A stretch of 49,964 nucleotides of DNA from Acrocarpospora catenulata (GTDB taxonomy: Bacteria > Actinomycetota > Actinomycetes > Streptosporangiales > Streptosporangiaceae). Of this stretch, positions 1 through 49,964 are shown piece by piece. Each line of letters begins with the position of its first letter. Positions within the stretch are counted from its first letter, which is position 1. The notes beneath the pieces are model-generated. The model saw only the letters and a list, made by a program, of their open reading frames with translations. It was not told the DNA's origin and searched no databases. Made by a program: the position numbers and the translations under genes. Location: NCBI RefSeq assembly GCF_018476525.1, contig NZ_JAHCST010000067.1, positions 1 to 49,964 on the forward strand, given 5' to 3'.

Positions 1-110
1 GTTATAGCGGTGGGGAAACACCCGGTCTCATTCCGAACCCGGAAGTTAAGCCCTCCAGCGCCGATGGTACTGCACCGGGGACGGTGTGGGAGAGTAGGAC
101 GCCGCCGGAC
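1..110 (+). rRNA. rrf: 5S ribosomal RNA (5' end cut by window edge)
   Basis: The sequence carries the conserved 5S blocks, including CATTCCGAACCCGGAAG (loop region), AGCGCCGATGGTACTGC and GGGAGAGTAGG, in the right order. The first few bases, which would pair with the 3' CGCCGGAC strand, lie outside the window. It is the last gene of an rRNA operon entering from the left; a hairpin follows within 15 bases. Confidence 0.95.
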
Positions 111-122
111 AATCTTTCGAAG

Positions 123-150
123 GGCCCTGGTCGTTTGACCGGGGCCTTTC
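123..150 (+). terminator. rRNA operon terminator
   Basis: A 10-bp stem, GGCCCTGGTC / GACCGGGGCC with one G-U pair and a GTTT loop, is followed by TTTC. It lies just past the 5S 3' end and before the convergent gene that ends at 166, so it probably serves the rRNA operon. Confidence 0.8.
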
Positions 151-165
151 GCATTTCCCGAGACT

Positions 166-1401
166 TCAAGGAACGAAGAGTTGCTCGGTTGAGACGTTCA
201 AGATACTCAGCATGTGGCCCGAGAAGAGGGCGGTCCCGAGGCTGAGGATGTGGTGGCCCAAGTCGGCCAGGAATTCCGGAGTAATTTCGTCCTGGTCGAG
301 GACGGTCCACTTGGGGGGCAGTGCTTTGGTGAAGGTGAAGTGGGTGTTGGTCAGGCGGATGAAGGTGACGGGGTAGTCGGCGAGTTCGAGGATGGAGCCC
401 TCTAGGTCCTTGTTGTCGGGGAGACAGAGAAGCACGTGGTCGATGCTGTTCCAGCGTTCATGAGCCATTTTTAGGGCGGTGGCTATTCCCGCTCGACTGA
501 TGGGCGAGTCGATACAGACCTCAATGTCGGTGCCTGGCACGAGGTGGTGGGAGAACCGGCCCGGGAGGCGTACGGAATTGAGCACTCGGGTGAGCTGGGA
601 CGGGGCAGGGGGCTCCTTGTCGAGCAGGGACAGGAGCTTGGTTGCCGCGGCGCAGCCGAGTTCGGCGTTCCATCGGCCGTAAGAAGGGGGGAGGAGGTCG
701 GCCGACAGGGAGGCGGTGTCGGGGTTGAGGATGTCGAGGTCCAGGTTTGCCTTCTGGCTGATGGTCGTTTCGATGGCTTCTCGCACGGCGGGTTGTTGGG
801 GGAGGGACAGGACGGCTCTGGTGCGAGGGGAGACGACGGACGCCTTTTCCCGGGCGATTTCGGCGGGGGTGTCGCCGAGGACGCCCACGTGTTCGGCGAA
901 GATTTCTGTGATCGCGACGACGCGGGGGGAGAAGAGGGAAACCTCATCGGAGCCGCCTCCCATGCCGGCTTCCAGTACGAGGTAGTCGACGCCGATCTCG
1001 TTCGCGTACAGGACTCCGGCGGCGGTGAACAGCCCGGCGGGGGCGAGATGGCCGGGGAGTCGGGTGCGGTCGGGAAGGCGGCGGAGGGCGTGAGCGATGC
1101 GGGTTCCGAGGGGGGCGAGGTCTGTGTCGGAGATCGCGGCTCCGTTGAGCCTGATCCGTTCGCGGTTGGAGCGCAGGCCAGGACTGGTGACGGTCACCAC
1201 ACGGGCACCGGTCGCGGCGAGGAAGGCGGACGCGTACGTGGCCGTCGTGCCTTTGCCTTTCGAGCCGACGACGGTGAGGACGGGCGCGTCGGCGCCGGGG
1301 AGCCCGATCAGGTTCAGCAGATGCCGCGCACGTTCGAGGCTGCGGCGGGAACCCTTGGGGCGCGAGTGCCAGTCCTCGAAGAACGCGCTGTCGGAACGCA
1401 C
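166..1401 (-). CDS. FolC/Mur-ligase-like paralogue with altered C-terminal motif
   Basis: A 411-residue protein starting at GTG. It resembles folylpolyglutamate/dihydrofolate synthases (Mur ligase superfamily, ATP-dependent addition of glutamate). An ATP-binding loop GSKGKGT is at residues 46-52, a TSPGLRSNRERI block follows, then an EAGMGGG segment and the HVGVLGDT...REKA segment of the central domain. The family's usual D-x-x-H-N-P motif in the C-terminal domain is replaced by IDSPISRAG, and the R-D-A-T-N stretch after MGG is also missing, so classical FolC activity is doubtful. It is divergent from the complete folC at 1472, with 70 bases between. Codon third positions look a little less GC-rich than the neighbours. 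It may be a specialised ligase or a decaying copy; function is not assigned. Confidence 0.8.
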   Translation of the reverse strand: MRSDSAFFEDWHSRPKGSRRSLERARHLLNLIGLPGADAPVLTVVGSKGKGTTATYASAFLAATGARVVTVTSPGLRSNRERIRLNGAAISDTDLAPLGTRIAHALRRLPDRTRLPGHLAPAGLFTAAGVLYANEIGVDYLVLEAGMGGGSDEVSLFSPRVVAITEIFAEHVGVLGDTPAEIAREKASVVSPRTRAVLSLPQQPAVREAIETTISQKANLDLDILNPDTASLSADLLPPSYGRWNAELGCAAATKLLSLLDKEPPAPSQLTRVLNSVRLPGRFSHHLVPGTDIEVCIDSPISRAGIATALKMAHERWNSIDHVLLCLPDNKDLEGSILELADYPVTFIRLTNTHFTFTKALPPKWTVLDQDEITPEFLADLGHHILSLGTALFSGHMLSILNVSTEQLFVP

Positions 1402-1459
1402 TGCGTGAGTCTATGAGAGGCCCCCGGCCACAGGGCCATGGCCCGAGCGTGGGCGGCAC

Positions 1460-1471
1460 TAAACTGTCCAG
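1460..1471 (+). promoter_or_regulatory. -10 element for leaderless folC transcript
   Basis: TAAACT (1460-1465) sits six bases before the GTG at 1472, the distance expected if transcription starts on the start codon. There is no Shine-Dalgarno sequence and no clear -35. This is an inference from spacing. Confidence 0.45.
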
Positions 1472-2794
1472 GTGACAGAAGCGCAGGACATTCGTACGGT
1501 CGAGGCCGCCATTCGGGCCCGGGGTGTCGAATGGGAGATTGATCCGACCCTGGACCGTATCGCTGGGTTGGTCGATCTGCTGGGTCAGCCACAGGCGGCG
1601 TTCCCCGTGATCCACATTGCCGGAACGAACGGCAAGTCGACCACGGCCCGGATGGTCGAGGCGTTGCTGCGCGAACGGAACCTCCGCGTGGGTCGTTACA
1701 CGAGCCCGGAGTTCGCGTCGATGCGCGACCGTATCTGCGTGGACGGCGCCCCCCTGTCGGAGGAGCGGTTCGTCGAGCTGTTCCAGGAGCTCCAGCCCTA
1801 TTTCGAGATCGTCGACCAGAAGTACGGCCGCCTGAGCTTCTTCGAGGTGCTCACCGCGATGGCGTTCGCCGCGTTCGCGGAGGCCCCGGTGGACATCGCG
1901 GTGGTGGAGACGGGCATGGGCGGCCGCTGGGACGCCACCAACGTCGCCGACGGCACGGTGGCGGTGATCACGCCGATCTCGCTGGACCACACGGAGTACC
2001 TGGGGCCCGACGTCGCCACGATCGCGGGCGAGAAGGCGGGCATCATCAAGCCGGGGTCGACCGCGGTGCTCGCGCAGCAGGTGCTCCCGGCGGCCGAGGT
2101 GCTGCTGCGCCGTACGGCCGAGGTGGGCGCGCTGGTGGCCAGGGAGGGGCTGGAGTTCGGGGTGCTGCGCAGGGAGCTGGCCATGGGCGGCCAGGTTCTC
2201 GATCTGCGCGGCCTGAAGGGCGTCTACGAGGAGGTTTTCCTCCCCCTGTACGGAGCCCACCAGGCGGGCAACGCGGCGACCGCCCTGGCCGCCGTGGAGG
2301 CGCTGACGGCGGGTGAGGACCCGCTCTCCGACGAGCTGGTACGTCAGGCGTTCGCCCAGGTCACCAGCCCTGGCCGGCTGGAGGTCGTCCGCCGGGGCCC
2401 GACGGTGATCGTGGACGCCTCGCACAACCCGGGCGGCATGGAGGCCACGATCGACGCGGTGACCGAGTCCTTCGGTTTCACCCGGTTGATCGCCGTCGTG
2501 GCGGTGATGGCCGACAAGGACGTGGACGCGATCCTGGAGCTCCTCGAACCGATCGTGACGGAGATCGTGGTCACCCGGAACTCCTCCCCGCGTGCCATGG
2601 ACCCGGACGAGCTGGCGCAACGTGCCGTGGGCGTGTTCGGCCAGGAGCGGGTGCAGGTCTGTCTGCGCCTGGACGACGCCATCGACATCGCGGTCGGGCT
2701 GGCCGACGAGGGGGACGAGTTCGGTTCCGGGGTGCTCATCACCGGTTCGGTGGTCACCGCCGGGGACGCCAGGATCCTCCTGAGGGCGAGCTGA
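1472..2794 (+). CDS. folC: bifunctional folylpolyglutamate synthase / dihydrofolate synthase
   Basis: A 440-residue Mur-ligase-family enzyme that adds glutamate to folates (and L-glutamate to dihydropteroate) using ATP in the cytoplasm. The P-loop GTNGKST is near residues 51-57. TSPEFASMRDRI, ETGMGGRWDATN, LDHTEYLG...EKAGI and the C-terminal VDASHNPGG motif are all present, so unlike its divergent neighbour it looks fully functional. GTG is taken as start because a TAAACT -10 lies six bases upstream and no ribosome site is visible. In many actinobacteria folC is followed, as here, by a DUF4233 gene and ndk. Confidence 0.96.
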   Translation: MTEAQDIRTVEAAIRARGVEWEIDPTLDRIAGLVDLLGQPQAAFPVIHIAGTNGKSTTARMVEALLRERNLRVGRYTSPEFASMRDRICVDGAPLSEERFVELFQELQPYFEIVDQKYGRLSFFEVLTAMAFAAFAEAPVDIAVVETGMGGRWDATNVADGTVAVITPISLDHTEYLGPDVATIAGEKAGIIKPGSTAVLAQQVLPAAEVLLRRTAEVGALVAREGLEFGVLRRELAMGGQVLDLRGLKGVYEEVFLPLYGAHQAGNAATALAAVEALTAGEDPLSDELVRQAFAQVTSPGRLEVVRRGPTVIVDASHNPGGMEATIDAVTESFGFTRLIAVVAVMADKDVDAILELLEPIVTEIVVTRNSSPRAMDPDELAQRAVGVFGQERVQVCLRLDDAIDIAVGLADEGDEFGSGVLITGSVVTAGDARILLRAS

Positions 2795-2840
2795 ACGCTA
2801 CGGGAAACAGCGCAAGAGGATTCTCCTGAAGGTGGGCTGG

Positions 2841-3179
2841 ATGTTCGAGGTAACCCCCGGGATGCGCCGCCTCGGCGCGACCGTGCTGGGCATGGAGGCG
2901 ATCGTCGTCGCCCTCCTGACGCCGGTGGCGATCCAGATCACCGGCACCGAACCGCGGCTGGCGGTGGGCGCCGGTGTCGGGCTGGCCGTGCTCTGTGTGA
3001 TCGTCGCCGGGCTGCTCCGTTATCCGGTGGGCTATATCGCGGGCAGCGTGATCCAGGTTCTGGCGATAGCGACCGGTTTTCTGGTGCCCACGATGTTCTT
3101 TCTCGGGGCGATCTTCGCAGCCCTATGGATAACCGCGATATTCGTCGCTCGCCGTGTCGAGGGCGCGACGAAGCGCTAA
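2841..3179 (+). CDS. DUF4233 family small membrane protein
   Basis: A protein of about 112 residues with three to four hydrophobic segments and the opening TPGMRRLGATVLGMEA typical of DUF4233 proteins encoded between folC and ndk in actinobacteria. ATG 2841 is preferred because GAAGG ends eight bases upstream; GTG 2832 in the same frame is possible. The C-terminus is basic (ARRVEGATKR). The function of the family is unknown; the constant linkage to folC suggests only shared transcription. Confidence 0.8.
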   Translation: MFEVTPGMRRLGATVLGMEAIVVALLTPVAIQITGTEPRLAVGAGVGLAVLCVIVAGLLRYPVGYIAGSVIQVLAIATGFLVPTMFFLGAIFAALWITAIFVARRVEGATKR

Positions 3180-3190
3180 AGTCGGCCACC

Positions 3191-4777
3191 ATGGCCGTCC
3201 CCCCAATGCATCAGCCGCTGCGCCCCCCGCTGGACGCGGTCCGGGCCCCGGCGACGGGCGTCGTGCTCGATGTCGTCGTCGGGCTGCTCATCGTGGCCGC
3301 GCTCCCACTGGCCATTCTGGCGATCCCGAACACGATCTCGGTGGTGGCCGCGCTGCTCCCGCCGGAGGTGCCGCAGATCGCGATGATGCGCGCGCACGGT
3401 CTCGCGCTGCCCGCGATGGTGCTGACCGTGCCGGGGGCCGCGCTCGCGCTCCGGCGGTTCCGGGCGGCCCCCATGCTGGTGGCCGGTCTGGCGGTGCTGG
3501 CGCTGGCGGACGCCGCGGGTGGCTACGCCGGCGGCCCCGGGATGGTGGCGGTGCTGCGGGTGCTGCACGGGGTGGGCGCGGGCCTGCTGGTCCCGGCGAC
3601 GCTGGTGGCGGCGATGGAGCGGCCGCACCGCAGGGTGCTGCTGCCGCTGTGGGCGGGTGTGCTGGCGGTGAGCCTGCTGGCCGCCCAGGCCCTGGCCCTG
3701 TGGCCGCTGGACGCGGTCTCCTCCTGGCAGGTCACGCTCCAGCCGTACCCGCTGCTGACCGGTGTGGCGCTGGGGCTGGCCGCGGTGTTCCTGGTGCTCT
3801 GGCTGCTGGCCGGTGAGGCCGGCCGGGGGGTGGCGGTGCCGGGGACGCCGGTGGAGCGGGCGCGGCTGGCGATGGCCGCGGTGCCGTCGGCGGGGATCGC
3901 CGTGCTGGCGGTGGGGACCACCTTCGACTGGCCGCCGGTGACGGTGATCGCGGTGGCCGCGGTCGCGGTGGTGGCGATGCTGGGGCTGGGTTCGGTGGCC
4001 GTGTTCGAGGGGGGCAGGGCTGCCGCGTTCACCCAGGTGGCGGTCGGGCTCGTGGTGCTGCCGACCGCCGCCCAGCTGACCTACGTGGAACTGGGCGGGC
4101 TTGGCGGTCCCGGGCTGACCGGGCTGTGGGTGCCGTTCGGGGTGGCGGCGGTGGTCGCCGTGCTGGCGGCCGGGGGCGCGGTGCGGCTCGCGGAGGGCCA
4201 GGCGCCGCGGCTGGTCGCGGCCGGGCTGGTGGCCGTGGTGGTGGGCTTGTGCGCGATCCGCGTGCTGGTGCCCACGATGGGCGGGATGCTGCTGGCCGTG
4301 CCGTTCGTTCTGCTGGCGGCCGGGGCGGCGGTGGCGCTGGTGAGCGCGCTGCGCGCGGCCGGGCAGGTGGCCGCGCTGTTCGCGGTGTCCCTGCTGTTCC
4401 CGTCGGTGCTGGCCGGGTTCCTGCTGGGTACGGGCATCCAGGTGACCCGGCTGCGGGAGGTCGGCGAGTTGGGGAGCGCCACCCGGGAGGCCATGGTGGA
4501 CGCCTTCGTGGGGGCTTTGCATCTGTGGGCGCTGGTCGGTGGATTCGTGGTGGTGCTCGTGCTGTTGCTGGCCTCGCTGCTCGCCCGGAGATTCCCGGAG
4601 GCACCCAAGCCGGAGGCGCCCGCACCGGCGCCGGCCGCGGAGCAGTTGGCGGAGTTGGAGTCGGACGCGGAGCCGGACGAGGCGGAGGTGCTCGCGCTGG
4701 ACCCTGATCCGGTCCCGCTGGTGGTGCCCGCGCCGACGCCGTCGCCCGAGGACACTGGCGAGGAGCAGATAAGCTAG
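3191..4777 (+). CDS. MFS-like multi-spanning membrane protein
   Basis: About 528 residues with roughly twelve to fourteen hydrophobic helices and a Pro/Glu-rich acidic C-terminal tail. The segment [20 protein letters not shown] matches the motif of DHA2-type major facilitator drug/proton antiporters, but the charged loop 2-3 motif is degenerate ([11 protein letters not shown]), so transport is inferred rather than shown. ATG 3191 lies 11 bases after the DUF4233 stop; the frame is open further upstream to 3125, overlapping that gene, which I reject. Codons are extremely GC-rich, like the surrounding core genes. Substrate unknown. Confidence 0.75.
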
Positions 4778-4811
4778 GCGCGCCCCAGGATCGCATCAAA
4801 GGAGATATCCC

Positions 4812-5222
4812 GTGTCCGAGCGTACGCTTGTCCTGATCAAGCCCGACGGTGTCCGTCGTGGCCTCATCGGTGACGTGATCGGCCGCATCGAGCGCAAGGG
4901 CCTGAAGGTCGTCGCGATGGAGCTGCGCACGCTGGACGCCGACACCGCCAAGGCCCACTATGCCGAGCACGCCGAGCGCCCGTTCTTCGGTGAGCTGGTG
5001 ACGTTCATTACCTCGGCGCCGCTGGTGGCGATGGTGGTGGAGGGGCCGCGCGCCGTCGAGGCTTTCCGCGCCCTTGCCGGGCTCACCGACCCGGTGAAGT
5101 CCGCGCCGGGGACCATCCGTGGCGACCACGCGCTGGAGATCGGCGAGAACGTGGTGCACGGGTCGGACTCCCCCGAATCGGCCGCTCGGGAGATCAAGAT
5201 CTTCTTCCCCGACCGGTTCTGA
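4812..5222 (+). CDS. ndk: nucleoside diphosphate kinase
   Basis: A 136-residue NDP kinase that moves the gamma-phosphate of ATP onto NDPs through a phosphohistidine. The opening [18 protein letters not shown], the [15 protein letters not shown] helix region and the active-site stretch NVVHGSDS (catalytic His) are all present, and the length is normal. GTG start with GGAG seven bases upstream. A strong terminator follows directly, so ndk ends the folC-DUF4233-MFS-ndk transcription unit. Confidence 0.97.
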
Positions 5223-5236
5223 CCCAGTTCTTGATG

Positions 5237-5262
5237 AAAGGCCCCGGATTTCCGGGGCCTTT
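5237..5262 (+). terminator. intrinsic terminator after ndk
   Basis: A perfect 12-bp stem AAAGGCCCCGGA / TCCGGGGCCTTT with a two-base loop, ending in TTT, 14 bases after the ndk stop. It separates ndk from mreB. Confidence 0.85.
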
Positions 5263-5406
5263 CGTGTTTCCGCAGGTCCCAGCGTAATCTCGGAGCATTT
5301 TTGTGTCCGAGCAGGATCGTTGCGCTGAGTGATGGGTACAACACGTTACGATTCGAGTGCGATGCGTTATCTTCAGCGGAACTCCTGACGGAAGGCTTCC
5401 TTCCCC

Positions 5407-6438
5407 ATGGGCAGCAAGTTGGCTTTTCTCGGCCGCGACATGGCGGTCGACCTCGGTACGGCGAACACGCTGGTCTACGTGCGCGGGCGTGGCATCGTCC
5501 TCAACGAACCATCGGTTGTCGCGATCAACACCAGCTCAGGGAAGATCGTGGCGGTGGGCATTGAGGCCAAGCGCATGATCGGGCGGACGCCTGGGAACAT
5601 CGTGGCGGTGCGGCCGCTGAAGGATGGCGTTATCGCCGACTTCGACGTGACCGAACGCATGTTGCGCTATTTCATTCAGCGCGTCCATAAACGACGTTAT
5701 TTCGTTAAGCCGCGCATCATCGTGGCGGTGCCCAGCGGCATCACCGGGGTGGAACAGCGGGCGGTGAAGGAGGCCGGTTACCAGGCGGGGGCCCGCCGTG
5801 TGTACATCGTCGAGGAGCCGATGGCGGCGGCGATCGGCGCGGGGCTGCCGGTGCACGAGCCCACCGGCAACATGGTCGTGGACATCGGCGGGGGCACCAC
5901 CGAGGTGGCGATCATCTCCATGGGCGGCATCGTGACCAGCCAGTCCATCCGGGTGGGCGGCGACGAGCTGGACCAGGCGGTCATCGCTTTCGCGAAGAAG
6001 GAGTACTCGCTGATGCTCGGCGAGCGCACCGCGGAGGAGGTGAAGATCGCGATCGGTTCCGCCTGCCCGTTGCGGGAGCAGTACCACGCCGAGATCCGCG
6101 GCCGTGATCTGGTCAGCGGGCTGCCGAAGACGATCGTGGTCTCCGCCGACGAGGTGCGCCGGGCCACCGAGGAGCCGCTCAACGCGATCGTGGACGCGGT
6201 GAAGGCGACCCTGGACAAGTGCCCGCCCGAGCTGTCCGGCGACCTGATGGACCGGGGGATCGCGCTGACCGGTGGCGGCGCGCTGCTCAAGGGCATGGAC
6301 GACCGGCTCAGGGAGGAGTGCGGCATGCCCGTGCACCTGGTGGACAACGCCCTCGACTCGGTGGCCCTCGGCACCGGCCGGTGCGTGGAGGACTTCGAGG
6401 CGCTGCAGCAGGTGCTGGTGCCAGAACCGCGGCACTGA
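5407..6438 (+). CDS. mreB: rod shape-determining protein MreB (actin-like)
   Basis: A 343-residue bacterial actin. [14 protein letters not shown] is the phosphate-1 loop, [15 protein letters not shown] the phosphate-2 loop and [15 protein letters not shown] the adenosine-binding region. It polymerises under the membrane and guides lateral or sporulation-wall synthesis with MreC, MreD, PBP2 and RodA, which follow. GAAGG at 5391-5395 precedes the ATG. In streptomycetes MreB serves mainly spore-wall assembly, so its presence fits a sporulating filamentous actinomycete. A promoter must lie in 5263-5406, but I cannot place one convincingly. Confidence 0.97.
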
Positions 6439-6466
6439 CCGGATCGACTGAGACGAAAGGGGCGGG

Positions 6467-7597
6467 GTGGTGAAGGACTCGCGGCGGGGGCGCGTGGTCG
6501 TGGGGGCGCTGCTGGCGGCGGCGCTGGTGTTGATCACCGTTGACCACCGCAGCGGGGACACCCCGGTGCTCGGCCCGATCCGGTCCTTCGCGGCCGCCAC
6601 GTTCGGCACGGCCGAGCAGGCGACCGCGTCGGTGATCGAGCCGGTGGGCCGGTTCGTGCGGGCGCTGGCCGGGGCGAGTTCGGCACAGCAGCGCATCGCC
6701 CAGCTCTCCGCCGAGAACGCCAAGCTGCGCAAGGAGTTGATCGCGCAGCGGCTGGACAAGCGGCGCGCCGCCGAGTTGGACGGCATGCTCGGCCTGGCCG
6801 GCCGGGGCGGCTACCAGGTGGTGCCGGCCCAGGTGATCGCGCGGCGCTCGGCGCCGGGCTTCGAGGACGCGGTGGAGATCGACGCGGGCAGCCGGGACGG
6901 TGTGCGCAAGGAGATGACCGTGCTCAACGAGGACGGTCTGATCGGCCGGGTGGTCCAGGTGACCTCGGGCACGGCCACCGTGGTGCTGCTCTCCGACCCG
7001 GCCTCCTCGGCGGGGGCGCGGCTGGAGGGCGGCAACGAGCTCGGCGTGGTCAGCGGTCTGGGGGAGGGCGGCAACCGGGGCCGGTTCATCAAGTTCCGGC
7101 TGCTGGACTCGACGGCCCCGCTGACCGTGGGCTCGCGCATCGTGAGCTTCGGCTCGGTGCAGGGCGTGCCGTACGTGGCGGGCGTCCCGGTGGGGACGAT
7201 CGAGCGGGTGGAGGCGACTCCGGGCGAGCTCACCCGGACCGCGTACGCGCGGACGTTCGCCGATCTGACCGCGCTCGACGTGGTCGGAGTGGTGGTCCGG
7301 GGGCCGTCCAGGGATCCCCGGGATTCGGTGTTGCCGGCCGCGCCTGCCAAGCCCGCCAAGCCGGACCAGCCGACCGGACAAGCAAGGCCAAACGAGCAAG
7401 ACGGACGATCCACTCCGAACGAGCAGGCCAGGCCGTCCACTCCGAATGAGCAAACCGGGCCGGCCAGCCCAAACGAGCTGACTGGGCCGGCCAGTCCAAA
7501 CGAGCGGACCGGGCCGGCCGCTCCGAACGATCGGACCGGGCCGTCCGGTCCGAATGAGCGGGCCAGGCAGGACGAACAGCCGGACGAGAGGGCCTGA
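6467..7597 (+). CDS. mreC: rod shape-determining protein MreC with repetitive tail
   Basis: A 376-residue bitopic protein: a membrane anchor near residues 8-24 (VVVGALLAAALVLITV), a coiled-coil (about 65-100, QRIAQLSAENAKLRKEL) and the beta-rich MreC core up to about residue 280. The core links MreB to PBP2/RodA outside the membrane. After it comes a tail of about 90 residues with 9-residue repeats of the TGPASPNER type, ending acidic. GTG 6467 and GTG 6470 are both possible starts behind AAAGGGG. Four bases separate its stop from the mreD ATG. Confidence 0.93.
   Translation: MVKDSRRGRVVVGALLAAALVLITVDHRSGDTPVLGPIRSFAAATFGTAEQATASVIEPVGRFVRALAGASSAQQRIAQLSAENAKLRKELIAQRLDKRRAAELDGMLGLAGRGGYQVVPAQVIARRSAPGFEDAVEIDAGSRDGVRKEMTVLNEDGLIGRVVQVTSGTATVVLLSDPASSAGARLEGGNELGVVSGLGEGGNRGRFIKFRLLDSTAPLTVGSRIVSFGSVQGVPYVAGVPVGTIERVEATPGELTRTAYARTFADLTALDVVGVVVRGPSRDPRDSVLPAAPAKPAKPDQPTGQARPNEQDGRSTPNEQARPSTPNEQTGPASPNELTGPASPNERTGPAAPNDRTGPSGPNERARQDEQPDERA
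7454..7561 (+). repeat. 27-bp tandem repeat in the mreC tail
   Basis: Four consecutive in-frame 27-base units encode TGPASPNEL, TGPASPNER, TGPAAPNDR and TGPSGPNER. Less regular PNEQ units precede them from about 7380. The unit is kept in amino acids while third positions vary, so the array is old enough to have diverged. Confidence 0.9.
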
Positions 7598-7601
7598 CCT
7601 C

Positions 7602-8111
7602 ATGGGGCGGAATCTGGGCACCGCGGCGCTGCTGTTCGTCGCGATGGTGCTGCAGGTGACCGTGCTCAACCGGCTCGGCTTCGCCGTGGTGCCGGATCTG
7701 GTGCTGCTGCTGGTGATCGCGCTGGCCGCGGCGCGCGGGGCCGCCGCGGGCGCGGTGATCGGGTTCCTGACGGGTCTGGCCGCCGACGTGCTGCCGCCCG
7801 CCGACCACGTGCTCGGGCAGTACGGGCTGGTCATGTGCCTGATCGGGTACGTGGCCGGGCGCGGGGCGGTCCGGGCCCCGATGCTGACCGTGATGACCTG
7901 CGCGGTGTGCGCCCCGGCCCTGGCCGTGGGCGTCGGCGCGCTGCTGGGCGATCCCGGGGTGGACTGGGGGGCGTTCGAGGCCGTCTGGCCGGGAACGGCG
8001 CTCTGCAACCTGGTGGTGGCGCCCTTCCTGGTCTGGGGGGTGAACGCGCTCTTCCGGGTGCCCCGCCGGCCCCGGAAGAAGGCTTTGGTGCTGGGAGGGA
8101 GGCGGCCGTGA
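7602..8111 (+). CDS. mreD: rod shape-determining protein MreD
   Basis: A 169-residue membrane protein with about five helices (opening LGTAALLFVAMVLQVTVLN), matching MreD in size, hydropathy and position between mreC and the PBP2 gene. ATG 7602 is chosen over the upstream ATG 7554 because it starts just before the first helix and has GAGAGG upstream. Its stop overlaps the next start (GTGA), showing translational coupling within the elongasome operon. Confidence 0.93.
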   Translation: MGRNLGTAALLFVAMVLQVTVLNRLGFAVVPDLVLLLVIALAAARGAAAGAVIGFLTGLAADVLPPADHVLGQYGLVMCLIGYVAGRGAVRAPMLTVMTCAVCAPALAVGVGALLGDPGVDWGAFEAVWPGTALCNLVVAPFLVWGVNALFRVPRRPRKKALVLGGRRP

Positions 8112-10150
8112 GCCGGATGCGGACCCGTTTCGTGGTGGTGCACCTGACAGTGATCACGCTTCTGGTGGTGCTGGGGGTGCGCCTCTGGCAGGTCCAGGTG
8201 GTCCGCGGCGCCGAGTTCGTGGAGGTGGCCACCGAGACGCGGACCAGGGACGTGCGGGTGCCCGCGGTGCGCGGGCAGATCCTCGACTCGGTGGGCCGGC
8301 CGCTGGTCCGCAACCGCACCGCGCTGGTGGTGTCGGTGGACCGCAACCGGCTGGAGCGGCTGCCGGACCGGGGTTCCGCGGTGCTGGCCCGGCTGGCGGC
8401 GGTGCTCGGGGCCGACCCGGTCAAGCTCAAGGAGCGTATCCGGCCGTGCGGGCCGAAGGTGTCCCGGCCGTGCTGGCCGGGCTCGCCGTACCAGCCGATT
8501 CCGGTGGACAACCACGTCTCGACCCGGCAGGCGCTGCAGATCCTGGAGCGGCAGGAGGACTTTCCCGGGGTGACCGCGGAGATCCAGGCGGTGCGGGAGT
8601 ATCCGTACGGTTCCGAGGCGGCGCAGGTGCTCGGGTACCTGCAGCCGGTGACGGAGGAGGAGCTCGAACGCCGGGAGGGGTTGAAGGCCAGCTTCTCGGG
8701 CGTCGACCTGATCGGCAGGGACGGCCTGGAGTCGGTTTACGACCAGGAACTGCGCGGCAAGACGGGGCTGCGCCGGGTCCAGGTGGACCGGATGGGCAAG
8801 GCCATTGGTGTGGAGCAGCAGGAGGTGCCGGTCGCGGGGGACACGCTGATCACCAGCATCGACGCCAAGGTGCAGTCCATCGTGGAGCAGGCGCTGGCGG
8901 GGGCGATGAAGAAGGCGCCCCAGGCGGACGGCGCGGCCGGGGTGGTGCTGGACGTGCAGACCGGGCGGGTGATCGCGATGGCCAGCGTGCCCACCTACGA
9001 CCCGTCGGTCTGGATCGGCGGCATCGCCGAGGCCGAGTATCAGCGGCTGCTCTCCGACAAGGCGGGCAAACCCCTGGTCTCCCGGGCGATCAAGGGCACC
9101 TTCGCCCCCGGCTCGACGTTCAAGGTCACCTCGGTGTCGGCGATGGTGGCCGACGGCTACCCGTTGAAGGGCACCTACGACTGCCCGGGGGCGTACATGG
9201 TGGGCGGGCGGCCGTTCCACAACTTCCGCGGCATCGGGCTGGGGCCGATGAACCTGCACACGGCGCTGGTCAAGTCGTGCGACACGATCTTCTACAGGGC
9301 GGCGTACGAGATGTGGCTGCGGGACGGCGGCCGCAAGCCGGTGCCCAAGCCGAAGGACCCGATGGCCAACATGTCCCGCGCGTACGGGTTCGGCAAGGCG
9401 ACCGGGATCGACCTGCCGGGGGAGTCGCCGGGGCGCATCCCGGACCGGAACTGGAAGCGGAACCTGTGGGCGGCCACCCGCGCGCAGAACTGCGTCCGGG
9501 GCAAGACCGGCTACCCGGAGGAGAAGGACGCGGCGCGTGCGGCGTTCCTGAAGAAGCTGGCGTACGAGAACTGCGTGGAGGGCTTCGTCTGGCGGGCGGG
9601 TGACGCGGCCAACTTCTCCATCGGGCAGGGCGACGTGCTGGTCACGCCGTTGCAGCTGGCCAACGCGTACGCGGCGCTGGTCGGGGACGGCAAGGTGCGC
9701 AGCCCGCGGCTCGGGTGGGCGCTGGTGCGGCCGGACGGCACCCTGGTCAAGGAGATCAAGGCGCCGGTGATCGGGAAGCTGCCGATCGACGAGGAGACCC
9801 GGGCGTACATCAAGGACGCGCTGAGCGAGGTGACCTCGGACGGCACCGCGGCCGGGGCGTTCAACGGCTGGCCGATGAACGTGGTGAAGATCGGCGGCAA
9901 GACCGGCACCGCCGAGGTGTACGGCAAGCACGACACCTCCTGGTTCGCCTCCTTCGCCCCCACCAACAAGCCGCGTTTCGTGGTCGTGGTCATGGTCTCC
10001 CAGGGCGGTATGGGTGGTTCCACCGCCGCCCCGGCGGTCCGCGAGATCTACGAGGGCATCTACGGCTTCGGCAAGTTCCTCACCCCCGCCCTGCAGGAAC
10101 CCGCCGAACGGCTGCCCCGCATCAAGCCGGACGGGACGGTGCAGCGGTGA
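8108..10150 (+). CDS. mrdA: penicillin-binding protein 2 (class B transpeptidase)
   Basis: A 680-residue class B PBP that cross-links peptidoglycan together with RodA. There is one N-terminal membrane anchor (residues about 8-25), a PBP dimerisation domain with PAVRGQILD near 55, then the transpeptidase domain with nucleophile motif S336-T-F-K339, S390-C-D and K598-T-G. The 135-residue insert between SCD and KTG includes cysteines (NCVRGK, ENCVEG) that could form a disulphide. GTG 8108 overlaps the mreD stop; longer frames upstream read through mreD and are rejected. MrdA is named by its place in mreBCD-PBP2-rodA. Confidence 0.96.
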   Translation: MSRMRTRFVVVHLTVITLLVVLGVRLWQVQVVRGAEFVEVATETRTRDVRVPAVRGQILDSVGRPLVRNRTALVVSVDRNRLERLPDRGSAVLARLAAVLGADPVKLKERIRPCGPKVSRPCWPGSPYQPIPVDNHVSTRQALQILERQEDFPGVTAEIQAVREYPYGSEAAQVLGYLQPVTEEELERREGLKASFSGVDLIGRDGLESVYDQELRGKTGLRRVQVDRMGKAIGVEQQEVPVAGDTLITSIDAKVQSIVEQALAGAMKKAPQADGAAGVVLDVQTGRVIAMASVPTYDPSVWIGGIAEAEYQRLLSDKAGKPLVSRAIKGTFAPGSTFKVTSVSAMVADGYPLKGTYDCPGAYMVGGRPFHNFRGIGLGPMNLHTALVKSCDTIFYRAAYEMWLRDGGRKPVPKPKDPMANMSRAYGFGKATGIDLPGESPGRIPDRNWKRNLWAATRAQNCVRGKTGYPEEKDAARAAFLKKLAYENCVEGFVWRAGDAANFSIGQGDVLVTPLQLANAYAALVGDGKVRSPRLGWALVRPDGTLVKEIKAPVIGKLPIDEETRAYIKDALSEVTSDGTAAGAFNGWPMNVVKIGGKTGTAEVYGKHDTSWFASFAPTNKPRFVVVVMVSQGGMGGSTAAPAVREIYEGIYGFGKFLTPALQEPAERLPRIKPDGTVQR

Positions 10151-11325
10151 TCCCCTCGGGTGCGGCGGCGAGCACCGTCCGGCGCCGTTCGCTGGCCAGC
10201 CGGGCGGTCGGTGAGGGCTCGGCGGTCCGGCGGATGGACGGGGTGCTGCTGGTCGCGGTGGTCGCGCTCAGTGTGGTCGGCACCCTGCTGGTCTGGTCCT
10301 CCACCCGGACCTGGAGCTCTGCGGAGGGGGCCGGGCTGGTCAAGAAGCACGTGCTCAACCTGGGCATCGGGGGGGCGCTGCTGAGCGCGGTGGCGGTGGC
10401 CGACTACCGGTGGCTGCGGGCGTACGCGCCGGCCGTGTACGGGGTGGCCCTGCTGCTGCTGGTGGCCGTGGCGTCCCCGCTCGGGAGCACGGTGAACGGC
10501 TCGCACTCCTGGATCATGCTTGGCGGCGGCTTCGCCATGCAGCCCTCCGAGCTGGCCAAACCGGCGCTGATCCTGCTGCTGGGCATGCTGCTGGCCGAAC
10601 CGGCCGAGGGCACCGACCGGCCGCGCCCGCGGGACGTGACGTTCGCGATGGCGGCGGCCGGGCTGGCCATGGGGCTGGTGATGCTCCAGCCCGACCTGGG
10701 CACCACCATGGTGCTCTCGGTGATCACCGGCGCCGTGCTGATCTTCTCCGGGGTGCGGAAACGCTGGATCGTCGTGGTGCTGGGGCTGGCCGCGGCGGGC
10801 GGGGGTCTGGTCTGGTCGCTCGGGCTGCTCCAGCCGTACCAGGTGGCCCGGTTCACCGCGTTCATCAACCCGGCCAGCGACCCGCGCGGGGTCGGCTACA
10901 ACAGCACCCAGGCGCTGATCGCGATCGGCTCCGGCGAGTTCTTCGGCAAGGGCCTCTTCCACGGCGGCCAGACCACCGGCCGGTTCGTGCCGGAGCAGCA
11001 CACCGACTTCATCTTCACGGTGGTCGGTGAGGAGTTCGGGTTCCTCGGCGCGGTGACCGTGGTGGCGCTGCTCGGCGTGGTGCTGCTGCGCGGGCTGCGC
11101 ATCGCCCGGCAGTGCGAGGACCGGTTCGGGGCGCTGGTGGCGGGCGGCCTCGTCTGCTGGTTCGCGTTCCAGACATTCATCAACGTTGGGATGACGATCG
11201 GCATCATGCCGATCACGGGGCTGCCGCTGCCGTTCGTCTCCTACGGCGGCACGGCGACGTTCGCCAACATGATCGGGATCGGGCTGCTCCAAGCCATCCA
11301 CATCCGAGAACGCCCCTACGGCTGA
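10147..11325 (+). CDS. rodA: rod shape-determining glycosyltransferase RodA (SEDS family)
   Basis: A 392-residue SEDS polymerase with about ten helices that makes glycan strands from lipid II and works as a pair with the PBP2 encoded just upstream. The conserved stretches MQPSELAKPALI, GVGYNSTQALIAIGSG, HTDFIFTVVGEEFGFLG and GLPLPFVSYGGTATFANM are present, including the Asp of HTDF. The start GTG 10147 overlaps the PBP2 stop by four bases. The N-terminal 35 residues are basic and cytoplasmic. Confidence 0.96.
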   Translation: MIPSGAAASTVRRRSLASRAVGEGSAVRRMDGVLLVAVVALSVVGTLLVWSSTRTWSSAEGAGLVKKHVLNLGIGGALLSAVAVADYRWLRAYAPAVYGVALLLLVAVASPLGSTVNGSHSWIMLGGGFAMQPSELAKPALILLLGMLLAEPAEGTDRPRPRDVTFAMAAAGLAMGLVMLQPDLGTTMVLSVITGAVLIFSGVRKRWIVVVLGLAAAGGGLVWSLGLLQPYQVARFTAFINPASDPRGVGYNSTQALIAIGSGEFFGKGLFHGGQTTGRFVPEQHTDFIFTVVGEEFGFLGAVTVVALLGVVLLRGLRIARQCEDRFGALVAGGLVCWFAFQTFINVGMTIGIMPITGLPLPFVSYGGTATFANMIGIGLLQAIHIRERPYG

Positions 11326-11327
11326 GG

Positions 11328-11365
11328 GTGAGAGCCGCCCGCACCATCCTGCGGTCGGCTCTCAC
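11328..11365 (+). terminator. hairpin at the end of the mre-rodA operon
   Basis: A perfect 10-bp inverted repeat GTGAGAGCCG / CGGCTCTCAC with an 18-base loop begins three bases after the rodA stop. There is no T-tract, so it is a probable terminator or mRNA 3' stabiliser. Confidence 0.5.
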
Positions 11366-11463
11366 TGGTGCGACCTTCGTAAAACGAACAGTCTGGGAAC
11401 GTACTTTGAATGTGCGGTGACGCACAGGGCCGACTCAGGCAGCTGCGGGATTACGGAGGAACC

Positions 11464-11751
11464 GTGACTCCGGATGACGAGGCGCAGGAGCGCGTGCGCG
11501 CGTTGGACCTGCTCCGCAAGGCTTTCCCCGACTACCGGATCGTGTACGGCGGGGGCCGGTGGGCCGCGGCGGCGGCCGGAAATCCGCCGACGGTGTGGTT
11601 CGCCCAGACGGCGAGCAGTCTCTGCGGCCAGCTCTTCCTGGCACAGTTGCGTAACGGCGGCACGGTCGGGCCCTTCCACAGCGGCCCGGTAAGTGCCCCA
11701 GCGACGGCCCCTCGTACGGCCCCGGAGAGCGACTCGCACCGTGCGCGGTGA
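11464..11751 (+). CDS. hypothetical 95-residue protein
   Basis: GTG 11464 follows GGAGG (11456-11460) at good spacing, so translation is well supported; the frame opens 54 bases earlier without a comparable site. The product has a charged helix (EERVRALDLLRKAFPD type), then YRIVYGGGRWAAAAAGNPPT and a disordered Pro/Thr tail. No family is recognised. It lies 55 bases before the HTH/TPR gene in the same direction and may belong with that pair. Confidence 0.6.
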   Translation: MTPDDEAQERVRALDLLRKAFPDYRIVYGGGRWAAAAAGNPPTVWFAQTASSLCGQLFLAQLRNGGTVGPFHSGPVSAPATAPRTAPESDSHRAR

Positions 11752-11805
11752 CCATTCCGTAACGAGTGCCCGGCTAGCGTGGATGCGCACCTTATTGGAG
11801 AGCCG

Positions 11806-13242
11806 ATGACCCATTCCGCACGCGGGGCCGACCGGTCCGCCATCCAGTTCGCCGGCGCGATCCGGGACCGCACCCTCGCGGCACTCGGCGAGGCGCCCTC
11901 CACCGCCGTCATCCACCAGATCGCCGAGGAGATCCTGCTCAGCTCCCCCGCCACCTCGCGGCTCAAGTGCATGCGGCTGGCCAACGGCTGGACGGTGGAG
12001 GAGTCCATCGAGCACTTCCACGCCATGTGCGACCGGTCGGGCATCCGGCGGCGTGGCCTGTCCGAGCGCTCCTGGCGGGAGTGGGAGGCCGGCGCCCGGC
12101 CGGACCGGGAGTACACCGACCTGCTGTGCCGCCTGTTCGAGACCGGGCCGGTGCAGCTGGGCTTCGCCCGCGACTACACGCCGGAGGAGGCCCGCCGCGC
12201 CACCGCGGCGGCCGGTGGCGGTGATCCGATCGCGGACGCCGCGCAGGAGGCCAGCGTGCACGCCGAGGAGGCGGAGACCAGCGAGCTGGGCACCGGCGCG
12301 CTGGAGCGCATCCGCACCCAGGTGGTCTGGGTGGGCCGCCGGTACGTGTGGGAGACGCCGCTGCCGCTCTTCGTGGAGATGCGGGCGCTCCAGGAGCAGA
12401 CCAGGAAGGCCCTGGAACGCCGGATCCACCCGGCCCAGGCGGGTGAGCTCTACTTTCTGACGGGCGCGCTCTGCGGCCTGATGGCCAACGCCAGCATGGA
12501 CATGGGCCGCCGGGTCCCGGCCGACACGCTGGCCAGGGCCGCCTGGACGTACGGGCGGATCTCCGGGCATCCCTCGCTGATGGGCTGGGCGCGCGGCATG
12601 CAGGCCTCGGTGGCCCTCTGGGACCGCCGGTACGAGGACGCCGCCCGGTACGCCGGGGACGCGCTCACCCACCTGTCCACCGGCTCCGGCGGGGCCCGCC
12701 TGCACATGCTGCGGGCCAGGGCCTGCGCCATGCTGGGCCGGTCCGCCGAGGCCAGGGACGAGCTGGCGCGCGCCGAGCACGCCAGGGGCACGGGCGGCCA
12801 CGACGAGCTGCACGACGAGATCGGCGGCGAGTTCGCGTTCCGGCCCGCCAAGCAGCACTACTACGCGGCCGTCACCCACCTGCACCTGGGCCAGACGCCC
12901 CGGGCCATCGAGGAGGCCCGCCGCGCCATCGAGCTGTACGCGGGCGACGAGCGGGAGAACCGCTCCTACGGCTGCGAGGCCATGGCCCGCGCCCACCTGG
13001 CCATCGCCTGCGTGCTCCAGGACGACCAGGCCGGCGCGGAGGAGGCGGTGGCGCCGTTACTGCAACTGCCACCGGAACGCAGGATCGACAGCCTGGGCGC
13101 CACACTGTCGGCCAGCCGGGCGCTGGTCTCGGAGAGCATGGCCCGGCAGATCGAGGGCTTCTGCTCGGTGGGTCTGTCCCAGAGCCGGGACCTGCTGCCC
13201 ACCCTTGAGGCTCCGGGCGTGGCGCGGGTGTTGCCCTCATGA
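11806..13242 (+). CDS. HTH/TPR-type transcriptional regulator
   Basis: 478 residues. The first 130 contain an XRE-like helix-turn-helix region (RLANGWTVEESIEHFH...SERSWREWEAGARPD). The remainder is a TPR-like helical array (AARYAGDALTHL, AIEEARRAIELYAGD, AHLAIACVLQDDQAGAEEAV). This layout is common in actinomycete regulators of unknown ligand. ATG 11806 is chosen because GGAG (11797-11800) precedes it; GTG 11779 is in frame but lacks a site. A TAGCGT -10 candidate is at 11775. The stop overlaps the next gene (ATGA), so the regulator and the phosphotransferase are made together. Confidence 0.75.
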   Translation: MTHSARGADRSAIQFAGAIRDRTLAALGEAPSTAVIHQIAEEILLSSPATSRLKCMRLANGWTVEESIEHFHAMCDRSGIRRRGLSERSWREWEAGARPDREYTDLLCRLFETGPVQLGFARDYTPEEARRATAAAGGGDPIADAAQEASVHAEEAETSELGTGALERIRTQVVWVGRRYVWETPLPLFVEMRALQEQTRKALERRIHPAQAGELYFLTGALCGLMANASMDMGRRVPADTLARAAWTYGRISGHPSLMGWARGMQASVALWDRRYEDAARYAGDALTHLSTGSGGARLHMLRARACAMLGRSAEARDELARAEHARGTGGHDELHDEIGGEFAFRPAKQHYYAAVTHLHLGQTPRAIEEARRAIELYAGDERENRSYGCEAMARAHLAIACVLQDDQAGAEEAVAPLLQLPPERRIDSLGATLSASRALVSESMARQIEGFCSVGLSQSRDLLPTLEAPGVARVLPS

Positions 13243-14123
13243 GCGCTCCCACTGTCGCCGGCGTTCCCGCCGCGCTCATCGAGGCATGCCGTGTGGCCGG
13301 GCTGAGCGCCACCGGCGCCCGCCTGCTGCGCGAGTTCGCCACCTCCGTCTACCACCTGCCCAGGGAGGGCGTGGTGGTCCGCCTCTCCGAAGCGGGGGCG
13401 GTCGGCAAGTACGACCGGCTGGTGACCTCGCTGAAGGTCACCCGCTGGCTGGCCGACCAGGGCTTCCCCGCGACCGAGCCGGTGGACGTGCGGCAGCCGC
13501 TGGCCGTGGACGGCGCGCTGGCCACCTTCTGGCACTACGAGGAGCACGCCGGGCCGCCGCCCGACCCCGCGCCGCTCGGCCTGATGCTCCGGCGGTTGCA
13601 CGCGCTGCCGCCGGTGCCGTTCGACCTGCCGACCTACGACCCCTTCGGGACGATCCGGCGGGCCATCGCGGCCAGCCGGGCCATCGACGAGGAGGAGCGC
13701 GAGTGGCTGACCGAACGGTGCTCGGCGCTCTCCGACGCCTACTACGAGCGGCTGGAGTTCGCTCTGCCGTACGGGCTGGTTCACGGTGACGCGCACCGGG
13801 GAAACCTGCTCCGTACACCTGAGGGGCTGCTGCTGTGCGACTGGGACTCGGTGAGCGCCGGGCCTCGCGAGATCGACCTGGTGCCCACCATGGTGGGGGT
13901 CAGGTTCGGGCTGACCGAGGCGCAGCGGGACGGGTTCGTCGAGGCGTACGGGTACGACGTCAGGAACTGGCCGGGGTACGGCGTGCTGCGGGACACCCGG
14001 GAGATGCAGACGCTCACCGCGGTGCTCAGGAACGCCCACCGGGATCCGGGCACCCGGGCCGAGCTGCGGTTCCGGCTGGCCTCGCTGCGGGCAGGCGACG
14101 ACCGTACCTGGCATGCCTTCTGA
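13239..14123 (+). CDS. aminoglycoside phosphotransferase-family kinase
   Basis: 294 residues with the APH/choline-kinase fold signature: catalytic loop LVHGDAHRGNLL and metal-binding LLCDWDSVSAGPREIDL. The N-terminal nucleotide lobe is compact (VYHLPREGVVVRLSE). It transfers phosphate from ATP to an unknown small molecule; resistance is not implied by the fold alone. It starts at an ATGA overlap with the HTH/TPR regulator, which suggests that the regulator controls or senses its substrate. Its 3' end runs to 20 bases before the start of the radical SAM gene. Confidence 0.85.
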   Translation: MSAPTVAGVPAALIEACRVAGLSATGARLLREFATSVYHLPREGVVVRLSEAGAVGKYDRLVTSLKVTRWLADQGFPATEPVDVRQPLAVDGALATFWHYEEHAGPPPDPAPLGLMLRRLHALPPVPFDLPTYDPFGTIRRAIAASRAIDEEEREWLTERCSALSDAYYERLEFALPYGLVHGDAHRGNLLRTPEGLLLCDWDSVSAGPREIDLVPTMVGVRFGLTEAQRDGFVEAYGYDVRNWPGYGVLRDTREMQTLTAVLRNAHRDPGTRAELRFRLASLRAGDDRTWHAF

Positions 14124-14129
14124 TGCGGA

Positions 14130-14142
14130 TACCCTTGGACGC
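14130..14142 (+). promoter_or_regulatory. promoter for leaderless radical SAM gene
   Basis: TACCCT (14130-14135) is seven bases before ATG 14143, and CTGGCA (14107-14112, four of six to TTGACA) is 17 bases upstream of it. The promoter lies over the last codons of the phosphotransferase gene. No ribosome site precedes the ATG. Confidence 0.5.
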
Positions 14143-16053
14143 ATGTCTGCCGAGTCGCTGTTTCCCCGCCTGGAAGCGCTGCTGCCCAAGGTGCAGAAGC
14201 CGATCCAGTACGTCGGGGGTGAACTCAACTCGACCGTCAAGGACTGGGACGAGGCGACGGTCCGCTGGGCGCTGATGTACCCGGACGCGTACGAGGTGGG
14301 CCTGCCCAACCAGGGCGTGCAGATCCTCTACGAGATCCTCAACGAGCTGCCGGAAACGCTGGCCGAGCGGACCTACGCGGTGTGGCCCGACCTGGAGGCG
14401 CTGATGCGCGCCGAGGGCGTGCCCCAGTTCACCGTGGACGCCCACCGGCCGGTGCGGGCCTTCGACGTGCTCGGGGTGTCGTTCTCGACCGAGCTCGGCT
14501 ACACCAACCTGTTCACCGCGCTCGACCTGGCGGGGATCCCGCTGGAGGCGGTGGCGCGTACCGAGGCGGATCCGATCGTGCTGGCCGGTGGCCACGCGGC
14601 CTTCAACCCGGAGCCGATCGCCGACTTCCTGGACGCGGCGGTGCTCGGCGACGGCGAGCAGATCGCCATCGCCATCACCGAGGTGATCAGGGAGTGGAAG
14701 GCCGAGGGCCGGCCGGGCGGCCGGGACGGGCTGCTGCTGCGCCTGGCCGAGAGCGGCGGCGTCTACGTGCCCAAGTTCTACGACGTCGAGTACCTGCCGG
14801 ACGGCCGGATCCAGCGGGTGGTGCCGAACCGGCCGGGGGTGCCCTCCCGGGTGTTCAAGCACACGGTCATGGACCTGGACGACTGGCCGTACCCGAAGAA
14901 GCCGTTGGTGCCGCTGGCCGAGACGGTGCACGAGCGGTTCAGCGTGGAGATCTTCCGGGGCTGCACCCGGGGCTGCCGGTTCTGCCAGGCCGGAATGATC
15001 ACGCGCCCGGTCCGGGAGCGGTCCATCACCGTGATCGGCGACATGGTGGCCAACGGGGTCAAGGAGTCCGGCTTCACCGAGGTCGGCCTGCTCTCGCTGT
15101 CCAGCGCCGACCACTCCGAGATCGCCGAGGTGGCCAAGGGCCTGGCCGACCGGTACGAGGGCACCAACACCTCGCTCTCGCTGCCGTCCACCCGGGTCGA
15201 CGCGTTCAACATCGACCTGGCCAACGAGTTCTCCCGGAACGGCCGCCGCTCCGGCCTGACCTTCGCCCCGGAGGGCGGCTCCGAGCGCATGCGCAAGGTG
15301 ATCAACAAGATGGTCACCGAGGAGGACCTGATCCGCACCGTCACCACCGCCTACTCGCAGGGCTGGCGGCAGGTGAAGCTCTACTTCATGTGCGGCCTCC
15401 CGACCGAGGAGGACGTCGACGTCATGGGCATCGCCGACCTGGCCAGAAAGGTGATCAAGGCCGGCCGGGAGGCGACCGGGTCGCGGGACATCCGCTGCAC
15501 GGTCTCCATCGGCGGTTTCGTGCCCAAGCCGCACACCCCGTTCCAGTGGGCCGCCCAGTGCGACCACGAGACGGTGGACCGCCGCCTGCGCGAGCTCCGC
15601 AACGAGCTCAGGAACGACAAGCAGTACGGCAAGGCCATCGGTTTCCGGTACCACGACGGCAAGCCGTCCATCGTGGAGGGCCTGCTCTCCCGGGGCGACC
15701 GCCGGGTGGGCCGGGTGATCCACGCGGTCTGGGCGGACGGCGGGCGCTTCGACGGCTGGAGCGAGCACTTCTCCTACGAGCGCTGGATGAAGGCCGCCGC
15801 CGAGGTCGGGGTGGACGTGGACTGGTACACCATCCGCGAGCGCGAGGAGCACGAGGTGCTTCCGTGGGACCACCTCGACGCCGGCCTGGACCGCGAGTGG
15901 CTCTGGCAGGACTGGCAGGACGCGTTGAGCGACGTGGAGGTCGAGGACTGCCGGTGGACGCCCTGTTACGACTGCGGCGTCTGCCCCTCGATGGGCACCG
16001 AGATCCAGATCGGGCCCACCGGAAGGAAGCTCCTCCCGCTCACCGTGGTCTAA
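14143..16053 (+). CDS. TIGR03960 family B12-binding/radical SAM protein
   Basis: 636 residues. An N-terminal cobalamin-binding-like domain (about 30-200, PDAYEVGLPNQGVQIL and VLAGGHAAFNPEP) is followed by a radical SAM barrel with the 4Fe-4S motif C274-x3-C278-x2-C281 and a C-terminal cysteine group (CRWTPCYDCGVC). Family members sit next to DUF2344 and RNase E genes in actinobacteria, as here; the substrate, probably tRNA or rRNA related, is not established. I use ATG 14143 (family-like MSAESLFPRLEALL) rather than ATG 14113 because a -10 element lies exactly seven bases before it. Confidence 0.93.
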   Translation: MSAESLFPRLEALLPKVQKPIQYVGGELNSTVKDWDEATVRWALMYPDAYEVGLPNQGVQILYEILNELPETLAERTYAVWPDLEALMRAEGVPQFTVDAHRPVRAFDVLGVSFSTELGYTNLFTALDLAGIPLEAVARTEADPIVLAGGHAAFNPEPIADFLDAAVLGDGEQIAIAITEVIREWKAEGRPGGRDGLLLRLAESGGVYVPKFYDVEYLPDGRIQRVVPNRPGVPSRVFKHTVMDLDDWPYPKKPLVPLAETVHERFSVEIFRGCTRGCRFCQAGMITRPVRERSITVIGDMVANGVKESGFTEVGLLSLSSADHSEIAEVAKGLADRYEGTNTSLSLPSTRVDAFNIDLANEFSRNGRRSGLTFAPEGGSERMRKVINKMVTEEDLIRTVTTAYSQGWRQVKLYFMCGLPTEEDVDVMGIADLARKVIKAGREATGSRDIRCTVSIGGFVPKPHTPFQWAAQCDHETVDRRLRELRNELRNDKQYGKAIGFRYHDGKPSIVEGLLSRGDRRVGRVIHAVWADGGRFDGWSEHFSYERWMKAAAEVGVDVDWYTIREREEHEVLPWDHLDAGLDREWLWQDWQDALSDVEVEDCRWTPCYDCGVCPSMGTEIQIGPTGRKLLPLTVV

Positions 16054-16122
16054 ACCCAGTGGTCTGAGCCCGGCATATGCTGGGGAGAGACTTCTGGGTA
16101 TCAGAACGTTCAAGAATCAACT

Positions 16123-16213
16123 AAGAAGGTCATTCGAAAGGAGCCCGGCGCCGTTGAAGCGAGTCACCTTGCCTGCGACGCGATCGACGGGCGAGCTTTC
16201 GAACAACCTTCTT
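16123..16213. repeat. imperfect 18-bp inverted repeat in a gene leader
   Basis: Arms 16123-16140 (AAGAAGGTCATTCGAAAG) and 16196-16213 match in 16 of 18 pairs and enclose 55 bases that hold a further GCCCG/CGGGC stem (16143-16147 / 16188-16192). The region is clearly less GC-rich than its surroundings. It lies between the radical SAM gene and the DUF2344 gene, in what should be the 5' leader of the DUF2344-RNase E unit. It has no T-tract and does not look like a terminator. Confidence 0.75.
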
Positions 16214-16281
16214 GCGACGACTAGACCGGAAGGGACGACGGAACTCTGAAACCCGTTCCCGATGGCCCCCCGCCCGCGCCC

Positions 16282-17037
16282 GTGGTGCAGCGCCTGCGTG
16301 TGCGCTACGCCAAGCGCGGACGGCTGCGCTTCACCAGCCACCGCGACATCTCCCGCGCCCTCGAAAGGGCGGTGCGGCGAGCCGACATCCCGGTGGCCTA
16401 CAGCGCGGGGTTCAGTCCGCACCCGAAGATCTCCTACGCCGGCGCCGCCCCCACCGGGGTGGCCAGCGAGGCCGAGTACCTGGAGATCGGGGTGAGCCGC
16501 GCGTGCGATCCGCGGCGGCTCCGCGCCGATCTGGACGCCTCGCTTCCGCCGGGCCTGGACGTGCTCGACGTGGTCGACGCCGCCGAGGCGGGCCCGGGGA
16601 ACCTGGCCGACCGGCTGGAGGCCTCGTTGTGGGAGGCGCGGCTGACGGGGGCCGACCCGGCGGAGGCCGGGGCGGCGGTGCGGGAGTTCCTGGCCGCGCC
16701 GAGTGTGCCGGTGGAGCGCCTGACGAAGAAGGGCATGCGTGCGTTCGACGCACGTCAGGCGGTCCACAGCCTCACCGTGGCCGGGGAAGCGGGGCAGCGC
16801 ACGGACGGAACGGCAGGTCAGAAGCCGATTCAGTCGTGTGTCATACTTCGCATGGTCGTGCGGCACGAAACACCTGCCGTCCGGCCCGATGACGTGCTCA
16901 TGGGTTTGCGTCTCGTGGCAGGCTTCGCGCCGCCGTCACCTCCCTCGGTGACCAGGCTGGCGCAGGGGCCGCTCGACGCGATGACCGGTGAGCCCGCCGA
17001 TCCGCTCGTCACCGACCGGGTTGGTGGAGACCTATAG
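16282..17037 (+). CDS. DUF2344 / TIGR03936 radical SAM-associated protein
   Basis: 251 residues opening RLRVRYAKRGRLRFTSHRDISRALERAVRRA and SAGFSPHPKISYAGAAPTGV, hallmarks of the family that accompanies TIGR03960 proteins (fused to them in some bacteria). The role is unknown but tied to the radical SAM partner. GTG 16282 (or 16285) is the first usual start, yet no ribosome site precedes it. The frame is open back to a TAG at 16222, and a CTG at 16246 has GGAAGGG 11 bases upstream, so a non-standard start is possible. The C-terminal third is family-typical (RLAQGPLDAMTGEPADPL). Confidence 0.88.
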   Translation: MVQRLRVRYAKRGRLRFTSHRDISRALERAVRRADIPVAYSAGFSPHPKISYAGAAPTGVASEAEYLEIGVSRACDPRRLRADLDASLPPGLDVLDVVDAAEAGPGNLADRLEASLWEARLTGADPAEAGAAVREFLAAPSVPVERLTKKGMRAFDARQAVHSLTVAGEAGQRTDGTAGQKPIQSCVILRMVVRHETPAVRPDDVLMGLRLVAGFAPPSPPSVTRLAQGPLDAMTGEPADPLVTDRVGGDL

Positions 17038-17140
17038 GACTTGCCGTCGCGGCCCCGTGAGGAGGCCAGGCGGACCGCGAGAGACGAATGCTCCCGCGCG
17101 GCGCGGCAACGTGCCCGGGAGCTGACGGGAGAGCGCCCGC

Positions 17141-19942
17141 ATGCTCGACAACGAGCCAACTGTCGGCGATACGACAACGGACCAGACAACAGAACATCAC
17201 ACTTCGGCCGCGGAATCGGCCGCGCCGCGCCGCCGGGCCAGCCGTCCGGCGGGCCCGCCGCCGGAACCGGAGGAGATTCCCGCCGCCCCGCCGGCCCCGG
17301 CTCAGGCGTTCGCGGGTACGGCCGTCGCCGGGCCGGTCACGACGACCACCAGGACCCGCAAGGCCAAGGTCGTGGTGCCCAAGGACGAGGAGACGGCGGA
17401 GCAGGAGCGGCTTTTCGACCAGCCGGCCGAGAAGCCGAAGCGCGTCACGCGCCGCAAGGCCAAGGCGGTCGAGCCGGTCGAGGTGAAGGCCACGGAGGCG
17501 GCGGAAGCTCCCGCGGAGACCGTCGCGGACAGCCTGGTGGAGCCGGAGCCGGTGAAGCCCGTGCGCCGCACCCGCGCCCGCAGGAAGGCGGCGGCCGAGG
17601 AGACTCCCGCCGAAACCCCTGCCGAGACCGTCGCGGAAGCCCCCGTGGCCGCCGCTGAGACGGTCGAGGAGGCGCCGGTACGCCGCCGCCGTACCCGGAA
17701 GAAGGACGAGGAGGCCGGGGAACGATCCAGCGCGATGAGCGCGGCCGAGGCCCAGGTGGCCGCCGCGATCCTGCTGGCCATGCCCGCCGAGGAGCCGCTG
17801 GACGACGAACCGGCGGGGGAGGACCTGGAGGACCTGGACGAGGAGTCGGCCCCGCGCGTGCACCTGGTGGCCGACCCGTTCGGCCTGGTCGCCCGCCCGG
17901 CCGACGTGCCGTCGGTGACCTTCCAGCCGCCCGCCGCCATCTTCCAGCCGCTCTTCCAGGCTCCGGACCCGTTCGCCCCGCCGGCGCCCCGGCCCGCCCC
18001 GGCCGCCCCGGCTCCCCAGGTGGAGCCCGAGCCGGAGGAGGAGCCGGTCGCCGTCGAGGCGGAGGAGACCGAGGAGACCGAGGACGAGGAGTCCGCCGAG
18101 GGTTCCCGCCGCCGCCGGCGCCGCCGGGGTGGCCGGGGCCGTGGCCGGTCCCGGGACCTGGATGAGCAGGCCGAGGAGGACGGCGCCGAGGAGGAGCCCG
18201 CCGAGGAGGAGGCCCCGGCTGCGGCCGAGGAGGCCGAGGAGGCCGAGGCGGGCAGCTCCCGCCGCCGTCGGCGGCGCCGCCGCCGGGGTTCCGAGGACGT
18301 CGAGCCCCTCGGCGACGAACCGCCGAACACGGTCACCCGCATCCGCGCCCCCAGGGCGGGCCGTACCACCACCTCGCCGCTGGACGAGGTGCAGGGTTTC
18401 CGCGGCTCCACCCGGCTGGAGGCCAAGAAGCAGCGCCGCCGTGAGGGGCGCGAGATGGGCCGCCGCCGCCCGCCGATCATCACCGAGTCGGAGTTCCTGG
18501 CCCGCCGGGAGGCGGTCGAGCGCGTCATGGTGGTCCGCCGCCATGGCGGCCGTACCCAGATCGCGGTGCTCGAGGACGGCGTGCTCGTGGAGCACTACGT
18601 GGACCGCGAGTCCAGCCAGTCCTACGTGGGCAACGTGTACCTGGGCAAGGTGCAGAACGTGCTGCCCTCCATGGAGGCGGCCTTCGTGGACATCGGCAAG
18701 GGCCGCAACGCGGTCCTGTACGCCGGTGAGGTGAACTTCGACACCGCGGGCCTGGAGGGCCAGCCGCGCCGGATCGAGGCCGCGCTGAAGTCGGGCCAGC
18801 CGGTGCTGGTGCAGGTCACCAAGGACCCCATGGGCCACAAGGGCGCCCGGCTGACCTCGCAGATCAGCCTGCCGGGGCGGTACCTGGTCTACGTGCCGGA
18901 CGGCTCGATGACCGGGATCTCCCGCAAGCTCCCGGACAAGGAGCGCACCCGGCTCAAGCAGATCCTGCGCAAGGTGATGCCGGAGAACGCCGGGGTGATC
19001 GTGCGTACGGCGGCCGAGGGCGCCTCGGAGGAGGAGCTGGGCCGGGACGTGGCGCGGCTGTCGGCGCAGTGGGAGGCGATCCAGCGCAAGGCCAAGTCGG
19101 CCAGCCCGCCGGAGCTGCTCTCCGGCGAGCCCGACCTGACCGTGCGGGTGGTCCGGGACGTGTTCAACGAGGACTTCGCCTCGCTGGTGGTCTCCGGCGA
19201 GGAGGTCTGGCGGGACGTGGACGACTATGTGCGCCACGTGGCTCCGCACCTGGTGGAGCGGCTCAGCAGGTGGGCCGAGCCGGGCGACGTGTTCGCCGCG
19301 TACCGGGTGGACGAGCAGATCGCCAAGGCCATGGAGCGCAAGGTCTGGTTGCCCTCCGGCGGCTCGCTGGTGATCGACAGGACCGAGGCGATGACCGTCG
19401 TCGACGTCAACACCGGCAAGTTCACCGGCCACGGCGGCAACCTGGAGGAGACCGTCACCAGGAACAACCTGGAGGCGGCCGAGGAGATCGTGCGCCAGCT
19501 GCGGCTGCGCGACGTGGGTGGCATCATCGTCATCGACTTCATCGACATGGTGCTGGAGAGCAACCGCGACCTGGTGCTCCGGCGGCTGCTGGAGTGCCTG
19601 GCCCGGGACCGGACCAAGCACCAGGTGGCCGAGGTCACCTCGCTGGGCCTGGTCCAGATGACCCGCAAGCGGGTCGGTCAGGGCCTGCTCGAGGCGTTCT
19701 CCACGCCGTGCGACTGCTGCCACGGGCGCGGCCTGATCATCTCCACCGAGCCGGTGGAGGGCAGGCCGGAGCCGCGCGGCACGCAGGGCAAGATGGCGAT
19801 CGAGAAGACGGTTTCGGAGAAGCTGGGCGAGAGCTCGGTGGTCGCCGCGGCCGAGGACGGCAGGGAGAGCGTCACCGACGCGGTGGACGAGGGACAGCCT
19901 CGGGCACGGCGGCGGTCGAGGCGCTCCCGGGCGGCCGATTAA
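17141..19942 (+). CDS. rne: ribonuclease E/G family endoribonuclease
   Basis: 933 residues. The first 440 or so are low-complexity: Ala/Glu/Pro-rich with Arg clusters (GSRRRRRRRGG, SSRRRRRRRRRGS), probably disordered RNA- or partner-binding sequence. The catalytic part follows: S1-like domain (about 460-560, VGNVYLGKVQNVLPSMEAAFVDIG), 5'-sensor/RNase H-like region, and the DNase I-like site with D755 (VVDVNTGKF) and D799 (VIDFIDM). The zinc-link is C857-D-C-C860. It cleaves single-stranded RNA for mRNA decay and rRNA/tRNA processing. GGGAG precedes ATG 17141. The 103-base leader after DUF2344 can fold a GCTCCCG/CGGGAGC stem. Confidence 0.95.
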   Translation: MLDNEPTVGDTTTDQTTEHHTSAAESAAPRRRASRPAGPPPEPEEIPAAPPAPAQAFAGTAVAGPVTTTTRTRKAKVVVPKDEETAEQERLFDQPAEKPKRVTRRKAKAVEPVEVKATEAAEAPAETVADSLVEPEPVKPVRRTRARRKAAAEETPAETPAETVAEAPVAAAETVEEAPVRRRRTRKKDEEAGERSSAMSAAEAQVAAAILLAMPAEEPLDDEPAGEDLEDLDEESAPRVHLVADPFGLVARPADVPSVTFQPPAAIFQPLFQAPDPFAPPAPRPAPAAPAPQVEPEPEEEPVAVEAEETEETEDEESAEGSRRRRRRRGGRGRGRSRDLDEQAEEDGAEEEPAEEEAPAAAEEAEEAEAGSSRRRRRRRRRGSEDVEPLGDEPPNTVTRIRAPRAGRTTTSPLDEVQGFRGSTRLEAKKQRRREGREMGRRRPPIITESEFLARREAVERVMVVRRHGGRTQIAVLEDGVLVEHYVDRESSQSYVGNVYLGKVQNVLPSMEAAFVDIGKGRNAVLYAGEVNFDTAGLEGQPRRIEAALKSGQPVLVQVTKDPMGHKGARLTSQISLPGRYLVYVPDGSMTGISRKLPDKERTRLKQILRKVMPENAGVIVRTAAEGASEEELGRDVARLSAQWEAIQRKAKSASPPELLSGEPDLTVRVVRDVFNEDFASLVVSGEEVWRDVDDYVRHVAPHLVERLSRWAEPGDVFAAYRVDEQIAKAMERKVWLPSGGSLVIDRTEAMTVVDVNTGKFTGHGGNLEETVTRNNLEAAEEIVRQLRLRDVGGIIVIDFIDMVLESNRDLVLRRLLECLARDRTKHQVAEVTSLGLVQMTRKRVGQGLLEAFSTPCDCCHGRGLIISTEPVEGRPEPRGTQGKMAIEKTVSEKLGESSVVAAAEDGRESVTDAVDEGQPRARRRSRRSRAAD

Positions 19943-19970
19943 CGACTAAAAACACCCGGTGTTCCGCCCG

Positions 19971-20002
19971 GTTCGACCTCGGTCCCGATAATCCGGTACC
20001 CT
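19971..20002 (+). promoter_or_regulatory. candidate rplU promoter
   Basis: TTCGAC (19971-19976) and TACCCT (19997-20002) are 20 bases apart, longer than ideal; GATAAT at 19987 is an alternative -10. The roughly 120-base leader to rplU could hold an autoregulatory structure, but I cannot define one. Confidence 0.3.
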
Positions 20003-20121
20003 AGTCAATCGGTGCGCCTGGTGGCGTGCTTGGCTTCGCGCGCTCCCCTGGTCCGCCGGACACGTGATTCAGCGATCGGATGTCGGGGCGCAGCATCCAG
20101 CAGACTAGAAGGGTTTCCGCG

Positions 20122-20436
20122 GTGTACGCGATCGTTCGTTGCGGCGGCAGGCAGCAGAAGGTCTCCGTGGGAGACGTCATCGAGGTTGACACGGTCGCCG
20201 GTGAGATCGGTTCCTCGTTCTCGCTGCCGGCGATCCTCGTCGTCAACGACGGCGAAGTCACCACCGACCCCGCCGTGCTCGGCAAGTTCCAGGTGACCGC
20301 CGAGATTCTCGGCGAGACCAAGGGTCCCAAGATCCGCATCCTCAAGTACAAGAACAAGACCGGTTACAAGAAGCGCCAGGGTCACCGCCAGCGGTACACC
20401 CAGGTGAAGGTCACCGGCATCAACCCCGGGAAGTAG
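20122..20436 (+). CDS. rplU: 50S ribosomal protein L21
   Basis: 104 residues starting [18 protein letters not shown] and ending in the basic [21 protein letters not shown], the L21 signature. It binds 23S rRNA in the large subunit. GTG 20122 follows AGAAGGG (20107-20113) at eight bases; the frame opens 42 bases earlier but that start has no support. It is co-transcribed with rpmA, five bases downstream. Confidence 0.97.
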
Positions 20437-20441
20437 GAGAC

Positions 20442-20702
20442 ATGGCACACAAGAAGGGCGCCTCGTCCACCCGGAACGGCCGTGACTCCAACGCCCAGCG
20501 CCTTGGTGTCAAGCGTTTCGGTGGCCAGCTCGTGAACGCGGGCGAGATCATCGTCCGCCAGCGCGGCACCCACTTCCACCCCGGCGACAACGTCGGCCGT
20601 GGCGGTGACGACACGCTGTTCGCTCTGGCCGCCGGTCACGTGCAGTTCGGCACCAAGCGCGGTCGTCGCGCTGTGAGCATCATCCCGGTGCCGGCGGAGT
20701 AA
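20442..20702 (+). CDS. rpmA: 50S ribosomal protein L27
   Basis: 86 residues with the L27 opening [20 protein letters not shown] and [20 protein letters not shown]. Its N-terminus reaches the peptidyl-transferase centre; there is no extra leader peptide of the Firmicutes type. The ribosome site TAGGAGA overlaps the rplU stop codon, giving tight coupling. Confidence 0.98.
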
Positions 20703-20724
20703 TCCCGCACGGTCAAACCGGAAG

Positions 20725-20760
20725 ACGAGGCGGGTCGGTTATCCGATCCGCCTCGTTTCA
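20725..20760 (+). terminator. terminator or attenuator between rpmA and obgE
   Basis: A 14-bp stem ACGAGGCGGGTCGG / CCGATCCGCCTCGT (one G-U pair) with a TTAT loop is followed by TTCATTG. It ends 25 bases before the obgE ATG, so it may limit rather than abolish read-through into obgE. Confidence 0.75.
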
Positions 20761-20784
20761 TTGCTAGCGGAAAGCAGACACCCA

Positions 20785-22134
20785 ATGGCGGATTTCGTCG
20801 ACCACGTCGTCCTGCACATCAAGGCGGGTGACGGCGGCAACGGCTGCGCCTCCATCCACCGGGAGAAGTACAAACCGCTGGGGGGGCCGGACGGCGGCAA
20901 CGGCGGCCCCGGCGGGAACGTGATCCTTGAGGTGGACGCCAACACCTCCACGTTGCTGGAGTACCACCACCGGCCGCACCGCCGGGCCGGCAACGGCAAG
21001 CAGGGCTCCGGGTCGAACCGGGACGGCGCGCGCGGTGAGGACATGGTGCTGAAGGTGCCCAACGGCACCATGGTCAAGGACGCGGCCACCGGCGAGGTGC
21101 TGGTGGACCTGATCGGCGTCGGCACCCGTTACGTGGCCGCGCAGGGCGGGTTCGGCGGTCTGGGCAACGCCGCCCTGGCCACCGCCAAGCGGAAGGCGCC
21201 CGGGTTCGCGCTGCTCGGCGAGCCGGGCGATGAGGGCGACCTCGTGCTGGAGCTGAAGACCGTCGCCGACGTGGCGCTGGTCGGGTTCCCCAACGCCGGC
21301 AAGTCCTCGCTGATCGCGGCGCTGTCCGCGGCCCGGCCGAAGATCGCGAACTACCCGTTCACCACGCTCATCCCCAACCTGGGCGTGGTCACCGCGGGCG
21401 AGGTGATCTACACGGTGGCCGACGTGCCCGGGCTCATCCCCGGCGCCTCGGAGGGCAAGGGCCTGGGCCACGAGTTCCTCCGGCACGTGGAGCGCTGCTC
21501 GACGATCGTGCACGTGCTGGACTGTGCCACGCTGGAGCCGGGGCGGGATCCCGTCACCGACTTCGAGGTGATCGAGGCCGAGCTGGCCGCGTACGGGTCG
21601 TTGCAGGACCGGCCGCGCATGGTGGTGCTGAACAAGGTGGACGTGCCCGACGCGCGGGAGCTGGCCGAGCTGGTCCGGCCGCTGCTGGCCGAGCGGGGAC
21701 TGCGGGTGTTCGAGATCTCGGCCGCCGCGCACGAGGGGCTGACGCCCCTGGCGTACGCGATGGGGGAGATGGTGGCGCGGGCCCGCGCCGAGGCGCCGGT
21801 GGAGGAGCCGACCCGGCTGGTGCTGCGGCCCAAGCAGCTGGGCGAGACCGGCTTCACGCTCCGCCGCGTGAACGAGGGCACCTTCCAGCTCACCGGCGAG
21901 AAGCCGGAGCGGTGGATCAGGCAGACCGACTTCTCCAACGACGAGGCGGTCGGCTACCTGGCGGACCGGCTGGAGCGGCTGGGCGTGGAGGAGGCGCTGA
22001 TCGAGGCGGGCGCCGAGCCCGGCGTCGAGGTGATCATCGGCTCCATGGAGAACGGTTATATCTTCGACTGGCGGCCCTCGGAGGGCGCCCAGGCCAGGAT
22101 CGGCGGCCCGCGCGGCACCGACAACAGACTGTAA
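20785..22134 (+). CDS. obgE: GTPase Obg
   Basis: 449 residues: glycine-rich Obg fold (1-158), GTPase domain with G1 GFPNAGKSS (167-175), [11 protein letters not shown] switch [12 protein letters not shown]3 and NKVDVPD G4, and the C-terminal OCT domain (about 350-430) found in Gram-positive Obg. It acts in large-subunit assembly and stress signalling and is regularly encoded after rplU-rpmA. In-frame TTG 20762 lies in the terminator stem and is rejected in favour of ATG 20785, although no strong ribosome site is seen. Confidence 0.97.
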
Positions 22135-22143
22135 GGGGGAGCG

Positions 22144-23262
22144 GTGGCCAGGGACAGGATCAAAGCCGCGGGGCGGTTGGTCGTCAAGGTGGGGTCGTCC
22201 TCACTGACCACCCCGCAGGGGATGATCGACGTGGACCGGGTGGACGCGCTGGTGGACGTGCTCGCCGCCCGGCGGCAGGCCGGCACCCAGCTCGTCCTGG
22301 TCTCCTCCGGCGCCATCGCGGCCGGCCTGGGCCCGCTCGGCCTGCGGGCCAGGCCCAAGGACCTGGCCACCCAGCAGGCCGCCGCCTCGGTCGGCCAGGG
22401 CGTGCTGGTCGCCCGCTACACCTCCTCCTTCGCCCGGTACGGCCTGCGCGTCGGCCAGGTGCTGCTCACCGCCGACGACATGATGCGCCGCTCCCACCAC
22501 CGCAACGCCCAGCGCACCCTGGCCCGGCTGCTGGAGCTGGGCATCGTCCCGGTGGTGAACGAGAACGACACGGTGGCCACCGACGAGATCCGGTTCGGCG
22601 ACAACGACCGGCTGGCCGCCCTGGTGGCCCACCTCACCCACGCCGACGCGATGGTGCTGCTCTCCGACGTGGACGCGCTCTACGACGGCGACCCGCGCAA
22701 GCCCGGCGCGACCAGGATCGCCGAGGTGCGCGGCCCGGAGGACCTGGACGGGGTGGAACTCGGCACCAGCGGCCGGGTCGGCACCGGCGGCATGATCACC
22801 AAGGTGCAGGCGGCGAAGATCGCCACCGGCGCGGGCGTGCCCGTGGTGCTCACCGCCGCCGCGCACGCCGCGCACGCGCTGGCCGGGGAGGACGTCGGCA
22901 CGTACTTCCACCCGGGCGGGCGGCACCCGGGCACCCGGCTGCTCTGGCTGGCGCACGCCGCCACCGGCCGGGGGCGGCTGCACCTGGACGGCGGCGCGGT
23001 CGAGGCGGTGGTCGGCCGCCGCATGTCGCTGCTGCCCGCCGGGGTGCTCAAGGTGGAGGGCGACTTCGCCGCCGGCGACCCCGTCGACCTGTACGGCCCG
23101 GACGGCCACCCGGTGGCCCGCGGCCTGGTCAACTTCGACGCGGCGGAGATCCCGGAGCTGCTCGGCCGCTCCACCCGCGAGCTGGCCAGCGCGCTGGGCC
23201 CGGAGTACGAACGAGAGCTGATCCACCGCGACGACATCGTGCTACTTGAGGAGCCGATATGA
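22144..23262 (+). CDS. proB: glutamate 5-kinase
   Basis: 372 residues: an amino acid kinase domain ([60 protein letters not shown]) plus a C-terminal PUA domain (about 280-365). It phosphorylates glutamate, the first step to proline. GTG 22144 is preceded by AAGGGGAG, nine bases after obgE. Its stop overlaps the proA start (ATGA). Confidence 0.97.
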
Positions 23263-24506
23263 GTGAGTTTCAGAAGGTCGCCCGCGCCGCCAAGGATGCC
23301 GCCCGGCTGCTGGCGCCGCTGCCGCGCGCTCCCAAGGACCGGGCGCTGCGGGGCATCGCCGACGCGCTCACGGCCCGGGCCGAGGAGATCGTCGCGGCCA
23401 ACGCCGAGGACGTGGCCCGGGCCAGGGAGTCCGGCACCGCGGAGGCCATGATCGACCGGCTCCGGCTGGACGTCGACCGGGTGGCGAAGATCGCCCAGGC
23501 GGTGCGCGAGGTGGCCGATCTGCCCGACCCGGTGGGCGAGGTGGTGCGCGGCAGCACCCTGCCCAACGGTCTCGAACTGCGGCAGCTGCGGGTGCCGCTG
23601 GGCGTGGTCGGCATCATCTACGAGGGCCGCCCGAACGTGACCGTGGACGCGGCGGCGCTCTGCCTGAAGAGCGGCAACGCGGCGCTGCTGCGCGGCTCCT
23701 CCAGCGCGTACGCCTCCAACACCGTGCTGGTGCGGGTGATGCAGGAGGCGCTGGCCGGGACCGAGGTGCCCGCCGGGGCGGTGCAGCTGGTGCCGGGGCT
23801 GAGCAGGGACTCGGTGAAGGAGATGATGCGGGCGCGCGGCCTGGTGGACGTGCTGGTCCCGCGCGGCGGCGCGTCACTGATCAACTCGGTGGTGGAGGAG
23901 TCCACGGTGCCGGTGATCGAGACCGGGGTGGGCAACTGCCACGTGTACGTGGACGCCGACGCCGACCAGGAGATGGCGCTGCGCATTCTGGTCAACGCCA
24001 AGGCGCAGCGGCCCTCGGTCTGCAACGCGGCCGAGACGCTGCTGGTGCACGCGGCCATCGCCGCGGAGTTCGTGCCGAAGGCGCTGGCCGCGCTGCGCGA
24101 GGCGGGGGTGACCGTGCACGGCGACCCGGCGATCGCCGCCTACGGCGACGACGTGGTGCCCGCCACCGAGGAGGACTTCACCGTCGAGTACCTGTCGCTG
24201 GACATCGCCGCCGCCGTGGTGGACTCCCTGGACGAGGCGGTTGCCCACATCACCCGGTACGGCTCCGCGCACACCGACGCCATCATCACCCGGTCCCAGC
24301 CGGCCGCCCGGCGGTTCGTGGCGCTGGTGGACTCGGCGGCGGTCGCGGTGAACGCCTCCACCCGGTTCACCGACGGCGGGGAGTTCGGGTTCGGCGCCGA
24401 GATCGGCATCTCCACCCAGAAGCTGCACGCCCGGGGCCCGATGGGGCTGCCCGAGCTGACCTCCACCAAGTGGGTTTACACCGGCGACGGGCAGATCAGA
24501 TCCTAA
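23259..24506 (+). CDS. proA: glutamate-5-semialdehyde dehydrogenase
   Basis: 415 residues of the gamma-glutamyl phosphate reductase family, making glutamate semialdehyde with [32 protein letters not shown] and the catalytic cysteine region [17 protein letters not shown] are present. It is translationally coupled to proB. Its TAA shares bases with the stop of the convergent response regulator (CTAA at 24503-24506), and no terminator lies between them. Confidence 0.97.
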
Positions 24507-25147
24507 ACGGTCACCAGCCTGCGGGAGCCTAGTCCGGCGTCCCTGGCCAGCAGGGCCGCGTCCACCCTGCTGGCCGCCTCCAGCTTGGTCAGCACGTTGC
24601 TGACGTGGTTGCGGACGGTCTTGGGGGCCAGGTGGAGATCACGGGCGATCTCGGCGTTGGAGCGGCCGTCGGCCAGGCGTTCCAGCACCTCGTGCTCCCG
24701 CTGGGTGAGGCCGGGAAAAGGGCTGGCGGCGGCACGGGTGGTCAGCCGGTTCAGCACGCTGAGGGCCAGGCCGCGGCCGAACACCAGGTGGCCGAGGGCC
24801 ACCGAGCGCACCGCGGCGGCGATCTCGACCGGCCGGGCGCCCTTGAGCAGGTAGCCGTGGGCGCCGGCGCGGAGCGCGGTCACCAGGTCGGTCTCCGTGT
24901 CGGAGGAGCCGAGCGCGAGCACCCGGACCTGCGGGCAGCGGCGGGAGAGGTACTCCACCGCGTCCAGCATGGCCAGGTCGATGAGGATCACGCCGGGCTT
25001 GAGGCGGACGGCCAGGCGCAGGGCGTCCAGGGCGTCGGCGGCGGTGCCGATCACGGTGACGTCCGGCTCCTGGGCCAGCGCGAACCGCAGCCCCTCGGCG
25101 TACAGCGGGTGCTCGTCCGCCACGACGGCGGTGATGGTGGCGGTCAT
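24503..25147 (-). CDS. orphan NarL/LuxR-type response regulator with atypical receiver
   Basis: 214 residues. Receiver domain with D11, putative phospho-acceptor D57 (VILIDLAM) and Lys in YLLKGA; the loop after D57 lacks the usual MPxMDG residues, so phosphorylation may be altered or absent. The C-terminal LuxR helix-turn-helix is clear ([43 protein letters not shown]). No histidine kinase gene lies beside it; neighbours are proA (convergent) and a small membrane protein with DoxX (divergent). Targets unknown. It sits at the start of an accessory block that separates proA from nadD. Confidence 0.88.
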
Positions 25148-25277
25148 CTCTCCTCCTCGGATACCCCTCCGGTGACCTGATCAGAGCCTTCCGCAGTGGT
25201 CTTGGGAACGACTTGGCGGTCACTGGCACGCGTGTCGCTGCCGATGACGCACAGTGATCTCCCGTTGACTTGTGGTC

Positions 25278-25466
25278 ATGGACATTCTCGTTGTGATCGC
25301 CTTCGTGGTCGGGGTGCTGGTCGCGGCCGACCAGGTGTTGTTGTTCCTGGAGCGCCGGGGCCAGGTCAGGTGGCGGCGTACCGGATGGGAGCGGCCGAGC
25401 ACCGACCCAGGGGTGCGGCTGGAGAAGCTGTTCGAGGACGCGACGCTGTTCGAGGATGCTCGGTGA
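25278..25466 (+). CDS. small single-span membrane protein
   Basis: 62 residues: one N-terminal membrane helix (ILVVIAFVVGVLVAADQVLLFL) followed by a basic then acidic tail (ERRGQVRWRRTGWERP...). No family recognised. ATG 25278 is used; GTG 25272 is in frame. Its stop overlaps the DoxX start (GTGA at 25463-25466), so the two are co-translated and may act together. The divergent region to the response regulator (25148-25277) should hold both promoters. Confidence 0.6.
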   Translation: MDILVVIAFVVGVLVAADQVLLFLERRGQVRWRRTGWERPSTDPGVRLEKLFEDATLFEDAR

Positions 25467-25903
25467 GGCAGGTTCTGTACGACGTGGCCGCCCTGGTGGG
25501 CCGCGCGGCGCTTGGGGTGATCTTCATTCAGCACGGCTGGGCCAAGTTCCAGCGGGGGGTGGACGCCACCGCGCGCGGGTTCGCCGACTGGAACATCCCG
25601 GCGCCGCGGATCTCGGCCTGGTTCGCCGTGGTGGCCGAACTGGGCGGGGGCGCGCTGCTGGTGCTCGGGCTGCTCACCGCGCTGGCGGGGGCCGCGCTGT
25701 TCGTGGTGATGGCGGGGGCGTTCGCGTACGTGCACGTGGGGCACGGGATCCTGCTGGAGAGCAACGGGTTCGAGCTGGTGCTGGCGCTCGGGTCGGTGGC
25801 GTTGCTGCTGGCGGTGGCCGGGCCGGGGCGGGCCAGCCTCGATTATCTGCTCTTCGGGCGGCGCGCCGCCGAGGAGACATCGGCGGTGCCGGCCGCCGCG
25901 TGA
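25463..25903 (+). CDS. DoxX family membrane protein
   Basis: 146 residues with four helices and the DoxX opening RAALGVIFIQHGWAKFQRG, plus the HGILLESNGFELVLALGSVALLLA segment. DoxX proteins are linked to thiol/redox stress or quinone-dependent steps in different bacteria; the exact role here is unknown. GTG start overlapping the upstream small membrane protein gene. Confidence 0.88.
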   Translation: MRQVLYDVAALVGRAALGVIFIQHGWAKFQRGVDATARGFADWNIPAPRISAWFAVVAELGGGALLVLGLLTALAGAALFVVMAGAFAYVHVGHGILLESNGFELVLALGSVALLLAVAGPGRASLDYLLFGRRAAEETSAVPAAA

Positions 25904-25942
25904 CGGCGTGCCTCCTGCGAAATGTCGGAGGGGTCCACTAGG

Positions 25943-27616
25943 GTGGGCCACTCTATGGGTGGACGTCTGGGGCGAGTCGGCCCGTACGCGCTGCTTGAGC
26001 GGCTGGGTCGTGGTGGCATGGGCGAGGTCTACCTCGCGGCCACCCGCCGGGGTCAGCAGGTCGCCCTCAAGATGCTGCGCGATCCGATCGAGGATGACGC
26101 GGAGGCCCGATTACGCCTGGACCGGGAGATCCGCGCGCTGCGCCGGGTGGAGAGCCCGTATGTCGCCCAGGTGCTGGACGCCGACCTGTCGGGGGACCGG
26201 CCGTACCTGGTGATGGAGCACATCAAGGGCGAGAACATGCTGGACGCGGTACGGCGGCGGGGTCCGCTGGCCGAGCCGGAGCTGATCGGGGTGGCGCAGG
26301 GGCTGGCCACCGCGCTGGCCATCATCCACGCCGCGGGGGTGGTGCACCGGGACCTCAAACCCGCCAACGTGCTGCTCGGCGAGGACGGTCCCGTCCTGAT
26401 CGACTTCGGCATCGCCCAGGTGCTGGACGCCACCCGGCTCACCAGGACCGGGACCTTCCTCGGCACGCCCGGGTACGCGGCACCCGAGCTGTTCGCCGAC
26501 GAGGTGGTGGGGGAGCCGGCCGACGTGCACGCCTGGGCGGCCACGGTGGCCTTCGCGGCGACCGGGCGGCCGACCTTCGGGCGGGGGACTGTGGAGTCCC
26601 AGGTGTACGCGATCATGCACGGGCAGGCGGATCTGAAGGGCGTTCCGGCGGCGCTGCTGCCGTTGATCCGGGCGGCGCTCAACCGGGAACCGGCCAAGCG
26701 GCCCACCGCGGCGCTGCTCGCCGACCGGCTGGCCCGGCTGGCGCGCGCGACGGCCGCCGCCTCCGATGCGGGTACGGGTGCCCGCACGCCATCCGAGGAC
26801 CCGCCGGAGAAGCCGGAGAAGCGCCGTTTTCTTGGGCGGAAGGCCCAAGCCGCCGGGGATTCGGAAGATGCCAAGAAAGTACTAAGAAACCCGGCGTCGA
26901 CCGAACGGCCCCGGTCCGCTGCGGCGCGTGCCGAACGCCCTGAGCGTTCCGAGCGGGAGCGTACCGACCGTCCCGAGAGGGAGCGTCCCGAGCGCCCCGA
27001 GCGGGAGCGTGCTGAGCGCTCAGAGCGTGCTGAGCGCAAGGCGGCCGCAGGCCGTACGGCGGAGGAGGAGTCGGTGCTGGCGGTGGAGGCGGCCGGGGGC
27101 ATGCCGACCGGGAGCGCCGCGTTGGTGGTGCTGGCCACGCTGGCGGTGCCGTGCGTGATCGTCTCGGTCGTCTACCCGCTGGCCACCTTCGCCATCACGG
27201 GGGTGCTGGTGGTGCTGGCCCGGGCCCTGTGGAGTGGCCACTGGCTGGTGCGCAGGCGCCGCTCGGCCCGGGTGCGCGGGGTGCTTCGCGCGCTGTCCTT
27301 CCCGCTCACCTTCGCCGGATCGTTGATCGCCGCGCTGGCCTGGCCCGGAATCCCCGCCGGGGTGGCCGCCTTCGCCGCGCTCTGGCTGACGTCGGGCGGC
27401 CGGCTGGAGCCGGACTGGTGGAATCAGCCCGTGCCGGTCACCGTGGCCGGGGTGGTGTTCGGGGTGGTCTGCGGCGGGATCATCGGCCGCGAGGTGGAGC
27501 GGGTGGGCGCGGAGCTGCCGGAACTGCGCCGGGAGGGCCTGCGGGCGCTGGCCGTGCTCGGCGGGTTCGTGGCATTGTGTGCGGCGGCGGTCCGCGCCAT
27601 CTCCGTCTTCGTGTGA
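25943..27616 (+). CDS. membrane-bound serine/threonine protein kinase
   Basis: 557 residues. Pknb-type kinase domain (about 14-275): LGRGGMGEV glycine loop, K43, catalytic H135-R136-D137 in VHRDLKPAN and D154-F-G. A roughly 100-residue linker is dominated by Glu/Arg/Pro (ERPERSERER-like repeats). The C-terminal part has four to five hydrophobic helices; there are no PASTA or other extracellular sensor repeats. GTG 25943 is chosen because GGAGGGG is nine bases upstream; ATG 25922 and ATG 25955 are in frame, and a TAGGGT -10 (25939) would put transcript starts close to 25955. It converges on the M48 protease gene. Confidence 0.9.
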   Translation: MGHSMGGRLGRVGPYALLERLGRGGMGEVYLAATRRGQQVALKMLRDPIEDDAEARLRLDREIRALRRVESPYVAQVLDADLSGDRPYLVMEHIKGENMLDAVRRRGPLAEPELIGVAQGLATALAIIHAAGVVHRDLKPANVLLGEDGPVLIDFGIAQVLDATRLTRTGTFLGTPGYAAPELFADEVVGEPADVHAWAATVAFAATGRPTFGRGTVESQVYAIMHGQADLKGVPAALLPLIRAALNREPAKRPTAALLADRLARLARATAAASDAGTGARTPSEDPPEKPEKRRFLGRKAQAAGDSEDAKKVLRNPASTERPRSAAARAERPERSERERTDRPERERPERPERERAERSERAERKAAAGRTAEEESVLAVEAAGGMPTGSAALVVLATLAVPCVIVSVVYPLATFAITGVLVVLARALWSGHWLVRRRRSARVRGVLRALSFPLTFAGSLIAALAWPGIPAGVAAFAALWLTSGGRLEPDWWNQPVPVTVAGVVFGVVCGGIIGREVERVGAELPELRREGLRALAVLGGFVALCAAAVRAISVFV

Positions 27617-27653
27617 ACGGGCTTTATGCGAAGGGGCTCCGTGTGAAGGGGCC

Positions 27654-28664
27654 TCAGTTCTCCCGGCGGGCGAAGCGGTTGAAGATGCGCTCCCCGGCGT
27701 TGACCGCGCCCTCGGCCACGTCGCGGAGCACGCCGATGAACGGGTCCTGCGACTGCGCCCAGGACTCCCGGTAGGACTGGGCGGCCGCCTTGACCTCCTC
27801 GGAGATCTTCGCGTTGTGGTCGTCCTCGCGGCGCGGGTAGTTCCCCGACAGGATGGCCTCGTACTCCCCGGAGCGGCGCCAGCGGTCCAGCTCGGCCACC
27901 CGGGTGACCGCGAACGGGTGGGTGGTGCCGAGCAGGTTGAGCACCTTGAGCAGGCCGTCCCGCACGTCGCCGGCGGTGTCGTACTCGCGGGCCTGGTCGA
28001 GGAAGGCCTCGATGTTCATCTCGTGCAGCCGGGAGCCGCCGGCCAGCTTCATCAGCGCGCGGAGCGCGGCGTCCGGGTCCTGACCGGCCAGCAGGCCGCC
28101 TCGGTCGGCGGACATCTCGGCCTTGCGGGCCCACTCCTCCAGGGCGGCGACGATCACCCGCAGGCCGATGTAGCCGAGCGGGATCCAGGCCACCCGGGTG
28201 GCCAGCCGGGTCAGGATGGCCAGCATGGTGCCGTAGACGGCGTGGCCGGAGAGGATGTGCGAGGTCTCGTGACCGATCACGAAACGCAGTTCCTCCTCGT
28301 CCATCAGGTCCAGCAGACCGGTCGAGACCACGATGAACGGCTCGTCGAAGCCGATCGCCATCGCGTACGCCTCGGCGCCCTGCTGGACGTAGACCTCCGG
28401 GATGCGGTGCAGGTCCAGGACGTAGGCGCTGTCGCGGCCCATGTCGTACAGATTCCGGAACTGGGTCTCTGAGGTGCGCACCGCGGAGGCCAGGAACATC
28501 AGGCGCAGGCGGCGCTCGCTGAACAGGCCGGACATGCGCTTCAACACCGAGTCGAACCCGGTCAGCGAGCGCATCGCCACCAGGGCGGACCGGTCCGCGG
28601 GGTGTTCGTACGCGCGGGAGCTGATACCGGGCAGCTGAACGCGGTTGCGATCGGGAGTGGTCAT
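27654..28664 (-). CDS. M48 family zinc metalloprotease
   Basis: 336 residues with the metalloprotease motif H132-E133-T-S-H136 and the downstream glutamate E183 in [12 protein letters not shown], the usual HtpX/Ste24 third ligand. A hydrophobic stretch ([30 protein letters not shown]) follows the active site, so membrane association is likely. Start ATG 28664 is preferred because a TAGCAT -10 is exactly seven bases upstream; ATG 28673 overlaps that element. Role inferred: membrane protein quality control. Confidence 0.9.
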
Positions 28665-28677
28665 GCTGGGCATGCTA
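28665..28677 (-). promoter_or_regulatory. -10 element for leaderless M48 protease transcript
   Basis: On the minus strand TAGCAT (28677-28672) is followed by seven bases and ATG 28664. No -35 is visible. Only 61 bases separate this gene from the -10 of the divergent nadD promoter. Confidence 0.45.
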
Positions 28678-28725
28678 CGTCGGGGTTTCCGCTGACGCGC
28701 ATGAACCCGGATTCGGGGGTGGCGT

Positions 28726-28738
28726 TAGGGTCCGTGCT
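28726..28738 (+). promoter_or_regulatory. -10 element for leaderless nadD transcript
   Basis: TAGGGT (28726-28731) is seven bases before ATG 28739. There is no ribosome binding sequence, so the mRNA probably begins at the start codon. Confidence 0.45.
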
Positions 28739-29344
28739 ATGAGGAACGGGGCCGCGACCAGGCGGCTGGGCATCATGGGCGGCACCTTCGACCCCATCCA
28801 CCACGGGCATCTGGTGGCGGCCAGCGAGGTCGCGCACGAGTTCGCGCTGGACGAGGTGGTGTTCGTGCCGACCGGGCAACCCTGGCAGAAGGCGCACCGG
28901 GCGGTCTCCGCGCCGGAGGACCGGTATCTGATGACCGTGATCGCCACCGCCTCCAACCCGCGGTTCTCGGTCAGCCGGGTGGACATCGACCGGCCGGGGC
29001 CGACCTTCACCATCGACACCCTCCGTGACATCGCCGCCGTGTACGGGCCGGACGTGGAGCTCTACTTCATCACCGGGGCGGACGCGCTGGCCCAGATCCT
29101 CAGCTGGCGGGACGTGGACGAGCTCTTCGAGATCGCGCACTTCGTCGGCTGCACCCGGCCGGGGCACCCGCTGCACGATCCCGGGCTGCCGGACGGCCGG
29201 ATCAGCCTGGTGGAGATCCCGGCGCTGGCCATCTCCTCCTCCGAGTGCCGGGAGCGGGTGGGGCGGGGGCAGCCGATCTGGTACCTGGTTCCGGACGGGA
29301 TCGTCCAGTACATCGGGAAACGCAACCTCTACCAGGGGCCGTAG
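28739..29344 (+). CDS. nadD: nicotinate-nucleotide adenylyltransferase
   Basis: 201 residues of the nucleotidyltransferase superfamily, joining ATP and nicotinate mononucleotide on the way to NAD. The [12 protein letters not shown] phosphate-binding motif (residues about 12-23), [11 protein letters not shown] and the C-terminal [10 protein letters not shown] signature are intact. It opens the conserved nadD-rsfS-phosphatase group. Confidence 0.96.
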
Positions 29345-29475
29345 CGGATCCTCGCCGGGGGCGGGCTCTGGCGGGCGGCAGGCCGGGCCGCGAATAGGCT
29401 TGAAGAGGTGTCCCACAGTCGGCACCCTGTTAACCACCCGACAGATGTCCCGTACACGGAGGACAGAACCGCATC

Positions 29476-29880
29476 GTGACCGCATCCGAGAGATCCATCC
29501 AGCTGGTGAAGGTCGCCGCCGAGGCCGCGGCCGACAAGCTGGCGGACGACATCATCGCCTACGACGTGAGCGACCGCCTCGTCATCACCGACGCCTTCGT
29601 GGTCTGCTCCGCCTCCAACGACCGGCAGGTCCGCGCCATCGTCGACGAGATCGAGGAGCGGCTGCGGGTGGACGCCGAGGCCAAGCCGGTCCGCCGGGAG
29701 GGCGAGCGGGAGGGCCGCTGGGTCCTGCTCGACTACATCGACATCGTGGTGCACGTGCAGCACGAGGAGGAGCGGAACTTCTACGGCCTGGAGCGCCTCT
29801 GGAAGGACTGCCCGGCGATCGAGATGCCGGAGAGCGTCCGCCTGGCCGCCGCCCAGCGCGCCCGCGGGCTCGCCGAATGA
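29476..29880 (+). CDS. rsfS: ribosome silencing factor RsfS
   Basis: 134 residues of the RsfS/YbeB/Iojap family, which bind L14 on the 50S subunit and block subunit joining in stationary phase. Core motifs are DRLVITDAFVVCSASNDRQV and WVLLDYIDIVVHVQHEEERNFYGLERLW. GTG 29476 has GGAGGA about 12 bases upstream. Its stop overlaps an ATG at 29877 (see the mini-ORF). Confidence 0.95.
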   Translation: MTASERSIQLVKVAAEAAADKLADDIIAYDVSDRLVITDAFVVCSASNDRQVRAIVDEIEERLRVDAEAKPVRREGEREGRWVLLDYIDIVVHVQHEEERNFYGLERLWKDCPAIEMPESVRLAAAQRARGLAE

Positions 29881-29906
29881 CGGCCCGCTGGGTGATGGCC
29901 GTATGA
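29877..29906 (+). CDS. candidate nine-codon coupling ORF
   Basis: ATG 29877 overlaps the rsfS stop (ATGA). The frame encodes MTARWVMAV and ends in a TGA that overlaps the phosphatase ATG (ATGA at 29903-29906). A terminating ribosome could thus step from rsfS to the phosphatase through this short frame. Expression is not shown. Confidence 0.35.
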   Translation: MTARWVMAV

Positions 29907-30538
29907 GCAGGCGCATCGTCTGCCTTCGGCACGGACAGACCGTCTGGAACGTCGAGCACCGGTTCCAGGGTCACACCGACATCCCGCTCGACGAGGTGGG
30001 CATCGCCCAGGCCCAGCGGGCCGCCTCGCTGCTGGCCGCGCTGCGCCCGACGATGATCGTTTCATCCGATCTGCGCCGCGCCCACGACACCGCGCTCGCC
30101 CTGGGCCGCCTCACCGGCCTGCCGGTGCAGACCGACAAGGAGCTCCGCGAGCGCGGCGGCGGTGCCTGGGAGGGCCTCACCCGGGAGGAGATCAAGGCCG
30201 GCTGGCCGGTCGAGTTCGAGAACTGGGAGGCCCCAGGGGGCGAAACGGTGACCCACGTCGCCTCCCGCGTCGGCACCGCGGTCCGCCGCTGGGCGACCGA
30301 ACTGGCGGAGGACGGCCTCCTGGTGATCGCCTCCCACGGCGCCGCCATCCGCCTCGGCATCGGCCACATCCTCGGCCTCCCCGAACCCCTCTGGGGCACC
30401 CTCGGCGGCCTCGGCAACTGCTCCTGGTCCATCCTCGAACAAACCCGCCACGGCTGGCGCCTGACCGAACACAACGCAGGCACCCTCCCCACCCCCGTCC
30501 GCGGCGACGACCTCCCCGCCGAAACCGAAGACACCTGA
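29903..30538 (+). CDS. histidine phosphatase (phosphoglycerate-mutase fold)
   Basis: 211 residues with the RHG motif (CLRHGQTVWN, catalytic His near residue 10), the second His in IASHGAAIRLGIGH and the acid residue in ELRERGGGAWEGL. In actinobacteria the gene after nadD-rsfS corresponds by position to the mycobacterial glucosyl-3-phosphoglycerate phosphatase GpgP; that function is an inference from synteny. A hairpin follows the stop. Confidence 0.9.
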   Translation: MSRRIVCLRHGQTVWNVEHRFQGHTDIPLDEVGIAQAQRAASLLAALRPTMIVSSDLRRAHDTALALGRLTGLPVQTDKELRERGGGAWEGLTREEIKAGWPVEFENWEAPGGETVTHVASRVGTAVRRWATELAEDGLLVIASHGAAIRLGIGHILGLPEPLWGTLGGLGNCSWSILEQTRHGWRLTEHNAGTLPTPVRGDDLPAETEDT

Positions 30539-30551
30539 CCGAACGGCCGAA

Positions 30552-30576
30552 GCCCCCGGGTGACCGTACCGGGGGC
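30552..30576 (+). terminator. hairpin after the nadD-rsfS-phosphatase operon
   Basis: An 8-bp stem GCCCCCGG / CCGGGGGC with a nine-base loop, 14 bases after the stop, without a T-run. It is placed between convergent genes and could serve both. Confidence 0.5.
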
Positions 30577-30626
30577 GGGCACACCTTCCGTATGGAATGC
30601 GTGGTCGCGTGCCGGTTTCTGGTGAT

Positions 30627-31457
30627 TCAGGAAGGCGGGTTGGTTGAGCAGGGCTGAGTGTCTTCCGCTCCACGGCCTTCGGACACGCATTCGGGGTTGA
30701 ACACGTTCGAGACGCCTGGCATGGCCTGGGCGGCGCGTATCACCTGGTCCCAGTCCGTGTCCGGTTTCATTTTCAGGCGGATGAGTTCGGGCATGTCCTG
30801 GACCTTCACCACGTCCAGGATGCTTCGCTCGGCGGTGACGGCCTGTCCCTTCTCCACCATGTCGGCGATTTTGGCTTCCACGTTCTCCCGGAAGCGGGCG
30901 TAGACGGTTTCCTTGTCGTCATAGCTGACGGATTCGACCTGGGGCAGGATGGCGAGGTCGTGGCGGACGGCGGTGATCTGCTCGGGGGTCGCGGCTCGTC
31001 CGTGGCAGGACGGGAAAGGGAACCCGTCCTTGCACAGGAAAACCCGGATCTCGTCGGCGTCGGTGACGGGGCCGCCCGCGAACAGCAGGTCGCTCACGCT
31101 GGCCGCGACCACCTGGCGGTCCTCCCCGACCAGCGCGGCGCTCTCCGCCGACCAGATCGGCGGCTCGTACGGCGCCACCCGCCGCAGCGCCACCGCCCGT
31201 TTCCTGAGCGCCGACCGGCGCCCGTTGAGCACGGCGGACCGCACATACGCCAACGCCCTGTCCGGATCGCGCAGGCGCCGGCGGCCGGCGTGGACCCCGG
31301 CGAAAGCGTCCTGCACCACGTCCTCCGCGGTGGCCTGGTCGCCGACCATCATCAACGCCAGCCGCACCAGCCCCAGATGGTGCGCGGCGAAGATCTCGGC
31401 GACGTCGACCGGGGCGCCGGCCGGGGCCCTGGCGGCTCGCAACAGTTGGGCTTCCAT
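30627..31457 (-). CDS. hybrid protein: ECF sigma region 2 fused to FtsX extracellular domain
   Basis: 276 residues made of two unrelated parts. Residues 18-90 are the region-2 domain of SigE-family ECF sigma factors (FAAHHLGLVRLALMMVGD, AEDVVQDAFAGVHAG, ALAYVRSAVLNGRRSALRKR). Where region 4 should follow, the chain instead continues at about 120-135 into a sequence like the FtsX extracellular domain (135-256: IRVFLCKDG...CHGRAATPEQI, VESVSYDDKETVYARFRE, MPELIRLKMKP, MPGVSNV) with two cysteines. There is no signal peptide or membrane helix between the parts and no region 4, so neither parent function is complete. The simplest reading is an in-frame deletion fusing a sigma gene to a downstream membrane-protein gene, near 31060-31110. 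No stop or frameshift is present. Confidence 0.75.
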   Translation of the reverse strand: MEAQLLRAARAPAGAPVDVAEIFAAHHLGLVRLALMMVGDQATAEDVVQDAFAGVHAGRRRLRDPDRALAYVRSAVLNGRRSALRKRAVALRRVAPYEPPIWSAESAALVGEDRQVVAASVSDLLFAGGPVTDADEIRVFLCKDGFPFPSCHGRAATPEQITAVRHDLAILPQVESVSYDDKETVYARFRENVEAKIADMVEKGQAVTAERSILDVVKVQDMPELIRLKMKPDTDWDQVIRAAQAMPGVSNVFNPECVSEGRGAEDTQPCSTNPPS

Positions 31458-31610
31458 GACTCAGAGACGCGCCGGACCCGCCTCCTGCTGCTCGCGTTCC
31501 GGCTCAGGCCGAACAGGATATTCGGGGGTCCGGTGGGTCCGCCGCCAATAAATCTGTTGAGCGGGTGCTTAGGCTGGATGACATCCCCTGCTGTCCCCCA
31601 GCTGTGAGGA

Positions 31611-33380
31611 GTGCGCCGTCAGAAGATGTCCGCAGACGATGAACCACCAAGTGCTCCGTCCGCCTCCATCTCACTCTGGCGATTAAGGTCCTACCTTCGC
31701 CCGTACGTCGGCACCCTGATCGTCGCCTGGCTGGCGGCGATCCTGTCCATCGCGGCGAGCACCGTCATCCCCCTGGTCGGCAGGGAGATCATCGACGGCC
31801 CCGTGGTCCGCGGCGACCAGGGCGCGCTGCTCTGGCTCGGCGCCCTGACCCTCGCGCTGGGCGTGGTCGAGGCGTTCCTGATCTTCCTCCGCCGCTGGAC
31901 CCAGGGTTTCCTGGTGTTCGGCGTGGAGACCGCCATCCGCAACGACCTCTACGCCCACCTGCAACGCCTGCCGATGAGCTTCCACGACGAGTGGCAGTCC
32001 GGCCAGCTGCTCTCCCGCGCCACCACCGACCTGTCCACCATCAGGAGGTTCTTCGGGTTCGGCGCGCTCTTCCTGGTCATGAACATTCTCCAGCTGACCA
32101 CGGTGACCATCCTGCTGCTGCGCATGCACTGGCCGCTGGGGCTGCTGGTGGCGGTCTCCGCGCTGCCCATCGTGTACGTCTCCATCCGCTTCGAGCACCG
32201 CTACACCGTGCTCTCCCGGCAGGTCCAGGACGAACAGGGCGACCTGGCCACGATCGTGGAGGAGTCGGCGCTGGGCATCCGTACCATCAAGGCCTTCGGC
32301 CGCCGCGGCCACGTCTTCGGCGGCTACGACGAGGTGGCCGGGAAGGTCTACCGGACCTCGATGGCCAAGGTCCGCCTGGGCTCGCGGTTCTTCACCTTCC
32401 TGGAGGTGATCCCGAACGTCACGCTCGCCCTGGTGCTGCTGCTCGGCGCCGCCGCCGTGGCGGGCGGCGGCCTGTCGCTGGGCACCCTGGTGGCCTTCAC
32501 CACCATGGTGCTCCAGCTGGCCTGGCCGGTGGCCGCGCTCGGCTACATCCTGGCCATGGGGCAGGAGGCGATGACCGCGGCCGATCGGGTGATGGAGGTG
32601 CTGGACACCCCGCCGTCCATCGTCGGCGGCCCGGTGGTGATCGAACGGCCCCGGGGCCACCTGCGCTTCGAGGGCGTCGAGTTCCGCTTCCCCGGCGCGG
32701 ACCGGCCGGTGCTCCGCGACGTCACCCTGGACGTGCGCCCCGGCGAGACGGTCGCCATCGTCGGCGCCACCGGCTCAGGCAAGACCACCCTGACCGCCCT
32801 GGTGCCCCGGCTGGCCGACGTCACCGCGGGGCGGGTCACCATCGACGGCCAGGACGTCCGGGACCTCACCCTGCCCGCGCTCCGCTCGGTGGTGGCCACC
32901 GCCTTCGAGGAGCCGACGCTCTTCTCGATGAGCGTGCGGGAGAACGTCACGCTCGGCCACGGCCAGGCCAGCGAGGAGGAGGTGCGGGCCGCCCTGGAGG
33001 TGGCCCAGGCGACCTTCGCCTACGACCTGCCCTGGGGGCTGGAGACCAGGATCGGCGAGCAGGGCATGTCCCTGTCCGGCGGCCAGCGGCAGCGGCTGGC
33101 GCTGGCCCGCGCGGTGCTCGGCCACCCCAAGATCCTGGTGCTGGACGACACGCTCTCCGCGCTGGACGTGGAGACCGAGGCGCTGGTGGAGGAGGCGCTG
33201 CGCCGGGTGCTGGCCGACGCGACCGGCATCGTGGTGGCGCACCGGGCCTCCACGGTGCTGCTGGCCGACCGGGTGGCGCTGCTCCGCGACGGCACCATCG
33301 CCCACGTCGGCACCCACCACCAGCTGCTCAACGAGGTGCCCGAGTACCGCTCGCTGCTGGCCGCGGAGGAGGTGGTGTGA
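31611..33380 (+). CDS. ABC exporter subunit A (degenerate Walker B)
   Basis: 589 residues: six-helix transmembrane domain (about 25-330), then a nucleotide-binding domain with Walker A GATGSGKTT (K391), signature LSGGQ (488-492) and Walker B VLDD in which the catalytic glutamate is aspartate (D513). Half-transporter type, multidrug/lipid exporter family. It pairs with the next gene, whose start overlaps its stop. GTG 31611 is the first start; ATG 31626 is an alternative. Substrate unknown. Confidence 0.93.
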   Translation: MRRQKMSADDEPPSAPSASISLWRLRSYLRPYVGTLIVAWLAAILSIAASTVIPLVGREIIDGPVVRGDQGALLWLGALTLALGVVEAFLIFLRRWTQGFLVFGVETAIRNDLYAHLQRLPMSFHDEWQSGQLLSRATTDLSTIRRFFGFGALFLVMNILQLTTVTILLLRMHWPLGLLVAVSALPIVYVSIRFEHRYTVLSRQVQDEQGDLATIVEESALGIRTIKAFGRRGHVFGGYDEVAGKVYRTSMAKVRLGSRFFTFLEVIPNVTLALVLLLGAAAVAGGGLSLGTLVAFTTMVLQLAWPVAALGYILAMGQEAMTAADRVMEVLDTPPSIVGGPVVIERPRGHLRFEGVEFRFPGADRPVLRDVTLDVRPGETVAIVGATGSGKTTLTALVPRLADVTAGRVTIDGQDVRDLTLPALRSVVATAFEEPTLFSMSVRENVTLGHGQASEEEVRAALEVAQATFAYDLPWGLETRIGEQGMSLSGGQRQRLALARAVLGHPKILVLDDTLSALDVETEALVEEALRRVLADATGIVVAHRASTVLLADRVALLRDGTIAHVGTHHQLLNEVPEYRSLLAAEEVV

Positions 33381-35215
33381 TGACGGTGTCGACCGACAGA
33401 CAGTGGCAAGGGGTCGCCGCCGAGAACCAGGACGACGTGCCGCAGAAGGTCTCACTGCTGCTCAGGGAACGTTCCCGGCGGCTGCTCGGCGAGCTGCTCC
33501 GCCCGCACCGGCGCGCGATCGCCCGGCTGGTCGTGGTGGTGCTGCTCAGCAACGTGGCGGGGCTGAGCATTCCGTACCTGGTGGCGCTGGGGATCGACAC
33601 CGGCATCCCGGCCCTGGCCCGCGGCGAGGGCATGGGGATCACCTTGATGATCGTCGGGAGCATCCTGGGCGCCGCGCTGGCGCAGGCGCTGACCCGGCAG
33701 GCGTTCCTCCGCATCTCCGGGCGGATCGGGCAGGACGTGCTGCTGGAACTGCGCCGCCGGGTCTTCACGCACTTCCAGCGGCTGTCGCTGTCCTTCCACG
33801 AGAAGTACACCTCGGGGCGGGTCATCTCCCGGCTCACCTCCGACGTGGAGGCGCTGGCCGAGCTGCTCCAGGCGGGCTTCGACGGGCTGGTCACCGCGGT
33901 GCTCACGCTGGTCGGCACGGCGGTCATGCTGCTGATCCTGGACGTGCACCTCGGCCTGGTCGCGCTGGCCCCGCTGCCGCTGCTGTTCCTGGCCACCCGC
34001 TGGTTCCGGCGGCAGAGCGCGCTGGCCTACCGGCGTACCAGGGAGACGGTGGCGCTGGTGATCGTGCACTTCGTGGAGTCGATGACCGGCATCAGGGCCG
34101 CCCAGACCTTCCGCCGCGAGCCGCGCAACCAGGAGATCTTCGAGCAGCTGAACGAGGACTACCGGGCGGCCAACGCGCGCAGCATGCACCTGGTGGCCAT
34201 CTTCATGCCGGGGATCAAGCTGATCGGCAACGTGACCATCGCGCTGGTCCTGGTGTACGGCGGCTGGCTGGCCTTCCGCCAGGAGGTCACCGTGGGCGTG
34301 CTGGCCGCCTTCCTGCTCTATTTGCGCCAGTTCTACGAGCCCATGCAAGAAATTTCGCAGTTCTACAACACCCTCCAGTCGGCGGGGGCCGCGCTGGAGA
34401 AGCTCTCCGGGGTGCTGGAGGAGCCCCCAGGGGTGGCCGAGCCGGAGCACCCGGTGCCGCTGCCGGCGGCGCGCGGGGCGGTCACGTTCGCCGGCGTACG
34501 GTTCTCGTACACGCCGGACATCCCGATCCTGCCCGAGCTGGACCTGGAGATCCCGGCCGGGCAGACGGTGGCCGTGGTCGGCGCGACGGGCGCGGGCAAG
34601 ACCACGGTGGTCAAGCTGATCTCCCGGTTCTACGATCCCGTCGCCGGGCGGGTGCTGCTGGACGGCGTCGACCTGCGGGACCTGGACGAGGCCACGCTGC
34701 GCCGGGCCGTGGTCATGGTCACCCAGGAGAACTTCCTGTTCAGCGGCACGGTGGCGGACAACATCCGGTTCGGCAGGCCGGACGCCCCGATGGCCGACGT
34801 GGTCGCCGCGGCCACCGCCGTCGGCGCGCACCCGTTCATCTCCGGGCTGCCCGGCGGGTACGAGGCGGAGGTCGGCAAGCGCGGCGGGCGCATGTCGGCG
34901 GGGCAGCGGCAGCTGGTCGCCTTCGCCCGGGCCTTCCTGGCCGATCCGGCCGTGCTCATCCTGGACGAGGCCACCTCCAGCCTGGACGTGCCGAGCGAGC
35001 GCCTGGTCCAGCGGGCGCTGCGGACCATCCTGGCCGGGCGGACCGCGGTGATCATCGCGCACCGGCTCTCCACCGTGGAGATCGCCGACCGGGTGCTGGT
35101 GATGGCGGACGGCCGGGTGGTCGAGGACGGACCACCCGACCGGCTCATCGCCGCCTCCGGCCGTTTCGCGGGGCTGCACACCGCCTGGCTGGAGAGCCTG
35201 TCGGCTTCGGGTTAG
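33380..35215 (+). CDS. ABC exporter subunit B
   Basis: 611 residues: six-helix transmembrane domain and nucleotide-binding domain with Walker A GATGAGKTT (K407), Walker B LILDE (E530) and a deviant signature MSAGQ (505-509) in place of LSGGQ. Together with subunit A this predicts one canonical and one degenerate ATP site, as in characterised heterodimeric exporters. ATG 33380 overlaps the subunit A stop (TGATG). The stop shares bases with the convergent peroxidase stop; there is no room for a terminator. Confidence 0.93.
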   Translation: MTVSTDRQWQGVAAENQDDVPQKVSLLLRERSRRLLGELLRPHRRAIARLVVVVLLSNVAGLSIPYLVALGIDTGIPALARGEGMGITLMIVGSILGAALAQALTRQAFLRISGRIGQDVLLELRRRVFTHFQRLSLSFHEKYTSGRVISRLTSDVEALAELLQAGFDGLVTAVLTLVGTAVMLLILDVHLGLVALAPLPLLFLATRWFRRQSALAYRRTRETVALVIVHFVESMTGIRAAQTFRREPRNQEIFEQLNEDYRAANARSMHLVAIFMPGIKLIGNVTIALVLVYGGWLAFRQEVTVGVLAAFLLYLRQFYEPMQEISQFYNTLQSAGAALEKLSGVLEEPPGVAEPEHPVPLPAARGAVTFAGVRFSYTPDIPILPELDLEIPAGQTVAVVGATGAGKTTVVKLISRFYDPVAGRVLLDGVDLRDLDEATLRRAVVMVTQENFLFSGTVADNIRFGRPDAPMADVVAAATAVGAHPFISGLPGGYEAEVGKRGGRMSAGQRQLVAFARAFLADPAVLILDEATSSLDVPSERLVQRALRTILAGRTAVIIAHRLSTVEIADRVLVMADGRVVEDGPPDRLIAASGRFAGLHTAWLESLSASG

Positions 35216-36588
35216 ATCGTCTTCAGGTAGGCCAGCGAGGGCATGAAGAAGTACTCACCGCCGCGCATGGTCACGGTCTGCGGCACCTGGGCCACCGGGG
35301 TGGACCGGCTGGTGGAGCCCCAGCTGTCCGGGTGGGTGACCTTGATCTCCCGGGTGCCCTGGCCGATCACCGGATCGTGGCCGGCGCCCTCCTCCGGGAA
35401 GCCCGGATTGTCGGCCCAGGTCTGCTGGGTGAACTCGAACTGGCCCTCCAGACTGGAGTTGAACGCCATGAACAGCAGACCCACCCCTCCGGTCGGGCGG
35501 GTCTCCGGTGGCGCGTCGTCCCACGGCTGGTCGGTCCGTACGCCGTAGGTCTGGCCGCGCCGGGCCATCATCACGCCGCGCTCCAGGCCGTCCCGGGGGT
35601 TGGTCTTGCGGATGTGCGCGGAGACGGGGCACTTGCCGCCGGGGTCGCGGTTGTAGTTGAAGTTGTTCTGCACCGCCCAGCCGTCCGAGCTCGGCTGGCC
35701 GTGCATGAGCAGGGGCGTGCCGTTGCGGAAGCGGCCCACCAGCAGCGCGCCGGCCCGCGCCCGCGCCGGGCCGGTCAGGCCGAGCGCGTCGGCCAGGTCG
35801 TGTTCGGCCTGGTGGAAGGCGCGCACGTTCTGTTCGAGCTTGCGGAAGACGAAGTAGCTGCCGAAGTGCCGGTCCGGGTCGGGGGCCAGCGGGTCGGGCA
35901 CCAGGACCTGGGAGAGCGGGAAGAACGGGTTCCAGTTGCGGCCCGGCTCCTTGCTCACCTGGTCGGCCAGGAAGAGCGGCTGGCTGCGGCCGTCCACGTA
36001 GCCGAAGTGCTCGATGCCGTCCCCGGTGGGGTTGCGCTGGGCGATTCCGGTCTCCTCGCCGAGCACCCGGGCCCCCGGCGGGACCAGGGCCCGGACCTTC
36101 GCCAGGGTCTCCTGGTACGCCGTGTGGTCGCCGTCCCCGACCAGGACGACGGCGTGAATGTCCCGCTGGTATGGGGTATCCCATTCCTCCGCAGGCGGAT
36201 CGTCCAGGATCGCGGTTCGCTTCTTCATGCCGTCCAGAAACGCCAGATCCCCAAATTTCCGCAGATCCGAAATTTCGTGACCTAGGTGGCGATATCCTGA
36301 TCGGCTCAATCCGAATCCGACATATGGCGTGCCCTTTGTGCCGGATTGATCGAAGCGCCGTACCTCCTGCAGATGCCGGCGCGCCGACTTCATCAGCGGC
36401 AGCAGACCGCGGATGAACTGCCGCCCGTCCGCCGGTACGGCGAAGCGCAGGAACAGCACGGACAGGTGTTCCCGTATGTGTGCCCGGAGGATGTTCGGCT
36501 GGAGCGTGGCCAGCATCTCCTTGGTGTCGGCATCCAGCCCGGCCGAATCCCAGGCCAGGGGTTTCTCGTTGAACAGCTCCACTGGCAT
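35212..36588 (-). CDS. DyP-type heme peroxidase
   Basis: 458 residues. The DyP signature GxxDG is at 196-200 (D199 is the presumed acid-base catalyst) and the heme-ligand region CPVSAHIRKTNPR gives H325 as likely proximal ligand. Length and the late MAFNSSLEGQFEFTQQ block fit the larger (class C/D-like) DyPs. There is no Sec or Tat signal, so it should be cytoplasmic unless packaged. The open frame runs on to 37038 but that part overlaps the GCS2 gene and is ignored; ATG 36588 has GGGATAGG upstream. Divergent from the GCS2-type gene. Confidence 0.93.
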   Translation of the reverse strand: MPVELFNEKPLAWDSAGLDADTKEMLATLQPNILRAHIREHLSVLFLRFAVPADGRQFIRGLLPLMKSARRHLQEVRRFDQSGTKGTPYVGFGLSRSGYRHLGHEISDLRKFGDLAFLDGMKKRTAILDDPPAEEWDTPYQRDIHAVVLVGDGDHTAYQETLAKVRALVPPGARVLGEETGIAQRNPTGDGIEHFGYVDGRSQPLFLADQVSKEPGRNWNPFFPLSQVLVPDPLAPDPDRHFGSYFVFRKLEQNVRAFHQAEHDLADALGLTGPARARAGALLVGRFRNGTPLLMHGQPSSDGWAVQNNFNYNRDPGGKCPVSAHIRKTNPRDGLERGVMMARRGQTYGVRTDQPWDDAPPETRPTGGVGLLFMAFNSSLEGQFEFTQQTWADNPGFPEEGAGHDPVIGQGTREIKVTHPDSWGSTSRSTPVAQVPQTVTMRGGEYFFMPSLAYLKTI

Positions 36589-36706
36589 GACGCCTATCCC
36601 CGTTTCGTTAGATTTGACGGACCCCACTGTTTTGAGTGCAAAGCAGGGGAAAATGTTTCGTTTGGCAGGCATCGGATTTGCCACGAAGCTGGGTAAACCC
36701 CCATGC

Positions 36707-37801
36707 ATGACCCAGAAGCTGGCACTTGGCGTCGAAGAGGAGTTCCACGTCGTCGATCTGGTGAGCCGGCGGCTGAGCCCGCGGGCCCACACCCTCCTGG
36801 ACCGACTGCCCACCTCCGGGTTCTCCGCCGAACTGCAGCAGGCCGTGGTGGAGACCAACAGCGAGCCCACCGCCGACCTGTCCGCCCTCCGGGCCAACCT
36901 GGTCGACCTGCGGCGGCAGTTGATCGCGGCGGGCGAGCCGCAGGGCCTGGGGGTGGCGGCCGCGGGGACCTCACCCCTGCACAGTGAGTCCGGATTCGAA
37001 CTGACCGAAAATGATCGGTACCAGTATCTGCACGACACCTACCAGTTCATCGCCAGGGAACAGCTGGTCTGCGGGGCCCAGGTACACGTGGACGTGCTTG
37101 ATCGTGATCTGGCGGTGCTGGTGGCGCAGCGGGTGGAACCCTGGCTGCCCGCGCTGCTCGCGTTGAGCGCCAGCTCGCCGTACTGGTTCGAGGCGGACAG
37201 CGGGTACGCCAGCAGCCGGGCGGTGGCCTGGCAGCGGTGGCCCACGGCGGGCATGCTCGGGCCGTTCTCCGGGGCCGCCGAGTACGACCAGGCGGTGGCC
37301 GACCTGGTGACCTCCGGAGTGATCGACGACCCGGGCATGGTCTACTTCGACATCCGGCTCTCCACCCACGTGCCGACCATGGAACTGCGGATCTGTGACG
37401 CCTGTCCGCTGGTGGACGACGTGATACTGCTCGCCGGACTGTTCCGGGCCCTGGTGACCCGGGAGACGGCCGCGATCGAGGCGGGGGCTCCCCCTCGAGG
37501 GGACATCAGGCCCACGCTGCTGCGCGCCGGGCACTGGCGGGCGGCCAGATCCGGCCTGGAAGGCGACCTCATCTCCCCGCTGGACGGCAAACCCCTGCCC
37601 GCCCGGGTCATCATCGACGGCATGCTCCATGATCTCCGCCCGACCCTGGAAGATCTGGACGACTGGGACACCGTCGCCGCCCTGACCGCGAACGCCCTGT
37701 CCCGGGGCACCTCCGCCGCCCGGCAACGCCGCGCCTTCAACCAGCGTCGCCAGGCGGCCGACGTGGTGGACCTCGTCCTGCGGGAGACCGCGATCGACTA
37801 G
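36707..37801 (+). CDS. GCS2-family carboxylate-amine ligase (YbdK-like)
   Basis: 364 residues of the glutamate-cysteine ligase type 2 family, opening KLALGVEEEFHVVD, with AVVETNSEPTADL, CGAQVHVDV and FDIRLSTHVPTMELRICDACP. Members make gamma-glutamyl amides, some only weakly; actinomycetes normally use mycothiol, so glutathione synthesis is not implied. ATG 36707 is preferred over ATG 36703 (different frame) and over the long upstream extension. TAAACC seven bases before the ATG may be a -10. The 118 bases to the divergent peroxidase contain TTGACG (36612) but no clear promoter pair. Confidence 0.9.
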   Translation: MTQKLALGVEEEFHVVDLVSRRLSPRAHTLLDRLPTSGFSAELQQAVVETNSEPTADLSALRANLVDLRRQLIAAGEPQGLGVAAAGTSPLHSESGFELTENDRYQYLHDTYQFIAREQLVCGAQVHVDVLDRDLAVLVAQRVEPWLPALLALSASSPYWFEADSGYASSRAVAWQRWPTAGMLGPFSGAAEYDQAVADLVTSGVIDDPGMVYFDIRLSTHVPTMELRICDACPLVDDVILLAGLFRALVTRETAAIEAGAPPRGDIRPTLLRAGHWRAARSGLEGDLISPLDGKPLPARVIIDGMLHDLRPTLEDLDDWDTVAALTANALSRGTSAARQRRAFNQRRQAADVVDLVLRETAID

Positions 37802-37828
37802 CGGATCCGTCAGGACAGGCGGGTGGCT

Positions 37829-37850
37829 CTCCTCCGGGTGGAGGAGGCTT
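37829..37850 (+). terminator. hairpin after the GCS2-type gene
   Basis: CTCCTCC / GGAGGAG, a perfect 7-bp stem with a GGGT loop, followed by GCTTCT, 27 bases after the stop and before the histidine kinase promoter. Confidence 0.4.
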
Positions 37851-37867
37851 CTGTCGGTGGCGGCGTC

Positions 37868-37880
37868 TACGCTGCGGGGC
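37868..37880 (+). promoter_or_regulatory. -10 element for leaderless histidine kinase transcript
   Basis: TACGCT (37868-37873) is seven bases before GTG 37881, which is the start used for the kinase. No -35 or ribosome site is seen. Confidence 0.45.
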
Positions 37881-39134
37881 GTGGCGTGGATCGAGCGCAT
37901 CTTCGAGCCGGACTACATCCTGGTCCGGCTGGGCATCCTGCTCGCCGCCCTGGTGGGCGATCTGGTGTGGCTCGTGCCGGGCGTGACGGGCCGCGACTGG
38001 GCGCTCGGCCTGGCCGCCCTGGTGCTCGCCGCCCTCTGCCGCTGGTCGCCGCCGGCCGCGCTGCTCGTCCAGTCGGGGTTGCTTCTCTACGCCGACTGGT
38101 CCGGCTTCGCGGTGGCTCCGGTGCTGAAAGTGCTGGCCTGCGTGCTGCTCTTCGAACTCGCGGTGCGTTCCACCGGCCGGCAGGTGCTCGCCGGGGCGGT
38201 GGTGCTCGGCGTGGTGGTCTGCTTCAACCTGCTCGACAAGCTGCCCGCGACCATCGGGGCCGCGGGGTTCCGCATGGTCATCGTGGTCGGGGTTCCGCTG
38301 CTCCTGGGTGGTTACGTGCGGCTCGCGCGGGAGGCCGCCCGGCGGGAGCGGGACAGCGCGGCCGAACGCATCGCCGCCGCCCGCGCCGCCGAGCGCACCG
38401 CCATCGCCAGGGAACTCCACGACCTGGTCGCCCACCACGTCTCCTCGATGGTGCTCCGGGTGGGGGTGGCCCGGCACGTGCTCGCCGGCGGCGCCGACCC
38501 GCGAGTGACCGACGTCCTCGACGACCTGCACTCCTCGGGCACCGCAGCCCTGGCCGACCTGCGGAAACTCGTCGGCATCCTGCGGGATCCGGCGGCCGTT
38601 CCCGGGGCGTCCTTCGTCGAGACCGGCGGGCTGCCCGACGCCCTGAGCGTGGTGATCGACCGGGCCCGCGCGACCGGCCTCCGGATCGAGGCCACCATCG
38701 ATTCCGGCGCGGCCCAGGTGGACGCGGTGCGGGGCATCACGGTCCTCCGCCTCACTCAGGAGGCCCTGGCCAACACCGCCCAGCACGCGGGGCCGTCCGC
38801 CCACGTCAAGCTCGGTGTCACCCTCCGTGACGACAAATCCGTCTTTGTCGAGGTCGAGGATGACGGCGCACCCACGACGGCCACCACTCTCTCCGGGACT
38901 GATACCGGCAGGCGAAGTACGTCCGTGGCACTGGCGTCCTCCGTCGCGGCGGGTGCTTCCAGCCCGGCGGCCGGAGTGAGTCTGGCCGGCGGGCATGGGC
39001 TGGTGGGGATGCGGGAGCGGGTCGAACTGCTCGGCGGGGCGTTGTCCGCCGGGCCGGTCGGGAGAGGCTGGCGGCTGAGCGCGGTTCTGCCGCCTGGCCG
39101 CGAGGAGGCCAGAGTCGGATGGGGGACGGCGTGA
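37881..39134 (+). CDS. NarL-type sensor histidine kinase
   Basis: 417 residues. Four to five N-terminal helices (residues about 10-160, little extracellular sequence) suggest membrane sensing. Then a HisKA_3 dimerisation domain with phospho-acceptor H180 in ARELHDLVAHHVSSM and an ATPase domain with N box QEALANTAQHAG and G box GGHGLVGMRERVELLGG; about 30 low-complexity Ser/Thr/Ala residues interrupt the ATPase domain between them. GTG 37881 is favoured by the -10 at 37868; GTG 37857 is the longer alternative. The stop overlaps the response regulator start. Confidence 0.92.
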   Translation: MAWIERIFEPDYILVRLGILLAALVGDLVWLVPGVTGRDWALGLAALVLAALCRWSPPAALLVQSGLLLYADWSGFAVAPVLKVLACVLLFELAVRSTGRQVLAGAVVLGVVVCFNLLDKLPATIGAAGFRMVIVVGVPLLLGGYVRLAREAARRERDSAAERIAAARAAERTAIARELHDLVAHHVSSMVLRVGVARHVLAGGADPRVTDVLDDLHSSGTAALADLRKLVGILRDPAAVPGASFVETGGLPDALSVVIDRARATGLRIEATIDSGAAQVDAVRGITVLRLTQEALANTAQHAGPSAHVKLGVTLRDDKSVFVEVEDDGAPTTATTLSGTDTGRRSTSVALASSVAAGASSPAAGVSLAGGHGLVGMRERVELLGGALSAGPVGRGWRLSAVLPPGREEARVGWGTA

Positions 39135-39766
39135 TCAGGGTTCTTCTGGTGGATGACCAGCAGCTGGTGCGGATGGGGCTGCGGATGTTGTTCGATTCGG
39201 CGCCGGACATCGAGGTCGTGGGCGAGGCGGCCACCGGGTCAGAGGCCGTCCGTCTGGTCGAGGACACGGTTCCCGATGTCGTGCTCATGGATCTGCGCAT
39301 GCCCGGCCTGGACGGTGTGGCCGCGACCCGGAGGATCGTCGCCTCCCACGCCGCGGTCCGGGTGCTGGCGCTCACCACCTTCGACGACGACGATCACCTC
39401 TACCCGGCGCTGGCCGCGGGGGCCTGTGGCTTCCTGGTCAAGGACACCCCGCCCGCCGACCTGGTCGCCGCCGTACGCCGGGCCGCCGAGGGAGACCGCA
39501 CGTTCAGCTCCGGCGCGCTTTCCCGACTGGTCGACCAGGCCGTGACGACCCACGCCACGGCCACCCCCGCGTCCCTTCCATTGACCCGTCGAGAACGCGA
39601 GGTGCTGGCCCTGGTGGGTGAAGGGCTGTCCAACCCCGAGATCGCCACCCGCCTGAGCGTCGGCGTGACCACCGTCAAGACCCACGTCGCCAGCGTCATG
39701 ACCAAGACCGGCTGCACCAACCGGATCCGCCTGGCCGTCCTGGCCACCCAGCACGGTTTGGCCTAG
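39131..39766 (+). CDS. NarL/LuxR-type response regulator
   Basis: 211 residues: full receiver (VDDQQLVRMGL, phospho-acceptor D54 in VLMDLRMPGLDG, Lys in FLVKDTPP) and LuxR helix-turn-helix (LTRREREVLALVGEGLSNPEIATRLSVGVTTVKTHVASVM). It is the cognate partner of the preceding kinase by GTGA overlap; ATG 39119 in the same frame is an alternative start. The pair's signal and targets are unknown; liaR- or desR-like families look similar. Confidence 0.93.
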   Translation: MIRVLLVDDQQLVRMGLRMLFDSAPDIEVVGEAATGSEAVRLVEDTVPDVVLMDLRMPGLDGVAATRRIVASHAAVRVLALTTFDDDDHLYPALAAGACGFLVKDTPPADLVAAVRRAAEGDRTFSSGALSRLVDQAVTTHATATPASLPLTRREREVLALVGEGLSNPEIATRLSVGVTTVKTHVASVMTKTGCTNRIRLAVLATQHGLA

Positions 39767-39816
39767 CCCGTCGGCTCCGGTTTCGTACCGGGATCGGGGG
39801 CGAGCGAGGTGGGCGG

Positions 39817-39850
39817 TAGCCTACTCGCCATGTCGTGGAGGTTGGGGTGA
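39817..39850 (+). promoter_or_regulatory. -10 element plus leaderless six-codon ORF
   Basis: TAGCCT (39817-39822) lies seven bases before ATG 39830, which opens a frame MSWRLG ending at TGA 39848-39850. That TGA overlaps GTG 39847 of the next gene, and GGAGG (39837-39841) lies inside the mini-ORF five bases before that GTG. The layout suggests translation starting leaderless on the mini-ORF and re-initiating on the membrane protein gene. Confidence 0.4.
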
Positions 39851-40200
39851 CCGGGGGATTCGCAGGGTGGATCATCGGGGGCGGGCTGTTGCTCGCGCTG
39901 TTCTGCGTGATCTCCGCGGTTCGTGATCGGCCGATGGGCGTGGGGCTGCTGGCCGGTCTGGTGGTGCTGGAGGTCGCGCTGATCGTGCAGGCCGTGCTGG
40001 CGTTCGGCCAGCTCGGCAAGGTCGGCGAGCGGGCCACCTTCATCGGCTACCTGGTCGGCACGCTGGTGATTCCGCTGGCCGCGTTGTGGTGGGGCCGGGC
40101 GGAGCGGACCCGATGGGGACCGGGCGTCATCGCGGTCGGCGCCTTCACCGTGGCGGTCATGACCGGCCGGCTGCTGCAGATCTGGAACGGCACGGGATGA
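39847..40200 (+). CDS. small four-helix membrane protein
   Basis: About 117 residues with four hydrophobic helices (WIIGGGLLLALFCVISAV, GLLAGLVVLEVALIVQAVLAF, FIGYLVGTLVIPLAALWW, VIAVGAFTVAVMTGRLLQIW). No family is recognised with confidence. GTG 39847 has GGAGG upstream; GTG 39835 is in frame. Its stop overlaps the next ATG (ATGA), so it forms a pair with another small membrane protein. Confidence 0.7.
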   Translation: MTGGFAGWIIGGGLLLALFCVISAVRDRPMGVGLLAGLVVLEVALIVQAVLAFGQLGKVGERATFIGYLVGTLVIPLAALWWGRAERTRWGPGVIAVGAFTVAVMTGRLLQIWNGTG

Positions 40201-40607
40201 GCGGGCAGGACGACGCCGTGCCGGTCGCCGCAGGGGTGAAGGCGGGCCCCGGGCGGGTGCTGGTCGCGGTCTACGCGGTGTTCGCGATCGCGGCCACCTC
40301 GCGCGCCGGCGTGCAACTGGCGACGCGGTTCGAGGAGGCGCCGGTGGCGTACCTGCTGTCGGCGGTCGCGGCGGCGGTCTACATCCTGCTGACGGTCGCG
40401 CTGGGCCGGGGATACCGGAAACTCGCGCTGGTGGCCTGCGGCATCGAGCTGGCCGGGGTGCTGATCGTCGGCACACTGAGCCTGGTGGACCAGGCGGCGT
40501 TCCCGAAGGCCACCGTCTGGTCGGGGTTCGGGAGCGGATACCTCTTCATCCCCTTGCTGCTGCCGATCATTGGTTTCATCTGGCTTTCGCGGGGGCGCCG
40601 GGCGTAG
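40197..40607 (+). CDS. small membrane protein, partner of the preceding gene
   Basis: 136 residues with about four helices (VLVAVYAVFAIAATS, AYLLSAVAAAVYILLTVAL, LVACGIELAGVLIVGTLSLV, YLFIPLLLPIIGFIWLS). It starts by ATGA overlap with the previous gene and is followed by a terminator, so the two form a bicistronic unit. Function unknown. Confidence 0.7.
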   Translation: MSGQDDAVPVAAGVKAGPGRVLVAVYAVFAIAATSRAGVQLATRFEEAPVAYLLSAVAAAVYILLTVALGRGYRKLALVACGIELAGVLIVGTLSLVDQAAFPKATVWSGFGSGYLFIPLLLPIIGFIWLSRGRRA

Positions 40608-40629
40608 GCCGCCACCGTTCACCAGATCG

Positions 40630-40658
40630 AGGGACCCGGGATTATCCCAGGGTCCCTT
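40630..40658 (+). terminator. terminator after the two small membrane protein genes
   Basis: AGGGACCC / GGGTCCCT stem, extended by GGGA / TCCC across a one-base bulge, with a short AT-rich loop and a CTTCCTGTT tail, 22 bases past the stop. Confidence 0.7.
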
Positions 40659-40691
40659 CCTGTTGGGCCCCGTTAGTGAGGTTCATGTAAC

Positions 40692-40712
40692 ATCATAGAT
40701 TCATCCTATGAT
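40692..40712. promoter_or_regulatory. operator candidate upstream of CynX-type transporter
   Basis: A perfect 7-bp inverted repeat ATCATAG-N7-CTATGAT. The right arm includes TATGAT, a good -10 sequence, and the gene starts 26 bases downstream with GTGGAGG between. A GntR- or TetR-type repressor binding here would block transcription. No regulator gene is adjacent. Confidence 0.55.
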
Positions 40713-40738
40713 TCGATAAGTGGAGGTTTGAGCCAGGT

Positions 40739-42010
40739 ATGGCCGCCGTACTCGTGCACCGGAACACCCGCCAACGCCGGGAGCGGAGTTCCGGATCGCT
40801 GGCCTGGCTGATCGTGCTCGGCGTGGTCCTGGCCGCGCTCAACCTCCGCACCGCCGTCACCAGCGTCGGCACCGTACTCGACCAGATCAGCGCCGGCCTG
40901 GGCATGTCCGGCATCGCCACCGGCGTACTGACCACCCTCCCGGTGCTCTGCTTCGCCGCGTTCGGCGCGGTCACGCCCGCGCTGTCCCGCCGCATCGGCG
41001 AGCATCGCCTGCTGATCACCGCCCTGGTCCTGCTGGGCGCCGGTCTGCTGATCCGCGCCATGGTCGGCTCCGCCACGGTGTTCCTGCTGGCCAGCGTGGT
41101 CGCGCTGGCCGGTGGCGCGATCGGCAACGTGCTCATCCCGACCCTGATCAAGCGCCACTTTCCGGCCCGTTCCGGCGCGATGATGACGCTCTACGCGACG
41201 GCCCTGGCCGTCGGCACCATGCTCGCCGCCGCCGGCACGGTCCCGCTGATGCGTGCCGCGGACGGCAACTGGCACGTGGCCCTCGGGGTGTGGGCCGCGC
41301 TGGCCGCCGTCGCCGCCATTCCGTGGCTCGCGCTCCCGCGCGATGAGCCGGAGCGGCGTAACGCGGCCGCGTACACCAGGCCGGGGGAGCTGGTGCGGAG
41401 CCGGTTGGCCTGGGCGATGGCCGGATATTTCGGCACGCAGAGCCTCATCGCGTACGTGATGTTCGGCTGGTTGCCGCAGCTGCTGCGGGATGGCGGCTAC
41501 ACCGCCGACCAGGCGGGTCTGGTGCTCGGGATCTTCACCGGCCTCGGCATCCCGACCTCGCTGGTGGTGCCCGCGCTGGCCGCCCGCATGCGCGACCAGC
41601 GCGGCCTGGTGGTCGGATTCGCCCTGGTGTACGTCGTGGGCTTCGCCGGCCTGCTCACCGGGCAGGCGCTCTGGCTCTGGGCGACCGTGGTGTCCCTGGG
41701 CATGGGCAGCTTCCCGATGGCCCTGTCCATGCTGGCCCTGCGTACCCGGACCGCTGAGGCCACCGCCGCGCTGTCGGCGTTCGCGCAGAGCGCCGGATAT
41801 CTCTTCGCGGGGGTGGGTCCGCTGGTGGTGGGGGTGCTCTACCAGGTGAGCGGTGGCTGGGCGCTGCCCTTCGCGCTGCTCTTCCTGGTGCTCGGCGCCC
41901 AGGTGGTCACCGGGCGGTACGCGGGCGCCGACCGTTTCCTGGAGGACGAAACACAGGTGGCCGCCCGAGGCGACCTGACCTCGCCTCGGGCGACCACAGA
42001 TCAAGAATAG
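40739..42010 (+). CDS. CynX/NimT-family MFS transporter
   Basis: 423 residues, about twelve helices. LGVVLAALNLRTAVTSVGTVLDQI and GAVTPALSRRIGEHRLL (motif A-like) fit the CynX/NimT (cyanate/nitroimidazole) branch of the major facilitator superfamily, together with FSVPMALSMLALRTR-like sequence in helix 10. Substrate unknown. ATG 40739 is preceded by GTGGAGG at a rather long 13 bases. The palindrome at 40692 probably controls it. Convergent with the FAD oxidoreductase; no terminator is seen in the 106 bases between them. Confidence 0.88.
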   Translation: MAAVLVHRNTRQRRERSSGSLAWLIVLGVVLAALNLRTAVTSVGTVLDQISAGLGMSGIATGVLTTLPVLCFAAFGAVTPALSRRIGEHRLLITALVLLGAGLLIRAMVGSATVFLLASVVALAGGAIGNVLIPTLIKRHFPARSGAMMTLYATALAVGTMLAAAGTVPLMRAADGNWHVALGVWAALAAVAAIPWLALPRDEPERRNAAAYTRPGELVRSRLAWAMAGYFGTQSLIAYVMFGWLPQLLRDGGYTADQAGLVLGIFTGLGIPTSLVVPALAARMRDQRGLVVGFALVYVVGFAGLLTGQALWLWATVVSLGMGSFPMALSMLALRTRTAEATAALSAFAQSAGYLFAGVGPLVVGVLYQVSGGWALPFALLFLVLGAQVVTGRYAGADRFLEDETQVAARGDLTSPRATTDQE

Positions 42011-42116
42011 GCCATCCTGTCCCAAACCGGTGAAGGACCCCCACCACAGGAAGGTAAAAGATCGGAGCGTATCCGGCCGGGCACGCGCGCCACAACAGAT
42101 CCGCGACTTTCGCCGA

Positions 42117-43274
42117 CTACCGGACGCGGAGGGTGGGGAGGGCGGTCAGGGCGTGCCGGGCGGCCACCAGGGCGCTGTTCATGGAGACCTCGCTGAGCAG
42201 ACCGGGCGCGGCCACCTGGTCGCCGGCCAGCCAGAGGCCGTCGCCCCGGACGATCGCCGGGCGGTCGCGCCAGGTCTGCCCCGGCCGGTCCAGGGCGCCG
42301 GTTCTGCCGGTCGCGGTGGCGTCCCGCCGCCAGGTGAGCCGGTCCCGCCAGCCCGGGAGGCCGAGGTCGGCCAGGAGCTCCAGCCGGGTGAGGGTGTCGG
42401 CTTTGGACTCCCCGGGGCGTACGGGCATCTGGAGTTGGATGAGGCTTTCGCCCGGTGGGGCGAGGGTGGGGTCGGGGGAGGAGTAGCGTTCGAGGAAGCC
42501 GCCCTCGTCCAGGTCGGAGATGACGAAGAGGTCGCCGGGGGCCTGCCGTACGGCCAGGTCGAGGAGGACGGCGCGTCCGCTCTCCCAGCGCAGCGAGTCG
42601 TCGGCGAGGAGCTGGCGAGCCGCGTCCAGTGAGGTCGCGACGATGGTCGGGCCGGTGGGCAGGTCGGTGACCCGTGTGCCGGCTTCTATGTGTATGCCCA
42701 GGTCGCGGGCGTGTGTCGCGAGACGTTCGACGACCTTGGACCAGCCGCCGACGATGTAGCGCGGCGCGGGGAACCGCGGCTTGGTCACCCGGCGGAAGCG
42801 TTCCCAGACGAAGGCGGCGGAGAGGCGTCCGGGATCGTGGTCGTAGGTGACGACTCCCAGCACCTTGCCGACCACGTGGGCCGCATCGGCGCCGAGCCGG
42901 CGGGTCGCCCACGACGCGAAGTCCTCGTCGACGGGCGCGACCAGCCTCCGGTTCGCGATCGCCTTGATCAGTGGGCGGGGAATGGCCGCCTTCAGCGTCC
43001 CTCCGTACCGCACCCGCGCCTTGCGGCCTTCCTTCAGGCCCAACTTCCGATACGGCTGCACCAGCCCGCGCCGGGCAAGCCACCGGAACGGTTCCCCGTC
43101 CGAGTAGAAGACGCGTGTGCCGTCATTGGCGACATAGGGCTGTTCGGACGAACGTGCCCGTCCGCCCAGCGTGCGGTGCGCTTCGAAGAGCGTGACCCGC
43201 GCACCACCTTCAGCACAGGCGATGGCCGCCGTGAGTCCGGCGAGCCCGCCACCGATCACCGTGATTCCATCCAT
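42117..43274 (-). CDS. FAD-dependent amine oxidase/desaturase-like protein
   Basis: 385 residues with the Rossmann dinucleotide motif GGGLAGLTAA at residues 8-17, FEAHRTLGGRARS, and the C-terminal FAD-contact stretch LWLAGDQVAAPGLLSEVSMNSALVAAR. Overall layout is that of the NAD(P)-binding carotenoid desaturase/protoporphyrinogen oxidase-like group. It is third in a minus-strand run after the ECF41 sigma factor and DUF429 genes (36 bases from DUF429), so it is plausibly under that sigma factor's control. ECF41 genes are commonly linked to oxidoreductases. Confidence 0.88.
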   Translation of the reverse strand: MDGITVIGGGLAGLTAAIACAEGGARVTLFEAHRTLGGRARSSEQPYVANDGTRVFYSDGEPFRWLARRGLVQPYRKLGLKEGRKARVRYGGTLKAAIPRPLIKAIANRRLVAPVDEDFASWATRRLGADAAHVVGKVLGVVTYDHDPGRLSAAFVWERFRRVTKPRFPAPRYIVGGWSKVVERLATHARDLGIHIEAGTRVTDLPTGPTIVATSLDAARQLLADDSLRWESGRAVLLDLAVRQAPGDLFVISDLDEGGFLERYSSPDPTLAPPGESLIQLQMPVRPGESKADTLTRLELLADLGLPGWRDRLTWRRDATATGRTGALDRPGQTWRDRPAIVRGDGLWLAGDQVAAPGLLSEVSMNSALVAARHALTALPTLRVR

Positions 43275-43310
43275 GCACCCCAGGACGCAGCCGCCCGCGC
43301 GAACGTGACA

Positions 43311-44057
43311 TCAGGCGTGGAGCTTGCCGATCGACGTGGTCGGGACGGCGATCCATCCCTCGGCCCGGGCGAGGACGGCCTGGTCCGGGGTGGGGACGGT
43401 GACCAGGTGAAGGGCGGCCGCCCTGGCGGTCAGGGCGGCGACCACGGCATCGGTGGCGTCGTCCGACCTGCGGCAGAGATCTTCGTACGGGCCGAGGTCC
43501 AGCCAGGGGGCCGCCGTTTGCAGGGCGTCGACGAGGAGGGTGAGGTTGGGGAGGTTCGCGCTGCGTTTGTAGCTCTTCCAGGAGAGTCCCCACTGTTTGA
43601 GGGAGGCTGCGGGATAGACCTCGACGATGGCTCCTTGGCCGGTTCTGTCGACGTTCTGGCCCCGGCGGGCGAGTTCCGCCATGAGGCCCGCGCAGCGCAT
43701 GGCGACGTGGGCGATCCGGTCCGCCGCGACGCTCAGCGGCTGGCGGCCGGTCAGCTCGTGGACGATCAGGTCGGTGCGGCGGTAGGCGAGGTCCCTCCGC
43801 CAGACCCGTCCCATGGTGCTCAGCGGCACATCCAGCCGGTTCTCCCGGTGCTTTGCTACGAACTCCAGGAACGTCTCCGGCCACCCCAGCGGACAATCAA
43901 TTCCGGATTTATCAGCATCCGTGATGGCTTCGACGATCAGCTGATCGTCCGCCTGCGTCTCGATCCGGGTCACCCGGGCGCCCTCCGGCGACCAGGAAAT
44001 CCACGCCACCGCCGTCCGTACGGCCTCCGCCGCCAGATCCACTCCACACGTGATCAC
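43311..44057 (-). CDS. DUF429 family protein
   Basis: 248 residues beginning MITCGVDLAAEAVRTAVAWI, an RNase H-like opening with an Asp in the first strand, then IDCPLGWPETF and VEVYPAASLKQWGLSWKSYK, and DDATDAVVAALTARAAAL near the end; these are DUF429 features and keep the acidic residues of a nuclease-like fold. Activity is not established. GTG start overlaps the TAG of the sigma gene by one base, showing coupling. Confidence 0.85.
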   Translation of the reverse strand: MITCGVDLAAEAVRTAVAWISWSPEGARVTRIETQADDQLIVEAITDADKSGIDCPLGWPETFLEFVAKHRENRLDVPLSTMGRVWRRDLAYRRTDLIVHELTGRQPLSVAADRIAHVAMRCAGLMAELARRGQNVDRTGQGAIVEVYPAASLKQWGLSWKSYKRSANLPNLTLLVDALQTAAPWLDLGPYEDLCRRSDDATDAVVAALTARAAALHLVTVPTPDQAVLARAEGWIAVPTTSIGKLHA

Positions 44058-44944
44058 TAAAGGTGTGCAATCTTTTCCGGATTTGCCATGAGATAGATGG
44101 TCTCCACCCTGCCATCGGCCACCACCAGCGACAGTACGGAGACCGCGTTCCCGTCGGCGCTGACCACCAACGCGGGTGCTCCGTTCATCTCCCGGACCGC
44201 CAGCTCGAACGAGGTTCCCCTCGCCAGCCCGGCGCTGCGCAGGAAATGATCGATCCCCTCATCGGACGAGACCGCCAGCAGGAACCGCGCCACCTTCTCC
44301 GGCCCCGCGATGACCCGCCGAGGCGCCCTGATCCGCCCGCCGCTGTCGGTCACCAGCGTGACATCCTTTGCCAGCAGCTCCATCAGCCCCTTCAGATCCC
44401 CGCCAGCACAGGCTCCGATGAACCGCTCCGTCACGGCCCGCCGCTCCACCGGATCCACATCGAACCTCGGCCGCCGTTCCTGCACATGACCCCGGGCCCG
44501 CCGCGCCAACTGCCGCACCGCAGGCTCCGCCCGCCCGATCGCCTCCCCGATCTCCGCGTGCGAGAACCCGAACACCTCCCGCAGCACGAACACCGCCCGC
44601 TCCAACGGCGACAACGTCTCCAACACCACCAACATGGCCAACTCGACACTGTCCGCCAACTCGGCCCGCTCCACCCCACCCCCCTCGGTACTGACCGGCT
44701 CCGGCAACCACGGCCCCACGTACGTCTCCCGCCGCGCCTTCAACCGCCGCAACCGATCAATCGCCAGATTCGTGGTCACCCGAACCAGAAACGCCCGGAC
44801 GTTCTCCACCACCCCCGCATCCACCTCGGCCCACCGCAACCAGGCCTCCTGCACCACATCCTCGGCCTCGACGACACTCCCCAGAATCCGGTAGGCCACC
44901 CCCACCAGAATCTCCCGATGCTCCGCGAACGTCTCCTCACCCAT
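44057..44944 (-). CDS. ECF41-type RNA polymerase sigma factor with SnoaL-like tail
   Basis: 295 residues: region 2 (about 5-75, GSVVEAEDVVQEAWLRWAEV), linker with the ECF41 signature WLPEP (79-83), region 4 (about 105-155, LSPLERAVFVLREVFGFSHAEIGEAIG) and a C-terminal SnoaL-like domain with D200-S-G-G-R in place of the group's DGGGK motif. In ECF41 proteins the tail regulates the sigma factor in place of an anti-sigma. ATG 44944 follows GGAGG closely. An ECF41-like promoter just upstream suggests autoregulation. The reading frame is also open from the recombinase at 46765 through the tRNA into this gene (see findings). Confidence 0.92.
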   Translation of the reverse strand: MGEETFAEHREILVGVAYRILGSVVEAEDVVQEAWLRWAEVDAGVVENVRAFLVRVTTNLAIDRLRRLKARRETYVGPWLPEPVSTEGGGVERAELADSVELAMLVVLETLSPLERAVFVLREVFGFSHAEIGEAIGRAEPAVRQLARRARGHVQERRPRFDVDPVERRAVTERFIGACAGGDLKGLMELLAKDVTLVTDSGGRIRAPRRVIAGPEKVARFLLAVSSDEGIDHFLRSAGLARGTSFELAVREMNGAPALVVSADGNAVSVLSLVVADGRVETIYLMANPEKIAHL

Positions 44945-46765
44945 AGACCTCCAGACGTACCACCCCCCGCCCGACGTGACACGCGCTCGGTTACCCCTCC
45001 ACGCCCCACTTCCGATACACTCACACACGTCGCAAGGGGCTATAGCGCAGCTGGTAGCGCACCTCCATGGCATGGAGGGGGTCTGGGGTTCGAGTCCCCA
45101 TAGCTCCACCCAAGGGTTGTTACTCGAACACCGCCCATCCAGGGCGGTGGCGAGGAGCATCGTTGCACCATGAGCGGCGCTGTCGGTGACAGCGCCGCTT
45201 TCGTGTTGTACGCCCCTGGAGACGTGCAGGAAGGGCGCGATGGGGGCGGTAGGCGCATCGGATAGGACACCGGGCACGTCGTCTGCGACGTCGATGTACA
45301 GGACGTGGAAGAACGCCTGATTGAGTGCGCGTCGGCTGTGCTCGCCGGCCGCTTGGTAGAGCTTGCCCGGTTGGCTGAGCAGATCCAGGACGGTCGTGAT
45401 CGCGGCGCGGCCCGTGTCGAGATCAGGGCGGTCGGCCTTCTCAAGTTGTGCTTGCAGGCGTGTGCGCTTGTCGCGGATGTCGCGCATTCTTTTGGCTATC
45501 TTCTCCCGTGGCCAGTCGGGGTCTCCCACCAGGTCGAGGAACCGGTCTTCGTGCTTGTCGAGTTCGGTCAGTTGTTGGGAGACCCGTTCGCGTAGCGCTT
45601 GAGCGGTCGCGTTGTCGGTCTGGAGGGCGGTGTCCATTCCCGCCGTGACTCGGTCGCGAAGATCCTGCGGTATCGAGATGGTGGCGTAATGCGCTTCGAT
45701 GGCTTTTTCCACGTCTGCGACAGGGATGTACGGTAGGTCGCATTCGTGTGTTTGGCGGCCACGGCAAATAAAATAGAAGTACTGTTGTCCGGTTTTACTC
45801 TTTCCGGGCATGAGGATGATGCGGTGCTTGGACCTATGGCATCGCATGCTGCCTTTGAGATAGTGATGGTGGACCCTCGCTCGGGTTCCCGCGCCGCGTA
45901 GCTCGAACAGAACATCCTGTACACGGTCGAAGAGGTCGGGGCTGATGATGGGCTTGTGTCGCCCCTTGTATTCGACCCCTTTGTGAGTCACGTATCCGAG
46001 GTAATAGCGGTCGCGTAGCATCTTGCCGATTTTGTTGATGGACACTCGTGCGCCTGCCGGGTGGTTCTTGTCCGGTCTGGCGCGTAGTCCCGCGTCGAAT
46101 AGCGCGTCGGCGAGATCCTCGTATCCATAGTCGCCGGTGGCGTACAACTCGAATGCCATTTGGACGAAGGGTGCGCGTACCGGGTCGATGGCGACGGTAC
46201 GGACTTCTCTTCCCTCGTAACGGTCACGGACGTTGAGATAGCCGATGGGGGCGCGCCCGATGCTTCCCCCACGGATGACCTTCTGTTCCATCTTGTAAGC
46301 GATGTCGGCTCCGGACGCCCGCGACTGGTATTCGTTGATGCCGTCGATGATGTGGCTGACGAGATCACCGACTGGGGTGTCTTCGGTGTAGTCCATGATC
46401 GAAATCAGCTGGACACCTAACGTGCGAAGGTCGTGCTTGATGAGTGCGGCATCCGTTGAGTTGCGGAACATACGCGCCCGGTTGTAGACGATGATGTAGT
46501 CAACGTCTTTTTCCGCCTTGATCCTGGCCATCATCTTCTGGAATTCGCGACGGCCTTCGATCGTGGTAGCCGAGCGTCCGGGTTCGACGTACTCGGCGAC
46601 GATTTCGGCCCCGAGTTCGGCGACGCGTAGCTGACATGCGGCCCGTTGCGCTGGCAGTGATATGCCTTCGGGGTCGTAGTCGGTGTTGACCTGAGCGCGA
46701 GTAGACACGCGCAGGTAGGTGACAGCCCGTTTGGTCCCTGTGGAAGACCCTGATGGAATCGTCAT
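44057..46765 (-). CDS. large serine recombinase (integrase); frame runs on into sigma gene
   Basis: Starting at ATG 46765, residues 1-150 are a resolvase domain with catalytic S21 (YLRVSTRAQ), VEPGRSATTIEGRREF and IVYNRARMFRNSTDAAL. A recombinase domain (about 170-290), a zinc-ribbon region (MRCHRSK...FICRGRQTHECDLPYIP) and a coiled-coil (about 385-455) follow. Integrase-like sequence ends near residue 500 (LNQAFFHVLYIDVADD). There is no stop: the frame passes a hairpin, the antisense of tRNA-Ala (WGLEPQTPSMPWRCATSC at about residues 553-570) and reaches the ECF41 stop at 44057, 902 codons in all. Only 45109-46765 belongs to the element. The start overlaps the XRE gene stop (ATGA). Confidence 0.85.
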   Translation of the reverse strand: MTIPSGSSTGTKRAVTYLRVSTRAQVNTDYDPEGISLPAQRAACQLRVAELGAEIVAEYVEPGRSATTIEGRREFQKMMARIKAEKDVDYIIVYNRARMFRNSTDAALIKHDLRTLGVQLISIMDYTEDTPVGDLVSHIIDGINEYQSRASGADIAYKMEQKVIRGGSIGRAPIGYLNVRDRYEGREVRTVAIDPVRAPFVQMAFELYATGDYGYEDLADALFDAGLRARPDKNHPAGARVSINKIGKMLRDRYYLGYVTHKGVEYKGRHKPIISPDLFDRVQDVLFELRGAGTRARVHHHYLKGSMRCHRSKHRIILMPGKSKTGQQYFYFICRGRQTHECDLPYIPVADVEKAIEAHYATISIPQDLRDRVTAGMDTALQTDNATAQALRERVSQQLTELDKHEDRFLDLVGDPDWPREKIAKRMRDIRDKRTRLQAQLEKADRPDLDTGRAAITTVLDLLSQPGKLYQAAGEHSRRALNQAFFHVLYIDVADDVPGVLSDAPTAPIAPFLHVSRGVQHESGAVTDSAAHGATMLLATALDGRCSSNNPWVELWGLEPQTPSMPWRCATSCAIAPCDVCECIGSGAWRGNRARVTSGGGWYVWRSMGEETFAEHREILVGVAYRILGSVVEAEDVVQEAWLRWAEVDAGVVENVRAFLVRVTTNLAIDRLRRLKARRETYVGPWLPEPVSTEGGGVERAELADSVELAMLVVLETLSPLERAVFVLREVFGFSHAEIGEAIGRAEPAVRQLARRARGHVQERRPRFDVDPVERRAVTERFIGACAGGDLKGLMELLAKDVTLVTDSGGRIRAPRRVIAGPEKVARFLLAVSSDEGIDHFLRSAGLARGTSFELAVREMNGAPALVVSADGNAVSVLSLVVADGRVETIYLMANPEKIAHL
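44954..44981 (-). promoter_or_regulatory. ECF41 autoregulatory promoter
   Basis: Minus-strand TGTCACG (44981-44975), 17 bases, then CGTC (44957-44954), nine bases before the sigma ATG. The published ECF41 consensus has a TGTCACA -35 and CGTC -10, so this is a close match at the expected place. Confidence 0.75.
45036..45108 (+). tRNA. tRNA-Ala (anticodon GGC)
   Basis: 73 bases fold as a complete cloverleaf: acceptor GGGGCTA/TAGCTCC with the alanine-identity G3-U70 wobble, D arm GCGC/GCGC, anticodon stem CCTCC/GGAGG with loop ATGGCAT (anticodon GGC at 45069-45071), T arm TGGGG/CCCCA with TTCGAGT loop, discriminator A. CCA is not encoded. TACACT at 45016-45021 is a possible -10. The integrated element begins at or near its 3' end, which remains intact. 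Confidence 0.97.
45173..45204 (+). terminator. strong terminator downstream of tRNA-Ala, inside the element
   Basis: A perfect 12-bp stem AGCGGCGCTGTC / GACAGCGCCGCT with a GGT loop and a TTTCGTGTTGT tail. A second perfect hairpin, CACCGCCC / GGGCGGTG, is at 45129-45149. On the plus strand they would end the tRNA transcript; on the minus strand they fall in the tail of the recombinase frame. Confidence 0.75.
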
Positions 46766-47115
46766 GATGCGTCCCCCTTCCGTGCGTGCCTGCTGATGAT
46801 GGCGTTTATCTGGTTGATGGCGTTGTCGGGTAGTCCGTATTCGGAGCGGAGAAAGGTTTCCAGGTCTGCCCTGGTCTCCAGGGCATCCGCCCCCGCGAGG
46901 CGGAACACATCAATAGGGGGGAGGTTCAGCGCGCGGGCAATCCGGAATAGATTCTCGGCGGACGGGCCGATTACTGCGTCTTTGAGAATACGGTTCACCA
47001 CCGACATGGGTATTCCGGTTGCCCGTGCGAGCTGACGGAGACTGTAGTTCTGGCTCATGCGCGCAGCGTCGAGGTATTCACCGAGCGTGGGCGGTGACGG
47101 CGGTTGCTGGTCCAT
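46762..47115 (-). CDS. XRE-family helix-turn-helix regulator
   Basis: 117 residues; the helix-turn-helix is at about 20-75 (SLRQLARATGIPMSVVNRILKDAVIGPSAENLFRIARALNL). It is coupled to the recombinase gene by ATGA overlap, so it probably controls integrase expression as an element repressor or activator. ATG 47115 has GAAGG about ten bases upstream; a TAGCGT -10 (47147-47142) and a palindrome at 47155 lie in front of it. Confidence 0.85.
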   Translation of the reverse strand: MDQQPPSPPTLGEYLDAARMSQNYSLRQLARATGIPMSVVNRILKDAVIGPSAENLFRIARALNLPPIDVFRLAGADALETRADLETFLRSEYGLPDNAINQINAIISRHARKGDAS

Positions 47116-47154
47116 CTTGGCTGCCTTCGTGCGGGTCTTCCACGCTACGCCGTC

Positions 47155-47172
47155 TGTTCCGATTCGGGAACA
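47155..47172. promoter_or_regulatory. palindromic operator of the XRE-integrase operon
   Basis: TGTTCC-N6-GGAACA, a perfect 6-bp inverted repeat 40-57 bases before the XRE start, overlapping the -35/spacer region of the presumed promoter. Two more GTTCC half-sites occur at about 47203-47218. Autorepression by the XRE protein is inferred. Confidence 0.6.
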
Positions 47173-47345
47173 CTCCGGCCGGTACTGGTCGATGTCCTCG
47201 GACGTTCCAGATGTTCCCGAGCGATCATCACTAGGGCGTCGATCAACCGCGCCGAACTGACATGCTGGCGGGATTTGGCGTGGATCACTACACGCGCTGG
47301 CAAGCAGGCATCACCTCCTCTCGCTACGTTGCGTGATCGTGCATC

Positions 47346-47409
47346 GTGCACGTGCACGGACGAGCGCGCCGCCTATGTGTGCAGACGCGCGCGGAACGTG
47401 CACGTGCAC
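47346..47409. repeat. pair of 12-bp GTGCACGTGCAC palindromes
   Basis: Identical self-complementary 12-mers at 47346-47357 and 47398-47409, 52 bases apart, in the 308-base gap between the translocase 3' end and the XRE gene. Partial copies ATCGTGC ATCGTGC lead into the first. The gap has no other gene. Position next to the tra gene suggests a transfer locus (clt) or a regulator site. Confidence 0.75.
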
Positions 47410-47423
47410 AACGTGGGTTTTGG

Positions 47424-49244
47424 TTACGTAATGTGGTGGGCGCGCCAGCGTCCACGGGACATCTGAACGGCGCGGCCGTCTCGCGTGAGCTCTCCGAGCC
47501 GGTAGTAGATCCACCGTCGTCCCATTCCGGTCACAGTGATCAACTCGGCGACGCTCGCCCCGTCCGGGGGTGCCTGACACAGGGCATCCCACAGCGCCGT
47601 GTCGGCATCCCCGGTCTTGTCTCCGCTCGCGTCCGGGCCGTCTGAGTCGTCTGGGCCGTCCGGCTCGTCCTCGGGGTGTGGGTCGGGCGTGCGGGCCGTG
47701 CCGAGCGCGGTCCGCGAGATCTCATCCAGGCGGGGGCGATAGGGGCCGTAGTGGGTGGCGGTGCGCTGCACCGTGGCGTCGGTGAGCAGCGCGCCCCGGG
47801 CGCGCCGGGGGATGTCATGCCCGGGAGCGCTGACCAGGAACTTTCCCGGCTGGTCAAGGGTGTGCGCGTGCCAGCCTGCGGCCAGCATGCCTTGACCCAA
47901 GATCAGGTCCACATCACGGCGTTCCCGCACGCGGAAGGACACCCGGATGTCCATCTGCGAGCGGACCGCCCCGTGTCCCATCGCGCGCTGGCTCGGCCGT
48001 TGGGTCGCTGCGATCAGGGTCACGGCGACGGCACGGCCGCGCCGTGCGAGGGAATCGGCTTGTCCGAGCGCTTCGGGGGACTCTTCTGCCAGTTCGGCGT
48101 ACTCGTCGATGACGATCACCAGGGCGGGGAACTCCGGTGAGGGTTCCCAGACCCGCTTGCCGCGTGAGGCCAGCCAGTCGGCACGGGCTTCCAGGATCGC
48201 CGCCGCATCGGCCAGCAGCGCGTCAGCCTCGCCCGGGGTGGTGGCCAGCCGATCCAGGCAGGACGCCCATGGCCCCAGCTCCATCCCGCGTTTGAGGTCC
48301 ACGCCCCAGACGACGGTGTCGGGGCAGGCCGCGAGGTTGCCCATGATGACGTTGACCCCACCGCTCTTGCCGGATCCGGCGATTCCGGCCAGCAGCGCGT
48401 GACGGCGCAGGAAGGACACCCGTACCGGGGTGCCGTCCTCGAACACCCCCAGCTCAAGCGGTTCCGTCATGCTGGCGATGGACGGTCCCCGCCATGGAAT
48501 AGCGTCGGCGTGCGGGTCGGTGGCGATCACTCTCAGCTCAGCGCGGTTGGCCTTTGCCGCGATGGGCAGGATGCGGACCGCACCGCGTCGCGTCCCCAGC
48601 GCCGATTCCAGGGCGGGGAGCTTGGCGATGACATCCTCTGGGGTCTGCCCGCGTGCCAGCGCCAGGCGGGCGCGCCACCCCCAGGCGTCCACGACAGCCG
48701 ATTGCACCCGTGATCCGGTCAGGCCGACCGCGCGGGAGATCTCCGGCCACGCGGCGAGGGTGCGTTCCACCCGGACGCGGGCGCGTCGTCGGCGGTGCGC
48801 CCACCACGGCACGGCTCCCAGCAGGCCGCACACCGCCAGCAGCACGGGCAGCGGCTCGGCCAGCGGGCCGCGTACGGTCGCCACCGCCAGCCACAGCCCC
48901 GTGAGCAGCAGCATGACGGCCGCGTAGACGCGTTCGGGCATGCTGGCGAGTCCGGCTCGGCTCCCCAACAGGAGGACCGCCACCGTGGCAGCGGTCGTGA
49001 CGACGAGCACGTGCGGCCACCAGCGCGGGTCATGGCGGTGCAGGACCCAGTCGGCGACGACCACCAGGGCGGTCGTGGTGATCGGGGCAAGCTCGCTGCG
49101 GTAGCGCCACCCCGCACGGGCAAGGAACTCCACGACCAGGGACACAAGGTCGCGGTCCAGGTCATCGAGCAGGATCATCGGCTCGACCCCGTAGCGTCGG
49201 CGCGCTCGGCGTATCTGACGCCGGGACAGGCGACGGCCTGTCAT
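47424..49244 (-). CDS. FtsK/SpoIIIE-type DNA translocase (Tra-like)
   Basis: 606 residues. Three hydrophobic helices (about 55-68, 78-96, 106-148 region) anchor the N-terminus. The ATPase domain has Walker A GIAGSGKS (287-294) and Walker B ALVIVIDEYAE (374-384), with ATQRPSQRAMGHGAVRSQMDIRVSFRV after it. An acidic linker (PHPEDEPDGPDDSDG) leads to a C-terminal winged helix (VAELITVTGMGRRWIYYRLGELTRDGRAVQ), the sort of domain that binds repeat sequences in TraB/FtsK. It probably moves double-stranded DNA between mycelia. ATG 49244 overlaps the upstream gene stop (ATGA). Confidence 0.88.
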   Translation of the reverse strand: MTGRRLSRRQIRRARRRYGVEPMILLDDLDRDLVSLVVEFLARAGWRYRSELAPITTTALVVVADWVLHRHDPRWWPHVLVVTTAATVAVLLLGSRAGLASMPERVYAAVMLLLTGLWLAVATVRGPLAEPLPVLLAVCGLLGAVPWWAHRRRRARVRVERTLAAWPEISRAVGLTGSRVQSAVVDAWGWRARLALARGQTPEDVIAKLPALESALGTRRGAVRILPIAAKANRAELRVIATDPHADAIPWRGPSIASMTEPLELGVFEDGTPVRVSFLRRHALLAGIAGSGKSGGVNVIMGNLAACPDTVVWGVDLKRGMELGPWASCLDRLATTPGEADALLADAAAILEARADWLASRGKRVWEPSPEFPALVIVIDEYAELAEESPEALGQADSLARRGRAVAVTLIAATQRPSQRAMGHGAVRSQMDIRVSFRVRERRDVDLILGQGMLAAGWHAHTLDQPGKFLVSAPGHDIPRRARGALLTDATVQRTATHYGPYRPRLDEISRTALGTARTPDPHPEDEPDGPDDSDGPDASGDKTGDADTALWDALCQAPPDGASVAELITVTGMGRRWIYYRLGELTRDGRAVQMSRGRWRAHHIT

Positions 49245-49609
49245 CGGCCCTCGGTGATGTCGGGGACAGTGGCGGTGGCGGCCTGAGCGGTCAGTTCGTC
49301 GCGCAGGTACCACAGGGGGTCGCTCTCGCCGTCGTCGGCACCGGCGAGGGTGGCGTGTGCTGCGGCGCGCAGGTTGGCCAGCGTCAAACGGGTCTGGCCG
49401 ATCTCGGTGCGCAGGGCGGTGACCTCGGCCGTCAACGGGCCGACATCGGCCAGGCTAGCGGTGATGATCGCCCACACGGTCTCGGGGCCAGGGGTCACCG
49501 AGCGGTATCCCGCTACGGCACCTTCGGCCTGGATCATGCGACGGTGGACCTCATAGAGATCGATGGGGGAAACGGGCTGGTGGGAGGGGTTGGGCATCGC
49601 GTTTGGCAT
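49241..49609 (-). CDS. hypothetical protein coupled to the translocase
   Basis: 122 residues. ATG 49609 has an excellent site, AGGAGGAG, seven bases upstream; the frame extends to 49744 without support. The middle is helical and may form a coiled coil (LTAEVTALRTEIGQTRLTLANLRAAAHATL). No family recognised. The ATGA overlap with the FtsK-like gene suggests a role in transfer. Confidence 0.7.
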   Translation of the reverse strand: MPNAMPNPSHQPVSPIDLYEVHRRMIQAEGAVAGYRSVTPGPETVWAIITASLADVGPLTAEVTALRTEIGQTRLTLANLRAAAHATLAGADDGESDPLWYLRDELTAQAATATVPDITEGR

Positions 49610-49727
49610 AGGGCATCTCCTCCTTGCGTCGATGTGGGCTCGTGGCGGTCTCCTTGGGTGTGCGTGGAATGCCAGCTGTGGTTGTTGAGGTGCGCTGATG
49701 CGACTGTGGGGCCGTGTCGGTGCATGG

Positions 49728-49889
49728 TCAGGGGGACCCGGCAAGCCAGTTCAGCAGCGAGGCCAGAGCCTGGCTGATGTGCGGTCCGGCGTCGGTGCTG
49801 GCGATCAGGAACCCGCACAACAGGCACAGGATCGCTTGTGTCCGTGGCCGTGCAAAAGTAGCCGCAGGTGGCCAGATCGAGGTCACCAC
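49728..49889 (-). CDS. possible 53-residue membrane peptide
   Basis: A short frame with tandem GTG starts (49889, 49886) encodes one hydrophobic helix (ILCLLCGFLIAS) and an amphipathic end (ISQALASLLNWLAGSP). Small membrane proteins near tra genes (Spd type) are common in actinomycete elements, but no ribosome site is seen. The rest of 49610-49964 shows nothing else I can support. Confidence 0.3.
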   Translation of the reverse strand: MVTSIWPPAATFARPRTQAILCLLCGFLIASTDAGPHISQALASLLNWLAGSP

Positions 49890-49964
49890 TGATGGCCAGT
49901 TTTAAGTCCCCACGTCTCGTGCGCTTGCCGGTGTGTCGTGGGAAGGGGCGTGCCCCTGAACGGT

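Follow-up and report, generated by a model that had tools for sequence, protein, structure and literature searches.

A fused sigma region 2/FtsX-type domain gene in Acrocarpospora catenulata, probably the remnant of a conserved two-gene operon

Introduction

Natural fusions of extracytoplasmic function (ECF) sigma factors with their partners have been described previously. In IutY (ECF243), the sigma factor is fused to a membrane anti-sigma factor, and proteolysis releases a cytoplasmic portion (PMC8999054). In known anti-sigma factors, a two-helix segment contacts sigma regions 4 and 2. FtsX, in turn, possesses four membrane helices, with its extracellular domain located between the first two, and uses this domain for holding peptidoglycan hydrolases. 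Extracellular domains of FtsX have been solved for Mycobacterium tuberculosis (4n8n, 8idb) and Streptococcus pneumoniae (6he6, 6mk7), and the mycobacterial domain is described to bind RipC via F61, F110, F113, and F122 (PMC10694151).

In this study, a stretch of 49,964 nucleotides from the soil actinomycete A. catenulata (contig NZ_JAHCST010000067.1; hereafter referred to as the window) was analyzed, in which a single gene combines sigma region 2 with an FtsX-type extracellular domain. Like IutY, it represents a natural fusion of an ECF sigma factor and a partner. However, IutY is described to keep a membrane-bound anti-sigma part in one chain with the sigma factor (PMC8999054), whereas the fused ORF lacks this combination, since neither region 4 nor the partner's cytoplasmic segment and membrane helix are retained in it. 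A counterpart of the two-helix anti-sigma segment is likewise absent. Both halves are homologous to the two genes of an intact operon in Acrocarpospora pleiomorpha NBRC 16267 (L001 4001-5184; record NZ_BLAF01000089.1; genome G001), which are arranged in the same order and share the upstream motif. In contrast to the fused ORF, representing one soluble protein, the A. pleiomorpha operon encodes two proteins featuring region 4, an anti-sigma-like N-terminus, and a helix.

Domain content of the fused gene

The fused gene represents one ORF of 276 amino acids, the frame of which is free of stops (Table 1). Pfam assigned Sigma70_r2 to residues 23-88 (E 4.7e-9; 36.3 bits, cut-off 24) and FtsX_ECD to the C-terminal half (E 4.1e-12; 47 bits, cut-off 23.5; best stretch 136-203), whereas no Pfam match to sigma region 4 was listed at E ≤ 1. 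Moreover, no membrane helix was detected by hydropathy analysis in 19-residue windows: the highest mean value amounted to 1.43, starting at residue 20 within sigma region 2, compared to 1.74-2.92 for the 72 intact partner proteins described below. A preliminary description of this DNA, made from the letters alone, had proposed an uninterrupted frame encoding region 2 without region 4, an FtsX extracellular domain from about residue 135, and no joining membrane helix, and had recommended an HMM search of each half. These proposals were confirmed, and both halves exceeded the curated Pfam cut-offs.

Table 1. Positions of features in the window and, in the last row, of an intact operon used for comparison.
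Feature	Position	Strand	Remark	Basis
Inserted stretch	30539..31560		site empty in congeners G001-G004; right edge approximate	comparison of congener loci
Fused ORF, sigma region 2 and FtsX-type extracellular domain	30627..31457	(-)	276 aa	ORF reading, Pfam
Sigma-derived part	31116..31457	(-)	residues 1-114; region 2 and start of linker, without region 4	identity to G002 sigma factor, junction scan
Deletion junction	31116/31115	(-)	R114/Q115; about 371-389 bases gone relative to three congeners	junction scan
Partner stem just outside the membrane helix	31053..31115	(-)	residues 115-135	alignment to L093 and L058
FtsX_ECD domain and partner tail	30630..31052	(-)	residues 136-276	Pfam, profile, model
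Motif AGCAGCA-N16-CGTCTC	31464..31492	(-)	ends six bases ahead of the ATG	probable autoregulatory ECF promoter, as deduced from the motif
Example of an intact pair	L058 4413-5596			

Residues 1-123 share 75% identity with an intact SigE-family ECF sigma factor of the congener G002. Compared to the whole SigE-family model TIGR02983, the fused ORF achieved 70.3 bits and thus remained under the curated cut-off of 141.55, as did, though only slightly, an intact sigma factor (L012, 137.7 bits). Of the SigE-family features, region 2 is retained, while region 4 is missing. Regarding FtsX, the extracellular domain is present, but the four membrane helices enclosing it are not, and the score against the NCBIfam model FtsX_actino (NF038346) was 44.4 bits, far under the cut-off of 250. 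The genuine FtsX of the same organism, comprising 299 aa and scoring 361.5 bits with this model, is encoded intact at G000:C104, adjoining FtsE, by which a fusion to ftsX itself was ruled out. The domain identity given in the preliminary description holds, but the gene that supplied the domain encodes a membrane protein with an FtsX-like ectodomain, which is the partner of the sigma factor and overlaps it translationally.

The two-gene operon in related genomes

Altogether, 341 genomes of the family were searched, the window's own assembly (G000) included. All rows outside G000 with E ≤ 4.4e-41 were taken as the sigma set, comprising 73 loci in 73 genomes. Each of these intact sigma factors was found by Pfam to possess region 2 and region 4, with lengths of 152-184 aa (starts as called in this analysis). 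At 72 of the 73 loci, the next gene overlaps at an offset of -4 and encodes an FtsX-type domain. Our own model of this domain was seeded with five of the 72 partners; Pfam FtsX_ECD, which is independent of it, matched all 72. The partners share an architecture consisting of a conserved N-terminal segment, a hydrophobic helix, and FtsX_ECD, and an R-L-R in the N-terminal segment as well as two cysteines in the ectodomain are invariant among them. In the congeners G001, G002, and G003, sigma factors of 175-177 aa and partners of 217-220 aa are encoded with a 4-base overlap. The congener G004 harbors only a sigma paralog (52%).

The parental partner is coupled to an ECF sigma factor and features, as judged by hydropathy, a conserved segment in front of its helix. 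Its N-terminal segment of approximately 35 residues is similarly short as the known two-helix anti-sigma segment, a comparison referring to size alone. Such sequence traits would be expected of a transmembrane anti-sigma factor whose sensors can be exchanged, and the partner may inhibit the sigma factor. The parental pair thus probably constitutes an ECF sigma/anti-sigma system, in which the FtsX extracellular domain would act as the sensor. It differs from FtsX, having four helices, by its single-pass anchor, and from the fused ORF, which has no anchor. No description of an ECF sigma factor with an FtsX-domain partner was found in the open-access literature searched; the pair may be listed in the main ECF re-classification or in the 2015 actinobacterial survey.

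An ORF spanning both halves was detected in one of the 341 genomes, namely the fused ORF of the window's own genome. In this search, up to seven candidates were scored per genome, among which any fusion would come top. A stable fused family was not supported, since a second fused ORF was absent from these genomes, and the stable chimera offered as an alternative in the preliminary description gained no support from other genomes. The inspection of relatives suggested there had a two-sided outcome: the fused gene did not recur, whereas neighboring genes for the sigma factor and the FtsX-domain protein were the rule. One row of G019 (query 4-164) was rejected as a fusion, since its sigma factor has a normal end at 182 aa, followed by the partner gene (L062). 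Likewise, L069, L074, and L093, considered as fusions broken by an in-frame stop, appeared by eye to be regular partner genes that follow a different ECF sigma factor.

Junction and origin of the fused gene

Up to about residue 114 (VGEDR), the fused ORF tracks the sigma factor, and from residue 115 onward it tracks the partner stem. Partner stems align without break to the fused ORF from residues 112-115 onward; residues 115-135 align with 'EDRVVMAASLQQVLSAGAEEP' of L093 and 'QLVVMGAV' of L058, and the stem outside the membrane helix reads 'EDRVVMAASLQQVLSAGAEEPVITVFLC' in L093 versus 'EDRQVVAASVSDLLFAGGPVTDADEIRVFLC' in the fused ORF. Compared to G001, G002, and G003, the missing bases correspond to region 4, the partner N-terminus, and the partner helix. 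In the preliminary description, a recent in-frame deletion joining two neighboring genes had been considered, with a breakpoint at 31060-31110. The deletion itself agrees with the parental operon and the junction; its recent date was not substantiated, and the junction is located just outside the proposed interval.

In separate phylogenetic trees, both halves were placed beside G001, G002, G003, and G322, with weak support for the sigma fork (82/74) and higher values for the ectodomain fork (97/87). The latter tree was computed from 35 single-domain partners and one FtsX. A single deletion in one operon explains the order, strand, and frame of the two halves. This point and the common nearest rows argue against a chimera of unrelated loci, in which halves of different operons would have been joined by recombination. 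For such an origin speak the FtsX_ECD-type partners encoded behind seemingly different ECF sigma factors (L069, L074, and L093) and the position of the fused gene outside the locus of its congeners; altogether, we regard it as highly improbable.

The site of the fused gene is empty in all four congeners, where the flanking genes, presumably encoding a histidine-phosphatase/mutase and an ABC transporter, adjoin directly. In G001-G003, the pair adjoins a gene which we take to be secA-like, and it is absent from this place in G000 and G004. In G009, G019, and G007, by contrast, it is located between genes presumably encoding DNA polymerase III delta'-like and PSP1-like proteins. Since the pair resides at differing loci among the genomes, repeated relocation of the operon is probable. 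In addition, a paralogous sigma gene of the window's own genome (L003, G000:C100; 55-59% identity) was observed to adjoin the delta'-like gene, where other genera harbor the FtsX_ECD pair.

Region 4 of the fused gene's sigma factor was searched for elsewhere in the assembly, where only paralogs were detected (best 59%, G000:C100), and the first approximately 79 residues of the partner had no match at E ≤ 0.001. A partner query matched only the fused ectodomain (50%) and the genuine FtsX (44%). The absence of both region 4 and the partner N-terminus indicates that no intact copy of the switch is present in this 98.4% complete assembly. These results also bear on an assembly or sequencing artefact, by which approximately 380 bases would have been dropped from a pair that is intact in the strain. 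The assembly is a draft of 181 contigs representing one genome, for which no reads were at hand, and the word GATCGG, present at both deletion edges in G001 and G003, could mislead an assembler. However, the shared words measure only about six bases, the reading frame was restored exactly, and the missing pieces were found on no other contig, so that an artefact appears very unlikely. The same word makes a deletion between short repeats plausible, albeit unproven.

Our results are most readily explained by a two-gene sigma/partner operon that was probably collapsed by deletion into one gene, most likely leaving a non-functional remnant. This explanation builds on the directly established domain content, parental operon, junction, uniqueness among the searched genomes, and lack of an intact copy in the assembly. 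The first ancestral gene would have encoded a SigE-family ECF sigma factor and the second a membrane partner, whose start codon overlapped the sigma stop codon. The partner would have consisted of a cytoplasmic N-terminus of about 35 residues and a single membrane helix, leading to an FtsX-type domain outside the cell (predicted topology), and was probably a transmembrane anti-sigma factor using the extracellular domain as sensor. In the lineage of the window, with the pair residing at a different locus, the deletion would have extended from the sigma linker to the partner stem, joining the remnants of both genes codon to codon. The resulting product would possess neither region 4 as reader of the -35 box nor the anti-sigma segment, and since it would also lack a membrane anchor, the sensor would lie in the cytoplasm.

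Conservation, selection, and predicted fold of the two halves

Region 2 of the fused ORF departs from 2 of 49 columns conserved at ≥95%, while other rows depart from up to six. For the ectodomain, departures were counted in 2 of 13 (≥90%), 5 of 26 (≥80%), and 8 of 35 (≥70%) columns; other rows reach 3, 7, and 14, respectively, placing the fused ORF in the upper range, yet inside it. Compared to the congeners, the FtsX-type domain carries about 15 additional residues in its lower-lobe part (window 30828-30872 (-), residues ~196-210).

In the branch test used, the genus was kept as one clade. For the sigma half, an omega of approximately 0.13 was obtained; one ratio was not rejected (2dlnL 1.6), and omega=1 was weakly disfavoured (5.6). 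The ectodomain half yielded an omega of 0.02-0.05, corresponding to the lowest grid values, on a nearly saturated branch; here, too, one ratio was not rejected (2.9), and omega=1 was disfavoured with a 2dlnL of 12.8. A strong rejection of neutrality for both halves (2dlnL ~29) was set aside, because the underlying hand-set tree of seven rows split the genus. For region 2, a relative rate of 3.96 was obtained, which lies within the values for six other genes (1.36-4.08), near their upper end. These comparisons give no clear indication that the halves have decayed freely over a long time, nor do they prove that selection acts on the fused protein, and no firm conclusion is drawn.

The predicted model of the ectodomain half reached a mean pLDDT of 86.7. 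Its best PDB match, and the only one at E ≤ 0.001, was the M. tuberculosis FtsX domain 4n8n (E 6.6e-4), and the ectodomain alignment profile matched five solved FtsX sequences with E values between 1.9e-9 and 6e-8. The similarity to the FtsX extracellular domains of both species thus extends to fold and profile.

Against a dead remnant speak the lack of clear decay in either half, the disfavoured omega=1 (weakly so for the sigma half), the rate of region 2 within the range of other genes, and the kept promoter boxes, although a young fusion fits these observations too; since the halves are well formed and the boxes kept, the fusion is either young or retained. If retained, the soluble fused protein could be a functional chimera, whose region 2 would, for example, bind the RNA polymerase clamp and compete with other ECF sigma factors, while the former ectodomain would bind a cytoplasmic protein or dimerise. 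The open frame, the two halves without clear decay, the confidently folding ectodomain, and the promoter boxes, which might be read by a paralogous sigma factor with the same -10 box, are in agreement with such a function. However, the fusion is restricted to one of 341 genomes, region 4 and the partner N-terminus are lost, disulfide formation between the two invariant ectodomain cysteines would be unexpected in the cytoplasm, and a young fusion would also account for the data. A functional chimera is therefore considered unlikely, and the remnant of a collapsed operon is preferred.

Upstream promoter-like motif

Among the 74 upstream regions of the 73 loci and the window, 70 contain the motif AGCAGC(A/G)-spacer-CGTCTC a few bases before the start. 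Its spacer comprises 15 bases in 68 cases and 16 in two, the window and L130, where the pair is intact. Among the four misses, L121 and L181 show one changed base, L184 features only a -10-like box, and the start of L120 was apparently called at a wrong position. The motif points to autoregulation and to a leaderless transcript. In G000, an identical -10 box and a -35 box resembling that of the fused gene are located upstream of the paralogous sigma gene, and hence transcription of the fused gene may still occur. This gene most likely represents the remnant of a broken switch, its promoter boxes being still present and its function presumably lost.

No regulon was inferred from the motif. Within ten genomes, the loose pattern occurred at 6-14 sites per genome, compared to 2-8 sites for the reversed control. 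In G001, G002, G003, G007, G009, and G019, the strict form AGCAGCA-N15-CGTCTC was found at the own operon and no more than a single further site. It misses the own operon in G000, G122, and G340 (spacer 16, spacer 16, and AGCAGCG, respectively), in which two, two, and one other sites were detected, and it has no site in G004.

Possible role of the parental pair

Considered alone, the fusion is a deletion product of a single genome, and its value lies in pointing to the conserved parental pair, which is the better find. The putative sensor domain of the partner is the one by which FtsX holds its hydrolases. Provided that the partner acts as an anti-sigma factor, gene expression in these bacteria may respond directly to the state of cell separation. 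It can be speculated, with considerable doubt, that the pair constitutes a hitherto undescribed switch. Its FtsX extracellular domain, taken from the cell-division machinery, would sense the engagement or absence of a cell-separation hydrolase and report it to transcription via a transmembrane anti-sigma factor; the fusion would then represent a natural loss or rewiring mutant.

Alignment by eye revealed that F61 of mycobacterial FtsX corresponds to a conserved aromatic residue in the partners, namely the phenylalanine within VFLC. At the positions of F113 and F122, L/I and M predominate, as is also the case in the organism's own FtsX, and F110 is unmatched in the partner alignment.

In a class-wide search with the partner model, covering a sample of 296 genomes, starts at model positions 2-5 were found only in the window's family among the matches listed. 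The matches listed from outside the family start no earlier than position 9; most of them lie in open frames of about 300-400 aa, and they probably represent genuine FtsX proteins.

At L063 5854-7379 (G031), the sole exception among the 73 sigma loci, a partner of the CU044_5270 family is encoded at the same -4 offset. Here, the same sigma family is combined with a different ectodomain, apparently representing a sensor exchange. Conversely, FtsX_ECD-type partners occur behind a seemingly different ECF sigma factor at L069, L074, and L093, indicating that the sensor may be common to several sigma families. Finally, our domain model matched once in 35, twice in 35, and three times in 2 of the 72 partners; apparent tandem FtsX_ECD-type domains are accordingly present in 37 of them, L064 2779-3837 (-) being a multi-hit case viewed by eye.
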